Shown in pieces: positions 1 through 45,078 of a stretch of 45,078 bases of DNA. How positions within the stretch are numbered: position 1 is the first letter of the stretch; every line of letters begins with the position of its first letter. The translations under genes were made by a program, and so were the position numbers. The notes beneath the pieces are model-generated. The model saw nothing but the letters and a program-made list of their open reading frames with translations, made no database searches and was not told where the DNA came from. Source of the DNA: a virus; IMG/VR virus record IMGVR_UViG_3300029893_000016, positions 1 to 45,078 of that record. One strand, written 5' to 3'.

Positions 1-37
1 GTCCGCAAGCGGCCGGCCCCTTAGCTCAGCGTTATGC
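1..37 (+). other. Partial attC site A (right half only)
   Basis: The window opens inside an integron recombination site. The visible part is a GC-rich L' arm followed by the R' core GTTATGC at 31-37, which fits GTTRRRY. The arm layout (GGCCGGCCCCTTAGCTCAG, then GTTA) is typical of attC sites in proteobacterial arrays. The left half and the cassette it belongs to lie outside the window. Orientation is plus, the same as every other attC here. Confidence 0.75.
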
Positions 38-564
38 AGTGGGCCGACTATCTCGGCGAGTGAAAGAGGGGCAAATTTTGCTCCGTCCAACTGATTGCCG
101 TTGAGTCGCGGGCGCAGGCAGTGGATGTACAGGGATTCCAGCTTGTCAAACGCCTCGCGTGGACACGGCACAAAAGCAAAGCGGTCGAATTTCTTGTCTC
201 GATGCTGCGCAATCCGAGCTTGTACGTTCACGGCCTGCCCCACATAGACGATCTCCAGCCCATCCAAAAGAAAGTACACACCACCACTCGGCGGCCAGGG
301 GTGCGCGGCGGCGGCGATTTCGTCGGCGCTGAGCAGCACTTTCCCGGTCAACTCAGCGGCAGCGGCGTTGGCAGCCTCCATGCGTTCCAGCCCTGCAAGC
401 CTCGCCTCAAGCGCTGCAATCTGATCGCGTAGCCCGCCCGCGTAAACTTCGGCGGCATGGCGCTCGGCGGCTACAGCATCACGCTTGGCCCGGCGTGTCG
501 CTTGGCCTTTTGCAGCGATGGCGCGGCGTTCTTCTGGCGTTTTGCCTTGCATCGGGTTCATCAT
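1..564 (-). CDS. GIY-YIG domain protein, cassette-borne, C-terminus runs off the window
   Basis: This open frame of 188 codons has no stop before base 1, so it is partial at its 3' end. Residues 1-80 are charged and probably coiled coil (Ala/Glu/Arg rich). A GIY-YIG fold follows: GVY at 95-97, VYVG at 106-109, candidate catalytic Arg117, Glu143 and Asn155. GIY-YIG proteins are usually nucleases acting on DNA ends or junctions; which substrate applies here cannot be told. The start is the ATG at 564 (a second ATG follows at once), with GGAG about seven bases upstream. The gene lies in a cassette between attC A and attC B but reads against attC orientation. Its frame passes through the attC A core without a stop, so its tail is encoded by recombination-site DNA and would change with the neighbouring cassette. 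Confidence 0.8.
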   Translation of the reverse strand, partial: MMNPMQGKTPEERRAIAAKGQATRRAKRDAVAAERHAAEVYAGGLRDQIAALEARLAGLERMEAANAAAAELTGKVLLSADEIAAAAHPWPPSGGVYFLLDGLEIVYVGQAVNVQARIAQHRDKKFDRFAFVPCPREAFDKLESLYIHCLRPRLNGNQLDGAKFAPLSLAEIVGPLHNAELRGRPLAD

Positions 565-573
565 GTCTCCACT

Positions 574-633
574 GCATAACAATTCATTCAAGCCGACGCC
601 GCTTCGCGGTGCGGCTTAACTCAGGTGTTAGGT
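574..633 (+). other. attC site B (aadA-type)
   Basis: R'' core GCATAAC (574-580) and R' core GTTAGGT (627-633) enclose a near-palindrome whose arms AAGCCG and CGGCTT fold into the usual hairpin. From memory, the interior is almost the same as the attC of aadA cassettes in class 1 integrons. It reads in the plus direction, which fixes the array orientation as left to right, away from attI. Confidence 0.92.
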
Positions 634-810
634 TGCATCAGGCTCCCTCGCCCTATCAACCGCCTTTGCAAGCCAGTGCGCTCCCAGCCGGCGCAACTTA
701 TCCCGCCGCGCTGGAGTAAGTCGCACCGTCACAACGATGGTGCGATCCTCGTCTGGCAGGGGCTTGCGACCTTGGCCCCTTCCGGGGCCGCCGTGGGTTG
801 CTTTGGTCAT
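628..810 (-). CDS. Small ribbon-helix-helix protein (cassette)
   Basis: This 60-residue basic protein has a Gly/Arg/Lys-rich N-terminal tail (GGPGRGQGRKP), then a strand with alternating residues (TIVVTVRLT) and two helices, the pattern of ribbon-helix-helix DNA-binding proteins. The start is the ATG at 810, which overlaps the stop of the upstream gene as ATGA, so the two are probably translationally coupled. The stop codon TAA is supplied by the TTA inside the attC B core (628-630). A likely role is autoregulation of its own cassette promoter. The second copy at the right end of the window lacks this stop and would run on for nine codons into attC D. Confidence 0.78.
   Translation of the reverse strand: MTKATHGGPGRGQGRKPLPDEDRTIVVTVRLTPARRDKLRRLGAHWLAKAVDRAREPDAT
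632..709. repeat. 78-bp direct repeat, copy 1 (identical to 45001-45078)
   Basis: Bases 632-709 match the last 78 bases of the window exactly (offset 44,369). The match starts just inside the attC B right core and covers the C-terminal half of the RHH gene. It stops only because the window ends. It indicates either a circular genome with alternative cassette junctions or two copies of this cassette. Confidence 0.95.
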
Positions 811-1028
811 ACCATCTTGACCACAGGGTCGCCGGTGCCGGGCGTCCAAAGCCCGTACTCGTCGCCCATGAGCATCGCCCGCGCCTTGGTGCCGTCGCGG
901 CGCAAAACCGGGAAGGTTTTGCCGTCGTAGTCCTTTTGCTCGCGCGCCACTTGGTCTGGGATCGTCACAAAGTCAGTGCGGCTCATCGTGTGGGCTTGGT
1001 AGCGGGTCTCGAAAGTGTATTTGCTCAT
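807..1028 (-). CDS. Hypothetical protein, partner of the RHH gene (cassette)
   Basis: A 73-residue protein with no recognised domain. It is mixed alpha/beta, with a YDGKTFPVLRRDGTKARA stretch that suggests a small beta barrel or sheet. The start ATG at 1028 follows AAGGAG at good distance, and a strong minus-strand promoter lies 51-79 bases upstream inside the same cassette. Its stop overlaps the ATG of the RHH gene. This partner-plus-RHH order recurs in two other cassettes of the array. It may be the cargo of an autoregulated module; a toxin role is possible but has no direct support. Confidence 0.7.
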   Translation of the reverse strand: MSKYTFETRYQAHTMSRTDFVTIPDQVAREQKDYDGKTFPVLRRDGTKARAMLMGDEYGLWTPGTGDPVVKMV

Positions 1029-1078
1029 GGTCTCGTCTCCTTGGTTGTCTGCGGTGCACCGTGCCTCGCATGGTTATA

Positions 1079-1107
1079 ACTGTAATACATCAATCAAGCC
1101 ATGTCAA
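1079..1107 (-). promoter_or_regulatory. Sigma-70-type promoter of the RHH cassette
   Basis: On the minus strand TTGACA (1102-1107) is followed after exactly 17 bases by TACAGT (1079-1084). It sits inside the cassette between attC E and the gene starting at 1028, so the cassette brings its own promoter, pointing towards attI. Confidence 0.75.
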
Positions 1108-1138
1108 GCATTATTTGTGTTACCGCAATCAACGTGCA

Positions 1139-1178
1139 ACCTAACTCTTCGCCCGGTCCCTGAGCTAGTGCGTTAGCC
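1139..1178 (+). other. attC site E (short)
   Basis: R'' ACCTAAC (1139-1145) and R' GTTAGCC (1172-1178) bracket a short interior that ends in CCTGAGCTAGTGCGTTAG, like the right arm of classic attC sites. The hairpin is weak at only 40 bases, so the left arm may be eroded. The stop codon of the next gene lies in its R' core, which supports the placing of the right boundary. Confidence 0.65.
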
Positions 1179-1772
1179 CCACTGCTGCACCACGGCTTGC
1201 GCGATTCCAGGAAATGTTTCACTCCGGTCTCTCTTACGTGTTGGCGATGGTGGCATCTTCCATATCCGCTGTTCCCGCCCATCAACCATATTTGTCGGTT
1301 TCAGCGGCTCCAAATTGTGCAAGGCAAACCCTGTCTTCTTGGTTTCCCCGTGCCCGTGTTCGTACGGCTGCACGTAGCACACCGGCGCATTTAGGTACTG
1401 AAAAATCACGCTCACCGGGTTTTCGAGTGCAACCCTATCCCCGTGCTGCTTCGCAAGTTCCCACAAGCTCACAGTCCATTCAACAGCCTGCTGCCGTTCG
1501 TGGTGTCGCGGAGTTCCGCTCCCGTACCAGCGGTTCCCACTCACGGCCATTTTTGTGCAGTCTGGGTGCAGGATAATCAAACCCCAGCGCCTGGTCGGTA
1601 TCACCTCCATAATGTCCTGCTGGTAATGCCAGTCCGGGTTCCCCCTCGTCGGTTCCAGGTCGCACGAATAAGCCTCGTACCCAGCCTCACGAAAAGCCCT
1701 ACATATCATCTGGCTCTCTTCGCATCCGACCAAAACCGGGCTAACCCGTCGGTCGAGTGCGACGCCCTCCAT
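1173..1772 (-). CDS. DNA methyltransferase-like protein (cassette)
   Basis: It resembles a family common in phages and often annotated as DNA cytosine methyltransferase. Signs are an N-terminal VLVGCEES strand-loop like a SAM-binding start, then AYSCDLEPTRG, an HPDCT element in the position of a catalytic PC or PP motif, ALENPVSVI, and a C-terminal REQRIWKMPPSP signature. Methylation is not certain: the usual Pro-Cys is replaced by Pro-Asp-Cys. There is no good ribosome site; I chose ATG 1772, but ATG 1787 or a downstream TTG are possible. Either ATG lies inside attC F, so the first residues are encoded by the recombination site. The stop TAA is the TTA of the attC E core. Expected length for the family is about 190-200 residues, as here. 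Confidence 0.72.
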   Translation of the reverse strand: MEGVALDRRVSPVLVGCEESQMICRAFREAGYEAYSCDLEPTRGNPDWHYQQDIMEVIPTRRWGLIILHPDCTKMAVSGNRWYGSGTPRHHERQQAVEWTVSLWELAKQHGDRVALENPVSVIFQYLNAPVCYVQPYEHGHGETKKTGFALHNLEPLKPTNMVDGREQRIWKMPPSPTRKRDRSETFPGIAQAVVQQWG

Positions 1773-1817
1773 GCCGCTTCGCTTCATTTCGGTCGCGCCT
1801 CACCTGTTGCGTTAGCG
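1739..1817 (+). other. attC site F
   Basis: R'' GGCTAAC (1739-1745) and R' GTTAGCG (1811-1817) flank 65 bases whose arms pair (GGTCGAGTGCGAC with GTCGCGCCTCACC, imperfectly). Total 79 bases. It overlaps the 5' end of the methyltransferase-like gene and the stop of the next RHH gene. Confidence 0.8.
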
Positions 1818-2012
1818 GGCCTTCTGGCAGCGTTCGCGGATCGCCTCGCGGATAAATTCAGAGACAGATTCCTCCATGATCTCCGCGCACTCCTTGGCCG
1901 TCACCAGTTCCAGGTCCGTCAGACGGATTTTCACCGTCTGCCTCTTGGCTCCTTGTTTGAGAGAGCCGGGGGGTTTCCCCCGGCCTCGTTTCCCTTCCTG
2001 GCTATTCATCAT
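1812..2012 (-). CDS. Ribbon-helix-helix / CopG-like regulator (cassette)
   Basis: A 66-residue basic protein. The N-terminus is Gly/Arg/Lys rich (GKRGRGKPPGS). A strand TVKIRLT, helix A, a turn and helix B (SVSEFIREAIRERC) give a clear CopG-type pattern. The start is ATG 2012 or the ATG next to it at 2009; both overlap the TAG stop of the upstream gene. The stop TAA is the TTA of the attC F core at 1812-1814. This is the second of three partner-plus-RHH cassettes. Confidence 0.8.
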   Translation of the reverse strand: MMNSQEGKRGRGKPPGSLKQGAKRQTVKIRLTDLELVTAKECAEIMEESVSEFIREAIRERCQKAR

Positions 2013-2529
2013 CGCCGCCCAGTAATTCCGGCATCTCATATTTCACTTCGTCGGCCTGGCCGGGGTTGCGCTGAGAGCCATAGCATGTCTCTGTGCGGAT
2101 CAGCCCACATTTGCGGCAGTGCCTGCGAAAGAAAAGGGTGGTCCCACCGAGACTCCAGACGCCGGGATTTTCGTCGCAGCCGCCTTCGCCTTCGCTTGTC
2201 CACTCGTGGTCACAGTCGGTGTCACCACCAGCAGCGCGGATAAGGGCGTCATGGTCGGGCTCAATTTCTACGTCTACGCTCTCCTCCATCTCCTCGGTGG
2301 TAGAGTCCTCATCCTCCCAGTAATACCGGACCGTCACCACCTCACCCTCATCACCCCAGTCGCCGCCACGCGCCCAGACTTCCGCTTTTTCCTGTGCCAG
2401 CTCCCAAGCTTTCGCGTCCTGCTCCTCTTCGGTCCCCGGCGGTACGGTAATCGTGACTTCTTCGCCACACTGGTCGTCTCTCATATGCACCGTATATTCC
2501 CGCTCGCCCCTGATCTCTTTCTTTTCCAT
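2002..2529 (-). CDS. Acidic hypothetical protein with a CxxC pair (cassette)
   Basis: A 175-residue, strongly acidic protein (Glu/Asp-rich middle). The N-terminal part has the YTVHMRDDQCGEEVTITVPPG pattern of a small sheet. The C-terminal part has a zinc-ribbon-like set: Cys-Asp-His-Glu, then HCRKCGLIRTETCYG. No family recognised. The start is ATG 2529 because AGGAGG lies just upstream; the longer frame from 2562 would add 11 residues. It is driven by a promoter at 2574-2602 in the same cassette and overlaps the downstream RHH gene. Confidence 0.75.
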   Translation of the reverse strand: MEKKEIRGEREYTVHMRDDQCGEEVTITVPPGTEEEQDAKAWELAQEKAEVWARGGDWGDEGEVVTVRYYWEDEDSTTEEMEESVDVEIEPDHDALIRAAGGDTDCDHEWTSEGEGGCDENPGVWSLGGTTLFFRRHCRKCGLIRTETCYGSQRNPGQADEVKYEMPELLGGDDE

Positions 2530-2573
2530 GCCTGCCTCCTGTGGGTTTGGGTTTGTTCCCATCGTTTGATTTT

Positions 2574-2602
2574 ATTGTACCCACAAGACAACCGACTGTT
2601 AA
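2574..2602 (-). promoter_or_regulatory. Promoter of the second RHH cassette
   Basis: Minus strand TTAACA (2597-2602), 17-base spacer, TACAAT (2574-2579). It lies between the attC G left core and the acidic protein gene, so again the promoter is inside the cassette and points towards attI. Confidence 0.7.
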
Positions 2603-2647
2603 CTATTTTTTTGTACCCTCATGTTTTTTCTGCGGTGGGGTCAGGCC

Positions 2648-2706
2648 CGCTAACAAATCGATGCACGGCGGACCGCTAACGCGGCCCGTGATCTCAAGCG
2701 TTATGC
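2648..2706 (+). other. attC site G
   Basis: R'' CGCTAAC (2648-2654) and R' GTTATGC (2700-2706). Arms GATGCACGG and CCGTGATC pair, and the loop carries the CGGACCGC / GCGGCCCG element often seen in attC. 59 bases, plus orientation. Confidence 0.85.
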
Positions 2707-2976
2707 CCTTAATTCTCTAAGAGCTTTTTCCTTGCCTTGTTCCCAGTTCATTCCAAATAGCTCTTGCAGATCGTTAATCAACCTGTTAGCAGCTATCCCG
2801 CCATGCTCCCTAGTATCAAGGGCAAAATGGTAGTCCAGAATCAACTCACTGACCGCAGAAACAAGCATATACACTTGCCCTGCCATCTGGGAAGGAGGCA
2901 TAACCAGTGCATTAACGTGGATAGCCTTATCGCTGGCGGTTTTTGTCGTGTCGTGCTGTTGTTCATCTTGGTTCAT
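2701..2976 (-). CDS. Hypothetical protein (cassette)
   Basis: A 91-residue, mostly helical protein of unknown family. The start is ATG 2976, preceded by GGAGG at seven bases; an in-frame TTG at 2982 is less likely. The stop TAA is the TTA at 2701-2703 of the attC G core. It is the second gene of a two-gene cassette, 27 bases after the 162-residue gene. The C-terminus (NDLQELFGMNWEQGKEKAL) looks amphipathic. No signal peptide or membrane segment. Confidence 0.72.
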   Translation of the reverse strand: MNQDEQQHDTTKTASDKAIHVNALVMPPSQMAGQVYMLVSAVSELILDYHFALDTREHGGIAANRLINDLQELFGMNWEQGKEKALRELRA

Positions 2977-3003
2977 GGTCAATCCTCCGTGGTATTTATC
3001 AGG

Positions 3004-3492
3004 CTACCAGTTATGCCGGTCGTTGTGCCCCATTACCCACCGCTCGTGCTCGGTGGTCCGTGTGTAGCGCTCGCGGCGCTGGTGGGCCTTGCCGCACCAC
3101 AGGCATTCGCGTTCGTCGCCGACCATGCGCCAGCGGGTGTCGTCACCGACAAAGTGCATCTTGTGCTCGGTGTCGATCGCGCACCGGCCGTCAGCGGCGT
3201 AGTGTTCCCAGAAGTCAGCGATCTCTTCGAGAGGTCCGAGGTTCGCCAGGCTCCACGCCATGCTCTCTGCTCTCCCGCCGTTGCACAGCACCTGCATCAG
3301 ACGGCAGCCGATCAGGTACAGCCCCTCGTCCAGCATGCCGATCCACAGCACCCCATCGCGGTCGCGGAAAACGCGGCTCGTCCAGGCTCTGTGCTTCTTC
3401 TCGCGCGCCGTCAGCCACCGGTGCAGGTTCGGGCTGTACTTTGCGCCGTTGCGCGGGTGGATCGCCTTCACGTCAAATTCAATGGTTTCCAT
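3004..3492 (-). CDS. Hypothetical protein with C-terminal CxxC (cassette)
   Basis: A 162-residue protein starting at ATG 3492 after GGAGG; the open frame extends to 3636, but the extra part is attC DNA. It contains a predicted alpha/beta body, and near the C-terminus ECLWCGKAHQ followed by several His, a possible single zinc site. It is not recognised. It is the first gene of the cassette nearest the phage early operon, with no clear promoter of its own, so it may depend on read-through from that operon. Confidence 0.72.
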   Translation of the reverse strand: METIEFDVKAIHPRNGAKYSPNLHRWLTAREKKHRAWTSRVFRDRDGVLWIGMLDEGLYLIGCRLMQVLCNGGRAESMAWSLANLGPLEEIADFWEHYAADGRCAIDTEHKMHFVGDDTRWRMVGDERECLWCGKAHQRRERYTRTTEHERWVMGHNDRHNW

Positions 3493-3509
3493 CGGTTCCT
3501 CCAGATTGG

Positions 3510-3577
3510 GCACAACAATCGGGTGCAGCGGACACCTCACTCGCTGCGCTCGTTCGGGTCCGCTGACCCTAGCGGCC
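3510..3577 (+). other. Degenerate attC site H, distal end of the array
   Basis: The left core GCACAAC (3510-3516) and strong hairpin arms (GGGTGCAGCGGAC with GTCCGCTGACCC) are those of an attC. The right core reads CCTAGCG instead of GTTAGCG, so the GTT needed for strand exchange is gone. This would lock the far end of the array against loss of the flanking phage gene. Confidence 0.65.
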
Positions 3578-3799
3578 AGAGGTGATATTGAAAGAAACCG
3601 CATCACTCCGCACCAGAGAAAACCTACTCTCATCAAGCCAAGTCCAGTCCGGGACGTTTCCGTCTTCTTTTACTTTTTGCGGCTGAATCCCGTAATGGAT
3701 GCACCCGGTCGAGTAGTGCGCTACCACCATTACAATTCCCTCCAGGCCGGTCACGTTGTCACGCAGCAAGTCGCCGTTTTCAAATTTTGCAGTTCTCAT
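3569..3799 (-). CDS. Small phage protein, last gene before the array
   Basis: A 76-residue protein with an SH3-like look: FENGDLLRD, TGLEGIVMVVAHYSTGCIHYGIQ and a DWTWLDESR segment. The start ATG 3799 follows GGAGGAACT. The final dozen residues are read from the degenerate attC H and the stop is TAG in its altered core, where an intact core would give TAA. So even this phage gene ends in a recombination site, which suggests its original C-terminus was replaced when the array was inserted. Confidence 0.68.
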   Translation of the reverse strand: MRTAKFENGDLLRDNVTGLEGIVMVVAHYSTGCIHYGIQPQKVKEDGNVPDWTWLDESRFSLVRSDAVSFNITSGR

Positions 3800-3818
3800 A
3801 GTTCCTCCAAAGGATGTT

Positions 3819-3932
3819 TTAAAAATTCAGCCAAGGCGACCGCGTGGAGCTGCGGTTGCCGGTTGGCTCGTTTCGTGGCGCGGCGTTTTTGCTGGCGCTC
3901 ATGGGCGCCTCACCGTTGGGCGCCAGCGTCAC
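3819..3932 (-). CDS. Possible small basic phage peptide
   Basis: A 37-codon frame with a GTG start whose GTGA overlaps the stop of the gene upstream. The product is Ser/Asn/Pro rich and has no recognised domain. A competing frame that ends AEFLKHPLEEL and overlaps the next ATG has no start codon after its last stop. The overlap is the only support. Confidence 0.28.
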   Translation of the reverse strand: MTLAPNGEAPMSASKNAAPRNEPTGNRSSTRSPWLNF

Positions 3933-4177
3933 CCACGATCCCGGCACAACCGCGCCAGCGTCACAAATTTAACCCTCGCCGGCGGCGGGTAATCTCTCCC
4001 GTCTTCCACCGCCGCGCCTATCTCGCATCCATCGCACGTCTGCCGAAACCCATGCCGCCCGACCACATGAGCATTGCCACACAAGGCCCTCCGCTCCCGG
4101 GCACAAGCCATGGCAAACCCGTCCCTCGTCATTCTCGCCCCGGCGCCAGCCACCGGGCAATGCTCAGGTATTTTCAT
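3929..4177 (-). CDS. Small cysteine-rich phage protein
   Basis: An 82-residue protein starting at ATG 4177 (a GTG precedes it) and overlapping the upstream gene. It has a CDGCEIG CxxC pair plus several other Cys and His, so it could bind one zinc ion. No family recognised. It lies in the leftward early operon after the HTH/coiled-coil gene. The start and the frame are less secure than for its neighbours because the other minus frames are also open here. Confidence 0.5.
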   Translation of the reverse strand: MKIPEHCPVAGAGARMTRDGFAMACARERRALCGNAHVVGRHGFRQTCDGCEIGAAVEDGRDYPPPARVKFVTLARLCRDRG

Positions 4178-4910
4178 CACGCCTCACCGTTATGACAAAA
4201 TCATCCGCGTTGGCAAAACTATTCAACCAGCCGTTTTTGGCGTCCATCAAAACATCGATCACCCTGTCAAGCCGGCCATGATCGCCGCCACACGCCTCGA
4301 CAATCTCCGCCGCCCTGGTGTAGGCCATGTGATCAAATCCAGCCTCCAGCGCAATAGCACGGCCGGCCAGCTCAAATTCAACCTGCTCCCGGTCGATCAA
4401 CTTGCCTTCCATCATCTCCCGCTCGATCCTGGCCTTTTCAGCTTGTTCCTCTGTCCGGCGAATTTCCGCTTTCAGTTTTCTTTCGAGCAAATCGGCCGAG
4501 CGGTCCGCCTTGGCGTCCAGCCCGCTGCCAGCATCCCGCAACACCAGTTCCGCGAAGCGGTCAACATCCCGGCGCCGGAAACCGTCCTTGCGCCGCGCCA
4601 AGCGCCGCGCCCGCACATGGTTTGATAAAGCGCTCTTGCCTATTTTATAGCCACGGACCAGCAGATAAGCCAACACCTCCTGCTGGGTAGCAAAAACATC
4701 CGGCCCGGCCGGCACGCCACAAAGGATGGCTTCCTGCTTCTCCGCCAGCGCCCGCTTTGCCCCTTCCCAATCCCGCAGTTTAGTTATGGTCGGGTCGCTG
4801 TTATAGGCCCGCATGGTGGCCATTGCCGCGTTATGCAACACCGCATATTCAGCTTTGGCCGTCGCCGGCAGCTTATCAAGTATCTCCTGGGGAAGGATAG
4901 CCCCATCCAT
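4164..4910 (-). CDS. HTH plus coiled-coil protein, small-terminase-like
   Basis: A 248-residue protein. Around residues 72-115 an HTH-like segment (TQQEVLAYLLVRGYKIGKSALSNHVRAR) resembles Nu1-type DNA-binding domains. Residues 125-175 form a charged coiled coil. The C-terminal helical part is unassigned. This form is often labelled terminase small subunit, but here it follows primase rather than terL, so a replication role is also possible. ATG 4910 overlaps the primase stop as TGATG. Confidence 0.65.
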   Translation of the reverse strand: MDGAILPQEILDKLPATAKAEYAVLHNAAMATMRAYNSDPTITKLRDWEGAKRALAEKQEAILCGVPAGPDVFATQQEVLAYLLVRGYKIGKSALSNHVRARRLARRKDGFRRRDVDRFAELVLRDAGSGLDAKADRSADLLERKLKAEIRRTEEQAEKARIEREMMEGKLIDREQVEFELAGRAIALEAGFDHMAYTRAAEIVEACGGDHGRLDRVIDVLMDAKNGWLNSFANADDFVITVRRDENT

Positions 4911-6352
4911 CACACAGCACCACCCTTCCGCACATAAGCCCCGGCGAACACCTCTTTAACCGCGACCGCGTCCATGGCGAGCTTTTCCCCAGCGGCCCCG
5001 CCGGCAGCGACACACGCAGCCCGCAACCGCAAAAACTCATTCTCAGAAAAGACCACCTGGCCAGCGGCAACCAACCGCCGCCACGCGGCCCGTTGCGACT
5101 CTTGCTCGCCGCGGGCCTCCACCACATGCACGAGCCGGCCATCCACCAACTCCACCACCACAACCCCCGCTCCATCTTGACATTCTATAATTTCCTTCCC
5201 CGCCCCCCCCACTGGTAAACAACCAGGAGATTGCATGGCCTCATGGCCGGCCGCAGTGCCAACCACCGGCGGCAACCCGGCCTCAACCCAGGCAGCCACG
5301 GACCCGCCGGCCCGCACATAATCGCCGACGTCTTTCCCTGCAGGGACCGGCCAATACCGAGCCTGCCGGTATTGTGATAGCCAGGTCGCCGTTGCCTTCT
5401 GCCCGGCCCTGCTCCCTTTTTCTCCGCTGTCGGCATCAAGAGCAACCAGGATGACTGGGGATTTTTCAAGCGCCTGCACCATCTCGACGGGGAGCGGCCC
5501 GTTCACTGTGCCCAGGGCAACCACCAAAACATCGCCATGGGCCGCTGCCACCGCCATGGCATCAAGCTCCGCCTCGACGATCACCGCCCCTCGCAGGGGC
5601 CCGGACGGCTGCAGCACCATCGGCGCATTGCCGCTGCCCTCCATCCAGACATATTTCAGATCAGGCAAAAACGATTCGCGGGACCAAGACGGCCGCCGAA
5701 TTCTGATTCGATGTACCGCACCATCTGCCATGATCGGTATAACCAGTCCAACCGGCAGCCACATTTCCGTTTTGCCGTCCTTCACCGGCGTCAAGCCGAT
5801 GGCAGAGCGCTGCACGTGGCCATTTCCCCCGTTCCAGCCGAGATTGAATCGCTCAACCGCCGCAGCGTCAATGCCGCGGGAGGCGAGCCAGGTCAATTCC
5901 GCCTTTTTACCCTGCAAGCGCACCCTGCAGGCTGCGAGAAAATACCCCGCCCACTCCCTCCACAACTCGTCCGGGCTCGCCACCTGCCGCACCGGCAACC
6001 GTTTCCCTGCCACTACCGGCGGCGGTTCCACCGATTTTCGCCCGGCGGCCGGGCTTACCCCTGATCCGTTACCCAGCCGGCAGGTGCCAGCAACCGGACA
6101 TCCCGTTGCCCGGCATGTCAAACCGGCCGCATCGTGCGCCCCCGGGCAGCTTTTTCCATCCATCTCCCGCAACCAGGTAATTATGTCACCTTTCCAGTCG
6201 CAGGCAAAACATTTGAAACCGCCGTCATCACGGATCTGAAAGCGGTCTGACTGCTCAGATCCGCCGCATTTCGGGCATTTCCCTGCATAGCGGCTGCCGC
6301 TTTTGCGCAGTCCGTGTTTTTCGGCAATATCTGTCAGGATGGTATCAATCAT
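4910..6352 (-). CDS. DNA primase (zinc ribbon plus TOPRIM)
   Basis: A 480-residue protein that makes RNA primers for phage replication. An N-terminal zinc ribbon is formed by Cys26, Cys29, Cys48 and Cys51 (CPKCGG and CFAC). A second Cys cluster (about residues 69-92) could bind another metal. The middle carries the primase core with WLASRGIDAAAVERFNLGW, the usual segment before the catalytic domain. A TOPRIM-like part has the acidic motif VEAELDAMA and VALDADSG. The C-terminal 90 residues are variable and may contact the helicase. It sits directly downstream of the putative origin, and the helicase lies on its other side. Confidence 0.87.
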   Translation of the reverse strand: MIDTILTDIAEKHGLRKSGSRYAGKCPKCGGSEQSDRFQIRDDGGFKCFACDWKGDIITWLREMDGKSCPGAHDAAGLTCRATGCPVAGTCRLGNGSGVSPAAGRKSVEPPPVVAGKRLPVRQVASPDELWREWAGYFLAACRVRLQGKKAELTWLASRGIDAAAVERFNLGWNGGNGHVQRSAIGLTPVKDGKTEMWLPVGLVIPIMADGAVHRIRIRRPSWSRESFLPDLKYVWMEGSGNAPMVLQPSGPLRGAVIVEAELDAMAVAAAHGDVLVVALGTVNGPLPVEMVQALEKSPVILVALDADSGEKGSRAGQKATATWLSQYRQARYWPVPAGKDVGDYVRAGGSVAAWVEAGLPPVVGTAAGHEAMQSPGCLPVGGAGKEIIECQDGAGVVVVELVDGRLVHVVEARGEQESQRAAWRRLVAAGQVVFSENEFLRLRAACVAAGGAAGEKLAMDAVAVKEVFAGAYVRKGGAV

Positions 6353-6610
6353 GAGTTGTAAATTTACTCATGGCCAGCTCATGGCCAACTCATGGCACCT
6401 AAGTGCCTGTTTTATGGTTAAATTATGAATATATTATGAGTAAATGAGTAAAAATGATGTATATACGCGCGTAAAATATTTTTTTTGGTAAAAATCACAC
6501 GCGCACGCGCCCGCACAACTCATTTGCTCATGGATAAGGCTATTTTTTAAATTATTTCGCATTGTTAATTGCCATGAGTTGCCCATGAGTTACCCATGAG
6601 TTCATGAGTT
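6350..6610. other. Putative replication origin with 11-bp iterons
   Basis: Between helicase and primase lie ten copies of the octamer CATGAGTT or close variants. One cluster (6366, 6377, 6388) reads ACTCATGG, GCTCATGG, ACTCATGG with an 11-base step. A second cluster on the opposite strand (6573, 6584, 6595) has CATGAGTT with the same step, and extra copies lie at 6350, 6517, 6526 and 6603. The stretch between them is AT rich (6410-6560) with purine/pyrimidine runs and a CACACGCGCACGCGC element. Iterons in helical phase around an AT-rich zone are a common origin design. Confidence 0.7.
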
Positions 6611-8236
6611 GCGCCGCCGGTTCTTGGTAAACTCCTCGACATCGGCGACGATATCCGGCTCAATGGCGTGCCGGTATAGCCATGCCCTCCCTCCCACAGA
6701 CTCGACAACATGACCTCGCTCCCTGATCGAGGCATTGACCGTCTTCATCGCCGGTTTTCGCTTTTCTCCCTCGTCTATATTGAGCGACCACCACCAGGAA
6801 AAGGCGTCATACATCGTTGTTGTCGATATGCGCAGATCGGTGTCGTCAGGGAAGTGAACCAGGCAATCACGCATGAATCGCCCCACATAGTCCTCATCAT
6901 CGGCAACCTGCGTCACCGCAGAGCTGACATGCTCAGGAGGAGATAAGCCTATCTCAATCCATTCCCTGGTTCCCTCCACCAGCCAGCGGAGTATCCCTTG
7001 CTTGCAGGCCCGCAGCTTATCCTTGAGGGTCGGATCTTTGCGCCGGAAACGCAAGGCCATTGCCGGGCGTTTCCGCGCCTCTGCCTCTGGATCAGCCACA
7101 AACATAAGCGGGAAATCGACCAATAATAGCCGCTGCACCAGAGCAAAATCACGGGTGAGACCAATTGGCACATGGTTGGTGTGGAGAAAGAGATTGTGTG
7201 ATGGAGTAAAAACTATTTCGCTTTTGAAATTCGGCCTACACTTGATGTCATCATCACCGGTCAATGACTTGACCGCACCGGCATCGATTCTTTGGCCCTT
7301 GTTCGTCTCCGCCCCGACAACGATCCGCTTCCCCATCAAGGAATACAGATGCTCGCTCGCCGCCGATGGCGACGGCTCCGAGCGCTGTTCAATCAGCATC
7401 GCCCTGGAGATGACATGGTAATATGGTCGCATCACCTCTCCAACCAGGTCGAACAGCACCCCCTTGCCGTTGCGGCCAGGGCCGGTGAATACCCAAATAT
7501 ATTGCTCATAGGCGTGCCCGGTGATCCCGCACCCGAATGACCGCTTGATAAATCCGGCCATTTCTGACGATCCGCATATTTCCTCGACAAACTCAACCCA
7601 TGGTTGATAATCCGCCCGCGGATCATAATCGATGTCTAGGGCCCTGGTCAGCATATCATCCGGCCGGCCGGCGGTGAGCACCCCGGTGCGCAGATCAACC
7701 ACCCCATTGCGAACAGGAAGCAACCAAGGCTGTTTGTCGAAATCACTTTCCCGGCACGCCATCTCCCGCAACACGACCGGCGCCCAGTACAGAGCTTTTT
7801 TCGCTCCGTTCTCTGTGCGCAACCGGTCAACCCGCTTGCGAAATTTTTTGAAAATCTCTTCTTTCATTTTCGCGTCGTCCTTATCCTCAGCATCATTCAT
7901 CAACGTGGCAGCCTGCTCCGCCGCCTTATCGTACTCAAGAGCCACGTCTTCGACTGCAGCCATTGACAACCGGAAATCATCAATCCGCCAAACATGGTCG
8001 TCCCAGGCATACCATTCGCCATCCTTCGGCGTGGTGTTGAAGACGAATTTCCCCCGATGCAATGTCGCAAACAGGCATCCATCACCGCGTTCGTTTGAAT
8101 CAAGGCATTGCTTGACAAAATCATACGGCAACTCTTTCTTTTTTTCTCCGCCGTCGCCGGCCAGCAACTCAGCCGCCCGCGCCTGCACTTGCGCAGCCAT
8201 TTCAGCCAAATCACCGTTTCCTCTACCTTGTGTCAT
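6602..8236 (-). CDS. Phage/plasmid primase-helicase, D5/P4 family
   Basis: A 544-residue SF3-type replicative helicase. The D5_N region (NGVVDLRTG, about residues 185-195) is followed by Walker A GPGRNGKG near residue 250 and a Walker B/sensor stretch including KRIVVGAETNKG and HNLFLHTNHVP. It unwinds the origin and works with the neighbouring primase. The N-terminal prim-pol domain of P4 alpha is absent, which matches the separate primase gene. There is no clear ribosome site, and its ATG overlaps the stop of a 41-codon frame. The C-terminal codons contain part of the iteron array. Confidence 0.88.
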   Translation of the reverse strand: MTQGRGNGDLAEMAAQVQARAAELLAGDGGEKKKELPYDFVKQCLDSNERGDGCLFATLHRGKFVFNTTPKDGEWYAWDDHVWRIDDFRLSMAAVEDVALEYDKAAEQAATLMNDAEDKDDAKMKEEIFKKFRKRVDRLRTENGAKKALYWAPVVLREMACRESDFDKQPWLLPVRNGVVDLRTGVLTAGRPDDMLTRALDIDYDPRADYQPWVEFVEEICGSSEMAGFIKRSFGCGITGHAYEQYIWVFTGPGRNGKGVLFDLVGEVMRPYYHVISRAMLIEQRSEPSPSAASEHLYSLMGKRIVVGAETNKGQRIDAGAVKSLTGDDDIKCRPNFKSEIVFTPSHNLFLHTNHVPIGLTRDFALVQRLLLVDFPLMFVADPEAEARKRPAMALRFRRKDPTLKDKLRACKQGILRWLVEGTREWIEIGLSPPEHVSSAVTQVADDEDYVGRFMRDCLVHFPDDTDLRISTTTMYDAFSWWWSLNIDEGEKRKPAMKTVNASIRERGHVVESVGGRAWLYRHAIEPDIVADVEEFTKNRRRNS

Positions 8237-8358
8237 GTTTTTGACGCTTTTCTGTTATTCTGCTGTTTTTTAATACCTACATCCCTCTTTCCACAATTCC
8301 ACCACCAAGCGGAAACAACCCGGCCAGACACACCGCGGTGCCCGGAACCTTGCTTCAT
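8233..8358 (-). CDS. Possible 41-residue basic peptide upstream of the helicase
   Basis: The frame from ATG 8358 ends at a TGA that overlaps the helicase ATG (ATGA). The product is basic with a WWW run and no recognised fold. The helicase lacks its own ribosome site, so translation of this frame may deliver ribosomes to it. Ribosome-site support for this ATG is itself poor. Confidence 0.38.
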   Translation of the reverse strand: MKQGSGHRGVSGRVVSAWWWNCGKRDVGIKKQQNNRKASKT

Positions 8359-8414
8359 GTGCACCAGGAAGGACCCACTTTTTCTTTTGACAAAAAAAAG
8401 GGGGAAAAGGGGAA

Positions 8415-9347
8415 TTAGGCAGCCTCCATCACAAAATCGAAATACTGCGGCCACATGGAGCGGAAATCACCGAGCAATGGAACCATGACTTCCTTCATTG
8501 ATGGATCAGCGGCGCTGCTTGTGCGGAGATGAAATATGTGCTGCCATTGCTTCAAATCAGTGTAGACAATCAATTCCGTTTTTACGGCATTCGGCAACAC
8601 AGTTCTTGCCGCCTGTGGAGATGACGTCTCCAGCAGATGAAGGTAGATAGCCTCTGCCCGATTACAGGCCCGGTACCAGTAGACATACTCCATGCTCCCC
8701 TCTTGATAGAAACACGGCTTGACAAATGTCACCTCGCCGCCGAACCTGGCGGCGCCGTACCGGCAATACCGTTGGCTCTCCTGGAGGAAAGAACAGGGTC
8801 GGTGCCTCACAATTTCATGAGAAATGGCCCTGTTGACAATAAATTTTGCCGCAACCCTGCGATGCCTTAGCTGTAAGCCATCGCCGAACAACGCCTGCTC
8901 GCTTGCCGTGACCTCACGAACAGAAATTGAGACACGCCCACCGATCTGTGGATCAGGGAAAAACTCAGGATATCTGCCATGCAACGCTTGCAGAATAGCA
9001 AGCCCAAGGAAAGACGGCGTGCATGGCAACTCATAGAAAGCCCTGACGCTCCCGGTGATCAGCAATTTTTCCGCCTCCAGCCAATCAATTACAAAATACT
9101 TCGGCTGCGAAGCGATAAACTCAGAAATAACCCCGCTCCCGGCTTCCACCTCCAATGTCAGAGATGCCATCTCCAAAACAGAAAGATGTCCACGCTTGAT
9201 GATATCTGAGACAAAACCAGTTGCAGAATCACCGGTGATCTTGTCCTCGCTCTTGTAACAGATGCGCCCACATGCCTCGATTCGCTGGGCAATCGGCATC
9301 ACCTCCAATTCACTGCAAATGTGAGCAGATGGCGGAATTACTCTCAT
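8415..9347 (-). CDS. thyX: FAD-dependent thymidylate synthase ThyX
   Basis: A 310-residue protein that makes dTMP from dUMP with methylene-THF and FAD. The signature RHRxxSxxxxSxR is complete: Arg181, His182, Arg183, Ser186, Ser191, Arg193. The C-terminal half has the usual substrate-binding pattern (AARTVLPNAVKTELIVYTDLKQWQHIFHLR). It is slightly longer than typical bacterial ThyX (210-250), as is common in phages. It overlaps the stop of the small upstream gene by four bases and lies in the early operon, so it probably raises dTTP supply during replication. Confidence 0.93.
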   Translation of the reverse strand: MRVIPPSAHICSELEVMPIAQRIEACGRICYKSEDKITGDSATGFVSDIIKRGHLSVLEMASLTLEVEAGSGVISEFIASQPKYFVIDWLEAEKLLITGSVRAFYELPCTPSFLGLAILQALHGRYPEFFPDPQIGGRVSISVREVTASEQALFGDGLQLRHRRVAAKFIVNRAISHEIVRHRPCSFLQESQRYCRYGAARFGGEVTFVKPCFYQEGSMEYVYWYRACNRAEAIYLHLLETSSPQAARTVLPNAVKTELIVYTDLKQWQHIFHLRTSSAADPSMKEVMVPLLGDFRSMWPQYFDFVMEAA

Positions 9348-9547
9348 GCCGCCACCCTGATCCCCTCAAGCCTGGCAACCATTCCGGAAACACGGTTGCG
9401 CATCTTGCACAACTCAATATTCCCGATCCCAACAGCATGGTCAAAATGCGCCATCAATGCGTCACGCAGAAAATCAGGCATATCAACCTGATCAATGATT
9501 CTCTCGACAGCGGCCCGATGCTTTTCAATCTCTCCAGAAACTTTCAT
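9344..9547 (-). CDS. Small hypothetical protein upstream of thyX
   Basis: A 67-residue, helical protein of unknown family. I chose ATG 9547 with GAGGGTG about eight bases upstream; ATG 9571 in the same frame is an alternative. It overlaps thyX and is the first gene after the terminator at 9623-9655. Confidence 0.6.
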   Translation of the reverse strand: MKVSGEIEKHRAAVERIIDQVDMPDFLRDALMAHFDHAVGIGNIELCKMRNRVSGMVARLEGIRVAA

Positions 9548-9622
9548 CACAATCACCCTCTCCTTTCGCATTTTCGGCCGCAAACCCTGCAACACCCGTC
9601 GAAAAGCCTGCGCCCGGTTTTG

Positions 9623-9655
9623 AGACAAAAGAAAAGCCGGTTTTGACCGACCGGC
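9623..9655 (-). terminator. Rho-independent terminator in the early leader
   Basis: On the minus strand a GCCGGT / ACCGGC stem (9650-9655 with 9636-9641) is followed by TTTTCTTTTGTC. It lies between the first early regulator gene and the thyX operon, where lambda-like phages place antitermination or attenuation sites. Confidence 0.65.
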
Positions 9656-9755
9656 AACGGCAGGGAACGACTTCCCTCTCCAGTCCCCTTAATCGCCGCG
9701 GCTTCCGGAACATTCCCAGAACGGCGAGCGGCCACCCGTGAAGGAGGAGTTGCCA

Positions 9756-10160
9756 TCATATAAGCCCTCCGAACATCTCTTTCATACTGCGATCATCGCG
9801 CCTTTTGCCGCGCTCCTTGAGATCAGGCAGCAAGGCAATTAACCGCCGCCGCTCCTCCTGCAATCTTCTGATTGAGGAATCAAGCACCTGGATCGCTTTT
9901 TCTATGTCTGAAGGTTGCTTAATCATTTCCGCATTGCATCCCCCTTCTACTAAACCATTTTTGGCATAGATTGCCGCCAGCCGCTCCCGCAACTCGCACG
10001 GCTCGGCAAAGATCCAGTCAGCCGCCGGAATGCCGGTGACGGACTCCAGGCGGACAGCCAGGGATGACGAAGGTCTGCGGCGCCCGGCAAAAATATCGCC
10101 GATGAATTTTGCCGTTACTCCGACAGCCTGTGCTGTTTTTGTATTCATCCCGCGAATCAT
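9756..10160 (-). CDS. Small HTH regulator, first gene of the leftward early operon (Cro-like position)
   Basis: A 134-residue protein from ATG 10160. An HTH is seen in the first 45 residues (TAQAVGVTAKFIGDIFAGRR, then IPAADWIF). The C-terminal half has a coiled coil (AIQVLDSSIRRLQEERRRL). The frame is open to ATG 10181, but a minus-strand promoter TTGACA, 17 bases, AACAAT would put the -10 inside that extension. Transcription from it would begin about at the A of ATG 10160, giving a leaderless mRNA like lambda cI from PRM. By position it could be the Cro-like switch protein, controlling the divergent repressor gene at 10246. Confidence 0.72.
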   Translation of the reverse strand: MIRGMNTKTAQAVGVTAKFIGDIFAGRRRPSSSLAVRLESVTGIPAADWIFAEPCELRERLAAIYAKNGLVEGGCNAEMIKQPSDIEKAIQVLDSSIRRLQEERRRLIALLPDLKERGKRRDDRSMKEMFGGLI

Positions 10161-10166
10161 GTCCGT

Positions 10167-10195
10167 ATTGTTATGTAACATTTTATGTTTGTCAA
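10167..10195 (-). promoter_or_regulatory. Leftward early promoter and operator
   Basis: Minus strand TTGACA (10190-10195), 17 bases, AACAAT (10167-10172). The palindrome TGTTA-TG-TAACA (10169-10180) covers the -10 side, so a bound regulator would block it. Confidence 0.58.
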
Positions 10196-10220
10196 GAACA
10201 ATTTTTTATGTGGAATAAAA

Positions 10221-10237
10221 AATAACATTTTGTTATT
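10221..10237. promoter_or_regulatory. Second operator, AATAACA-TTT-TGTTATT
   Basis: A perfect inverted repeat with 7-base arms and a 3-base centre, nine bases before the repressor start. Its TAACA/TGTTA half-sites match those of the palindrome at 10169-10180 in inverted order, as expected for operators shared by two competing regulators. Confidence 0.6.
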
Positions 10238-10245
10238 ATATTCTC

Positions 10246-10836
10246 ATGGGAAGATCATACGAATCATTCAGAGTTGCCTTCAGGCAACTCATTGAAAACA
10301 GAGGGATAACTCAGGCGGAGATTGCCAATAATGTCGGGGTGACGTCAAAGTACATCAGCGATATTACTGCCGAGAGAAGAAGAGCGTCCCATAAACTGCA
10401 AGAAAAAATAGCCACCGCCCTCGGTTACACCTACGAGGACATGTTGGCCATGGGGCGGCAGATTCTGGTTGGCGAAAAATCAGCCACGCCCCAGCAGCAA
10501 AACAACAAAATAGCCGCCCGCGTCGAACCAGGCAGACCAGAGACACGGGAACGGTTGCTCCAGCAGCAAAACAGCAAGCCGGCGCCAACAGAAGAATCGT
10601 TCAGCATGACCATCGAGGTGCTTGAGTCGCAGACAGTTTACAGGTCAGCCTTGGCGTCAAACGTCAGGGCGTTCCATCAAGCGGTCAAAATGGAGGGCGA
10701 GATGCATGGAGTAAAGGATGAATTGCAAAAAATGAAGGAACAGCATGAAGCGGATATGGCCGAGCTGAAAGAGATGATCCGCGCCATGATCGCCGGCCAG
10801 GCAGCCGAAAAAAGAGATGCGGCAGCCAGCGCTTAA
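10246..10836 (+). CDS. HTH repressor, CI-like position
   Basis: A 196-residue protein. An XRE-type HTH spans about residues 8-60 (GITQAEIANNVGVTSKYISDITAERRRASH). A Gln-rich linker with two QQQNNK/QQQNSK repeats follows (83-115). The C-terminus is a long coiled coil (140-185), probably for oligomers. There is no LexA/CI peptidase motif, so RecA-driven cleavage is not expected. It starts the rightward lysogeny arm and diverges from the Cro-like gene across two operators, so it is the best candidate for prophage repressor. Confidence 0.8.
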   Translation: MGRSYESFRVAFRQLIENRGITQAEIANNVGVTSKYISDITAERRRASHKLQEKIATALGYTYEDMLAMGRQILVGEKSATPQQQNNKIAARVEPGRPETRERLLQQQNSKPAPTEESFSMTIEVLESQTVYRSALASNVRAFHQAVKMEGEMHGVKDELQKMKEQHEADMAELKEMIRAMIAGQAAEKRDAAASA

Positions 10837-10906
10837 GGTTATACCAGGCCGAAAGACACTATCGTCCGTCCCAAGAAAAACCTTACAAAAAAAGAGATGC
10901 GGCAGC
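10808..10906. repeat. 19-bp direct repeat pair (10808-10826 and 10888-10906)
   Basis: AAAAAAGAGATGCGGCAGC occurs at the 3' end of the repressor gene and again 80 bases later, just after its stop. The second copy runs into a T tract. It may come from a partial duplication of the gene's end. The rest of the 230-base gap up to 11066 is AT rich with no other clear element. Confidence 0.7.
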
Positions 10907-11066
10907 TTTTTTTTTACCAATAACACTAGATAATTGATAATGTAAATTTATCCTGACACACAGTAAAAAACACTTATACGTAAACAATCCCAGTGGGAAA
11001 GTAAGGAAAACTCGCGCATATTTTCAATGACGTGTTTTTTTTTAAATTTAACGAAAAGGTGAAGAA

Positions 11067-11423
11067 ATGAAAAAACTACTCCTGATTATTGCCATTCTCT
11101 TTATCTCGAAACCAGTAATCGCAGACCAGCAGGAATTCCTTGATAAAACAACAGACCACAAAAAAATAGGGTGGATGCAGAGAGGAATGGACGCGGCAAA
11201 AACAATCCTTAAAGACCCGGAATCCGCAAAGTTTCGCAATGTCTATTTCAACCAAGGCGCCGACAATATCCCAATGACCTGCGGAGAGGTTAATTCAAAA
11301 AATAGCTTTGGAGGGTATGGTGGTTTTCAGCGATTTATTTCTGGAGGAAAGCCAGAACTCTCTTTCCTTGAAGAACAAGTCGGAGAAGATTTCACAACAA
11401 TATGGGAAAGATTTTGCCAATAA
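11067..11423 (+). CDS. Secreted small protein, likely lysogenic conversion gene
   Basis: A 118-residue protein with a clean signal peptide (KKLLLIIAILFISKPVIA, cleavage likely after Ala20). The mature part contains AKTILKDPESAKFRNVYF and FGGYGGFQRFISGG, features of small periplasmic proteins found in many bacterial genomes and morons. Function unknown. AAGGTGAAG precedes the ATG. Codon use and base composition are more AT rich than in the tail genes. It lies between repressor and integrase, so it is probably expressed in the lysogen. Confidence 0.75.
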   Translation: MKKLLLIIAILFISKPVIADQQEFLDKTTDHKKIGWMQRGMDAAKTILKDPESAKFRNVYFNQGADNIPMTCGEVNSKNSFGGYGGFQRFISGGKPELSFLEEQVGEDFTTIWERFCQ

Positions 11424-11515
11424 AAAAAAACGGACCGGCGCAAATAATCTGCCTGATCCCACGCGGAAGGAGTATCGGAACACAGCCTGACAAAATTTAA
11501 AAAAAAGGTGATAAA

Positions 11516-11854
11516 ATGGCAATGACACAATGCCGGGAATGCACACATCCGGTCTCATCGCTGGCATCATCATGCCCACACTGCGGCTGCCCGGTCTCCA
11601 GCGCCGCCGAAGCGGCAGCAATCGGCACCCAATCGACCACCATCCAGCAGACGAGCAAACGGCTCAAAATGCACACCATCTTGGCATTGCTCATGATCAT
11701 CACAGGCCTTCTTATGGTTATGCAATCACCAAGCACCCCGGAAAACAACCAGGGGATATTCGGGTTTTCTCCGTCTCTCCCAGCCCTGACTGTTTTTTCC
11801 GGGATAATCTGGTACATCGTCACCCGCTGCCGGATCTGGTGGCACCACAAATGA
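11516..11854 (+). CDS. Zinc-ribbon membrane protein
   Basis: A 112-residue protein. An N-terminal zinc ribbon has CREC at 6-9 and CPHC at 21-24. Two hydrophobic helices follow (about 55-68 and 90-104), with a short loop between. Such zinc-ribbon plus TM proteins are frequent in bacteria and prophages; function is not known. A ribosome site AAGGTGA precedes the ATG, and the stop overlaps the start of the next gene. Confidence 0.72.
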   Translation: MAMTQCRECTHPVSSLASSCPHCGCPVSSAAEAAAIGTQSTTIQQTSKRLKMHTILALLMIITGLLMVMQSPSTPENNQGIFGFSPSLPALTVFSGIIWYIVTRCRIWWHHK

Positions 11855-12201
11855 TGACCTACATCGCACCGATGCTCCTGCTTTTGCCGGCCATCGCCGC
11901 CGCCAATCCCCTCCCTGAAAAATACTACCAGGAAAAATGGTGTGCCGATCAGGCCGGCCAGGTTGAACACATCCTTCCGGATCGCACCCGCGTCGATTGC
12001 CTCACCGCCACCCACGCGGTCGAGGTCGATTTCGGCAAAAAATGGGCGGAGGCAATCGGTCAGTCCCTCTATTACTCCCACCTGACCGGCCTCCGCCCGG
12101 GCGTGCTCCTCATCGTCGGCCCTGGTGATTCCATCCATTGGCTGCGGACCATGATGCTCGCCAAAAAATACGGAATCGATGTCTGGACCATCGACAAATG
12201 A
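11851..12201 (+). CDS. Exported nuclease-like protein
   Basis: A 116-residue protein with a signal peptide (YIAPMLLLLPAIAAA). The mature domain, DRTRVDCLTATHAVEVDFGKK followed by WAEAIGQSLYY and PGVLLIV, recalls a minimal PD-(D/E)xK endonuclease core: an Asp, a strand with Glu, Lys residues, then a helix with Gln. I have seen close relatives labelled only hypothetical. An exported nuclease made from the lysogeny arm could act on incoming DNA in the periplasm. Its ATG overlaps the previous stop, and its stop overlaps the integrase ATG. Confidence 0.68.
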   Translation: MMTYIAPMLLLLPAIAAANPLPEKYYQEKWCADQAGQVEHILPDRTRVDCLTATHAVEVDFGKKWAEAIGQSLYYSHLTGLRPGVLLIVGPGDSIHWLRTMMLAKKYGIDVWTIDK

Positions 12202-13217
12202 GCATCCAGCGCAAACCGGACGGCCGCATTGCCGTCGTCTGGTACGAGGCCGGTAAGCAAAAATGGCGTTACTTCGGCCGGGGCCCGGAAGCGGAAACAG
12301 CCGCCGCAGATTTTGACGCCGACATTTCCGGCGGCAAAACCACCATCCGTCGAAACCCGCTCCCAACCCTGCGCGACTTGGCAACCGCCTACATCGCCGC
12401 CAAAATAGCCGAATCGGAGCGCACCACCCTCAAGTGCCAGATCAACAAAATGGATGCCGTCATCCTCCCGGCCCTTGGCCACCTGCACATCAACCACATC
12501 ACCCCAGCAAAAATAGACAAATACGTCGCCGACCGCCTTAAACGAGGTCGCAAGTTGACCACCATCCGCCGCGACATCGACGACCTCCTCGCTATCCTCA
12601 ACTGGGCGATCACCCGCGGCCTGATCACCGAACACCCCCTGCAGCGATACCGTCGCCCAAAACGCGACGACAGCATCATCCAGCCACCAACCGTTGCCGA
12701 ACTGCAACTCCTGCTTGAGCACGCAGCAGACCACCTGCGACGGGCGCTCCTCATCAGCTTTTATACCGGCCTGCGCCCAGGCGCCGCCGAACTCTTCGGC
12801 CTCACTTGGGACGCGGTCGATTTCAACCGGAAATCAATCAGAATAGTATCGGCCAAAAAAAACGGCCTCACTTATAGAGATATCCCGATACATGGGACAT
12901 TTGCGGAAAAACTGCAGGAATGGAAAGACGCGGATGCCGGAATTGATATTCCGATCATCCACCACAAAGGAAAGAAAATAAATTCGATCAAAACAGCATG
13001 GTCCGCCGCCAAACGCCGCGCCGGCATCACTCGCCGCCTGCGCCCATACGACCTCCGCCACGCCTTCGCCACCCACCTGCTTGACCAAGGAGCGGACCTG
13101 AAGTCTGTCAGCGAGATGCTTGGCCACAAATCGGTGGAAACCACCCTGAAAACCTACCAGCACACATCCAAGGAGCTGCACCGACAAACCGTTAAAAAAC
13201 TCCCTGACCTTGGCTAA
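12198..13217 (+). CDS. int: Phage tyrosine integrase
   Basis: A 339-residue tyrosine recombinase for attP x attB integration. The N-terminal part binds arm sites, with a SAM-like domain at about 55-150. The catalytic part has TGLRPG (Arg193), YDLRHAF (Arg287, His288; the first box residue is Tyr instead of His, seen in other phage integrases), GH at 309-310 and Tyr320. It differs clearly from IntI at 42126. ATG 12198 overlaps the upstream stop. The tRNA-Pro fragment lies 64 bases after its end, the usual int-attP order. Confidence 0.93.
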   Translation: MSIQRKPDGRIAVVWYEAGKQKWRYFGRGPEAETAAADFDADISGGKTTIRRNPLPTLRDLATAYIAAKIAESERTTLKCQINKMDAVILPALGHLHINHITPAKIDKYVADRLKRGRKLTTIRRDIDDLLAILNWAITRGLITEHPLQRYRRPKRDDSIIQPPTVAELQLLLEHAADHLRRALLISFYTGLRPGAAELFGLTWDAVDFNRKSIRIVSAKKNGLTYRDIPIHGTFAEKLQEWKDADAGIDIPIIHHKGKKINSIKTAWSAAKRRAGITRRLRPYDLRHAFATHLLDQGADLKSVSEMLGHKSVETTLKTYQHTSKELHRQTVKKLPDLG

Positions 13218-13280
13218 TAATTAGCCAGCATTGCCAGCACTTCAACCAACCAAAAACACATCTAAATAGCTGTTTTTAAA

Positions 13281-13330
13281 TGGTCGGGACGAGAGGATTC
13301 GAACCTCCGACCCTAGCGTCCCGAACGCTA
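13281..13330 (-). other. attP core: 3' half of tRNA-Pro(CGG)
   Basis: On the minus strand these 50 bases read as anticodon arm (stem TAGCG/CGCTA, loop TTCGGGA with anticodon CGG), variable loop, T arm (loop TTCGAAT), 3' acceptor strand and CCA. No D arm or 5' acceptor strand follows at 13331, so this is not a complete tRNA. Together with the adjacent integrase and phage genes on both sides it fits an attP that restores the host tRNA gene on integration. Confidence 0.88.
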
Positions 13331-13371
13331 AAATTTATTTATAACAATTCGATTTTAAAAGAATAAGTATT

Positions 13372-13401
13372 AAAAAAAATGACTAATATATTTTATTAGC
13401 C
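13372..13401 (-). terminator. Terminator of the late operon
   Basis: Minus strand stem GGCTAATA / TATTAGTC (13394-13401 with 13381-13388) followed by eight T residues. It ends the long leftward late operon just before attP and overlaps the last codons of the gene at 13383. Confidence 0.65.
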
Positions 13402-13553
13402 ACACCGTCAAACATTTCGCAATCGAACATGATACAATGCTTTCCATCAACATCGCACTCGACCCAATAGACGACATTTCTGGTGATGCGGTTAAACCGC
13501 CAGCGTTCAACCGCGTGCTTGCACTGCGGCTCGTTAATCTGCGTAATAGTCAT
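13383..13553 (-). CDS. Small hypothetical phage protein
   Basis: A 56-residue protein (MTITQINEPQ...) with three Cys and a VYWVECDVDGKH segment. It starts at ATG 13553, overlapping the previous gene by 20 bases. It is the last gene of the late operon, and its end lies within the terminator hairpin. No family recognised. Confidence 0.6.
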   Translation of the reverse strand: MTITQINEPQCKHAVERWRFNRITRNVVYWVECDVDGKHCIMFDCEMFDGVANKIY

Positions 13554-13680
13554 CAACCGGCCCCCAATGCGCCTCACAGGTAAAAAAATTAGGACAGTCT
13601 GTCATAGGGTAAACATCCCAGCAGTCAGGCAGGACATAGTCATCAGCGGCATCCTTCCGCTCGTCCTCTACCCTCAACAT
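13534..13680 (-). CDS. Small acidic hypothetical phage protein
   Basis: A 48-residue acidic protein with Cys residues in LPDCWDVYPMTDCPNFFTC. ATG 13680 overlaps the stop of the zinc-ribbon peptide (ATGTTGA). The same frame is open further upstream, so a longer product cannot be excluded, but the overlapping genes upstream argue for the short one. Confidence 0.5.
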   Translation of the reverse strand: MLRVEDERKDAADDYVLPDCWDVYPMTDCPNFFTCEAHWGPVDDYYAD

Positions 13681-13751
13681 GGCATCCCACACGCCGGGCA
13701 GCAACGCCCGGCAAATTTCTTCCCGCACCGGCAGCACATTTGCTCTTTCAT
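13674..13751 (-). CDS. 25-residue zinc-ribbon peptide
   Basis: ATG 13751 overlaps the stop of the PLA2-like gene as ATGA. The 25-residue product is dominated by two Cys knuckles (CCRCGKKF and CCPACG), enough for one zinc site. Its stop overlaps the ATG of the next gene. Two coupled overlaps and a conserved-looking metal site make it credible despite its size. Confidence 0.5.
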   Translation of the reverse strand: MKEQMCCRCGKKFAGRCCPACGMPC

Positions 13752-14137
13752 CGGTTCGCCCCCACCTCACCCCAGCGCCATGACGCGCCCGGAAAATCGC
13801 CGCCGGCCCGCACGGCGTTGAAAACAATCTCAGCGAATATGACATCGGATGTCATATCAGCAACTCTCAGCATCAGCCGCGCATCGGCTCGCAGACGGTC
13901 AAGCGGTGATCCGCCGAGCCAGTATTCGATATCATGCTCGAAATACGCCGGGTACAGGTCTACCCCACCCCAGCGTTTCGGGGCGCCGCCTGACCCACCG
14001 TCCGAAACAAAATCACGCTCAGGAGCAGGAGTGGACCTGATCCGCGCCGATAGTTCTGTCCAGCCCCAGGCATCGGCAATCGCTAACACCTGATCTCTTG
14101 TCAATACCTCTCCTGGCCCTGGTAATTTGCAGCACAT
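13748..14137 (-). CDS. Phospholipase A2-like phage protein
   Basis: A 129-residue protein whose centre reads FEHDIEYWLGGSPLDRLRADARLM. This matches the layout of PLA2-like folds: a His-Asp pair with a Tyr three residues on, a GG, then a helix with Asp. If active it would hydrolyse phospholipids and could assist lysis. The family link is by motif only, and the Cys pair normally before HD is missing. It starts at ATG 14137, with TAATG overlap to the lytic enzyme upstream, in the lysis region. Confidence 0.52.
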   Translation of the reverse strand: MCCKLPGPGEVLTRDQVLAIADAWGWTELSARIRSTPAPERDFVSDGGSGGAPKRWGGVDLYPAYFEHDIEYWLGGSPLDRLRADARLMLRVADMTSDVIFAEIVFNAVRAGGDFPGASWRWGEVGANR

Positions 14138-14601
14138 TACACCCACCCCTTTGCGTTTTCCAGCACCTTGTCGACATACTCCTGGTTGACGTACCTGCCG
14201 CCGGCTACTCGCACGGGCCGCCCCGCATTATACGCCGCAATGCCATCCTCCACACTGCCGAAGCGTCTGATCTGCTTTGCGAGATAGCGGCACCCGTGCT
14301 CAAATTGCAGGTGGACATTACCAAACACCTCCGGCAACCAACCAGTGAACCCCTGCTCTCGGAAGGTCGCGCCCATCACCTGCATAATTCCGAGCGACGT
14401 TTTTTGTAACATTTCTTCCGATAACGTCGAGCACAGCGGCGGCTTCACTGCCTTCGGGTCCACCGTCCATCGGTAGTCAGGCTCGTAGCGAAATGCGTTG
14501 TGATTCAACGTCGATTCCGTCACACACACGCCGTAAACGATCTCAGGCGGGATGCCGTGCTTTTTCGCGTATTTCTCAATCAGCGGTCGGTAGTCTGTCA
14601 C
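14137..14601 (-). CDS. Lytic transglycosylase (SLT), phage endolysin
   Basis: A 154-residue muramidase-type enzyme that cleaves peptidoglycan glycan strands. The SLT fold is seen from YRPLIEKYAKKHGIPPEIVYGV, the catalytic Glu in VTEST, SLGIMQV and the final YNAG motif. The start is GTG 14601 with GGAG seven bases upstream; the open frame reaches 15009, but that part is the shadow of the ferredoxin-like genes. There is no signal peptide, so release would need the holin candidates at 15.0-15.5 kb. Confidence 0.87.
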   Translation of the reverse strand: MTDYRPLIEKYAKKHGIPPEIVYGVCVTESTLNHNAFRYEPDYRWTVDPKAVKPPLCSTLSEEMLQKTSLGIMQVMGATFREQGFTGWLPEVFGNVHLQFEHGCRYLAKQIRRFGSVEDGIAAYNAGRPVRVAGGRYVNQEYVDKVLENAKGWV

Positions 14602-14797
14602 TTTTCCACTCCACCTGTATCGCGTCGTGTGGGCAGAGGTTCCGTGCCCAATCGAGCCGCAATTGATTTGCCCGGTGCTCTGCCGATGACAGCTCAAAAA
14701 ATCCCTGACAATTGAATCTATCTCCGATTCCCGGCCAATGCTGATCGCATCGGCCACAATGCTTGCATACACTGTTGTCTCGTGAGACACGGAACAA
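14576..14797 (-). CDS. Single-cluster ferredoxin-like protein 2
   Basis: A 73-residue protein with Cys-x2-Cys-x2-Cys near the N-terminus (CKHCGRC) and a distant CPHDAI near the C-terminus. That is the signature of a [4Fe-4S] ferredoxin with one cluster. The start is TTG 14797 with GGAG six bases upstream. It follows ferredoxin-like protein 1 by three bases and overlaps the lytic enzyme gene. A redox or structural (tail tip metal) role is open. Confidence 0.68.
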   Translation of the reverse strand: MFRVSRDNSVCKHCGRCDQHWPGIGDRFNCQGFFELSSAEHRANQLRLDWARNLCPHDAIQVEWKSDRLPTAD

Positions 14798-14800
14798 ATA

Positions 14801-15022
14801 TCACTCCTCAATCGTGAGCGCTCCGGCCTTGCAGGCCCGGACAGCAGCGTGAAAACGAGCAAAATATTTAATAGCCCAATGCCGATTAACGAAAAACCCA
14901 CTATCCCCCTTCGCCATTCCCGGCATACCGTCCAGCCCGCTATCCGGGGCACACATGAACGGCAGTATGAGATGGCACTCGTAACAGTTATTGCACAAAA
15001 TCTGGTCAACTTTGAGGATCAT
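14801..15022 (-). CDS. Single-cluster ferredoxin-like protein 1
   Basis: A 73-residue protein with CNNCYEC at 10-16, a further Cys at 24 and an ACKAGAL element near the C-terminus that aligns with the ACPTGAI box of ferredoxins. It has the same length and design as the next gene, so the pair probably arose by duplication, though they have diverged widely. ATG 15022 overlaps the upstream stop as ATGA. Confidence 0.68.
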   Translation of the reverse strand: MILKVDQILCNNCYECHLILPFMCAPDSGLDGMPGMAKGDSGFFVNRHWAIKYFARFHAAVRACKAGALTIEE

Positions 15023-15342
15023 TTCATCACCTCGTGCTTGACCGCCAGCCAGAATGCCCCGATCATAAACGACAAGAACGCAATCACAGCAGCCGTTACC
15101 CCGGCTTTTTTGGCAATCTCCGCGCCAGACCGCACAGACTCGACGAACTCATGGTTTTTTCTCCACGTCTCCCGACCAACCGCGCACGCTTCCATCATCT
15201 GATGATGCTGGTAGTGCTTCTCCGGCTCGATAAAGAACGACGCGCGTTCCTCCTCGAACACCTGTCTGACACACGCTGAGACTATATCCTCTATTTCCTC
15301 ACGGGACATCTGGTTTTTTCTCCTCTCAATATCGGCTGCCAT
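15019..15342 (-). CDS. Phage membrane protein with C-terminal TM helix
   Basis: A 107-residue protein. The N-terminal part is charged with ERASFFIEPEKHYQHHQMM, a pattern I associate with small phage proteins near lysis genes. The single hydrophobic helix (TAAVIAFLSFMIGAFWLAV) is near the C-terminus. It could be a holin, spanin-like or pinholin partner. ATG 15342 overlaps the previous stop (TGATG); ATG 15309 with GAGGAG is an alternative. Confidence 0.65.
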   Translation of the reverse strand: MAADIERRKNQMSREEIEDIVSACVRQVFEEERASFFIEPEKHYQHHQMMEACAVGRETWRKNHEFVESVRSGAEIAKKAGVTAAVIAFLSFMIGAFWLAVKHEVMK

Positions 15343-15545
15343 CAATCTTTCTCCCGCAGTTTAGACAGCAGCGTCACCAGCGACGCCAGCCCGGACAAGC
15401 CGCCGAGGATCAACACCTCCCCGGCGGCCCTGTCCTCCTCACTCAACACCACGCCCTTGCCCGCCAGGTACACGGTGACCCCGGCCATAATCGCCGCCGC
15501 TAACAGCCTGCCGCGAGCCGCTGATTTAACAATCGAATCTGACAT
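15342..15545 (-). CDS. Holin candidate
   Basis: A 67-residue protein with two hydrophobic segments (about 14-32 and 43-60) separated by a short charged loop, and a charged C-terminus (KLREKD). Size, topology and position before the lytic enzyme suggest a class II holin, which permeabilises the inner membrane. Confidence 0.62.
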   Translation of the reverse strand: MSDSIVKSAARGRLLAAAIMAGVTVYLAGKGVVLSEEDRAAGEVLILGGLSGLASLVTLLSKLREKD

Positions 15546-15554
15546 TTCTAAACC

Positions 15555-15905
15555 TCACACATTGATAAAATTGTTGAGAGTCAACAGATACTCCTCAGTG
15601 TGGACTGTGCCGGAGCCGAGCAGCGCATCCGTGTAGGTCCATGTCACAGTCAACAGTCGCCGGCCAAACGGTGTAGTGCCCGATTCCGTCATATCTGCGG
15701 CAGAGAGCGGGATGGTGACCGGGTTGGCCGGGGTAATCGCTTCGTCTTCCAGATCACTGAGGACATTTCCGGTGATATCGCTGAGTGTGTAGGTAATAGC
15801 ACTGATGGCCCCGGCAAGAGCTGCGTCGCCGTCGCTGTCTAGCAGCGTCAGCCGCAGCCCCGCATCCGACCCGTCGTTAAATGTCGTCGTCACCCTGGTG
15901 GCCAT
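15555..15905 (-). CDS. Small structural protein, Ig-like
   Basis: A 116-residue beta-rich protein of the type found in phage tail or baseplate clusters (FNDGSDAGLRLTLLDSDGD, and VTWTYTDALLGSGTVHTEEYLLTL near the end). An Ig-like or tail-decoration fold is likely. It is close to its neighbours (2-9 bases) in the tail-tip operon. No catalytic motif. Confidence 0.6.
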   Translation of the reverse strand: MATRVTTTFNDGSDAGLRLTLLDSDGDAALAGAISAITYTLSDITGNVLSDLEDEAITPANPVTIPLSAADMTESGTTPFGRRLLTVTWTYTDALLGSGTVHTEEYLLTLNNFINV

Positions 15906-15907
15906 GA

Positions 15908-16417
15908 TTACGCCCCATTCGCGCCAGAGATAGTGTAGGTCAGATCAAGCGTTTCGTTGGTTGCCAGCGTCTTGCCGGATGCGAAGAGCCCAGAAGATAG
16001 CAGGGTCCCACCGCCAGCCGTATCTGCTTTGGTCGTTGCGCCGGTCCCGCCGCCGACAATACCGAACCCATACACCGTCACCGCTCCGGAAGCGGTAATG
16101 GTCGCGGCAGTAGCATTTGTCACACTCTGGCTGGATGCGGCACCCTCAGCCCACTCCTGCCGGGTCGATTCGCTGTATGCTGTTGTTTCGGTATTGCCGG
16201 GAGTAGCGTAGGTGTGCCCCGTTGTCGGGGTGGTGTTTGTTGACCACGGCGCGATGTACCATGATGATATTTGGGTACCGCCGTGCAGCCCGGCATTGAG
16301 CAGATAGTCAATACCCTCATTGGTTATCGTGTTGTCGATATTTTCGACGGAGATAATCCTGCCGTCAGCAGCGCGGTGGGTAACAGTCCATTTCCCGGAA
16401 AGAGCCAGTTTATTCAT
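15908..16417 (-). CDS. Tail-associated structural protein
   Basis: A 169-residue, Thr/Ala/Gly-rich beta protein (TNEGIDYLLNAGLHGGTQISSWYIAPW, then a Thr/Ser-rich C-terminal half). It begins at ATG 16417; the frame is open to 16459, but that part is the repeat of the gene before. Proteins with this N-terminal pattern often accompany distal tail genes. The stop of the preceding gene lies two bases inside its start region. Confidence 0.62.
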   Translation of the reverse strand: MNKLALSGKWTVTHRAADGRIISVENIDNTITNEGIDYLLNAGLHGGTQISSWYIAPWSTNTTPTTGHTYATPGNTETTAYSESTRQEWAEGAASSQSVTNATAATITASGAVTVYGFGIVGGGTGATTKADTAGGGTLLSSGLFASGKTLATNETLDLTYTISGANGA

Positions 16418-16418
16418 G

Positions 16419-17321
16419 TCATAATACCTCATAAGTTGTTGATGCCTTGACGACCTCATAAGTTGTTGATGCCTTGACGACCTCGAAAGTGGCGGTCGCC
16501 CGCAGAACTTCGACGGTGACCGATACTGGCCCGTCGATACTTACTGTTGTTGTTGCTGCATCAGTTAAATTGAAGATATCCGCCAGAGACCGCAAATAAC
16601 GGGCGATGCCGGCGGCAGCATCCGATACCTCCATACTGTCGTTTACTACTACGACGTACCGCCCAAGCCCAGCCGGACTGTCGCTAACAGCTATTGTGTC
16701 CGATAGAGCCCCGGAAGAAGAACCAGAAGCGAACGACACGTCGTCAACATAAGATAGCTGATCAATAAGCCCAGCGATGAATCCGCCTACCCCACCAGCC
16801 GTATCGGTAATGGCCACTACGTCGGCGACACTCGCTTTAGCCCGCAACAGCGCACCAAACGCTTCTGACAGCGACGCTGTGTCGCTTAACAATGCCAGCA
16901 GATGCGCGATTTTTACAGACTGGTCAGAAAGTTCCAGCGAGTCTGACAATGCGCCTGACGCCAGGGTTGATGCTGACTCAAGCCCTGTTAGCGCAACAGA
17001 GTCAGAGAGCGCCGCAACGAGGCCGGCAACGCCTGTCAAAGTATCACTGGCGCTCAGACTGTCGAGCAATTCCGCGATGTACGCGCCCACCCCAGCAGGC
17101 GTCTCTCCAACACCGAATTGATCAGCTACCGCGGCAATCAGGTGTGAAAGGCCGGCTTCAGATGAAGTTACAGCGATACTATCAGTCAGCGCACCGGTCT
17201 GTCCACCCGCCGCGGCAGCGTCGCCAATGACAAGTGACCCGTCCGGGCCGATCCGGATATAGCCGTCATCGGCAACAGCGATAATCGACCCATCCGGCCC
17301 TATCCTGTGATAAGTAGCCAT
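16419..17321 (-). CDS. Repetitive phage structural protein
   Basis: A 300-residue protein. The first 32 residues hold two copies of IGPDGS. The rest has about seven or eight repeats of some 30-40 residues built on (A/L)SDS(I/V)A(V/L)(S/T)D plus an Ala/Gly-rich turn. Such repeats usually make beta solenoids or extended fibres. The C-terminus ends with the tandem unit VVKASTTYE. It is probably an accessory tail fibre component. No enzymatic signature. Confidence 0.62.
   Translation of the reverse strand: MATYHRIGPDGSIIAVADDGYIRIGPDGSLVIGDAAAAGGQTGALTDSIAVTSSEAGLSHLIAAVADQFGVGETPAGVGAYIAELLDSLSASDTLTGVAGLVAALSDSVALTGLESASTLASGALSDSLELSDQSVKIAHLLALLSDTASLSEAFGALLRAKASVADVVAITDTAGGVGGFIAGLIDQLSYVDDVSFASGSSSGALSDTIAVSDSPAGLGRYVVVVNDSMEVSDAAAGIARYLRSLADIFNLTDAATTTVSIDGPVSVTVEVLRATATFEVVKASTTYEVVKASTTYEVL
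16426..16479. repeat. 27-bp tandem repeat, two perfect units
   Basis: The units 16426-16452 and 16453-16479 are identical and in frame with the structural protein (nine residues each). A third, diverged copy follows. Slippage here would change protein length by nine residues without a frameshift. Confidence 0.85.
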
Positions 17322-18677
17322 TTACGGCCTCGGAGGGTTGACGTAGATGGTAGTTGACGCCTTCGCAAGTGCGACTCGTATCCAAATAAACCCAGGCTTA
17401 TCAGGGGTAATTTGCGCCGTACTCAATTTATGATCCCATCCGGTGTCACCAGTCCATGTGGTCGTCCCGTCAGCAACCGAAGCAGGCGTTTCCAGCAGGC
17501 CGGGGCATGTCGTAACTCGTGTTCCAAGTGGGCTATCTGATCCGCTATTATAGTCAACCTCCAACCACAATTCGTCGTTATCCAAAGCGGCGACTGCCCC
17601 ATCGACCAGCACCTCAATGGCCGGAGTATAGGCCGCTGCATCATTCCACAATGGCATCCATTGCGAGTACAGCGGCAAAAAGCGGCTCGCATTGGCCGAT
17701 GAAACCATCTTGATGCTGTACTCTTCGCTTGCTTTAAAAAGAGCTGGATCAGTGTCGGCATATACCGTTGTGATGACAGACCAGACCCCTTGATAGCTAT
17801 GCTCCTCGTGCCTGGTCCATGTGTCGCCGGAATCGCAGTTGATCAGCCTGACGGTCCCGTAAGGGCCAACCGCGCTTGAGTTAACGATTGTGACCCCGGA
17901 TGGAAGTTTGCAATTACGAAGTGTTAAGTCCACAACACCATGCGCGGCGGGGAACTCGATTAAGTTCGTCCATGCCTTACCGGATAGATCAGAATTGGTT
18001 ACGGCCATCTTCACATTGCTTCCGAGACCAGACCGAAATAATGTGTTTGGTGCTGTCGCACTGGCATGAAACGACATATTGTCAATAGCGACGGTACATG
18101 ATCCATAGAAAAACAACAGGCTTGTATTCGCAACGTTTGGATAAAAGACAGGATTAAGCAGCGTGAAGACCGAAACCTCGACAGCTGTGCTTACTGCTGT
18201 TGTCAACCACAGACAATACGCCGCGTTTGTCAAAGTATAATCGCATTGGAATGTGCAATCTTGCGCTGTTACACATGACGGGCCAATTCTCGTGCCAAAA
18301 CGAGTTGTAGATGTTGTGTCTGGCGTTCCAGCGTTCAGGCCAAGGGTCAAGCCATCGAGATACCAACATCCCTCAAATGTGATGGCGTATCCGCCATTCG
18401 TCCCAATGATCGCACCACTATTCAATGTGGTCGGGCTCGCGTCCCAATCAGAAGTCGAGAGCAAACGTTGTGGTGATGAAGGCGTTGCCCCACTATGGGA
18501 CGAGAACGTGGTATGGGCGGTGTAGCCATTATCAACATGATCACTCTTCACCCATATATGTTCATCGACCGCAACGGTTGTACCAGCTAACAGACCACTT
18601 AATGTCGTTGCCGCATTGGTTGTGCTTTCGTAAGGAGCACTATTGCCACCGTCATCATTCAGGTATTTATGGGCCAT
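17322..18677 (-). CDS. Tail fibre / tailspike-like structural protein
   Basis: A 451-residue protein. Residues 90-260 alternate short hydrophobic strands with Asn/Asp/Gly turns (GCWYLDGLTLGLN, TRIGPSCVTAQDCTF, VAIDNMSFHAS), typical of right-handed beta helices in receptor-binding proteins. The C-terminal 150 residues form a separate beta domain. It starts with MAHKYLNDDGGNSAPYES, a head I associate with phage fibre proteins. The stop sits directly before the repetitive gene. Receptor binding is inferred. Confidence 0.68.
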   Translation of the reverse strand: MAHKYLNDDGGNSAPYESTTNAATTLSGLLAGTTVAVDEHIWVKSDHVDNGYTAHTTFSSHSGATPSSPQRLLSTSDWDASPTTLNSGAIIGTNGGYAITFEGCWYLDGLTLGLNAGTPDTTSTTRFGTRIGPSCVTAQDCTFQCDYTLTNAAYCLWLTTAVSTAVEVSVFTLLNPVFYPNVANTSLLFFYGSCTVAIDNMSFHASATAPNTLFRSGLGSNVKMAVTNSDLSGKAWTNLIEFPAAHGVVDLTLRNCKLPSGVTIVNSSAVGPYGTVRLINCDSGDTWTRHEEHSYQGVWSVITTVYADTDPALFKASEEYSIKMVSSANASRFLPLYSQWMPLWNDAAAYTPAIEVLVDGAVAALDNDELWLEVDYNSGSDSPLGTRVTTCPGLLETPASVADGTTTWTGDTGWDHKLSTAQITPDKPGFIWIRVALAKASTTIYVNPPRP

Positions 18678-19126
18678 TAGACAACCCCCGCGATCTCGTT
18701 CGCTCTGCCAGTTGCCAGCTTACCAGACTGCTCGAAGTAAGCAAGGCCCTGGACAAGTAGAGTATTGCCGGGGTAGATCGGCCCGTCAGTGTGTAACAAT
18801 TCCCAAAAATAAGCCGCGACTTGATCAACCTTACTGAACTCAAGGCAAGCCGCAAACTCATCAGGGGTCACCCGCTGCCAGAACTCACGATGCGTCCACG
18901 GAACCTGAAAATTATTGGCCTCGGCCTCTTGTGCTTCCCGGCGGTCAATCTCAGCACCAAGTTTGATTGCCCGTGCTGTCAGGATCTCTTCCGGCGACCA
19001 GCCAGGCTCGCAAGTGTAGGGGACCATGTGCTCACGGCCAAGGTGGTCGGTATGTCGCTCAACAACCTGATAGCGGCCCTGTGCGTCAGGAGGGTCTGCC
19101 TGGTATGTGCTTGTATTTATCGGCAT
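18677..19126 (-). CDS. Hypothetical protein in the tail-tip cluster
   Basis: A 149-residue soluble protein, mixed helical (HREFWQRVTPDEFAACLEF, AYFWELLHTDG). No family recognised. It overlaps its neighbours by one base on each side (TAATG type), so it belongs to the tail operon; a fibre-assembly role is possible. Confidence 0.6.
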   Translation of the reverse strand: MPINTSTYQADPPDAQGRYQVVERHTDHLGREHMVPYTCEPGWSPEEILTARAIKLGAEIDRREAQEAEANNFQVPWTHREFWQRVTPDEFAACLEFSKVDQVAAYFWELLHTDGPIYPGNTLLVQGLAYFEQSGKLATGRANEIAGVV

Positions 19127-19437
19127 TATAGTATCCTCACTCCCTTTATCACCAACACAACACCGTCATACTGCAAGATAAACGGCGCTGAATGCGGTGT
19201 TTCACCGTCGGTGTTGACTGCTGTCATGGTAAAAATGTTCTCCCCAACCTCAAGCGGCACCTCGCATTCGAGCACCCGGACATCCTCAACCGTCTCGCAG
19301 CGGAGTGTCCCATCAATGTAGAGCCGATACCCGACCGCCTGGCCGCCATAATCCCACTCAGCATGGATCGTCCTTAAGTCGGCTGCACCGGCACAAACCG
19401 GCATTAACATGGCTAAAACAGCAAAGATCGTCTTCAT
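19126..19437 (-). CDS. Signal-peptide protein with Fn3-like fold
   Basis: A 103-residue protein with signal peptide (TIFAVLAMLMPVCAGAA). The mature part has the spacing of a fibronectin type III domain: AEWDYGGQAVGYRLYIDGTL, then FTMTAVNTDGETPHSAP. Export is unusual for a late structural cluster and suggests a surface or periplasmic role. It overlaps the gene before it. Confidence 0.65.
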   Translation of the reverse strand: MKTIFAVLAMLMPVCAGAADLRTIHAEWDYGGQAVGYRLYIDGTLRCETVEDVRVLECEVPLEVGENIFTMTAVNTDGETPHSAPFILQYDGVVLVIKGVRIL

Positions 19438-19865
19438 TTGCTTATTGTGATCGTCATGTTGAGTTGCTGGCCGTCCAGCACGATTGCCGGGAGCGGGACC
19501 ACCTCCAGCACGTTGACCGGCACGTCAAGTGCCAGCTCGTTGGTAAAATCACCGATCATCCCGTGTGCCGCCGGATCACGGTAAACGGCGACGAAATACC
19601 ACTGTTTACCGGGGGTGATGTTCGCCACCAAAACCTTATCCTGGCCGTCCGCAGTCGTGCATTGCCCGAATGCACTACCGAGCGTCCCGGCAGCCAGCCG
19701 CCCAGCGATGTCGGGCGCGTCACTGGTCAACACGCACACCTGCCGCTCTGCGGTCGCGGCGGGGGAAAAGCTCGCCTCCACAGTCGCGCCGAAGGCCCGC
19801 TCTGAGATAAGCACCATCAAACAAAACGCCATTGCCACAACAAGCCACTCGATTTTATCTCTCAT
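19434..19865 (-). CDS. Signal-anchored hypothetical protein
   Basis: A 143-residue protein with an N-terminal hydrophobic segment (WLVVAMAFCLMVLISERAFG), a signal peptide or anchor. The rest is beta-rich with two Cys that could form a disulfide. ATG 19865 follows the peptidase gene by nine bases. It may pair with the Fn3-like protein downstream, since both are exported and overlap by four bases. Confidence 0.62.
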   Translation of the reverse strand: MRDKIEWLVVAMAFCLMVLISERAFGATVEASFSPAATAERQVCVLTSDAPDIAGRLAAGTLGSAFGQCTTADGQDKVLVANITPGKQWYFVAVYRDPAAHGMIGDFTNELALDVPVNVLEVVPLPAIVLDGQQLNMTITISK

Positions 19866-19874
19866 TTCCAGCTC

Positions 19875-20735
19875 TCACAGTTCGTTAAATTTAACGTGCA
19901 TATGTGTGTGATGGTTGTATTGAATACTGTTTACGTCGCCCTGAACGTGCGCGATATCGACCGCCGACTTGCCGTTGGCTGCCGCCCATGCCTGGACAGT
20001 AGCCAATATCCTCGGATCGGTCGAAATAGTCGTGCCGGTCAGCCGTCGCCACAACTCAAAACACCGCTCACGGTCGATGTTTATCAATGTTTCGCCGTCC
20101 CACAGATTGGTTAATTCAAAGATGTTTACGGTTTGTACTCGGTATTGTGTAAGATTTGTCCGAACCGTCGGATAGTCTATATCAACCCCGTAGAAGCCTG
20201 AATGCTGCGATGGATGATCCGGGCATGACCCGACCAGTGGGCAGGCGTCACCGATGTTGAGAACGTTGTCAAAGCGGCCAGGTATCATCATCGCTGAAAG
20301 CGCCGCAGTCTCCAGCACATCGAGGTATTTGCGCCGGATGTACCGGCACGAAGTCTGCCCGTTGTAGCGCATATACAACCGACCACTGATTTGCACTGGT
20401 GAAAGAGGGTCATCAATTGCCTGCGTTGCGATCTCAGCAGAGTGAGAATAGTTGAACGGTGTCGGGCCTGCCTGCAAAAGCTGGTGGTGGACAAGCTCAC
20501 CGCGTGTCACACGGAGGCTGTAGCGTCCGGGGGCCGGGCAAAGGTCAGCAGATGACAGGACTTTTTGCTGTCTCGGTGCCAAGGTGGTTTGCAACATCCT
20601 GACCTGCTCACCAGCTTCGTTGTCAACTGACACCGTTACGAACTCAGCAGCCGCCGACACGGATTTCAAGATCAGCCCAGGCCACCACTTGGCATCGGCT
20701 GATAGATATGCGTATGACTCAAGGTAGGTTGGCAT
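19875..20735 (-). CDS. Zinc peptidoglycan peptidase-like tail protein
   Basis: A 286-residue protein. The N-terminal third is a beta domain, and the C-terminal 160 residues look like an LAS-type (M15/M74) zinc endopeptidase: HSGFYGVDID supplies His-x6-Asp, and HHTHMHVKF near the end supplies the His-x-His pair, after HVQGDVNSIQYN. Such enzymes cut peptide cross-links. In the tail cluster it could open the wall during DNA entry, or add to lysis. ATG 20735 is preceded by GGTG at a fair distance. Confidence 0.7.
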   Translation of the reverse strand: MPTYLESYAYLSADAKWWPGLILKSVSAAAEFVTVSVDNEAGEQVRMLQTTLAPRQQKVLSSADLCPAPGRYSLRVTRGELVHHQLLQAGPTPFNYSHSAEIATQAIDDPLSPVQISGRLYMRYNGQTSCRYIRRKYLDVLETAALSAMMIPGRFDNVLNIGDACPLVGSCPDHPSQHSGFYGVDIDYPTVRTNLTQYRVQTVNIFELTNLWDGETLINIDRERCFELWRRLTGTTISTDPRILATVQAWAAANGKSAVDIAHVQGDVNSIQYNHHTHMHVKFNEL

Positions 20736-20791
20736 ATCATCACACCTCTATATATGTCTTGTCAACATCAACAAAAAGAATAGTGGATATT

Positions 20792-20974
20792 TCATTCCCC
20801 GCTCCACCCAGGCTGGAGCCGTGCTGGCATGGTGAACGTCTCGCCGTCATAGCTCCAGCCGATCCCCGGAACCGGGGAAAGTGTGTCGATCCGCACCGAA
20901 CCAGGGCACGAACATTCGCCATCAACAACAATGGTATTCACCACCTCGCCGTTTTCAATGATTGCGTAGACCAT
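20792..20974 (-). CDS. Small tail protein
   Basis: A 60-residue protein (MVYAIIENGEVVNTIVVDG) of the kind found behind tail-fibre genes: a beta hairpin, then PGIGWSYDGETFTMP. These short domains resemble the C-terminal modules of tail-fibre assembly proteins. It starts at ATG 20974 near the stop of the glycine-rich gene. Confidence 0.65.
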   Translation of the reverse strand: MVYAIIENGEVVNTIVVDGECSCPGSVRIDTLSPVPGIGWSYDGETFTMPARLQPGWSGE

Positions 20975-20975
20975 A

Positions 20976-21779
20976 TCATTCCACCCACATGATTTCGCAG
21001 TAACCAGCCGCCCCGGCCCCACCGGTCCGCGTCGTGCCGTCGGTCGATCCGGCCCCGCCGCCACCGCCGCCGGTGTTCGCCCTGGCCGCGTTGCCGTTGG
21101 CGTTTATCGTCCCGGCACCGCCACCATCGCGCCCGTGCCCTGTATATGAGTTTGCCCCACCACCGCCACCCCCGCCGCCAAACCCTTTCCGTCCTGGCCC
21201 GCCATGGCCTTTTTTCGGCTGGGTTGCAGCCGTCTTCGAGCTGGCCCCGCCGGTGAACCCATAGCCTGCTGTTGTGTTGTTGGCACCGCTACCGCCGAGT
21301 TTATAAATCTCTGTGTAAAGCGCCGTTGCATCGTAGCCGTCCCCACCAGCACCGGCCCCGCCGCCTGATGCTGTGATGTTTGTGGTCGACTCCGCCCCGG
21401 CCCCGCCGCCGTTTGCCCCGGATTGCCCGGCGCTGCCCTCCGCACCGCCACCACCGCCGCCAATCGCGGAAACAGTCGTGGTGCCATCGGTGATAGACGA
21501 TGTGCCGCCGTTGTTGCCGCTGCCGCCGGAAACTCCGGCACCGCCTGACCCGATTGTCACAGTGACATCACCAACAACAGGCATGATTCCTTCAACTACC
21601 TGCCCGCCGCCACCGCCTCCAGCCGATCCGTTGCCGCTTGTCCCGCCACCGGCACCGCCCCCGCCGACAAGCAGATAATAAACGGCATCAACGCCAGCAG
21701 GGCGGGTCCATGTGCCGGACGAAGTGAACCGCTCAACCTGCACACGCCCGCCGCCGATAAACTGCGACAACTCAACCAT
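20976..21779 (-). CDS. Glycine-rich tail-tip adhesin
   Basis: A 267-residue protein. The first 45 residues are a beta domain common in fibre proteins (VERFTSSGTWTRPAGVDAVYYLLVGGG). The remaining 220 residues are over half Gly/Ala/Ser/Thr, with runs such as GGGGGG. This is like Gly-rich receptor-binding tips that form polyglycine-II bundles, as in phage S16 gp38. The C-terminus ends with AAGYCEIMWVE. Host recognition is the likely role. Low-complexity DNA makes length change easy here. Confidence 0.72.
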   Translation of the reverse strand: MVELSQFIGGGRVQVERFTSSGTWTRPAGVDAVYYLLVGGGGAGGGTSGNGSAGGGGGGQVVEGIMPVVGDVTVTIGSGGAGVSGGSGNNGGTSSITDGTTTVSAIGGGGGGAEGSAGQSGANGGGAGAESTTNITASGGGAGAGGDGYDATALYTEIYKLGGSGANNTTAGYGFTGGASSKTAATQPKKGHGGPGRKGFGGGGGGGGANSYTGHGRDGGGAGTINANGNAARANTGGGGGGAGSTDGTTRTGGAGAAGYCEIMWVE

Positions 21780-22627
21780 TATGCGATCCTCCAGCCGTCC
21801 GTTGAATCCTTGTATACCAAGGAAAACCCGGCATTTTTATTCAGTGTCAAGTCCTCAGCGGAGCCCATGATCTTCTCGCCGTTCCTGGCCACCGTTGCGT
21901 TGCTCGCCTCCCAATCGCCGCCAGGGGCAAAGCGCACAGTGTTGCCTGCTGTCGGGGTTGCCGGCAATGTCACCGTGGCCCCGCCAGCGACCACCAGCGC
22001 ATCGCCGTCCGCAGCGGTATGGGTCGTGGATACCGTCGTCCATTCCACCTGATTTGTCTTTTTCAGCACCCCGGCGGAAACATTCAGGCCGAAGCCAAGC
22101 AATGAGCCGAGATAATTTGCCGTGTCGCCGCTCCCGGTCAGCTTGACTTGATAGGTGTCCGACCCGACCACCGCCGTAATATCTTCAAAAACCTCTTTTC
22201 CTGCTGCTGTCCGGTACACCTTGACATAGCCGTCGGCAGCCGTGCCGCTGTAATCTGTTTTCGCCAGGGTGATTGCCCCGGATGCAATCCGCGTTCCCGC
22301 CTCAATGGCATCAAGACGGGCATCGACATTCACCTCTGTCGCCCTCGCCGCCTCCACCTCGCTTTTCACGGTGTCGTACTGGTCAAGCCGGGCGTCAAGA
22401 TCAACAAGCCCACCCCGTGCCGCCGATATCTCGGATGCGGCCCCGGACGCCACCCCCTCCACCGCATCAAATCGCGCATCGGTAGAGGCCAAGCCGCCCC
22501 GTGCCGCCAGTATTTCCGCGTCAATTGCCTGGAGATTTGCAAGCCACGAGTCAGCCGCCGCGTAGAAATTGACGGTGAAATTCGTCGTGCATGGCTCCGG
22601 GAATGCCGTCCATGTCCATATTGTCAT
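21779..22627 (-). CDS. Tail fibre protein with coiled coil
   Basis: A 282-residue protein. Residues 25-110 hold three heptad-like repeats of the type ARGGL..(T/L)DAR(F/L)D, a trimeric coiled-coil shaft. The C-terminal 90 residues (TTHTAADGDALVVAGGATVTLP and NGEKIMGSAEDLTLNKN) are a typical beta tip domain. ATG 22627 overlaps the preceding gene as ATGA. It is probably the shaft that carries the adhesin encoded next. Confidence 0.72.
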   Translation of the reverse strand: MTIWTWTAFPEPCTTNFTVNFYAAADSWLANLQAIDAEILAARGGLASTDARFDAVEGVASGAASEISAARGGLVDLDARLDQYDTVKSEVEAARATEVNVDARLDAIEAGTRIASGAITLAKTDYSGTAADGYVKVYRTAAGKEVFEDITAVVGSDTYQVKLTGSGDTANYLGSLLGFGLNVSAGVLKKTNQVEWTTVSTTHTAADGDALVVAGGATVTLPATPTAGNTVRFAPGGDWEASNATVARNGEKIMGSAEDLTLNKNAGFSLVYKDSTDGWRIA

Positions 22628-23376
22628 CGCTGATCCTCCAGCGTGAAATTGATAGAAGAATGACGGTAATGGTCGTGGCTGCCCTGGTAGCTGAGTGATC
22701 CGTAATGGGTGAACCGGCACCGCTCCGCCGCCGTCAATCCACGAACAAGCAGCACCGCCAGCGGTGTTCCTGCCACCCCGTCACAAATGTCGGTGAATTT
22801 CCAGTATTCGTCGGCGCGGGTCAAAAGGATTTGCCCCCGGTGGCTGTGGCTGGCCTGGCGCGGCTCAAGATAAAAAGAGGTGTCGTTCATCTCCCGCCGC
22901 ACCCATGCCTTGACCGGGGCATGGGCAAGTCCGTATTTCGGATTCAAGGTGAATTCCGCTGCCGCGCCAGCCCTCAAGCAGCCAATTGCCGGTGCCGTGC
23001 TGTCCGTTAAGGCAATCTCGATCTTGACCGGATTGGCCGAGCAGTTCCAGCTTATCCAGATGTTCTTCCACTCGCGCCGCTCCCCGGCAACCAAGGCCGA
23101 GTAGTCGGTGATGTAGCTCAGGTCAAAAGTCTCTGTCAGCAACACCGCACTTGTCACCGTGTCCGTCACCGTCACCGTCAGCCCGCCGTCAGCCCGCACA
23201 TTGATTGCCGCCAGGTGTCCGCACATTGCCGGTGCGTAGCAGGTAAACGTTGCGCTGGTCGCCCCTGCTTTCCACACCTCTTGTGGATATCCGGTGGCGA
23301 CGTTGGTAGCAGGAAACCCGGTAGCCGACGAGGTGGCACTTTGGGTATAGAGCTGATCGTGGTAAATAATGATCAT
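22624..23376 (-). CDS. Tail protein (distal, hypothetical)
   Basis: A 250-residue beta-rich protein with regular spacing typical of baseplate hub partners (YAPAMCGHLAAINVRADGG, EWKNIWISWNCSANPVKIEIAL). It lies between the hub-like gene and the fibres with ATGA overlaps on both sides. Exact identity not recognised. Confidence 0.62.
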   Translation of the reverse strand: MIIIYHDQLYTQSATSSATGFPATNVATGYPQEVWKAGATSATFTCYAPAMCGHLAAINVRADGGLTVTVTDTVTSAVLLTETFDLSYITDYSALVAGERREWKNIWISWNCSANPVKIEIALTDSTAPAIGCLRAGAAAEFTLNPKYGLAHAPVKAWVRREMNDTSFYLEPRQASHSHRGQILLTRADEYWKFTDICDGVAGTPLAVLLVRGLTAAERCRFTHYGSLSYQGSHDHYRHSSINFTLEDQR

Positions 23377-24656
23377 GCCGTCACCGTCCCCTCACCGGTT
23401 AGCGTCACCATCGCCGGGTTGCTTTTGTCGCCAAAATTGTAATCAAGGCCGCGCACCCTGAATACCACCGTGCTCTCGGCCGGCAACCTGTCGTCAACAA
23501 GGGTAATCTTTTCGCCCACCGCCGGGATGGTGGCGAGTTCCGCCAGCGGAACCCCGACCGAAACCCGCACTTTTGCCTTGTTGCTGGCAATGTTGCCGAG
23601 CACAATCAAGGCGGCGGAGCGGTTGTTGTTGTAGCATGGGGCGTCGATTACCGCGCCGATGGCAAGCTCCCCATCGGCAGCCATGTCTATTTTCTCGGAG
23701 AGCAGGCGATAAACCGTCCCGGCGGAATTGACTTGGGTGCCTGGCGTCAAGGTTTCATAGCTGGCGACAACCTGCTTGACTGGCGGCTCAAAGCTGTATT
23801 GTGGGGGGAAAAATCGCGTCAATGTCCGTGACCCGTTATCAAGGTTTTTGTGCACAACCGTCATGCCGCTGCCATACGAAAAAACATGGTTCGTCCACCA
23901 GGCAATCGAATCAAGTGCATCAAGCAGCGGCATTTGCTGCCGCAATAACACATTCAAAGATGGATCGGTCGTCGTGAGTGTGGCCGTTGTCCCCAACCGA
24001 TACGCCGCCCAGTTGAACAGGTCGTCAAGGCTGTTGTATGAACTCGTGCCGGTCACCGATATTTGGCCGACCGGGGCGACGAGCAACGAGAAAGTGCCGT
24101 CGCCGTTGTCGGTGACATTTGTTGTCAATTGTACCCCATCATCAAAAACCTTCCAATTGCTATGCAATGTCCCGGCAACACCTGATTTGTAATAAGTTTG
24201 GTATCCACTGCGGTCCTGGGTCCGTTGCGGCAGGAAGTGGCCGACCGACCCCAGCAGCATCGGAATAGGTACCGTTGCCCCGTTCTCGTCGGTGCCATCG
24301 GTCAATAGCATGGTTGTTTCTTCGTCCTGCCAGACCTCATAGTTGACGGTTTCCGCATTGTAGCCCCGCAACACCACCAGCCCGGAAAAGACAGTGGTGG
24401 CCGTGTCGTCATCGTCACCAGCGGCGACCGTTACCGCACAAGTCCGTGGTGGAGGCCAGTCCGAGGCAAACAGTTCCGCCGCGAATGTCATTTCATTGAT
24501 GTCGGGCCGGAGATAGCCGCCCTGGTTCTGCACCGCCACGGAAAAACGCGGGTTGGCGGCCAGATGCGGTGCCCAAAAGTGGTCCGCACCTTCCCAACCC
24601 GGCGCGATGGTGACGTAATGGTCGGTACTGTTGATGGTGATGGTTAAAAACATCAT
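23373..24656 (-). CDS. Tail hub / baseplate-like protein
   Basis: A 427-residue protein directly after the tape measure gene, where siphophages encode distal tail and hub proteins. The N-terminal 120 residues are a beta sandwich, and the middle contains DLFNWAAYRLG and ALDSIAWWTNHVFSYG. The C-terminus (VVFRVRGLDYNFGDKSNPAMVTLTGEG) resembles hub domains. It overlaps the tape measure stop. No lytic motif seen. Confidence 0.65.
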   Translation of the reverse strand: MMFLTITINSTDHYVTIAPGWEGADHFWAPHLAANPRFSVAVQNQGGYLRPDINEMTFAAELFASDWPPPRTCAVTVAAGDDDDTATTVFSGLVVLRGYNAETVNYEVWQDEETTMLLTDGTDENGATVPIPMLLGSVGHFLPQRTQDRSGYQTYYKSGVAGTLHSNWKVFDDGVQLTTNVTDNGDGTFSLLVAPVGQISVTGTSSYNSLDDLFNWAAYRLGTTATLTTTDPSLNVLLRQQMPLLDALDSIAWWTNHVFSYGSGMTVVHKNLDNGSRTLTRFFPPQYSFEPPVKQVVASYETLTPGTQVNSAGTVYRLLSEKIDMAADGELAIGAVIDAPCYNNNRSAALIVLGNIASNKAKVRVSVGVPLAELATIPAVGEKITLVDDRLPAESTVVFRVRGLDYNFGDKSNPAMVTLTGEGTVTA

Positions 24657-27600
24657 GCCGCCGCCCTCACGATTCTGGCGTCGTCGTTCTGGATGATTCG
24701 CCGCGTCTCCGTCGTCCGGGAAACCTCGTTGCCGCTCTCGTCAACCACTATCACGGTGACATTGGCCTCAAGTCCGGCAATACGTTCCTCCAGTGCAGCT
24801 ATTTGCCGCGTGAGGCTGTCGATACTGCCGGTCAACAGCCCTTCCTGTGTCTGGTAGGTCAAGCCAAGGCTGTCAAGGTCCGACATCACCCGGTCATAAA
24901 TATCAAGGTATTGCTGGCTCGACTTGTACGCGCTCTGCGCTTCAGTCAGGTAAGTGTTGACGAAATTGAGATATTCTCCGGCAGCCTCCGGGCTTGTCCC
25001 CGCAGCGGCCAACAGTGAGGAGTAATCGCCTGTCGCTGCCGTCACCCGGTCGGAAGGATAGGCGAGATTGAAACCACTGTAAGCGATGTCGAGCCGCTTG
25101 GCGTCAATTGAGTCAACCACGCCCCGCACTGCCGACAAATCGCCTTCCAGGCCGGACAGCGAATCAGTCAACAACCCGATTTCTTCATTCAGCCCGGCAA
25201 TGGCCTCGGCAGCAAGAAACGCTTCTTCCGCCTCGTTGATTTTGTCGAGCTGGACATCGTAAGCGCGGGTCAGCAGGCCGGTAGCAAGGCCAAGCTCCAT
25301 GGCCTTCTTGGTTTCCTCATCCCGCCATTTCTCCAGGTTTTTACGGGCAAGGTCAAACTCGCCCATCGTGTTCTGATCAATGATATCCTGCCACGATCCG
25401 GTGACACGCCCGGTCAGCCTGTTTATCTCTTCGGTCCTGGCAAGTTCAAGGTTCGTCTCGGAGACAACCACCCCCAGCCGCTCCAGCGTCCCGGCCATCT
25501 CGTCATACTTTGCATTGATGCTTTCCAGCTCGCGCCCGGCGTCGGTAAGGTTGCCGGAGACGATGGAATCATCAATCTGGCCAAGCAGGCCGACAACCTC
25601 CGTCACATAGTCAATCACATAGCGGGCCTGGCCGAGTCCGCTTTCCAGCTCGGATAGTTCGCGCTCAAGGCTCTCTGTATCGGTGATCTCCCCGATCCGC
25701 ATCAGATCGATTGCGTCGGTCAGGCCGCCTTGCAGCTTTTCGGCTGCGGTGGAGCTGAACATTGACAGATCAAGCGCCGCAAATGACCCTTCCATTGCCT
25801 CGGCCAGCATATCGGCACTGCCGGCGACCAGCGGAGCGATGATCCCGGCGGTGGCAGACTGCCAGATGTTTTCTATGCTGCGGGCAATCTCGTCTTCGTC
25901 CTCGCCGCTGATAAAGGCGTTAAGGTCGAGCGTCGAGCCGGTCCCAGCCGAAAGGCCGCCCGGACCATACATAGCCTCAACAATGCGGGGATCGTTGACA
26001 TATGACCTGGACCCGCCGGCACTGGCCCCGAACTGGTCAAGATATTCGCTGTACTGGCTGCCGCGGCCGAGTGAGGAAAAAAGCGACTCGAACGAGCCGG
26101 AGATGGTGTTGAGCGCCCCAAGCAGGCTGTCAGAGAGTGCCGCCGAAGCCTCGCGGAAATCCTCGCCGTTGCGGTCCTCCCGCCATTCGGCGCTGTCGGT
26201 CTGCAAGAACCCGACGCCGGGGGTGTAGTCGTAGCGGTAGCCGGTGCCGAGATACCCGCGCTGGATGTCATCGCCAAACAACGAGCCGCCGAGCCAGTTG
26301 CCAATCGCCCCGCCGATGACCGAACCGAGCGGGCCGAGAGGGGTCATGCCGCCAAGGAACGCACCCAGGCCAGCCGCGCCGGACTGGCCGACGCTCTGCC
26401 CGGACAAAAGCCCCATCCCCAACGCGCCGACCCCGGCCAGTCCTGAGCCGAAAATGGAAGAGTTCTGGCCCATAATCCACTGGCTCGCCCCTTCCATGCC
26501 CAGGCCGTCCAGCGCAAACGCTGACAGGTTGGCCTGCATCCCGCCCCAACCGGCAGAGGAAAAGAGGTTGCCGAATGACAACGAGCCGCCGCCTGCCCCG
26601 CCTGCCTGCGCCCCGGTGAACGGCTGCATAATCAGCGCCGCCGCATACTCTGCAGCACCGCGCCTGGCAAGGTCAAGGATAGAACTCCACGAAAATTCAA
26701 ACTTGTAGAGCATGTCGGCAAGGGCGTCCTGGATCTGCTCGAATGCGTGCTTCCAGGTGTCGGAAATTGCGGTGGCCGTTTCTTTGTTGCTCTCCTCGAT
26801 AGCGTTCAGATCGCGGTCCATCGCCGCATCAAGACCATCAACCAGCCGCTGCGCCTCGGTCGCGGTCATGTCGGTGCTGGCAAACAGCGTCTCCACGTCC
26901 GACTTCATCTCCGCGTACTGCCGCCGCACCTCTTCGATCTGCCTGGCATTGCCAGGCAACACGGCAAGGGTCATCTCGTCATACAAGGCAACCATCTGCT
27001 CCTGTTGTTCGATTGCCGCCGCCCGCGCCGCGTACTCTTCATCACGCAAGCGGCTGACGTTCTCCTGCAGCTCCAACTCGCCCTTGACCGCCTCCTTATA
27101 CGCGGTCGTCGATTGCCGCAGATTATCCATGGCCACGGCATAATCAGCCGCGGAAATGGCCCCCTTGTCCCGCAACGCGGCAAGCCCGGCCTCCGCTGCC
27201 GCGATCTCCTCGGCCTCCTGGCGCAAGGGGAGATAGCGGTCAATGAGCCGGTCAAGCTCTTTCTGGTTGTCTTTGGCCGCGTCGGTCCCCGCCTTGGTCG
27301 CCGCTGTCGTCTTCGCTTGTGTTTTTACAAAATCACCAGTTGATTTCGCCGCCGACGCCGCCCCGCTCTCAATCTCGTTGTAACGCTGGGCCAGGGCCTG
27401 CAATGCCCGTTCCGTCTCCTGGTATCGCTCCTCATAGCGGATATTCCAATCCGCCAACCGCTGCATACGGTCTTGTGAACTTTGGATACCTAATACCGCC
27501 GGGATGGCGGAAGGCAAAGACGCCAAAAATGTCATGGTGCCGCCAAGCTTATCGATCAGCATCGCAACCCGCATGATTTCCGCCTGCACCGACATCAGCC

Positions 27601-28477
27601 CGAGCTGAAAATTTTTAATCCAGCCGGCAATGGCCTCCTTGTTCTTCCCGGCCCAAACATCCATGGCACCGGCCAACTCAATAATCCAACCAGCAAGCGC
27701 CGCCGTCGCCCCCCCGGCCTGGTCAACCCCGAAAATCATCTTGCCGATCGAATTGTTCATCACCGTCATTGCCTGGCCGACCGTTTTCGGCATCCGGTCG
27801 AATTCTTTGGCGATGGCATCAGCCTGGCTGACCAGCGCCTTTGTCACCGCCTCGGCGCTCAACTGCCCTTCCTTGCCAAGCTCCCGCAACTTGCCGACGC
27901 TCACCCCCATCCCGTCGGCAATGGCCTGGGCCAACCGCGGCGTCTGCTCAAGCACGGAGTTCAGTTCCTCGCCCCGCAACTGGCCGGAGGCAAAACCCTG
28001 GCCGAGCTGGATCAAGGCGGCGTTGGCCGATTCGGCGCTCGCCCCGGATATAATCAACGATTTATTGATGGTTTCGGTGATGCCGATGGTCTGCTCGTAG
28101 CCAAGGTTCATGTCCCTGGTCGAGCGGGCAATCCTGGCATACAGGTCGGCGGTCTGCTCGTAGGCCACCCGGCTCTCCTGGGCCACCCCAAACAACCGGT
28201 CTTGAATTTCGGCGAGCTGGGCGGCTGAATCGGCCACCAGCCGCAGACGGCCGTTGACGTTGTTCCATGAGTCGGCGATCCTGATCACCTCGCCGGCACC
28301 CATCGACACGCCAACCGCGGCAAACGCCGCGCCGACCATGCCGACCGCCGTCCGCAATCCGGCCATGGTCCGCTCAAGGGCCGCGGTTTGCTTGTCGATC
28401 CCGGCAAATGCCCGTTGCATCGGCCCGGTTGCCTGGTCAACCATCTTCAAGGCTATGGCAATTGCCGCGTCATTCAT
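24653..28477 (-). CDS. Tail tape measure protein
   Basis: A 1,274-residue protein that sets tail length and is ejected with DNA. The N-terminal 260 residues carry the tape measure domain (NAALIQLGQGFASGQLRGEELNSVLEQTP). Several coiled coils follow (390-640), then a Gly/Ala/Ser-rich hydrophobic stretch (about 690-810) with possible membrane segments, and more coiled coil to the end. ATG 28477 overlaps the end of the GT frame. By the common 1.5 angstrom per residue rule the tail would be near 190 nm. Confidence 0.92.
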   Translation of the reverse strand: MNDAAIAIALKMVDQATGPMQRAFAGIDKQTAALERTMAGLRTAVGMVGAAFAAVGVSMGAGEVIRIADSWNNVNGRLRLVADSAAQLAEIQDRLFGVAQESRVAYEQTADLYARIARSTRDMNLGYEQTIGITETINKSLIISGASAESANAALIQLGQGFASGQLRGEELNSVLEQTPRLAQAIADGMGVSVGKLRELGKEGQLSAEAVTKALVSQADAIAKEFDRMPKTVGQAMTVMNNSIGKMIFGVDQAGGATAALAGWIIELAGAMDVWAGKNKEAIAGWIKNFQLGLMSVQAEIMRVAMLIDKLGGTMTFLASLPSAIPAVLGIQSSQDRMQRLADWNIRYEERYQETERALQALAQRYNEIESGAASAAKSTGDFVKTQAKTTAATKAGTDAAKDNQKELDRLIDRYLPLRQEAEEIAAAEAGLAALRDKGAISAADYAVAMDNLRQSTTAYKEAVKGELELQENVSRLRDEEYAARAAAIEQQEQMVALYDEMTLAVLPGNARQIEEVRRQYAEMKSDVETLFASTDMTATEAQRLVDGLDAAMDRDLNAIEESNKETATAISDTWKHAFEQIQDALADMLYKFEFSWSSILDLARRGAAEYAAALIMQPFTGAQAGGAGGGSLSFGNLFSSAGWGGMQANLSAFALDGLGMEGASQWIMGQNSSIFGSGLAGVGALGMGLLSGQSVGQSGAAGLGAFLGGMTPLGPLGSVIGGAIGNWLGGSLFGDDIQRGYLGTGYRYDYTPGVGFLQTDSAEWREDRNGEDFREASAALSDSLLGALNTISGSFESLFSSLGRGSQYSEYLDQFGASAGGSRSYVNDPRIVEAMYGPGGLSAGTGSTLDLNAFISGEDEDEIARSIENIWQSATAGIIAPLVAGSADMLAEAMEGSFAALDLSMFSSTAAEKLQGGLTDAIDLMRIGEITDTESLERELSELESGLGQARYVIDYVTEVVGLLGQIDDSIVSGNLTDAGRELESINAKYDEMAGTLERLGVVVSETNLELARTEEINRLTGRVTGSWQDIIDQNTMGEFDLARKNLEKWRDEETKKAMELGLATGLLTRAYDVQLDKINEAEEAFLAAEAIAGLNEEIGLLTDSLSGLEGDLSAVRGVVDSIDAKRLDIAYSGFNLAYPSDRVTAATGDYSSLLAAAGTSPEAAGEYLNFVNTYLTEAQSAYKSSQQYLDIYDRVMSDLDSLGLTYQTQEGLLTGSIDSLTRQIAALEERIAGLEANVTVIVVDESGNEVSRTTETRRIIQNDDARIVRAAA

Positions 28478-29125
28478 GGTCGTCCTTTTTGCGATACCTG
28501 GCGGCAATCTCCTCCACCACCAGCACCCTGTCAACGTCGTCCTCGGCGCCGCCCATTCCGGCCAGCACCGCCATGACCGCCTCTATCCGCATTGCCCCGC
28601 TCATGCCGTCCCGGCCGCCCTTGTTGCAATAGAGCCAGCATCGCCAGGCCAGGTCATTTGCCGCGGCCAAAGACTTCGGCCGCTCACACTCTGCGCAGGG
28701 CGGCTCCCCGCCCCACGTCTCGGAACACTCTTCACACTGGGTGACGGCTGGGTTGAGATGCCACTCAACCCAGCCTGTCAGTTTCCCGCGATGGCATTAC
28801 GGCGGGCCTGATCCTCGTCGGCCACGGCGGCCAGCACCTCGCCGACAAACGCCGGCTCAAACTCGGCAATAGCCCGCTTGTTCTCAGCCGTGCATGGCAG
28901 CGGCTCGCCGGCCTCGTCATCCACCCCGCGCCAATCAGTCACCACCCGGTCAAACATCTCCCGGGTCATCGCCGTGGAGTCGAGCGTTTCCACCCCGCGC
29001 TTATAGGTGGTGTGCCGCGCCCGCAGGCGGGAAAGCTCACTTGCCGTCATCGGCCTGGCGATAATCACCGCATCGCCCACCACCACCTCAAAACCAGCCA
29101 CATCCGCTTTTGTTCTCAGCCGCAT
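28470..29125 (-). CDS. Tail assembly chaperone GT-type fusion (by -1 frameshift)
   Basis: Read 29125 to 28781 in frame 0, slip back one base on GGGAAAC, then continue from 28781 to 28470. The second frame has no good start of its own and runs directly into the tape measure start. Its extension has a zinc-knuckle-like set (TQCEECSE, PPCAECERP) and a helical end (IRIEAVMAVLAG... KKDDHE). In lambda the equivalent GT protein recruits the tape measure to the tail tube protein. Product about 218 residues. Confidence 0.75.
28778..28787 (-). promoter_or_regulatory. -1 frameshift site GGGAAAC followed by TGA
   Basis: The heptamer (28781-28787 on the minus strand) is in the X-XXY-YYZ frame of the chaperone gene, and the stop TGA is the next codon. 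A GC-rich inverted repeat (GGCTGGGTTGAGTGGCATCTCAACCCAGCC, read in two halves GGCTGGGTTGAG and CTCAACCCAGCC) lies just downstream and can form a stimulating hairpin. Confidence 0.82.
28778..29125 (-). CDS. Tail assembly chaperone, G-type
   Basis: A 115-residue protein (MTASELSRLRARHTTY in the first third) between the tail tube and the tape measure genes, the usual place for the shorter assembly chaperone. It ends at TGA directly after the slippery heptamer. The sequence contains VVTDWRGVDDEAGEPLPCT, a segment common in such chaperones. Confidence 0.8.
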   Translation of the reverse strand: MRLRTKADVAGFEVVVGDAVIIARPMTASELSRLRARHTTYKRGVETLDSTAMTREMFDRVVTDWRGVDDEAGEPLPCTAENKRAIAEFEPAFVGEVLAAVADEDQARRNAIAGN

Positions 29126-29136
29126 AAGTCCCCTTA

Positions 29137-30306
29137 TCAGGTCAGCACCAGTTCAATTTCGTCCTCGCCGCTGGTGCCCAGCGCGGCAAGGTCCATCCGC
29201 AACTCAACGGTCGGTGATGCCGGACTTATCTGGGGCAAAGTCAATCGGCATTTGTCCATGGTCATGGTGGCGATACTGCCTGCATCTGCCCCCATCACCA
29301 GCTCGACACCAACCTCCTGGCCGGCATTGAGCCCGTCGTAAAAATATTTAACGTCATCGCGCCGCATGTTGACGGTCACCGAGCCCTTAACCGAACGCTG
29401 CCCCTCGACATAGGCGGTAGGGTTTTCCTCGTCGCTGATCTCGTCCTCTTGGTAAACAATGCCGTTGGTCATCGTGATGTCAAAGCTCTTGATCTTGGCG
29501 GTCGTACTGCCGCCGTCAAGACTGATGGTGATACTGTTGCTTTCCACCGGATCACCGATGATTGTCCCGGTCGGCAAAAATGGCGCCACTACCGTGTCGG
29601 CGGCAAAATCGGCAGTCAGGCCAGGAGAGATAGTCAGGGTATTGGTGGCGATGGTCACCGCGCTGATCGCGTAGCCACTGCCGCTGTTGTCATCGCTGCC
29701 CACCTTGATCTTGCCGCCGACGCAATATTTCTTGGCATCCTTGACAACAATCGAGGTGATCGGAGTGGCGACATAATCAACCGCCGCATTAAGTTCATCG
29801 GTCCCGACCCAACCCATTGCCATAAACTTGCCGCTCATTTCAAACTTGACCGCCCCCTTTTTGCTGGCGGCAAGCCTGGTTTGCTCAACCGTCGCCCCTT
29901 TGGCAAAAAACACGGTGTCACCGTATTTGGTCCACAGGGAAAAAGAGGGCAGCGCCGTTGCCAGCGAATAGGTGACCGAGGTCGAGCCGACAATGGTCTC
30001 GGTGCCGAACAGCGCCTCCAGCATGGTGGCGCCCTGCGGCACACTGCCTGCGGTCCCGGACGGCCGCAGATACATCGGTATCGACCAGTCACCGGCCGGC
30101 AACGCGTCGCGGAACTGGTTGAGCAGCGAACGCGAGTCAACAATCTCCTCGCTGTCGGTATAGGTCGGCACCTGGCCGATGCTGCCATACCCGGCCGGCA
30201 CCACCAGATCACCGGCGCTCGGGAAAACCAGCGTCCCGACCGTGGTTTCCGGTACGGCAAAAATGGTGTGCTCCCTCGCCAGGGTCAAACGATTATTCAA
30301 GCTCAT
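29137..30306 (-). CDS. Major tail tube protein
   Basis: A 389-residue beta-rich protein located just before the chaperone. The N-terminal segment (REHTIFAVPETTVGTLVFPSAGD) and the ending (CRLTLPQISPASPTVELRMDLAALG) are features of siphophage tail tube proteins. It is longer than usual (250-300), with extra material at about 190-260 (KKYCVGGKIKVGSDDNSGSGYAI), possibly an inserted decoration domain. Confidence 0.78.
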   Translation of the reverse strand: MSLNNRLTLAREHTIFAVPETTVGTLVFPSAGDLVVPAGYGSIGQVPTYTDSEEIVDSRSLLNQFRDALPAGDWSIPMYLRPSGTAGSVPQGATMLEALFGTETIVGSTSVTYSLATALPSFSLWTKYGDTVFFAKGATVEQTRLAASKKGAVKFEMSGKFMAMGWVGTDELNAAVDYVATPITSIVVKDAKKYCVGGKIKVGSDDNSGSGYAISAVTIATNTLTISPGLTADFAADTVVAPFLPTGTIIGDPVESNSITISLDGGSTTAKIKSFDITMTNGIVYQEDEISDEENPTAYVEGQRSVKGSVTVNMRRDDVKYFYDGLNAGQEVGVELVMGADAGSIATMTMDKCRLTLPQISPASPTVELRMDLAALGTSGEDEIELVLT

Positions 30307-30342
30307 GACATTCTCCTTTTTTTACAGCCGGCAAGCGGCTCA

Positions 30343-30756
30343 TCAATGCGATTCGACCATTTCAAGCCGCCAGGTCTGCACATAAAGGAATCTCCCCATG
30401 TGCGCCTGAACAAGCTCTTCCCCGACGATTTCCGCCAACCCGGCAGCGGCGAGCAGTTGCCCTGCCACGGTCTTTTCGATGTCTTCAAGCAACCCCATGG
30501 CCGTCACGTCCCCGCCGGTCGCCCCGGCGGTCGCGGCAAAAACAAAAACATGAAACAAATGGGCGCGTGAATATGTCGCCGCGCCGATCTCCAGGCTTTC
30601 GCCAAAATCAACCCCGGCATAGGCCACCGCGATCCCCGGCCAGGCATGGGCGCTGTTGAACACCGCCTCTTCACCGTCCCAGGTCCCGGCCGCCAACCCG
30701 GTTGCCGCGGCAATCGCCGTCACCAGCGCCGCCCGCAGATCTCCGCGCACACTCAT
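30343..30756 (-). CDS. Tail terminator / tail completion protein
   Basis: A 137-residue alpha/beta protein of the gpU-like type (LRAALVTAIAAATGLAAGTWDGE at the start, VYVQTWRLEMVES at the end). It lies between the connector gene and the tail tube gene, as tail terminators do. ATG 30756 overlaps the upstream gene by four bases; a GTG at 30771 would be longer but lies in the previous gene. Confidence 0.65.
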   Translation of the reverse strand: MSVRGDLRAALVTAIAAATGLAAGTWDGEEAVFNSAHAWPGIAVAYAGVDFGESLEIGAATYSRAHLFHVFVFAATAGATGGDVTAMGLLEDIEKTVAGQLLAAAGLAEIVGEELVQAHMGRFLYVQTWRLEMVESH

Positions 30757-31415
30757 CCGCTGTTCCCCCAATCACGCGCCCAGCTCGATTTCCAGCGGCC
30801 CCCCATGATCCTGGTCAAATAAAGGGCCTGCACATTGCGCAGGCTCCGTTGCCGCTCCCGCTGCAATACCGGTTCGACAAACGGCCGCGCCGCCACCCGC
30901 CGCACCCCGGCCCGTGGAATCACCCCGGCCAGGGTGTTCCAGCGCCGCTGCGCCCCGGCGGCGGTTTTGAACCGGGAAAACTGCCTTGAATCAGGCCGCA
31001 ACAACCGCTTGGCAATCGCCCGCTGCTGCCGGCCGCTGATGGTCAGGTAAAACCCGGACGACAACCGCACCGCCGAGGCAGCAAAGCCCCGGGAAATCGG
31101 CTCGAATTTCAGATCCTTCTTGCCGCCGACCTGCCGGGAGATCATCCCGGCCCAAGCGGTTAAATTTTCGTCATCAACAAAATAGCGGGTGTACCTGGCC
31201 AGCCAGCGGCCATAGCCGCCGCTCTTGCGCAGGTATTTGGTCACCGGCGCATAGCTCCACTTCCCCTCGCCCTGGCTGCGGCCGTAATCCTTGATCAACC
31301 CGGCCAGCCGGTACGATTCGGATCGCAGCGCCGCCACCAGCGCAACCTTGTGCGCCTTGGGGAACCTGGCCGCAAGTTGCGCCAGACCGCTTTTGTCGAT
31401 CACCATATCAATCAT
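30753..31415 (-). CDS. Head-tail connector / neck protein (minor tail-like)
   Basis: A 220-residue basic protein. The C-terminal part AARPFVEPVLQRE is a hallmark of HK97 gp10-like and related completion proteins. The Arg/Lys-rich centre with FKTAAGAQRRWNTLAG suggests a DNA-facing ring. ATG 31415 overlaps the preceding gene; earlier starts lie inside that gene. Confidence 0.65.
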   Translation of the reverse strand: MIDMVIDKSGLAQLAARFPKAHKVALVAALRSESYRLAGLIKDYGRSQGEGKWSYAPVTKYLRKSGGYGRWLARYTRYFVDDENLTAWAGMISRQVGGKKDLKFEPISRGFAASAVRLSSGFYLTISGRQQRAIAKRLLRPDSRQFSRFKTAAGAQRRWNTLAGVIPRAGVRRVAARPFVEPVLQRERQRSLRNVQALYLTRIMGGRWKSSWARDWGNSG

Positions 31416-31753
31416 GGCGTCACCCTGATGTTTTTCCGGCACACCAACTGCCACACCCCGCCAGGCAACAGCATCCGCTCGACCACCTCGAAACGATCAG
31501 GCCACACCGCATCCGGATTGCGCTCGACAATGTCGCCGCGTTCCGGATCATCCTGCAGGGCGCTTGCCTGCACCTGGCACACCACATCGTCAGCCATGAT
31601 ATGGGGGCCGATGACATCATCCGGATTCAACGGCCGGAAAACCGCCGACACCTCGACCGTGAACGGGTACGCGGTTGGCGTGTACCACACCGTCTCCCCG
31701 GCCAGATCAAATATGTCCGCCGCCACCGCGGCGATGTCATCAGCCCAGGCCAT
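31412..31753 (-). CDS. Head-tail joining protein
   Basis: A 113-residue protein with the layout of lambda FII-like or head closure proteins: N-terminal helix (WADDIAAVAADIFDLAGE), then a beta barrel (VSAVFRPLNPDDVIG, DIVERNPDAVWPDRFEVVERM). It is next to the small structural gene at 31758 and before the completion gene. Confidence 0.65.
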   Translation of the reverse strand: MAWADDIAAVAADIFDLAGETVWYTPTAYPFTVEVSAVFRPLNPDDVIGPHIMADDVVCQVQASALQDDPERGDIVERNPDAVWPDRFEVVERMLLPGGVWQLVCRKNIRVTP

Positions 31754-31757
31754 CGCC

Positions 31758-32144
31758 TTACAGATACTCCAGCGCCACGGTGATCTTGCCGGCGGTCAAC
31801 GCCGCCACCGCAATGCTCATCGTCACCCCGAGCCCGGCCGAGGTGGTGCGGATGGCGGTGGCCGCCGTGCCCACCGGCACGGTGTCAAGCAGGGCGTTCA
31901 GGGTCAGGCTTGCTTTTGCCGTCGCCGCCAGCACATCTTCGGCGGCCAGCACCGAGAGCGCCACCGTTGCCAACCCGCCGGAGGTCACCGCGGTGTTGAC
32001 GTGGATCATTCCGGAGGTAATCACCGCGTCATTGGGCAGCCGGTCGCCGCGCAGGGCGATGTCGCCCACCGCGCCACCATCCTTGGCGAAATCATATTCA
32101 AAATAAGCAACCCGCTTGGCGGGTTCGAGTCCTTGTCTCTGCAT
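31758..32144 (-). CDS. Head decoration-like protein
   Basis: A 128-residue Ala/Val/Thr-rich beta protein (GDIALRGDRLPNDAVITSGMIHV, then VALSVLAAEDVLAATA). Genes of this type directly after the capsid gene encode decoration or capsid-stabilising proteins. It is 57 bases from the capsid gene and has no close relative that I recognise. Confidence 0.6.
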   Translation of the reverse strand: MQRQGLEPAKRVAYFEYDFAKDGGAVGDIALRGDRLPNDAVITSGMIHVNTAVTSGGLATVALSVLAAEDVLAATAKASLTLNALLDTVPVGTAATAIRTTSAGLGVTMSIAVAALTAGKITVALEYL

Positions 32145-32200
32145 GGTATTCTCTCCTTGTCATGCAATGGGGGCGGCAGCCGCCCCCTTGATGTCAGTCA

Positions 32201-34195
32201 TTATGCCCCGGCGTTTTTGACCAAGGCTTTCCAGTCCACCGCCTTGGCCCCGGCGTCGATGCGCACCTTGTATTCCACCCCGTCCACGCTCCAGCCCTGG
32301 CGAGTCTCCAGAAACGGGGTCTGCTGGCCGTTGAGGAAAAAGACGGTGACCGTCTTGCCCTTGGGGCCGGCCAGGTAATAGGCGGTGGTGGAGCTGTCAT
32401 CGAGCCGGGCGTCATAGACACGGATAAACCGGGTGCCGGCATAGGGGTTGGTCCGGGTCGAATCGACCGCCGATCCGGAAAATTGGTTGGATGAGAAAAA
32501 GATCTCCGCCGCCCCCTCGATGGTCACCGGCGCGATGAAATACTGCGGCCGGATGTTGAGCCGCCGTTTCGACAACAGATCCTTCTGCAGCTTCATCAAC
32601 TTGATCGCCTCGGCAAGGGTCGTTTCCGACACAACCCCGGCGGTGCCGAGGTTGCCATGGTTGGCATGGAACAGGGCGACCGAATCGCGCATCGCCGCGT
32701 TGGCGGTGAGCACCGCATAGGGCAGATCCCCGACCTTGCGGGCCGCTGCTTCTCCGTGTTTCATCGGGATATCGGTCAGCGCCGCCAAATCATCGTTGAT
32801 GATGGTTTGCCTGGTGATGGCAAAGAGCTTGCCATAGGTCACCACCTGGTACTGTTCCCGGGCATCCGCCTGCTTGCCGTAGGCATACGGCTGGCTCTCG
32901 CTGATCTGGTCGAGGTCCTCGGTCTCGGAAACCGAGACGATGTCGTGGGTTTTGAAATCAGAGGCGGACCCGGTCTGGCACCACTCCCGCCAGGTCTCCG
33001 GCGCCGTCTCGTAACCGGCAAGCAAGCTCTTGTTGGCGACGTTCCCCAAAAGCAAGGGGAAATCACCTGTGGTCATGGCGCGTCCCACCATCTCCATCAC
33101 ATTGCCGCCGGTAGGCTGCCCGGCCAGCAACAGGGAATGACGGGCCAGCTCGCGGAGGGAATGTCCCATCAGATCGCTTGCCCCCTGGGCAGGCTGGGCG
33201 ATGACCAGGCCGGACCGCATACAGATGGCATCCTCGGCCGCTCCCCGGAATTTGTCGCGCTCATCGGCGCCAATCGCCACCCGAAAGGCCGGGGCCGGTG
33301 CCTGGCTGCGCTCCGCCTCGACGTGCTCCAGCACCTTGGCCCTGGCTACGTCCACCGACGCGCCGGTCTTCACCAGCTCTCGGGCCAGCTCGTCGCAGCC
33401 GAAGCGGCCGCCCATGGCGACGATCTCGGCAGAACGCAGCCGCTCCGCCTCAATGGCAGCCCGCACCGCCGCATCAACATCGGCATGGCTGCGGCCGGCC
33501 TCCTGCTCTTTCTTGTCCAGCGTGCGCAGAAAATCCCACGCCGCCGCCTCGTTTGCGTCCTTGGCCAGTCCCCGGCTTTCGAGGAAGGCCCGCAGTCTCT
33601 CATCCATAACGGTCTCCTTGGTATGCGGCGCGGGGTTCTCGGCCCTTGCCTGTTTTCCATGCTCCGCCTCAGCCCGTGCCTTGGCGGCCTCGTCTGCCCC
33701 AATCGGGCAAACGGATAATTCTCTGACGCTCCACTTGGTCGCCACCCGGACCGGCCCGGCAAAGCTGCGGCCGTCAACCATCGCCGTCTCCCCCTCCGGC
33801 ACCCACACCGCGTCATCTACCCGGTAGCCGATAGAAAAATCCGTGATATGGCCGTCGCGGGTCTTGCCCCATGCTGAGTCAGCGCCTTTGTCCGCCGCAA
33901 AAAAAGCACGGCCGACCAAAACGCCACCCTCAATGCGCAGATTACGACACGAGCCGATGACGCTGGCCGTGCTATTCCGATGATGACTGTCGAGTAACGG
34001 CACTTGCCGGTTGTCCGGCATCCGGCAGCCGCTCATCAACAAAACTTCATCGAGCATCTCATAACGCTGCCAGTCAAAGACCCGCACCGGATTTTCAGTG
34101 GCGCAGGTCACGTCAAGCGACCGCGTTTCCGTGTCCAGGGTGGCCGGGCCGTCACCCTGCAACCTGATGGAAAAGGCCCGATATGTTCTCTCCAT
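32201..34195 (-). CDS. Prohead protease-major capsid protein fusion
   Basis: A 664-residue protein. Residues 1-190 resemble an S78-type prohead protease: LLDSHHRNSTASVIG with the candidate catalytic His, and DFSIGYRV with the candidate Ser. A charged region (200-310) acts as scaffold (delta domain), rich in Ala/Glu/Arg coiled coil. Residues 320-664 are an HK97-fold capsid (VTYGKLFAITRQTIINDD, LFHANHGNLGT, TPFLETRQGWSVDGVEYKVR). Self-cleavage would release protease and capsid. The frame is unbroken, so the fusion is real in this sequence. It follows portal by eight bases. Confidence 0.88.
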   Translation of the reverse strand: MERTYRAFSIRLQGDGPATLDTETRSLDVTCATENPVRVFDWQRYEMLDEVLLMSGCRMPDNRQVPLLDSHHRNSTASVIGSCRNLRIEGGVLVGRAFFAADKGADSAWGKTRDGHITDFSIGYRVDDAVWVPEGETAMVDGRSFAGPVRVATKWSVRELSVCPIGADEAAKARAEAEHGKQARAENPAPHTKETVMDERLRAFLESRGLAKDANEAAAWDFLRTLDKKEQEAGRSHADVDAAVRAAIEAERLRSAEIVAMGGRFGCDELARELVKTGASVDVARAKVLEHVEAERSQAPAPAFRVAIGADERDKFRGAAEDAICMRSGLVIAQPAQGASDLMGHSLRELARHSLLLAGQPTGGNVMEMVGRAMTTGDFPLLLGNVANKSLLAGYETAPETWREWCQTGSASDFKTHDIVSVSETEDLDQISESQPYAYGKQADAREQYQVVTYGKLFAITRQTIINDDLAALTDIPMKHGEAAARKVGDLPYAVLTANAAMRDSVALFHANHGNLGTAGVVSETTLAEAIKLMKLQKDLLSKRRLNIRPQYFIAPVTIEGAAEIFFSSNQFSGSAVDSTRTNPYAGTRFIRVYDARLDDSSTTAYYLAGPKGKTVTVFFLNGQQTPFLETRQGWSVDGVEYKVRIDAGAKAVDWKALVKNAGA

Positions 34196-34203
34196 GTCTC
34201 CTC

Positions 34204-35718
34204 CTATTGCTCGGCAATGGCGGCCGGATTGTTGGCCAGCGCCGTGCTGATCTCGTTGAGATCAAAATTAAGGTCAAGCGCCGCCGCCATGTCCTTTGCC
34301 GCCCGGATTTCCCGGTAAACCTCTTCCAGGTCGCGGCCGCGGCTCTTGACAATTTCCTGTGGTGAGCGCAGCCCGGCCGCCACCTGATCGACCAGGCTCT
34401 TTGTCTCGCGGCTCGGGTCGATGGATTCCATCCCAGGCGGTTGCCATTCAACTTTTTGATAAGGGGCGGGGTTGATGAAATAGTCAGGGAACGGCAGGCG
34501 GCCGGCCAATACGGCGGCATCAAGAAAGGCCCGCCACAGCGGGGTGCAGAAATGGCGGATATGCCGAACGGCCACCGGCCGCAACTGCTGGGAAAAATCG
34601 TTGCGGACCATCTTGCCGGTCGAATAATTCATCCCCTCGTAATTGCCGGACAGGATGTCATACGGCACCCCGGTAGTAATGGCGAGCATGGTCAGAATAA
34701 GTTTGACCATCGGCGGGAAGTTGTCCCCCGGCCGCGGGTTGCTGGCAATATTGACCTGCTCCCCCGGCCGCAGATACTCGATGATGGCGTTTTCCATCTC
34801 GTCGAGCCGTTTGCCGGTGATCGCATCCACCGAGGTGGTTGCTTCCTGCCGCCCGAAAATATCCGGGGTGGTCACAAAGGCGAGATACTTGGCCGCCAGC
34901 TTGGCGGTGTCGATCTCCGTCTCCATGTAGGTGTGGAGGTCGCGGGCCACCAGCACCCCCGGGGCAAACTCGGAAATCCCCCGCAACTGGCCGGGCCGCA
35001 TGGTCTTGAAGCCGTGGACCACATCGGCGGCCAAAACCCGCGTTGTCTTGCCCCAGCCGTCCGGATCGGTGAAATGGTAAGCAATGGTCCGCCCGCTCTC
35101 CCGGTCATATTCCACCCCGTCATGGATCTCACTGGTGCGACCGACGGCAACAGCCCCATGGCTGGTCAGCCAGTCGCTTTCCACCATCTGCAAACAGATG
35201 GGCAGATACCGGCCCCGCTCCCGCAGTGACCGCCGGATCAACAAAAACTCGCCGCATTCGAGATCCTGGCGCTTGGCAAGCTGCATCATCTCGTAAAGAT
35301 GGAGACGACCGCCGAAATCAGACTCATCGGCCCAACGCGCCCAGGCGTCCTCAACCATGGCATTGATCTGCTGATTGAGGACGCCGTCAGGGCCGGCAAT
35401 GCGGCACTGGGGGATGATGCCGGCCCCGACGACATAATCAACCAGGACATTGACCGCCCTGGCAAAATAAGGGAAATCACGGACCAACTGGCGCACCCGC
35501 GCCCGCACCGCCGTGGATGAGTTGCTGATAATATCGTTGATGCCGGAGTCAACCGGCGCCCAGCCGCCAATGGTGCGAGGCGAGTCCGCCGCCGCATAGG
35601 TGGCGGACCGCAGGCCCGGCAACATGGCCCGCGCCAGCCGCCGGCGGCCCTCCGCCCGGGGGAAAAACACCCCGACCAGCCGATCGATGCCGGACTCGAT
35701 GACGCGTAACCCTCTCAT
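34204..35718 (-). CDS. Portal protein, lambda B-like family
   Basis: A 504-residue protein forming the 12-fold ring through which DNA passes. Typical segments include VRQLVRDFPYFARAVNVLVDYVVG, EFLLIRRSLRERGRYLPICLQMVE, and SGNYEGMNYSTGKMVRNDF. The C-terminal DPSRETKSLVDQVAAGLRSPQEIV matches the lambda portal family. The start overlaps the gpW-like gene by four bases. Confidence 0.9.
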   Translation of the reverse strand: MRGLRVIESGIDRLVGVFFPRAEGRRRLARAMLPGLRSATYAAADSPRTIGGWAPVDSGINDIISNSSTAVRARVRQLVRDFPYFARAVNVLVDYVVGAGIIPQCRIAGPDGVLNQQINAMVEDAWARWADESDFGGRLHLYEMMQLAKRQDLECGEFLLIRRSLRERGRYLPICLQMVESDWLTSHGAVAVGRTSEIHDGVEYDRESGRTIAYHFTDPDGWGKTTRVLAADVVHGFKTMRPGQLRGISEFAPGVLVARDLHTYMETEIDTAKLAAKYLAFVTTPDIFGRQEATTSVDAITGKRLDEMENAIIEYLRPGEQVNIASNPRPGDNFPPMVKLILTMLAITTGVPYDILSGNYEGMNYSTGKMVRNDFSQQLRPVAVRHIRHFCTPLWRAFLDAAVLAGRLPFPDYFINPAPYQKVEWQPPGMESIDPSRETKSLVDQVAAGLRSPQEIVKSRGRDLEEVYREIRAAKDMAAALDLNFDLNEISTALANNPAAIAEQ

Positions 35719-35945
35719 GCCCCGCGCCCTCCCTGCCGGGCATAGACCCGGTATGAGGCGCCGCCCGCCTCCCGCGCCGCCCGGAACTCGGCATACTCAA
35801 TCGCCTCCCGCAGTTCGGCAAACGAACTCCAGGAGATCTCCGACCCGGCGACATTGGCCGACTGCCGGGAAAAATCACGGCGGGCCATCGCATCGAGCAA
35901 AGCATCGCGGACCGCGGCCCAGGAGGAAAATGTGGTGGTAGCCAT
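35715..35945 (-). CDS. gpW-like head-tail joining protein
   Basis: A 76-residue protein located before portal, where lambda-type phages place W. The helix SWAAVRDALLDAMA, a short strand region (EISWSSFAELREAIEYAEF) and a basic tail fit the small gpW fold, but similarity is by layout only. It is the first gene of the leftward head operon; the AT-rich gap follows upstream. Confidence 0.55.
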   Translation of the reverse strand: MATTTFSSWAAVRDALLDAMARRDFSRQSANVAGSEISWSSFAELREAIEYAEFRAAREAGGASYRVYARQGGRGA

Positions 35946-36279
35946 GGCAGGAGACTACCATGCACTTTTTGACTATATTGATTGATGTGGGCCTGTGAGG
36001 GGAGATTGGGTGTTATTTTCTGACCATAATGATTTTCTGGTGTTTTTTGCGCTTGACATATTTTTTTTGTTTAGCCGGAAACCACAAAATATTGTGCTTG
36101 TACGGCTTCAACAATACCACCTGTTGCGGTGCAATATATTGATAATATAAAAATAATAATGCATTGTTATTTTTATATTGACACTATAATAACTAATTAT
36201 TATATTATGATCATGAAGGGCAAGGGAATCACCCCAGCCCGCCACCTTAACGCCCCGCGAGGCTACTGGGAGGTGCATG
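35946..36279. other. AT-rich intergenic region between divergent operons
   Basis: This 334-base gap separates the leftward head operon from a rightward accessory operon. It is far more AT rich than the phage around it. It holds a rightward promoter and a long inverted repeat (next entry). No coding frame in it is convincing. A leftward late promoter is expected here but I cannot name one with confidence. Confidence 0.7.
36144..36206 (+). promoter_or_regulatory. Promoter and operator of the accessory operon
   Basis: TTGACA (36178-36183), 17 bases, TATATT (36201-36206). A perfect 13-base inverted repeat (36144-36156 with 36167-36179) is centred on ATGCAT and touches the -35 box. A repressor, or an AT-binding silencer such as H-NS, could control it. 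Confidence 0.72.
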
Positions 36280-37284
36280 ATGTACGACCTGATCCTGACC
36301 ATACCGGTCGATGTCCGACCTGGTAAATTCCTTCGGCGTTTTGCGCCGGAAGGTTTCGGTCAGGACTTTTCCGCTCTCGTGGAGAGCGTGAAATACACCA
36401 TCGCCGGGCTCGATTGCCTGGCAGATGGTAACGGCAATGTGTGGGATGACGCACTGTTGTCATGCCCATCTTGCCAGTCGAAAACACAATCGCGGCGGGA
36501 CCAATACCGCGAGGTGTGGCGCTCCCTCGCTCACACCGGGGTCGTTGTCATCGGATTGTTCGATGATAACCGCACTTGCCTGGCAAGGTGCGTGGTCAAC
36601 CCCCGTACGCAGGCCTATGCGCCGGTGTATGGCCCTCTCCACTACCTGATGGAGGCACGGCTAAGGTACGCGGGATACCAGTATGGCCCGGTCTGCTCCA
36701 CCGCCGACGTGGTATCGGCACTGGAGGAGTACAACAAGAGGTTTGTGGAGCAGCCTCTTGTCGAGCGCCCCCGCCAAAAATCCCACGTCTCCACCAGGAA
36801 AATCACGATGGAAAATCCGGCGGTAGAGATTGCCAGGCTGGAATCATCATGGCACACCTGGAGGGCGAACAACCTTGATGCCCGCCTCTCTCGCAGAGAG
36901 ATTAGGTCTGGAATCAAATACGAAACCAGGCCACTCAAAACCCCTATCACACACGTCTTTAATGGTGTCGTGTGGTGGACACAGACGACGGATCGATATC
37001 AGGTCCGCACCCTCCCGAAACATAGTGAGGAGACATTGCGACGCCTCGATGGCCTTCGCCAGGCCAAACACCTCAAGGCGAAATGGGCCAAGCACTGCCG
37101 CTTGGCTGGTGCAAGTACGGATAACGATGTCGTCGTCCGAACCGTGGTGCAGCATAAGCCAGCCCCTCGGTTCGTTTACCGTGAGGCTCACAGGGTATCT
37201 ATCGAGACAGAGTTCTTTCTCGACTCGGAGTGGCGGTGGATATCTGTAGGAATACCAGTCCGGGCCGGATATCACCCGGCATAA
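36280..37284 (+). CDS. Unknown protein, first gene of the accessory operon
   Basis: A 334-residue protein, not recognised. It contains a single CPSCQ pair, a hydrophobic strand (GVVVIGLFDDN) and a basic second half with KITMENPAVEIARLE and several Arg/Lys clusters. The start is ATG 36280, six bases after GGGAGG; ATG 36277 is too close to that site. It is driven by the promoter at 36178-36206 and reads against the phage late genes. Possible roles such as counter-defence or superinfection control are guesses from context only. Confidence 0.68.
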   Translation: MYDLILTIPVDVRPGKFLRRFAPEGFGQDFSALVESVKYTIAGLDCLADGNGNVWDDALLSCPSCQSKTQSRRDQYREVWRSLAHTGVVVIGLFDDNRTCLARCVVNPRTQAYAPVYGPLHYLMEARLRYAGYQYGPVCSTADVVSALEEYNKRFVEQPLVERPRQKSHVSTRKITMENPAVEIARLESSWHTWRANNLDARLSRREIRSGIKYETRPLKTPITHVFNGVVWWTQTTDRYQVRTLPKHSEETLRRLDGLRQAKHLKAKWAKHCRLAGASTDNDVVVRTVVQHKPAPRFVYREAHRVSIETEFFLDSEWRWISVGIPVRAGYHPA

Positions 37285-37305
37285 CAACGAAAAGGAGGAA
37301 ATTAA

Positions 37306-37614
37306 ATGAGTGATTACGCCGGAAAATTTGCGTTCCTCAGCCGTCACCAGCCGACGGCTGAACAACTGACCATCGCGGAGTCGATGGGGATAGATTTGAT
37401 CCCCATTGGTGACGCCGATGCGTTCAGTGTCACCCCCGCCAGGGTTTACGCGGCGGGGCCGTTTGTGGGTGTGGTGGTAGTTCACCCTGCCGCTGCGCTC
37501 CGCTTGGCCCACGAGTTCCTCATCGGGGTGTTCGAAAACGCCATCCGAGCGCCAGAGGGGGAGAGGCCGACTTTTACCCCTGTGGACCTGCACATATACG
37601 ATCTGCGGATGTAG
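37306..37614 (+). CDS. Conserved-looking alpha/beta protein, accessory operon
   Basis: A 102-residue Rossmann-like protein: FLSRHQPTAEQL at the start, a GIDLIPIGDADAF strand-turn, a long hydrophobic strand (GPFVGVVVVHPAAALRLA), then FLIGVFEN and a final LHIYDLR strand. I recall similar unnamed proteins from many bacterial and phage genomes. The SRH start followed by a hydrophobic strand with VHPAAA is loosely like CRISPR-associated Csx16-type proteins, but the match is weak. GGAGG precedes the ATG. Confidence 0.68.
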   Translation: MSDYAGKFAFLSRHQPTAEQLTIAESMGIDLIPIGDADAFSVTPARVYAAGPFVGVVVVHPAAALRLAHEFLIGVFENAIRAPEGERPTFTPVDLHIYDLRM

Positions 37615-37686
37615 CAGCCCGCTGGCCTTAAAAAAAAGATGGCGGCCCTCTATAACGACAAGCCGCGGCCAAAAAGGAGAAAAAAA

Positions 37687-38139
37687 ATGGCGTCAATCAG
37701 TCTACCCGCGCCCATCGAGGCGCGGATAAAAAACAGGGCCGCCCAGGACGTTGCCTTTTCAGCCCAAATCCAAGATGATCTCTCCCTGTGCTGGGCCATG
37801 CTTGATCGCGGCCTGGCCACGGCAAGAAAAAAAATAACGCGGCGAGAGGCGAAACTGCTTCTCGACGTGCAAAACTCAACTTTTTTTGACAGCTCCCAGG
37901 TGTCGATTTGGCTGCACGGCGGCCTCCATCACCAGGTTTCGGACGGCATTGCCCTCGATGGTATGGACAAAAAATGGGAGATCGACGGCCCGGCCCTGCT
38001 CGCCAAAATCGCCGCGCTCACCGACATGGAAACCATTGCCATGCTCGACTGGTGCCGCTGGATGTGGAGAAACCACGAGGCGGAAGGTCTATGGACCGAG
38101 CAAATAGACAAACTCCAGCCGGATGGAGGCGAGGAATGA
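37687..38139 (+). CDS. Hypothetical helical protein, accessory operon
   Basis: A 150-residue protein starting at ATG 37687 after AGGAG; the frame upstream is open but lacks a ribosome site. It is mostly helical with an acidic, Trp-rich C-terminal part (MLDWCRWMWRNHEAEGLW). No family recognised. Its stop overlaps the ATG of the ASCH gene, so the two are coupled. Confidence 0.65.
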   Translation: MASISLPAPIEARIKNRAAQDVAFSAQIQDDLSLCWAMLDRGLATARKKITRREAKLLLDVQNSTFFDSSQVSIWLHGGLHHQVSDGIALDGMDKKWEIDGPALLAKIAALTDMETIAMLDWCRWMWRNHEAEGLWTEQIDKLQPDGGEE

Positions 38140-38480
38140 AGGGTCTCACCATCCGTCAACCATGGGCGTCGCTCATCGCCATGGGCCAAAAAACCATAGA
38201 GGTGCGGAGCTGGCCCACCAAATACCGAGGACCGCTGCTCATCACCGCCAGCCGAAACCCGTCTGGACTCGGGCCAACCGGCTGCACCATCTGCCTGGTT
38301 GACCTGGTCGATTGCCGGCCGATGGATGTGGACGATCTGCCGGCCTCATGCCTTGATTATTTTTACGGTGGTGATTTTGCCTGGCTATTAGCCAATCCAA
38401 AGCCGGTGGCCAATCACCCCGTCACAGGCCGGCTCTCCCTGTGGACGCCGGACAATGCCACCATGTCAAAGCTCGGCTGA
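38136..38480 (+). CDS. ASCH domain protein
   Basis: A 114-residue protein with the ASCH signature: GLTIRQPWASLIAMGQKTIEVRSW, TKYRGPLLITAS and later CLVDLVDC. ASCH domains are beta barrels of the PUA class that bind RNA or modified nucleosides; some hydrolyse modified cytidines. It closes the accessory operon. The usual Lys in the TIEVRSW region is present as Lys19 before it. Confidence 0.85.
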   Translation: MKGLTIRQPWASLIAMGQKTIEVRSWPTKYRGPLLITASRNPSGLGPTGCTICLVDLVDCRPMDVDDLPASCLDYFYGGDFAWLLANPKPVANHPVTGRLSLWTPDNATMSKLG

Positions 38481-38486
38481 TTCTCC

Positions 38487-38526
38487 CATGGGTGGCCGGA
38501 CAAGCACCTGTCACCCATGCTTTTTC
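38487..38526 (+). terminator. Terminator of the accessory operon
   Basis: CATGGGTG (38487-38494) pairs with CACCCATG (38512-38519), followed by CTTTTTC. It lies just after the ASCH gene and overlaps the end of the converging ParB-like gene. Confidence 0.58.
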
Positions 38527-39236
38527 ACCCGGCCAAGCGGCCCTTGCCGCAAATTCTCCATCACATACGCACCCTCGACAAATTGCTCAAACACCGGCAC
38601 ACCCAGCGCCGTCAGCAACTCTTTCTTCTCCCCATCGTCCCGGCACACCACCGTGAAATAAAAATTCCCCTGGTTGCGCTCCTGCATGCGCTCGTTCATT
38701 TTCCCGCGCTGTTCCTTGATCTCCCGCAGCTTCTCCCCCGTCTCTACAATCTCTTCCTCATCAACAAAAATGCGGGCAAAGCGGGCATCCCCCTCAAACA
38801 GCATATTCACGTCAAATGCCTCGAACCCCATCTCAGCAAAATCAATGCCGTGCTCCAGGTTGAGATCGGCCAGCATGTCGAGATTCCATTCCCCCTGGGC
38901 CGATGGGTTGTTAAAAAAAACAACCATTTCCTTTTCGGTTTGCTCGTCAACATCGATCACCGACACGTCAATCTCATATTCCCGGCCCCGCTCCAGGCTG
39001 TCGATGCTGGCCAACCGCTGATGCCCGCTGACCAGATTGCCGGTCCTGGCGTTCACCACCAACGGCGTCAGCAAGCCAACCTCCTTGATTTTCCCCTTGA
39101 GCTTCTTTTTGTTCTGCTCTGTGATCAGCCGCGGATTATACGGCGCCTCCCGGATCTCCGAGCGCCGCATGGTGCGCATCTCAAAACGCTGATGCTTTGT
39201 TTTTGCGATCACGGTTTCCGATTTCTTCTTTGACAC
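38511..39236 (-). CDS. ParB-like domain protein (IbrB-like)
   Basis: A 241-residue protein with a ParB/Srx-type domain: NPRLITEQNKKKLKGKIKEVG, LVVNARTGNLVSGHQRLA and a following VIDVDEQTEKEM. ParB folds of this kind bind CTP or act as nucleases. The start is GTG 39236 with GGAGG upstream; the longer frame overlaps the previous gene further. It overlaps the PAPS reductase-like gene by 56 bases, the same order as ibrA-ibrB in E. coli prophages, where the two proteins regulate other prophage genes. Confidence 0.8.
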   Translation of the reverse strand: MSKKKSETVIAKTKHQRFEMRTMRRSEIREAPYNPRLITEQNKKKLKGKIKEVGLLTPLVVNARTGNLVSGHQRLASIDSLERGREYEIDVSVIDVDEQTEKEMVVFFNNPSAQGEWNLDMLADLNLEHGIDFAEMGFEAFDVNMLFEGDARFARIFVDEEEIVETGEKLREIKEQRGKMNERMQERNQGNFYFTVVCRDDGEKKELLTALGVPVFEQFVEGAYVMENLRQGPLGRVKKHG

Positions 39237-39870
39237 AGCCAGCCTCCACAAAAGGAAAAAATTTGCAAATCCGCGCAAAATCAGCCGGGTAGTGCGCCCT
39301 GATCTTCACCATGTCCGCCGGATCAAGCGAGCGGAACGACCAGCCCAGCACCCGATATTCCGGCGCCATCTTCAAGCGATGCCGCTTAACATAGGCGAGA
39401 ATATCGTTTTTGCGGAAGTGCGCCACCGGATACACCCGCCACCTTTTCACGTCAATGCTCGAACTTTTTTTAATCATCGCCCGCCGCACAATGGAATCGG
39501 CGATCCGCTCCCCTGCAGCAATCCACTCCACCCCATGCTGCAAACGCAGATAGTGATAAATGTCGTTGAACCCTATCTCCGGCCAGTCACGATGCGCCTG
39601 CCGGAATACCCCCCATTTCAGCCAGAACGACAACATCGGATGAGGCAACCGCTCGATCTGAACGTCGTACCGCTGCTCATACCAGCGTAATTGAGCCTCT
39701 TGGAAAGACAGCCCCGGCACCAGATAGAGAAAATACGGCACCACCCGCCTGAAATGGCGGAAACAGAGGTCGAGGGTGACAATTGAATCCTTGCCGCCGG
39801 AAAAACCAACCAACACGCTGTCGAACATAGCCGCCGCCGTCTTCACCGGCAAAAACAGTTCAACCCCCAT
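39181..39870 (-). CDS. PAPS reductase-like protein (IbrA-like)
   Basis: A 229-residue adenine nucleotide alpha hydrolase. The P-loop FSGGKDSIVTLD sits near residues 23-34, and HFRKNDILAYVKRHR matches the second motif of the family. Such enzymes activate substrates with ATP for sulfur transfer or nucleotide change; the sulfate-reducing Cys of true CysH is not evident. It is paired with the ParB-like gene. DNA modification or gene control are both possible. Confidence 0.8.
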   Translation of the reverse strand: MGVELFLPVKTAAAMFDSVLVGFSGGKDSIVTLDLCFRHFRRVVPYFLYLVPGLSFQEAQLRWYEQRYDVQIERLPHPMLSFWLKWGVFRQAHRDWPEIGFNDIYHYLRLQHGVEWIAAGERIADSIVRRAMIKKSSSIDVKRWRVYPVAHFRKNDILAYVKRHRLKMAPEYRVLGWSFRSLDPADMVKIRAHYPADFARICKFFPFVEAGCVKEEIGNRDRKNKASAF

Positions 39871-39910
39871 TCCTCGTCCTCTGTTTTTTTTGTTGCCAAT
39901 CTAGCAGTTG

Positions 39911-39985
39911 TTACCCACCGGAAACGCCGGTTCTCCCTTCACGGTACTTTTTGCCACCGATCGTGACATAAGTTGCCTTTGCCAT
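39911..39985 (-). CDS. 24-residue peptide with strong ribosome site
   Basis: ATG 39985 follows GGAGGTGATTGGTG, a near-perfect ribosome site, and lies seven bases after the HTH gene stop. The product is basic and Gly rich (YVTIGGKKYREG), a beta hairpin-like peptide. It has no other support. Confidence 0.45.
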   Translation of the reverse strand: MAKATYVTIGGKKYREGRTGVSGG

Positions 39986-39991
39986 CACCAA

Positions 39992-40210
39992 TCACCTCCT
40001 TTTGCCCCTTTTCATGGTTTCTCCCCCATCATCAGCCGCACATCCGGAAATCATCGCCACTCGCCAGCGGTCAATCAACTCCGTGTCACTCTCCCATATT
40101 CCACAGATCTTCCGCGCCGGCATATCCCATTCACGAATCAACACCAACACCGTCGCTTCACTTCGATTGACATACCCGCAAATCTGTTTCATCCCAACCA
40201 ATGCCGACAT
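39992..40210 (-). CDS. Small HTH protein after terL
   Basis: A 72-residue protein with a MerR/excisionase-like HTH: MKQICGYVNRSEATVLVLIREW, MPARKICGIWESD, then a helix. This resembles the DNA-binding domain of Nu1-type small terminase subunits. It starts at ATG 40210 (TGATG overlap with terL, GGAGG upstream). It is the best positional candidate for the terminase small subunit, though lambda-like phages put Nu1 before terL. Confidence 0.65.
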   Translation of the reverse strand: MSALVGMKQICGYVNRSEATVLVLIREWDMPARKICGIWESDTELIDRWRVAMISGCAADDGGETMKRGKRR

Positions 40211-42129
40211 CACCACCTCCGTGGTTTCTCTGTTTTTTCCCGCGTCGGCGGCGCCGCCTCTTCCCCCGGCTGTCGGCGGAACCGAACCCCGAGCAGATCA
40301 GCCAGGGCGAGGAAATACACCCCGCAGTCCCAGCCGTGATTGTCGCGGCCGGCCGGACACTCCCAAGTCCCAGCATCATTGATGAACTCAGCGCACAGCA
40401 TCGCCGCCCAGCGCTCATCATACCAGCCATGCAGCAACCACGCCCCCGGACCGGCCGGACCGATCTCCAGCTTTGCCGCCAAAACGTCCTTGAAATAGTT
40501 GGTGTTGACCCGGAACAACTTAATCCCGCCTGGTATCGGCTTGCTCGTGCCTGGGTAGTATTCAATATTACTCCAGGCGTGCGGGCCAGCCATGTTCCTT
40601 TCGCCTTTCAACGGCACCAGCCGCCCCCGGTACTTGCGGCAGAGGTCGTACACCTCGGCGGTCCGGTGCCCCATGGCATCGATGGCCGCCGCCTGGACGT
40701 GATATTCGGCCCCGTCCGCGTCGGCATACCGGTGAGCAAACAACACCTCCTCCAAGCCGGCGATCGAATCGACAAACCCGGCCCGCACTCCCCAGCTCGG
40801 CAACGCCTGCCCATAGCCAAAGGCGCGGATCTCATACCAGAACCCATTGTCCTGGGTGTCAACCCCGGCCAGCAGCCCGGCCGCCACCCCACCGGCCGGC
40901 ACCATTCCTTCCGGCCGGTCATCCCGCAATGCCAACACCGCGTCTTCCTGCCTATCTTGCTTGACATGGAACCACGGTTCCGCCTTGAAGGCATTGCAAA
41001 AGTTTTTATAAGCATTCAGGTTGAGCTTACCATCCGGCTTACAGCGCAAGAATGCCGCCGCCACCTTGGAAAGCGACACAAAGGTGGATAGCCATGCTGG
41101 GACGTGAAAGGCGATCTTGCGCGGCCGCTCGTCCGCCAAATACCGGTGCAGCTCCCGGCCGTCGCCCTTGGCCCGCCAGTATCCAGCCCGCACCGCCTTA
41201 TCCCGCAGATAATCACTCCACCTGCCGCCGCATTCCTCGCACTCATACCAGGCCAGCGACAACAGCTCGATGGCATCCGGATCGCGCTCGTCATCCGGGA
41301 ACTTGATTCCCCCCCGCGTCTCCGGCCCGCCGAACATCATCACCTGCTCCGCCCCGCACAATGGGCAGCGCACCACATATTCAAAAATCACCTGCGCAGA
41401 CAGCAGCGCCTGCCAGATATAGCCGCTCTCAACAGTCGGCGTCGAAATTTTCCAGATCTTCGATGTCCACCGAAACGTTACCGCCCGCAACTCACCCAGG
41501 GAAATCGGGTCTGTCTCTTTGCGGTTACTGGCCGCATATTTATCGATCTCGTCAAACACCACATAGCGACAGGGCTTATTTGCCAACCGCGCCACTGAGG
41601 TGGCCCATGCCATATAGATCGGCATACCGGACAACTTCAGTTTGAGCGCCCCAGCATCATCGTCTCTCCCACTCATCAGCTCCCGCAGCCGCGCCGACGA
41701 GGTAAACATCGGCGTGATGCGGTCCTGGCAATTCTCCCGCGCCGTCGTCTCGTCCGGATAAACATAAAGCGCCGGGCCCGGCGCCCGGTCCGCCGCATAG
41801 GCAATACAGTTGTTAATCGACTCGCTTTTGCCGGTCTGCGGGGTCGCGCAAATCACCGTCTCCCGCACTGACGGGAAAAACGACGCGTCCATAATCCCGG
41901 CCAGGTACGGGGTCACCTCGTTTTTCCACGGTCCTGGCAATGACGAAAGCGACACCACCCGATAACGCTCGCACCAGGCAGACACCGCCATCGGCTTCCG
42001 CTTGCGGTACGCGGCCCGCTCGGCCCGGGAAAACCGGAACTCAATCTTTTCCGGCAACCGTGCCGCCATCCCAGCCGGCAGCCATCCGGGGATTGTTGTC
42101 TCTATTTGCTGTTTCACCGCGTTTTTCAT
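40210..42129 (-). CDS. terL: Terminase large subunit, GpA family
   Basis: A 639-residue packaging motor. ATPase: Walker A-like ATPQTGKS at 95-102 and Walker B VVFDEID at 190-196. Two CxxC pairs (CPLCGAEQ, CEECGGRW, about 255-305) form the zinc element typical of GpA proteins. The nuclease half contains LLAGVDTQDNGFWYEIRAFG and AIDAMGHRTAEVYDLC. Length is close to lambda GpA (641). Its ATG overlaps the intI stop (ATGA), so intI and terL share a transcript. Confidence 0.93.
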   Translation of the reverse strand: MKNAVKQQIETTIPGWLPAGMAARLPEKIEFRFSRAERAAYRKRKPMAVSAWCERYRVVSLSSLPGPWKNEVTPYLAGIMDASFFPSVRETVICATPQTGKSESINNCIAYAADRAPGPALYVYPDETTARENCQDRITPMFTSSARLRELMSGRDDDAGALKLKLSGMPIYMAWATSVARLANKPCRYVVFDEIDKYAASNRKETDPISLGELRAVTFRWTSKIWKISTPTVESGYIWQALLSAQVIFEYVVRCPLCGAEQVMMFGGPETRGGIKFPDDERDPDAIELLSLAWYECEECGGRWSDYLRDKAVRAGYWRAKGDGRELHRYLADERPRKIAFHVPAWLSTFVSLSKVAAAFLRCKPDGKLNLNAYKNFCNAFKAEPWFHVKQDRQEDAVLALRDDRPEGMVPAGGVAAGLLAGVDTQDNGFWYEIRAFGYGQALPSWGVRAGFVDSIAGLEEVLFAHRYADADGAEYHVQAAAIDAMGHRTAEVYDLCRKYRGRLVPLKGERNMAGPHAWSNIEYYPGTSKPIPGGIKLFRVNTNYFKDVLAAKLEIGPAGPGAWLLHGWYDERWAAMLCAEFINDAGTWECPAGRDNHGWDCGVYFLALADLLGVRFRRQPGEEAAPPTREKTEKPRRW

Positions 42130-43088
42130 GCCGCCAACCGGTCAAGCGGACTACGGACACTTGTGCACACCCCCATAACATGGGTATAGATCATGGTGGT
42201 GGTCACATCCTTGTGGCCTAGCAGTTCCTGCACGGTGCGGATGTCGTGCCCGTCCTCAAGCAGATGGGTGGCAAATGAATGCCGTAGCGTATGCGGCCCC
42301 ACCTGTTTGGCGACCCCGGCCAGCCGGGCCGCCCGCTTCACCTCTTTTTGCACTGCGCTGTCGTGGATATGGTGCCGCCGCACCGCGCCTGTTCGCGGGC
42401 ACACAGATCGCTTCTTTGCCGGGAATACCCATTGCCACGCCAATTCCCGGCAGGCGTTCGGATATTTCCGCGCCACCGCAAACGGCATCTCCACATCACT
42501 GATCCCGGCCGCTGCTTCTCTCCTGTGCAGCCGTCCTACCTCGTCGATCTGCGCCCGCAAATCTACCGCCACCGCCGCAGGCAGCATGACAAAACGATCC
42601 TTGCCGCCCTTACCATGCCGAACGATCACAGTCCGCCGGTCGAAATCAACATCTTTGACCCGCAACCGCAGGCATTCGTTGAGCCGTAGCCCGCAGCCAT
42701 ACAGCAACGAGACAATCAGCCGCATTTGCCCGGACAGGTGGTCAAGCATGGCGAAAGCCTCCTGTCTCGATAGCACTACCGGCAATTTCCGCCCCCGTTT
42801 CGCCCTGGCAAAATCGGCAAAATCGCCGAGTTCGGCCCTGATGCAATGCTTGTAAAAAAAGACAATGGCGTTGAGCGCCTGCCGCTGCGTCGCCGCACTC
42901 ACATTGCGCCGGTTCGCCAAATCAGCCAGAAACCATTTAATCTTCTCCTCAGATCCGCCGGCAGGATTCGCTTGACAATAGAGACAGTAGCGCTTCAACC
43001 AACCAAGATACGACTTTTCCGTTTTCAGCGAATACCGTTTAAAGCGGACAGTGTTCCGCATCATGTCAAGCGCATCCCGCACGTTCAT
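42126..43088 (-). CDS. intI: Integron integrase IntI
   Basis: A 320-residue tyrosine recombinase of the integron class, close in length to IntI1 (337). Catalytic residues are complete: Arg135 (CGLRLNE), Lys160, His266 and Arg269 (PHTLRHSF), His292 (LLGHKD) and Tyr301 (MIYTHV). The IntI-specific insertion is present at about 190-225 with KYPNACRELAWQWVFPA, the feature that separates IntI from phage and Xer recombinases. The C-terminus VRSPLDRL is also typical of IntI. ATG 43088 follows GGAGGTGGGCA. It reads away from the array as in standard integrons. Unusually it lies inside a phage operon and its stop overlaps terL. It inserts and excises cassettes at attI/attC. Confidence 0.96.
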   Translation of the reverse strand: MNVRDALDMMRNTVRFKRYSLKTEKSYLGWLKRYCLYCQANPAGGSEEKIKWFLADLANRRNVSAATQRQALNAIVFFYKHCIRAELGDFADFARAKRGRKLPVVLSRQEAFAMLDHLSGQMRLIVSLLYGCGLRLNECLRLRVKDVDFDRRTVIVRHGKGGKDRFVMLPAAVAVDLRAQIDEVGRLHRREAAAGISDVEMPFAVARKYPNACRELAWQWVFPAKKRSVCPRTGAVRRHHIHDSAVQKEVKRAARLAGVAKQVGPHTLRHSFATHLLEDGHDIRTVQELLGHKDVTTTMIYTHVMGVCTSVRSPLDRLAA

Positions 43089-43100
43089 TGCCCACCTCCA

Positions 43101-43141
43101 TTGTGTTTATCCGCATCGATGCGGCTTAATCTCTGTTATGT
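43101..43141 (+). other. attI site (right core 43135-43141)
   Basis: The core GTTATGT (43135-43141, G^TT point) lies 47 bases upstream of intI and marks the first cassette boundary. A perfect 14-base palindrome CCGCATCGATGCGG (43111-43124) sits between it and intI; it could be an IntI-binding or regulatory site. There is no second core to its left with attC folding, which supports attI over attC. Confidence 0.75.
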
Positions 43142-43142
43142 T

Positions 43143-43334
43143 TCACTTCCGCGCTACCCACCGCCGCAGCAGTTCGCGCATTACTTCCGCCAGGTCTTCA
43201 CCGGTGCGCGCCGCCTTTTCTTGTGCGGCGGCCTTCAATTCCTCGGGCGCCCGAAACCGGATAACCGGCGAGGCACCCCGCGCCCCGCTTAGGTTTGTTG
43301 GCCCTTTGCCGGGGCCTTGTTTCTTGTTGCTCAT
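43143..43334 (-). CDS. Ribbon-helix-helix protein of the first cassette
   Basis: A 63-residue basic protein. N-terminal GPGKGPTN tail, strand SPVIRFRAP, helices EELKAAAQEKAARTG and DLAEVMRELLRRW. ATG 43334 overlaps the stop of the partner gene. Its TGA stop is two bases to the right of the attI core. It is the nearest cassette to attI, so most recently gained by the usual integron rule. Confidence 0.82.
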   Translation of the reverse strand: MSNKKQGPGKGPTNLSGARGASPVIRFRAPEELKAAAQEKAARTGEDLAEVMRELLRRWVARK

Positions 43335-43921
43335 GAGTTCCACATCGCACGTTCGGCGGCGGTCTTCCACTCGCTGCGCATGGTTTCGGCCACCTCGAAG
43401 ATGTTGCCGCCAGCTTCGAGCGCACGCATAGCCCTGTCGCCCGCAGCCGATTTGTCGTAGTTGCTCGCCAGGCGGAAAGCATCAATTTCGCGGTAAGCCA
43501 CCGTGGCCGGGTATTGTTCATGGACCGCTTGCAGCGCCTTGTCGGCAGCATCGGCAGCAGCGGCCTCTTTGGCCGGGTAGCCGCGTTCAGAGGCGCGGTC
43601 GTAGGCGGCCTGGGCGTTGTAGTAGTTGCGCATGGCAGTCTCGTACTGCGCCAGCCCCGGAACCGCTGTCTCCAGCGCCGCCCGCTTGGCATCGGCTACG
43701 CGCTGCGCCTCTTCCTTCGCTGCGGCAACGATGGCTTGCAGGTCCGGCTTGTTGTCCAGGCGAGCGGTAACAAGTTGGCCGTTGATCTTCGGGCACTTGA
43801 AGGCGACAGCATCAACCACCTGGTTGCCGATCTTGATGCGGGTGAGTTCTCCACCGGTAAAGGTTACGCCTCGCAGCGCTTCGGTCGGGCAGTCTGCCGA
43901 GAAGGTGTAGGTGATGTTCAT
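43331..43921 (-). CDS. Hypothetical helical protein, partner of the RHH gene (first cassette)
   Basis: A 196-residue protein. A beta-rich N-terminal domain (about 1-60: TYTFSADCPTEALRGVTFTGGELTRIKIGNQVVDAVAF) is followed by a long Ala/Glu-rich helical part with coiled coil (65-150). No family recognised. ATG 43921 follows AAGGAGCAAGCG. It is under a strong promoter inside the cassette. Its stop overlaps the RHH start. Confidence 0.75.
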   Translation of the reverse strand: MNITYTFSADCPTEALRGVTFTGGELTRIKIGNQVVDAVAFKCPKINGQLVTARLDNKPDLQAIVAAAKEEAQRVADAKRAALETAVPGLAQYETAMRNYYNAQAAYDRASERGYPAKEAAAADAADKALQAVHEQYPATVAYREIDAFRLASNYDKSAAGDRAMRALEAGGNIFEVAETMRSEWKTAAERAMWNS

Positions 43922-43968
43922 CGCTTGCTCCTTGTTTTCGGTTCGCGACTATCGCTTACCACGACTAA

Positions 43969-43996
43969 AGTGTAGCACACGAAATAAACGTGTCAA
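43969..43996 (-). promoter_or_regulatory. Promoter with internal operator, first cassette
   Basis: Minus strand TTGACA (43991-43996), 16 bases, TACACT (43969-43974). The inverted repeat ACACG-AAATAAA-CGTGT (43977-43993) lies between the two boxes, an ideal site for the RHH protein to repress its own cassette. Confidence 0.78.
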
Positions 43997-44017
43997 GTGT
44001 TTTATGTGGCACGCGAA

Positions 44018-44075
44018 ACATAACTCCACGTTGCAGCGGACGGCCTTCGGCCGCGCGCTGAACTAGGCGTTAAAT
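44018..44075 (+). other. attC site C
   Basis: Left core ACATAAC (44018-44024), right core GTTAAAT (44069-44075). Arms GTTGCAGCGGACGGCC and GGCCGCGCGCTGAAC pair around a TTC loop, a textbook attC fold. 58 bases. Confidence 0.9.
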
Positions 44076-44921
44076 GGCTACTGCATATTCAGGGGCAGTG
44101 CCACGGTGCTTGTAATAATACCCCATGATGTGGCGGCGTTGTTCGTCGTCCCATCCGAGGCGGTGCTGCTCATCGGTCACGATGTTCTTTTGTAGCTGGT
44201 CCAGGGCATGGAACCACATTGGGTAGGCTTTCACTCCGTGGCTCTCCACCCACTCGCACCGTTGCCAGCTTTCGCGTGGACCGCTCGTGAATCCGACCAG
44301 GCAGTAGGAAGAAATGTTTCTCTTGGCAATCCCGGCGCTTCTGAGCCGGTCGAAAGCCTCTTGCCACTTTTCCCGGTAGTCCATGTGGTCCAGTGCAAGC
44401 CGGATCGTCGGCTTTTTTATCTCGGCAAACCGGGCGGCGTGGTAGTCGGTCAGCAGTCGAGAGTCAACGCCCTGATTGAAATCGGCCCACCCATGCAGAA
44501 CAAGCCGGTCAATAACCTTGTCAAAATGCGCCTTGCTTGCGGCGAGAAGGTTGTTGTCGGTAATCATCGGCAAGTTTGGCCATTCTTCCAGTTCCCGATA
44601 TTCTCCCTCAATCCTTCCCGTGCCGATCGCGCAGAACCCACACCGCCGAACACAGCCAACGGTTGTACGGGTTGCAAGTTGGTTTACCCTTTGCAGCACC
44701 CCTGGTTCATCGTGGCCTTCCTGCACATAATCCAGGGAGTCAAAGAATCCAGGCATAAGCTCAACGGCAGGGCCACCGACAATGGCATTGTCCCACCAAA
44801 TGGAATGTTGCCGCAGATTGGCAAGAACTCCTGGTAACTCCCATGTAAAAGGAATCGACACCTTCAGAGTCTTATCAATCTGCCAATATGTCGGTTGTTT
44901 TGGCCACATAGGTACGCTCAT
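44070..44921 (-). CDS. Radical SAM protein (cassette)
   Basis: A 283-residue protein with the Cys-x3-Cys-x2-Cys cluster (CVRRCGFC, about 95-102) that holds the [4Fe-4S] cluster and SAM. It follows the TTVGCVRRCGFCAIG pattern and has QGVDSRLLTDYHAARFAEIKKPTIRLALDH, usual for the radical SAM barrel. The family occurs in phages; the substrate is unknown. ATG 44921 directly adjoins the attC D left core with no ribosome site; ATG 44909 is an alternative. The TAA stop lies in the attC C right core. Confidence 0.88.
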   Translation of the reverse strand: MSVPMWPKQPTYWQIDKTLKVSIPFTWELPGVLANLRQHSIWWDNAIVGGPAVELMPGFFDSLDYVQEGHDEPGVLQRVNQLATRTTVGCVRRCGFCAIGTGRIEGEYRELEEWPNLPMITDNNLLAASKAHFDKVIDRLVLHGWADFNQGVDSRLLTDYHAARFAEIKKPTIRLALDHMDYREKWQEAFDRLRSAGIAKRNISSYCLVGFTSGPRESWQRCEWVESHGVKAYPMWFHALDQLQKNIVTDEQHRLGWDDEQRRHIMGYYYKHRGTAPEYAVAI

Positions 44922-45007
44922 TTAACAAGGCGCTTCACAGGATGCCGGGAAGCGCGGCGGCTTTTCTGGTCACTCACAGGCGGCACCTGTGAGCTTGGTC
45001 GTTGCAT
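44920..45007 (+). other. attC site D (long)
   Basis: Left core ATTTAAC (44920-44926). Arms AAGGCGCTTCACAGG and CCTGTGAGCTTGGTC pair, with an extra hairpin CTCACAGG / CCTGTGAG inside. The right core GTTGCAT (45001-45007) fits GTTRRRY only partly. 88 bases. Confidence 0.75.
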
Positions 45008-45078
45008 CAGGCTCCCTCGCCCTATCAACCGCCTTTGCAAGCCAGTGCGCTCCCAGCCGGCGCAACTTATCCCGCCGC
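45001..45078 (-). CDS. RHH gene, second copy, cut by the window end; also 78-bp repeat copy 2
   Basis: Identical to 632-709. On the minus strand it encodes the C-terminal half of the 60-residue RHH protein. Upstream of it (44995-45000) the sequence differs from that at 626-631. As a result the stop codon is not in the core, and the frame continues into attC D for nine further codons before TGA. The remainder of the gene lies beyond the window, or back at 710 if the molecule is circular. Confidence 0.8.

Follow-up and report, generated by a model that had tools for sequence, protein, structure and literature searches.

Ferredoxin-like genes in the lysis cassettes of two phages

Ferredoxins encoded by phages

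Phage ferredoxins have so far been read as metabolic helpers. As described in the sources, a Prochlorococcus phage ferredoxin (Campbell 2020, cited in PMC9973337) and a 4Fe-S ferredoxin of a Nitrospirota phage from Lake Baikal (PMC7678222) are metabolic genes rather than parts of a holin–endolysin cassette. The Baikal protein is 86% identical to that of its host, whereas the two proteins considered here, Fd1 and Fd2, are far diverged. A generic ferredoxin query of phage records returned unannotated records and one annotated phage ferredoxin, that of Bacillus phage SP-15, which lies among small hypothetical genes outside a lysis context. Iron–sulfur clusters are also found in tail tips of the lambda gpL type, where four cysteines hold the cluster (PMC10721106); their cysteine spacing and gene place differ from those of Fd1 and Fd2. 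Cellular mono-cluster ferredoxins of the Pfam families Fer4_13 (PF13370) and Fer4_15 (PF13459), e.g., those of Bacillus thermoproteolyticus and Desulfovibrio (Fd I and II), resemble Fd1 and Fd2 in cysteine spacing, Pro and Ala positions and length.

Phage ferredoxins are thus known, and the lysis-cassette setting appears to be new; a partial literature search found no paper placing a ferredoxin in such a cassette. Ferredoxin genes occur within two lysis cassettes that are otherwise unrelated, each in a tight operon with holin-type and endolysin genes. This placement suggests that they act in the lysis phase, and it gives a specific connection, open to testing, between redox state and the timing of lysis in anaerobes. 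If the proteins are only late electron carriers, the locus is still a new place for such genes and reveals a diverged family missed by current profiles.

The phage and its lysis cassette

The window, i.e., the whole analyzed stretch of 45,078 bases, is an IMG/VR virus record carrying genes for TerL, a portal protein, a fused head protein/protease, a tape measure protein and two integrases, which points to a temperate tailed phage. Judged by its tail genes, the phage is siphovirus-like. Both integrases in this one record are of the tyrosine type (Table 1). TerL relatives occur on five cellular contigs, four of them from Deltaproteobacteria (Desulfobulbaceae, Desulforhopalus and Desulfohalobiaceae; 45–55% identity) and the fifth cyanobacterial (28% identity). 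These relatives hint that the host is likely an anaerobe, probably a sulfate reducer.

Table 1. Features of the window (positions counted from its first base)
Feature	Position	Strand	Remarks
ThyX	8415-9347		
Tyrosine integrase	12138-13217	+	
132-aa ORF	13748-14146	-	
SLT lytic transglycosylase (endolysin)	14137-14601	-	PF01464, E = 6.5e-12; SD GGTGGAG
Fd2, mono-cluster ferredoxin homologue, 73 aa	14576-14797	-	TTG start; SD GAGGAG
Fd2 CKHCGRC, predicted cluster ligands 1-3	14747-14767	-	predicted fourth ligand Cys55 at 14633-14635 in LCPHDAI
Fd1, diverged mono-cluster ferredoxin-like protein, 73 aa	14801-15022	-	ATG start; SD GAGGTG
Fd1 CNNCYEC, predicted cluster ligands 1-3	14975-14995	-	predicted fourth ligand Cys64 at 14831-14833
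Holin-accessory-like protein, 108 aa	15019-15345	-	one C-terminal hydrophobic segment, residues 77-104 (hydropathy)
Putative holin, 67 aa	15342-15545	-	two hydrophobic segments, residues 14-34 and 41-63 (hydropathy)
250-aa protein	22624-23376	-	follows the tape measure gene; six Cys
PAPS-reductase-domain protein	39181-39870	-	possible redox enzyme of this phage
Tyrosine integrase	42126-43088	-	
Radical SAM protein with CxxxCxxC	44070-44921	-	CVRRCGFC; phrog_9298 at 1.2e-22

The tail genes are followed on the minus strand by genes for a 67-aa protein, a 108-aa protein, Fd1, Fd2 and an SLT lytic transglycosylase, and the junctions between them overlap or nearly abut. Two small membrane proteins together with an SLT endolysin in such an arrangement constitute a lysis cassette. 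The original prediction had placed two 73-residue frames between a membrane protein and the endolysin; both were recovered with identical coordinates, with two membrane protein genes upstream and the endolysin gene downstream. The 67-aa protein, which matched no Pfam or PHROG family, is a putative holin on the basis of size, place and hydropathy. The 108-aa protein (weak phrog_6420 match, E = 1.2e-4) is holin-accessory-like by place and topology, and the endolysin contains no hydrophobic segment. The start codon of Fd1 overlaps the stop of the 108-aa gene, the start of Fd2 stands in the context GAGGAG-N6-TTG, and the endolysin begins with GTG at 14601, within the 3′ end of Fd2. Fd1 and Fd2 are probably translationally coupled within the holin–endolysin operon.

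Relationship to mono-cluster ferredoxins

The predicted Cys-x2-Cys-x2-Cys motif and a distal Cys are present in both proteins. Cysteines occupy positions 10, 13, 16, 24 and 64 in Fd1 (distal box RACKAGAL) and 11, 14, 17, 30 and 55 in Fd2 (LCPHDAI). Both follow the mono-cluster signature D-x3-C-x2-C-x2-C-x4-P...A-x3-C, keeping the flanking Asp four residues before the first Cys, Pro five residues after the third Cys and Ala four residues before the last Cys. In an alignment with three cellular mono-cluster ferredoxins, used as yardsticks, the four ligand cysteines, Pro22 after the third Cys and the Ala before the last are invariant; the same ligand columns recur in ferredoxins retrieved in this analysis. 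Departures from the Fer4_13 and Fer4_15 families are seen in Fd2, with HWPGIGD where PxxF/Y is usual, and in Fd1, where CK replaces CP (the proline is gone) and the loop is long. An extra Cys occurs in both.

Profiles were built from the yardsticks and the retrieved sequences. An HMM containing neither protein gave 30.5 bits for Fd2 and 12.7 bits for Fd1 in their 73-aa forms, and the best other score in the window, where 462 stop-to-stop ORFs with a minimum length of 40 aa were compared, was 7.1 bits; in its own stop-to-stop form Fd1 scored 5.9 bits and ranked third. Over different training sets the scores ranged from 21.4 to 30.5 bits (Fd2) and from 9.8 to 12.7 bits (Fd1). Shuffles with the cysteines fixed scored as well in 0/3000 cases for Fd2 and 13/3000 for Fd1. 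In a larger set the counts were 0/5000 for Fd2 with either profile and 17/5000 and 57/5000 for Fd1, the latter value coming from a profile of cellular ferredoxins only. Similarity beyond cysteine placement is thereby found for Fd2 and, more weakly, for Fd1. The ferredoxin-like character originally proposed for the pair therefore holds by profiles, shuffles and a reciprocal match for Fd2, while the weak scores of the more diverged Fd1 make it a probable rather than a certain ferredoxin.

Fd2 aligns with Fer4_13 over its full length (residues 7–62 to 2–58), with a sub-threshold 14.2 bits against the gathering cut-off of 24.5; Fd1 has no Fer4_13 match, just a short sub-threshold match to Fer4_6. 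Sequence searches of Pfam, PHROGs, NCBIfam and PDB returned nothing above cut-off for either protein. The family phrog_2147 was rejected for a weak match restricted to a 22-residue motif. AlphaFold models from single sequences, with no alignment, had mean pLDDT of 46 and 52 and were uninformative as to fold. Given the Pfam scores and these models, we only infer cluster binding.

The two genes are tandem in their order, and not in their kinship: Fd1 and Fd2 share no detectable similarity beyond the motif (phmmer E 0.4–0.6), which speaks against tandem duplication of one gene and makes a recent duplication improbable. In the small set compared, the best match of Fd1 was a cellular Desulfobacterota ferredoxin (2.6e-5), and that of Fd2 was the ferredoxin of the second phage described below (reciprocal best, 2.5e-8 / 4.4e-8; tblastn 27% identity over 63 aa, E 8.7e-6).

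A ferredoxin in a second lysis cassette

A scan of IMG/VR with the ferredoxin signature as a pattern recovered, in addition to this phage itself, the contigs L100 (IMGVR_UViG_3300037424_001991) and L107 (3300037484_001520), which are 99.99–100% identical and represent one phage population. Its single-copy ferredoxin (64 aa, at 2891-3085 of L100) passes the Fer4_13 and Fer4_15 cut-offs, with 25.5 bits for Fer4_13, and shares C-x2-C-G-x-C-x2-H-x-P-G-[IL]-x-D with Fd2. The gene overlaps one encoding a 71-aa membrane protein with a single hydrophobic segment; next come genes for a holin (phrog_1356, DUF7940), a phage lysozyme (PF00959, 6e-35) and an Rz-like product.

In both phages the ferredoxin is thus encoded within the lysis cassette beside membrane proteins. 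The L100 phage has one ferredoxin gene, placed before the holin gene, whereas the window has a pair between the membrane protein genes and the endolysin gene. The endolysin families also differ (Phage_lysozyme with an Rz-like gene against SLT), as does the cassette's place: after the tail genes in the window, and in L100 with a virion-region gene (phrog_30644) on one side and the tape measure gene on the other. Identities of 37% for TerL and 26% for the portal show the two phages to be distant kin. The pairing of ferredoxin and lysis in two cassettes sharing no other detected gene argues for a lysis-phase role, two cases being few.

At the start of the L100 contig (L243 1-1493) a cold-shock protein gene precedes an integrase gene, and this region may be a host flank with the insertion site.

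Distribution

The rarity of ferredoxins in phages, assumed in the original prediction, agrees with the searches: 50,697 phage records contained no match to Fd1 or Fd2 at E below 1, and hence no convincing relative of either. The ferredoxin profile was also run against 8105 ORFs of the L100 phage and of TerL relatives, many of the contigs being fragmentary; its sole match was the L100 protein, included as a positive control. The lysis regions seen in some TerL relatives contain no ferredoxin, nor do 15 Desulfobacterota lysozyme loci, so that a rare accessory gene is indicated. To look for the close similarity to a host gene expected of a host-derived auxiliary metabolic gene, at most 15 candidates per genome were scored in a sample of 395 Desulfobacterota genomes; the best profile matches reached 6.9e-7, and none was a close copy or stood in a lysis context. 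No lysis-cassette ferredoxin was found in Desulfobacterota genomes by the A2 profile, the L100 membrane protein or the motif pattern.

Scans of IMG/VR with the single proteins retrieved one contig, at least 99.9% identical and therefore the same phage, which carries no evolutionary information. A scan for CxxCGxCxxHxPG gave unrelated frames except in L085, L100 and L107, and repeating the signature scan in its TGT-codon form yielded nothing. Ferredoxin matches in L087, L108, L109 and human faecal records were set aside, their phage origin not being established. A phage-like contig of 250 kb, L089 (IMGVR_UViG_3300037086_000360), encodes a mono-cluster ferredoxin at 4562-4816 (+), with no evident lysis cassette around it, and has three radical SAM matches.

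Possible functions of the ferredoxins

Fd1 and Fd2 are tentatively considered late-made, mono-cluster [4Fe-4S] electron carriers of the lysis operon, serving a redox partner in an anaerobic host. Small soluble proteins would be produced late from the holin–endolysin operon, each predicted to bind one [4Fe-4S] cluster through three clustered cysteines and the distal one. As low-potential one-electron carriers, they could exchange electrons with a host or phage redox partner as the infection of an anaerobe, probably a sulfate reducer, nears its end. Electron supply is the most economical of the three roles originally suggested. Against it stand the Pfam scores below the gathering cut-offs, the uninformative AlphaFold models, the weak scores of Fd1 with its missing CP proline, and the restriction to two independent phage types, near TerL relatives having no ferredoxin at all.

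Redox-gated lysis is a somewhat unlikely alternative, in which binding of the Fe-S proteins to the cassette's membrane proteins, or to an energy complex in the membrane, would make the triggering of the holin or the release of the endolysin depend on the host's redox or energy state; cluster loss or oxidation, for example, could free the holin. Holins are triggered by loss of the proton motive force, which suits this mechanism, as does the placement of the coupled genes between holin-type membrane protein genes and the endolysin gene. Redox sensing for lysis gains some weight from the L100 ferredoxin, which is similarly placed among otherwise unrelated cassette genes; the placement evidence is the same as for electron carriers. 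However, no precedent was found in the literature searched, the cases number two, and ferredoxin is absent from the lysis regions of other phages in the TerL group. That some phages of anaerobes have, more generally, built ferredoxin-type Fe-S proteins into a lysis machine whose holin triggering or endolysin release answers redox or energy state is likewise an unlikely generalization.

Donation of electrons to phage-encoded redox enzymes is improbable. The window encodes a radical SAM protein and ThyX, which makes such a supply plausible here, and the 250-kb L089 contig combines a ferredoxin with its radical SAM matches. However, this explanation is weakened by the L100 phage, which has a lysis ferredoxin and in which no radical SAM match and, by tblastn, no ThyX was detected. 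Conversely, the relatives G004, G005, G017 and G032 have radical SAM matches with no ferredoxin found, and late expression from the lysis operon would be odd timing. The PAPS-reductase-domain gene of the window adjoins one for a ParB-like protein (phrog_9353, 8.5e-58), the two spanning 38511-39870 (-).

There is little chance that Fd1 and Fd2 are diverged Cys-rich proteins which no longer carry electrons, bind zinc or nothing, and play a structural or regulatory role. Sub-threshold Pfam scores, the CP-to-CK change and long loop of Fd1 and the extra cysteines would fit such proteins, but both proteins retain the complete set of four ligand positions along with the Asp, Pro and Ala that flank them.

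A virion or assembly role, be it iron–sulfur supply to a tail tip protein like lambda gpL or the originally suggested carriage of iron in the virion, is very improbable. Fe-S clusters do occur in gpL-type tail tips, and the 250-aa protein encoded next after the tape measure region has six Cys; yet it has no Pfam or PHROG match, and its gene lies about 7.6 kb from the ferredoxin genes in the lysis cassette. No need for a phage ferredoxin is known in other siphophages with gpL tips. The 250-aa protein may itself be an Fe-S protein of the tail tip, akin to gpL.

Reading frames across Fd1 and Fd2

The endolysin frame is also open across Fd1 and Fd2. Codon usage in the Fd1 frame is gene-like (0.08 bits per codon, against a 5–95% range from −0.01 to 0.45 in pieces of known genes), unlike that of the two remaining frames of this strand. 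Fd2 is atypical at −0.25, below the range of known genes, and over its length the endolysin frame scores better. Position-specific GC, high-low-high in known genes, fits Fd2 at positions 1 and 2, whereas the extension of the endolysin frame has high GC at codon position 2. In our view, the homology of Fd2, its GC pattern at these two positions and its Shine-Dalgarno site outweigh the codon usage and make it a genuine gene, whose odd usage would be accounted for if it were foreign or had been gained recently.

That both ORFs are spurious and the stretch really belongs to a single endolysin of 290 aa, anchored in the membrane by its N terminus, is hardly credible: the frame, open from 15009, does contain a hydrophobic segment, and Fd2 usage is atypical, but the extension is not gene-like over Fd1 and has a GC profile unlike genes here, the homology of Fd2 exceeds shuffles by far, and the SLT homologue is short (a 165-aa phage protein, 36% identical, annotated without the N-terminal extension).

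Just past the endolysin, the 132-aa ORF (weak phrog_6098 match, 0.0045; no Pfam match) has HDIEYWLGGSPLDRLRAD, which by eye resembles the HDxxY motif of the phospholipase A2 type; its product could be a further lysis protein.
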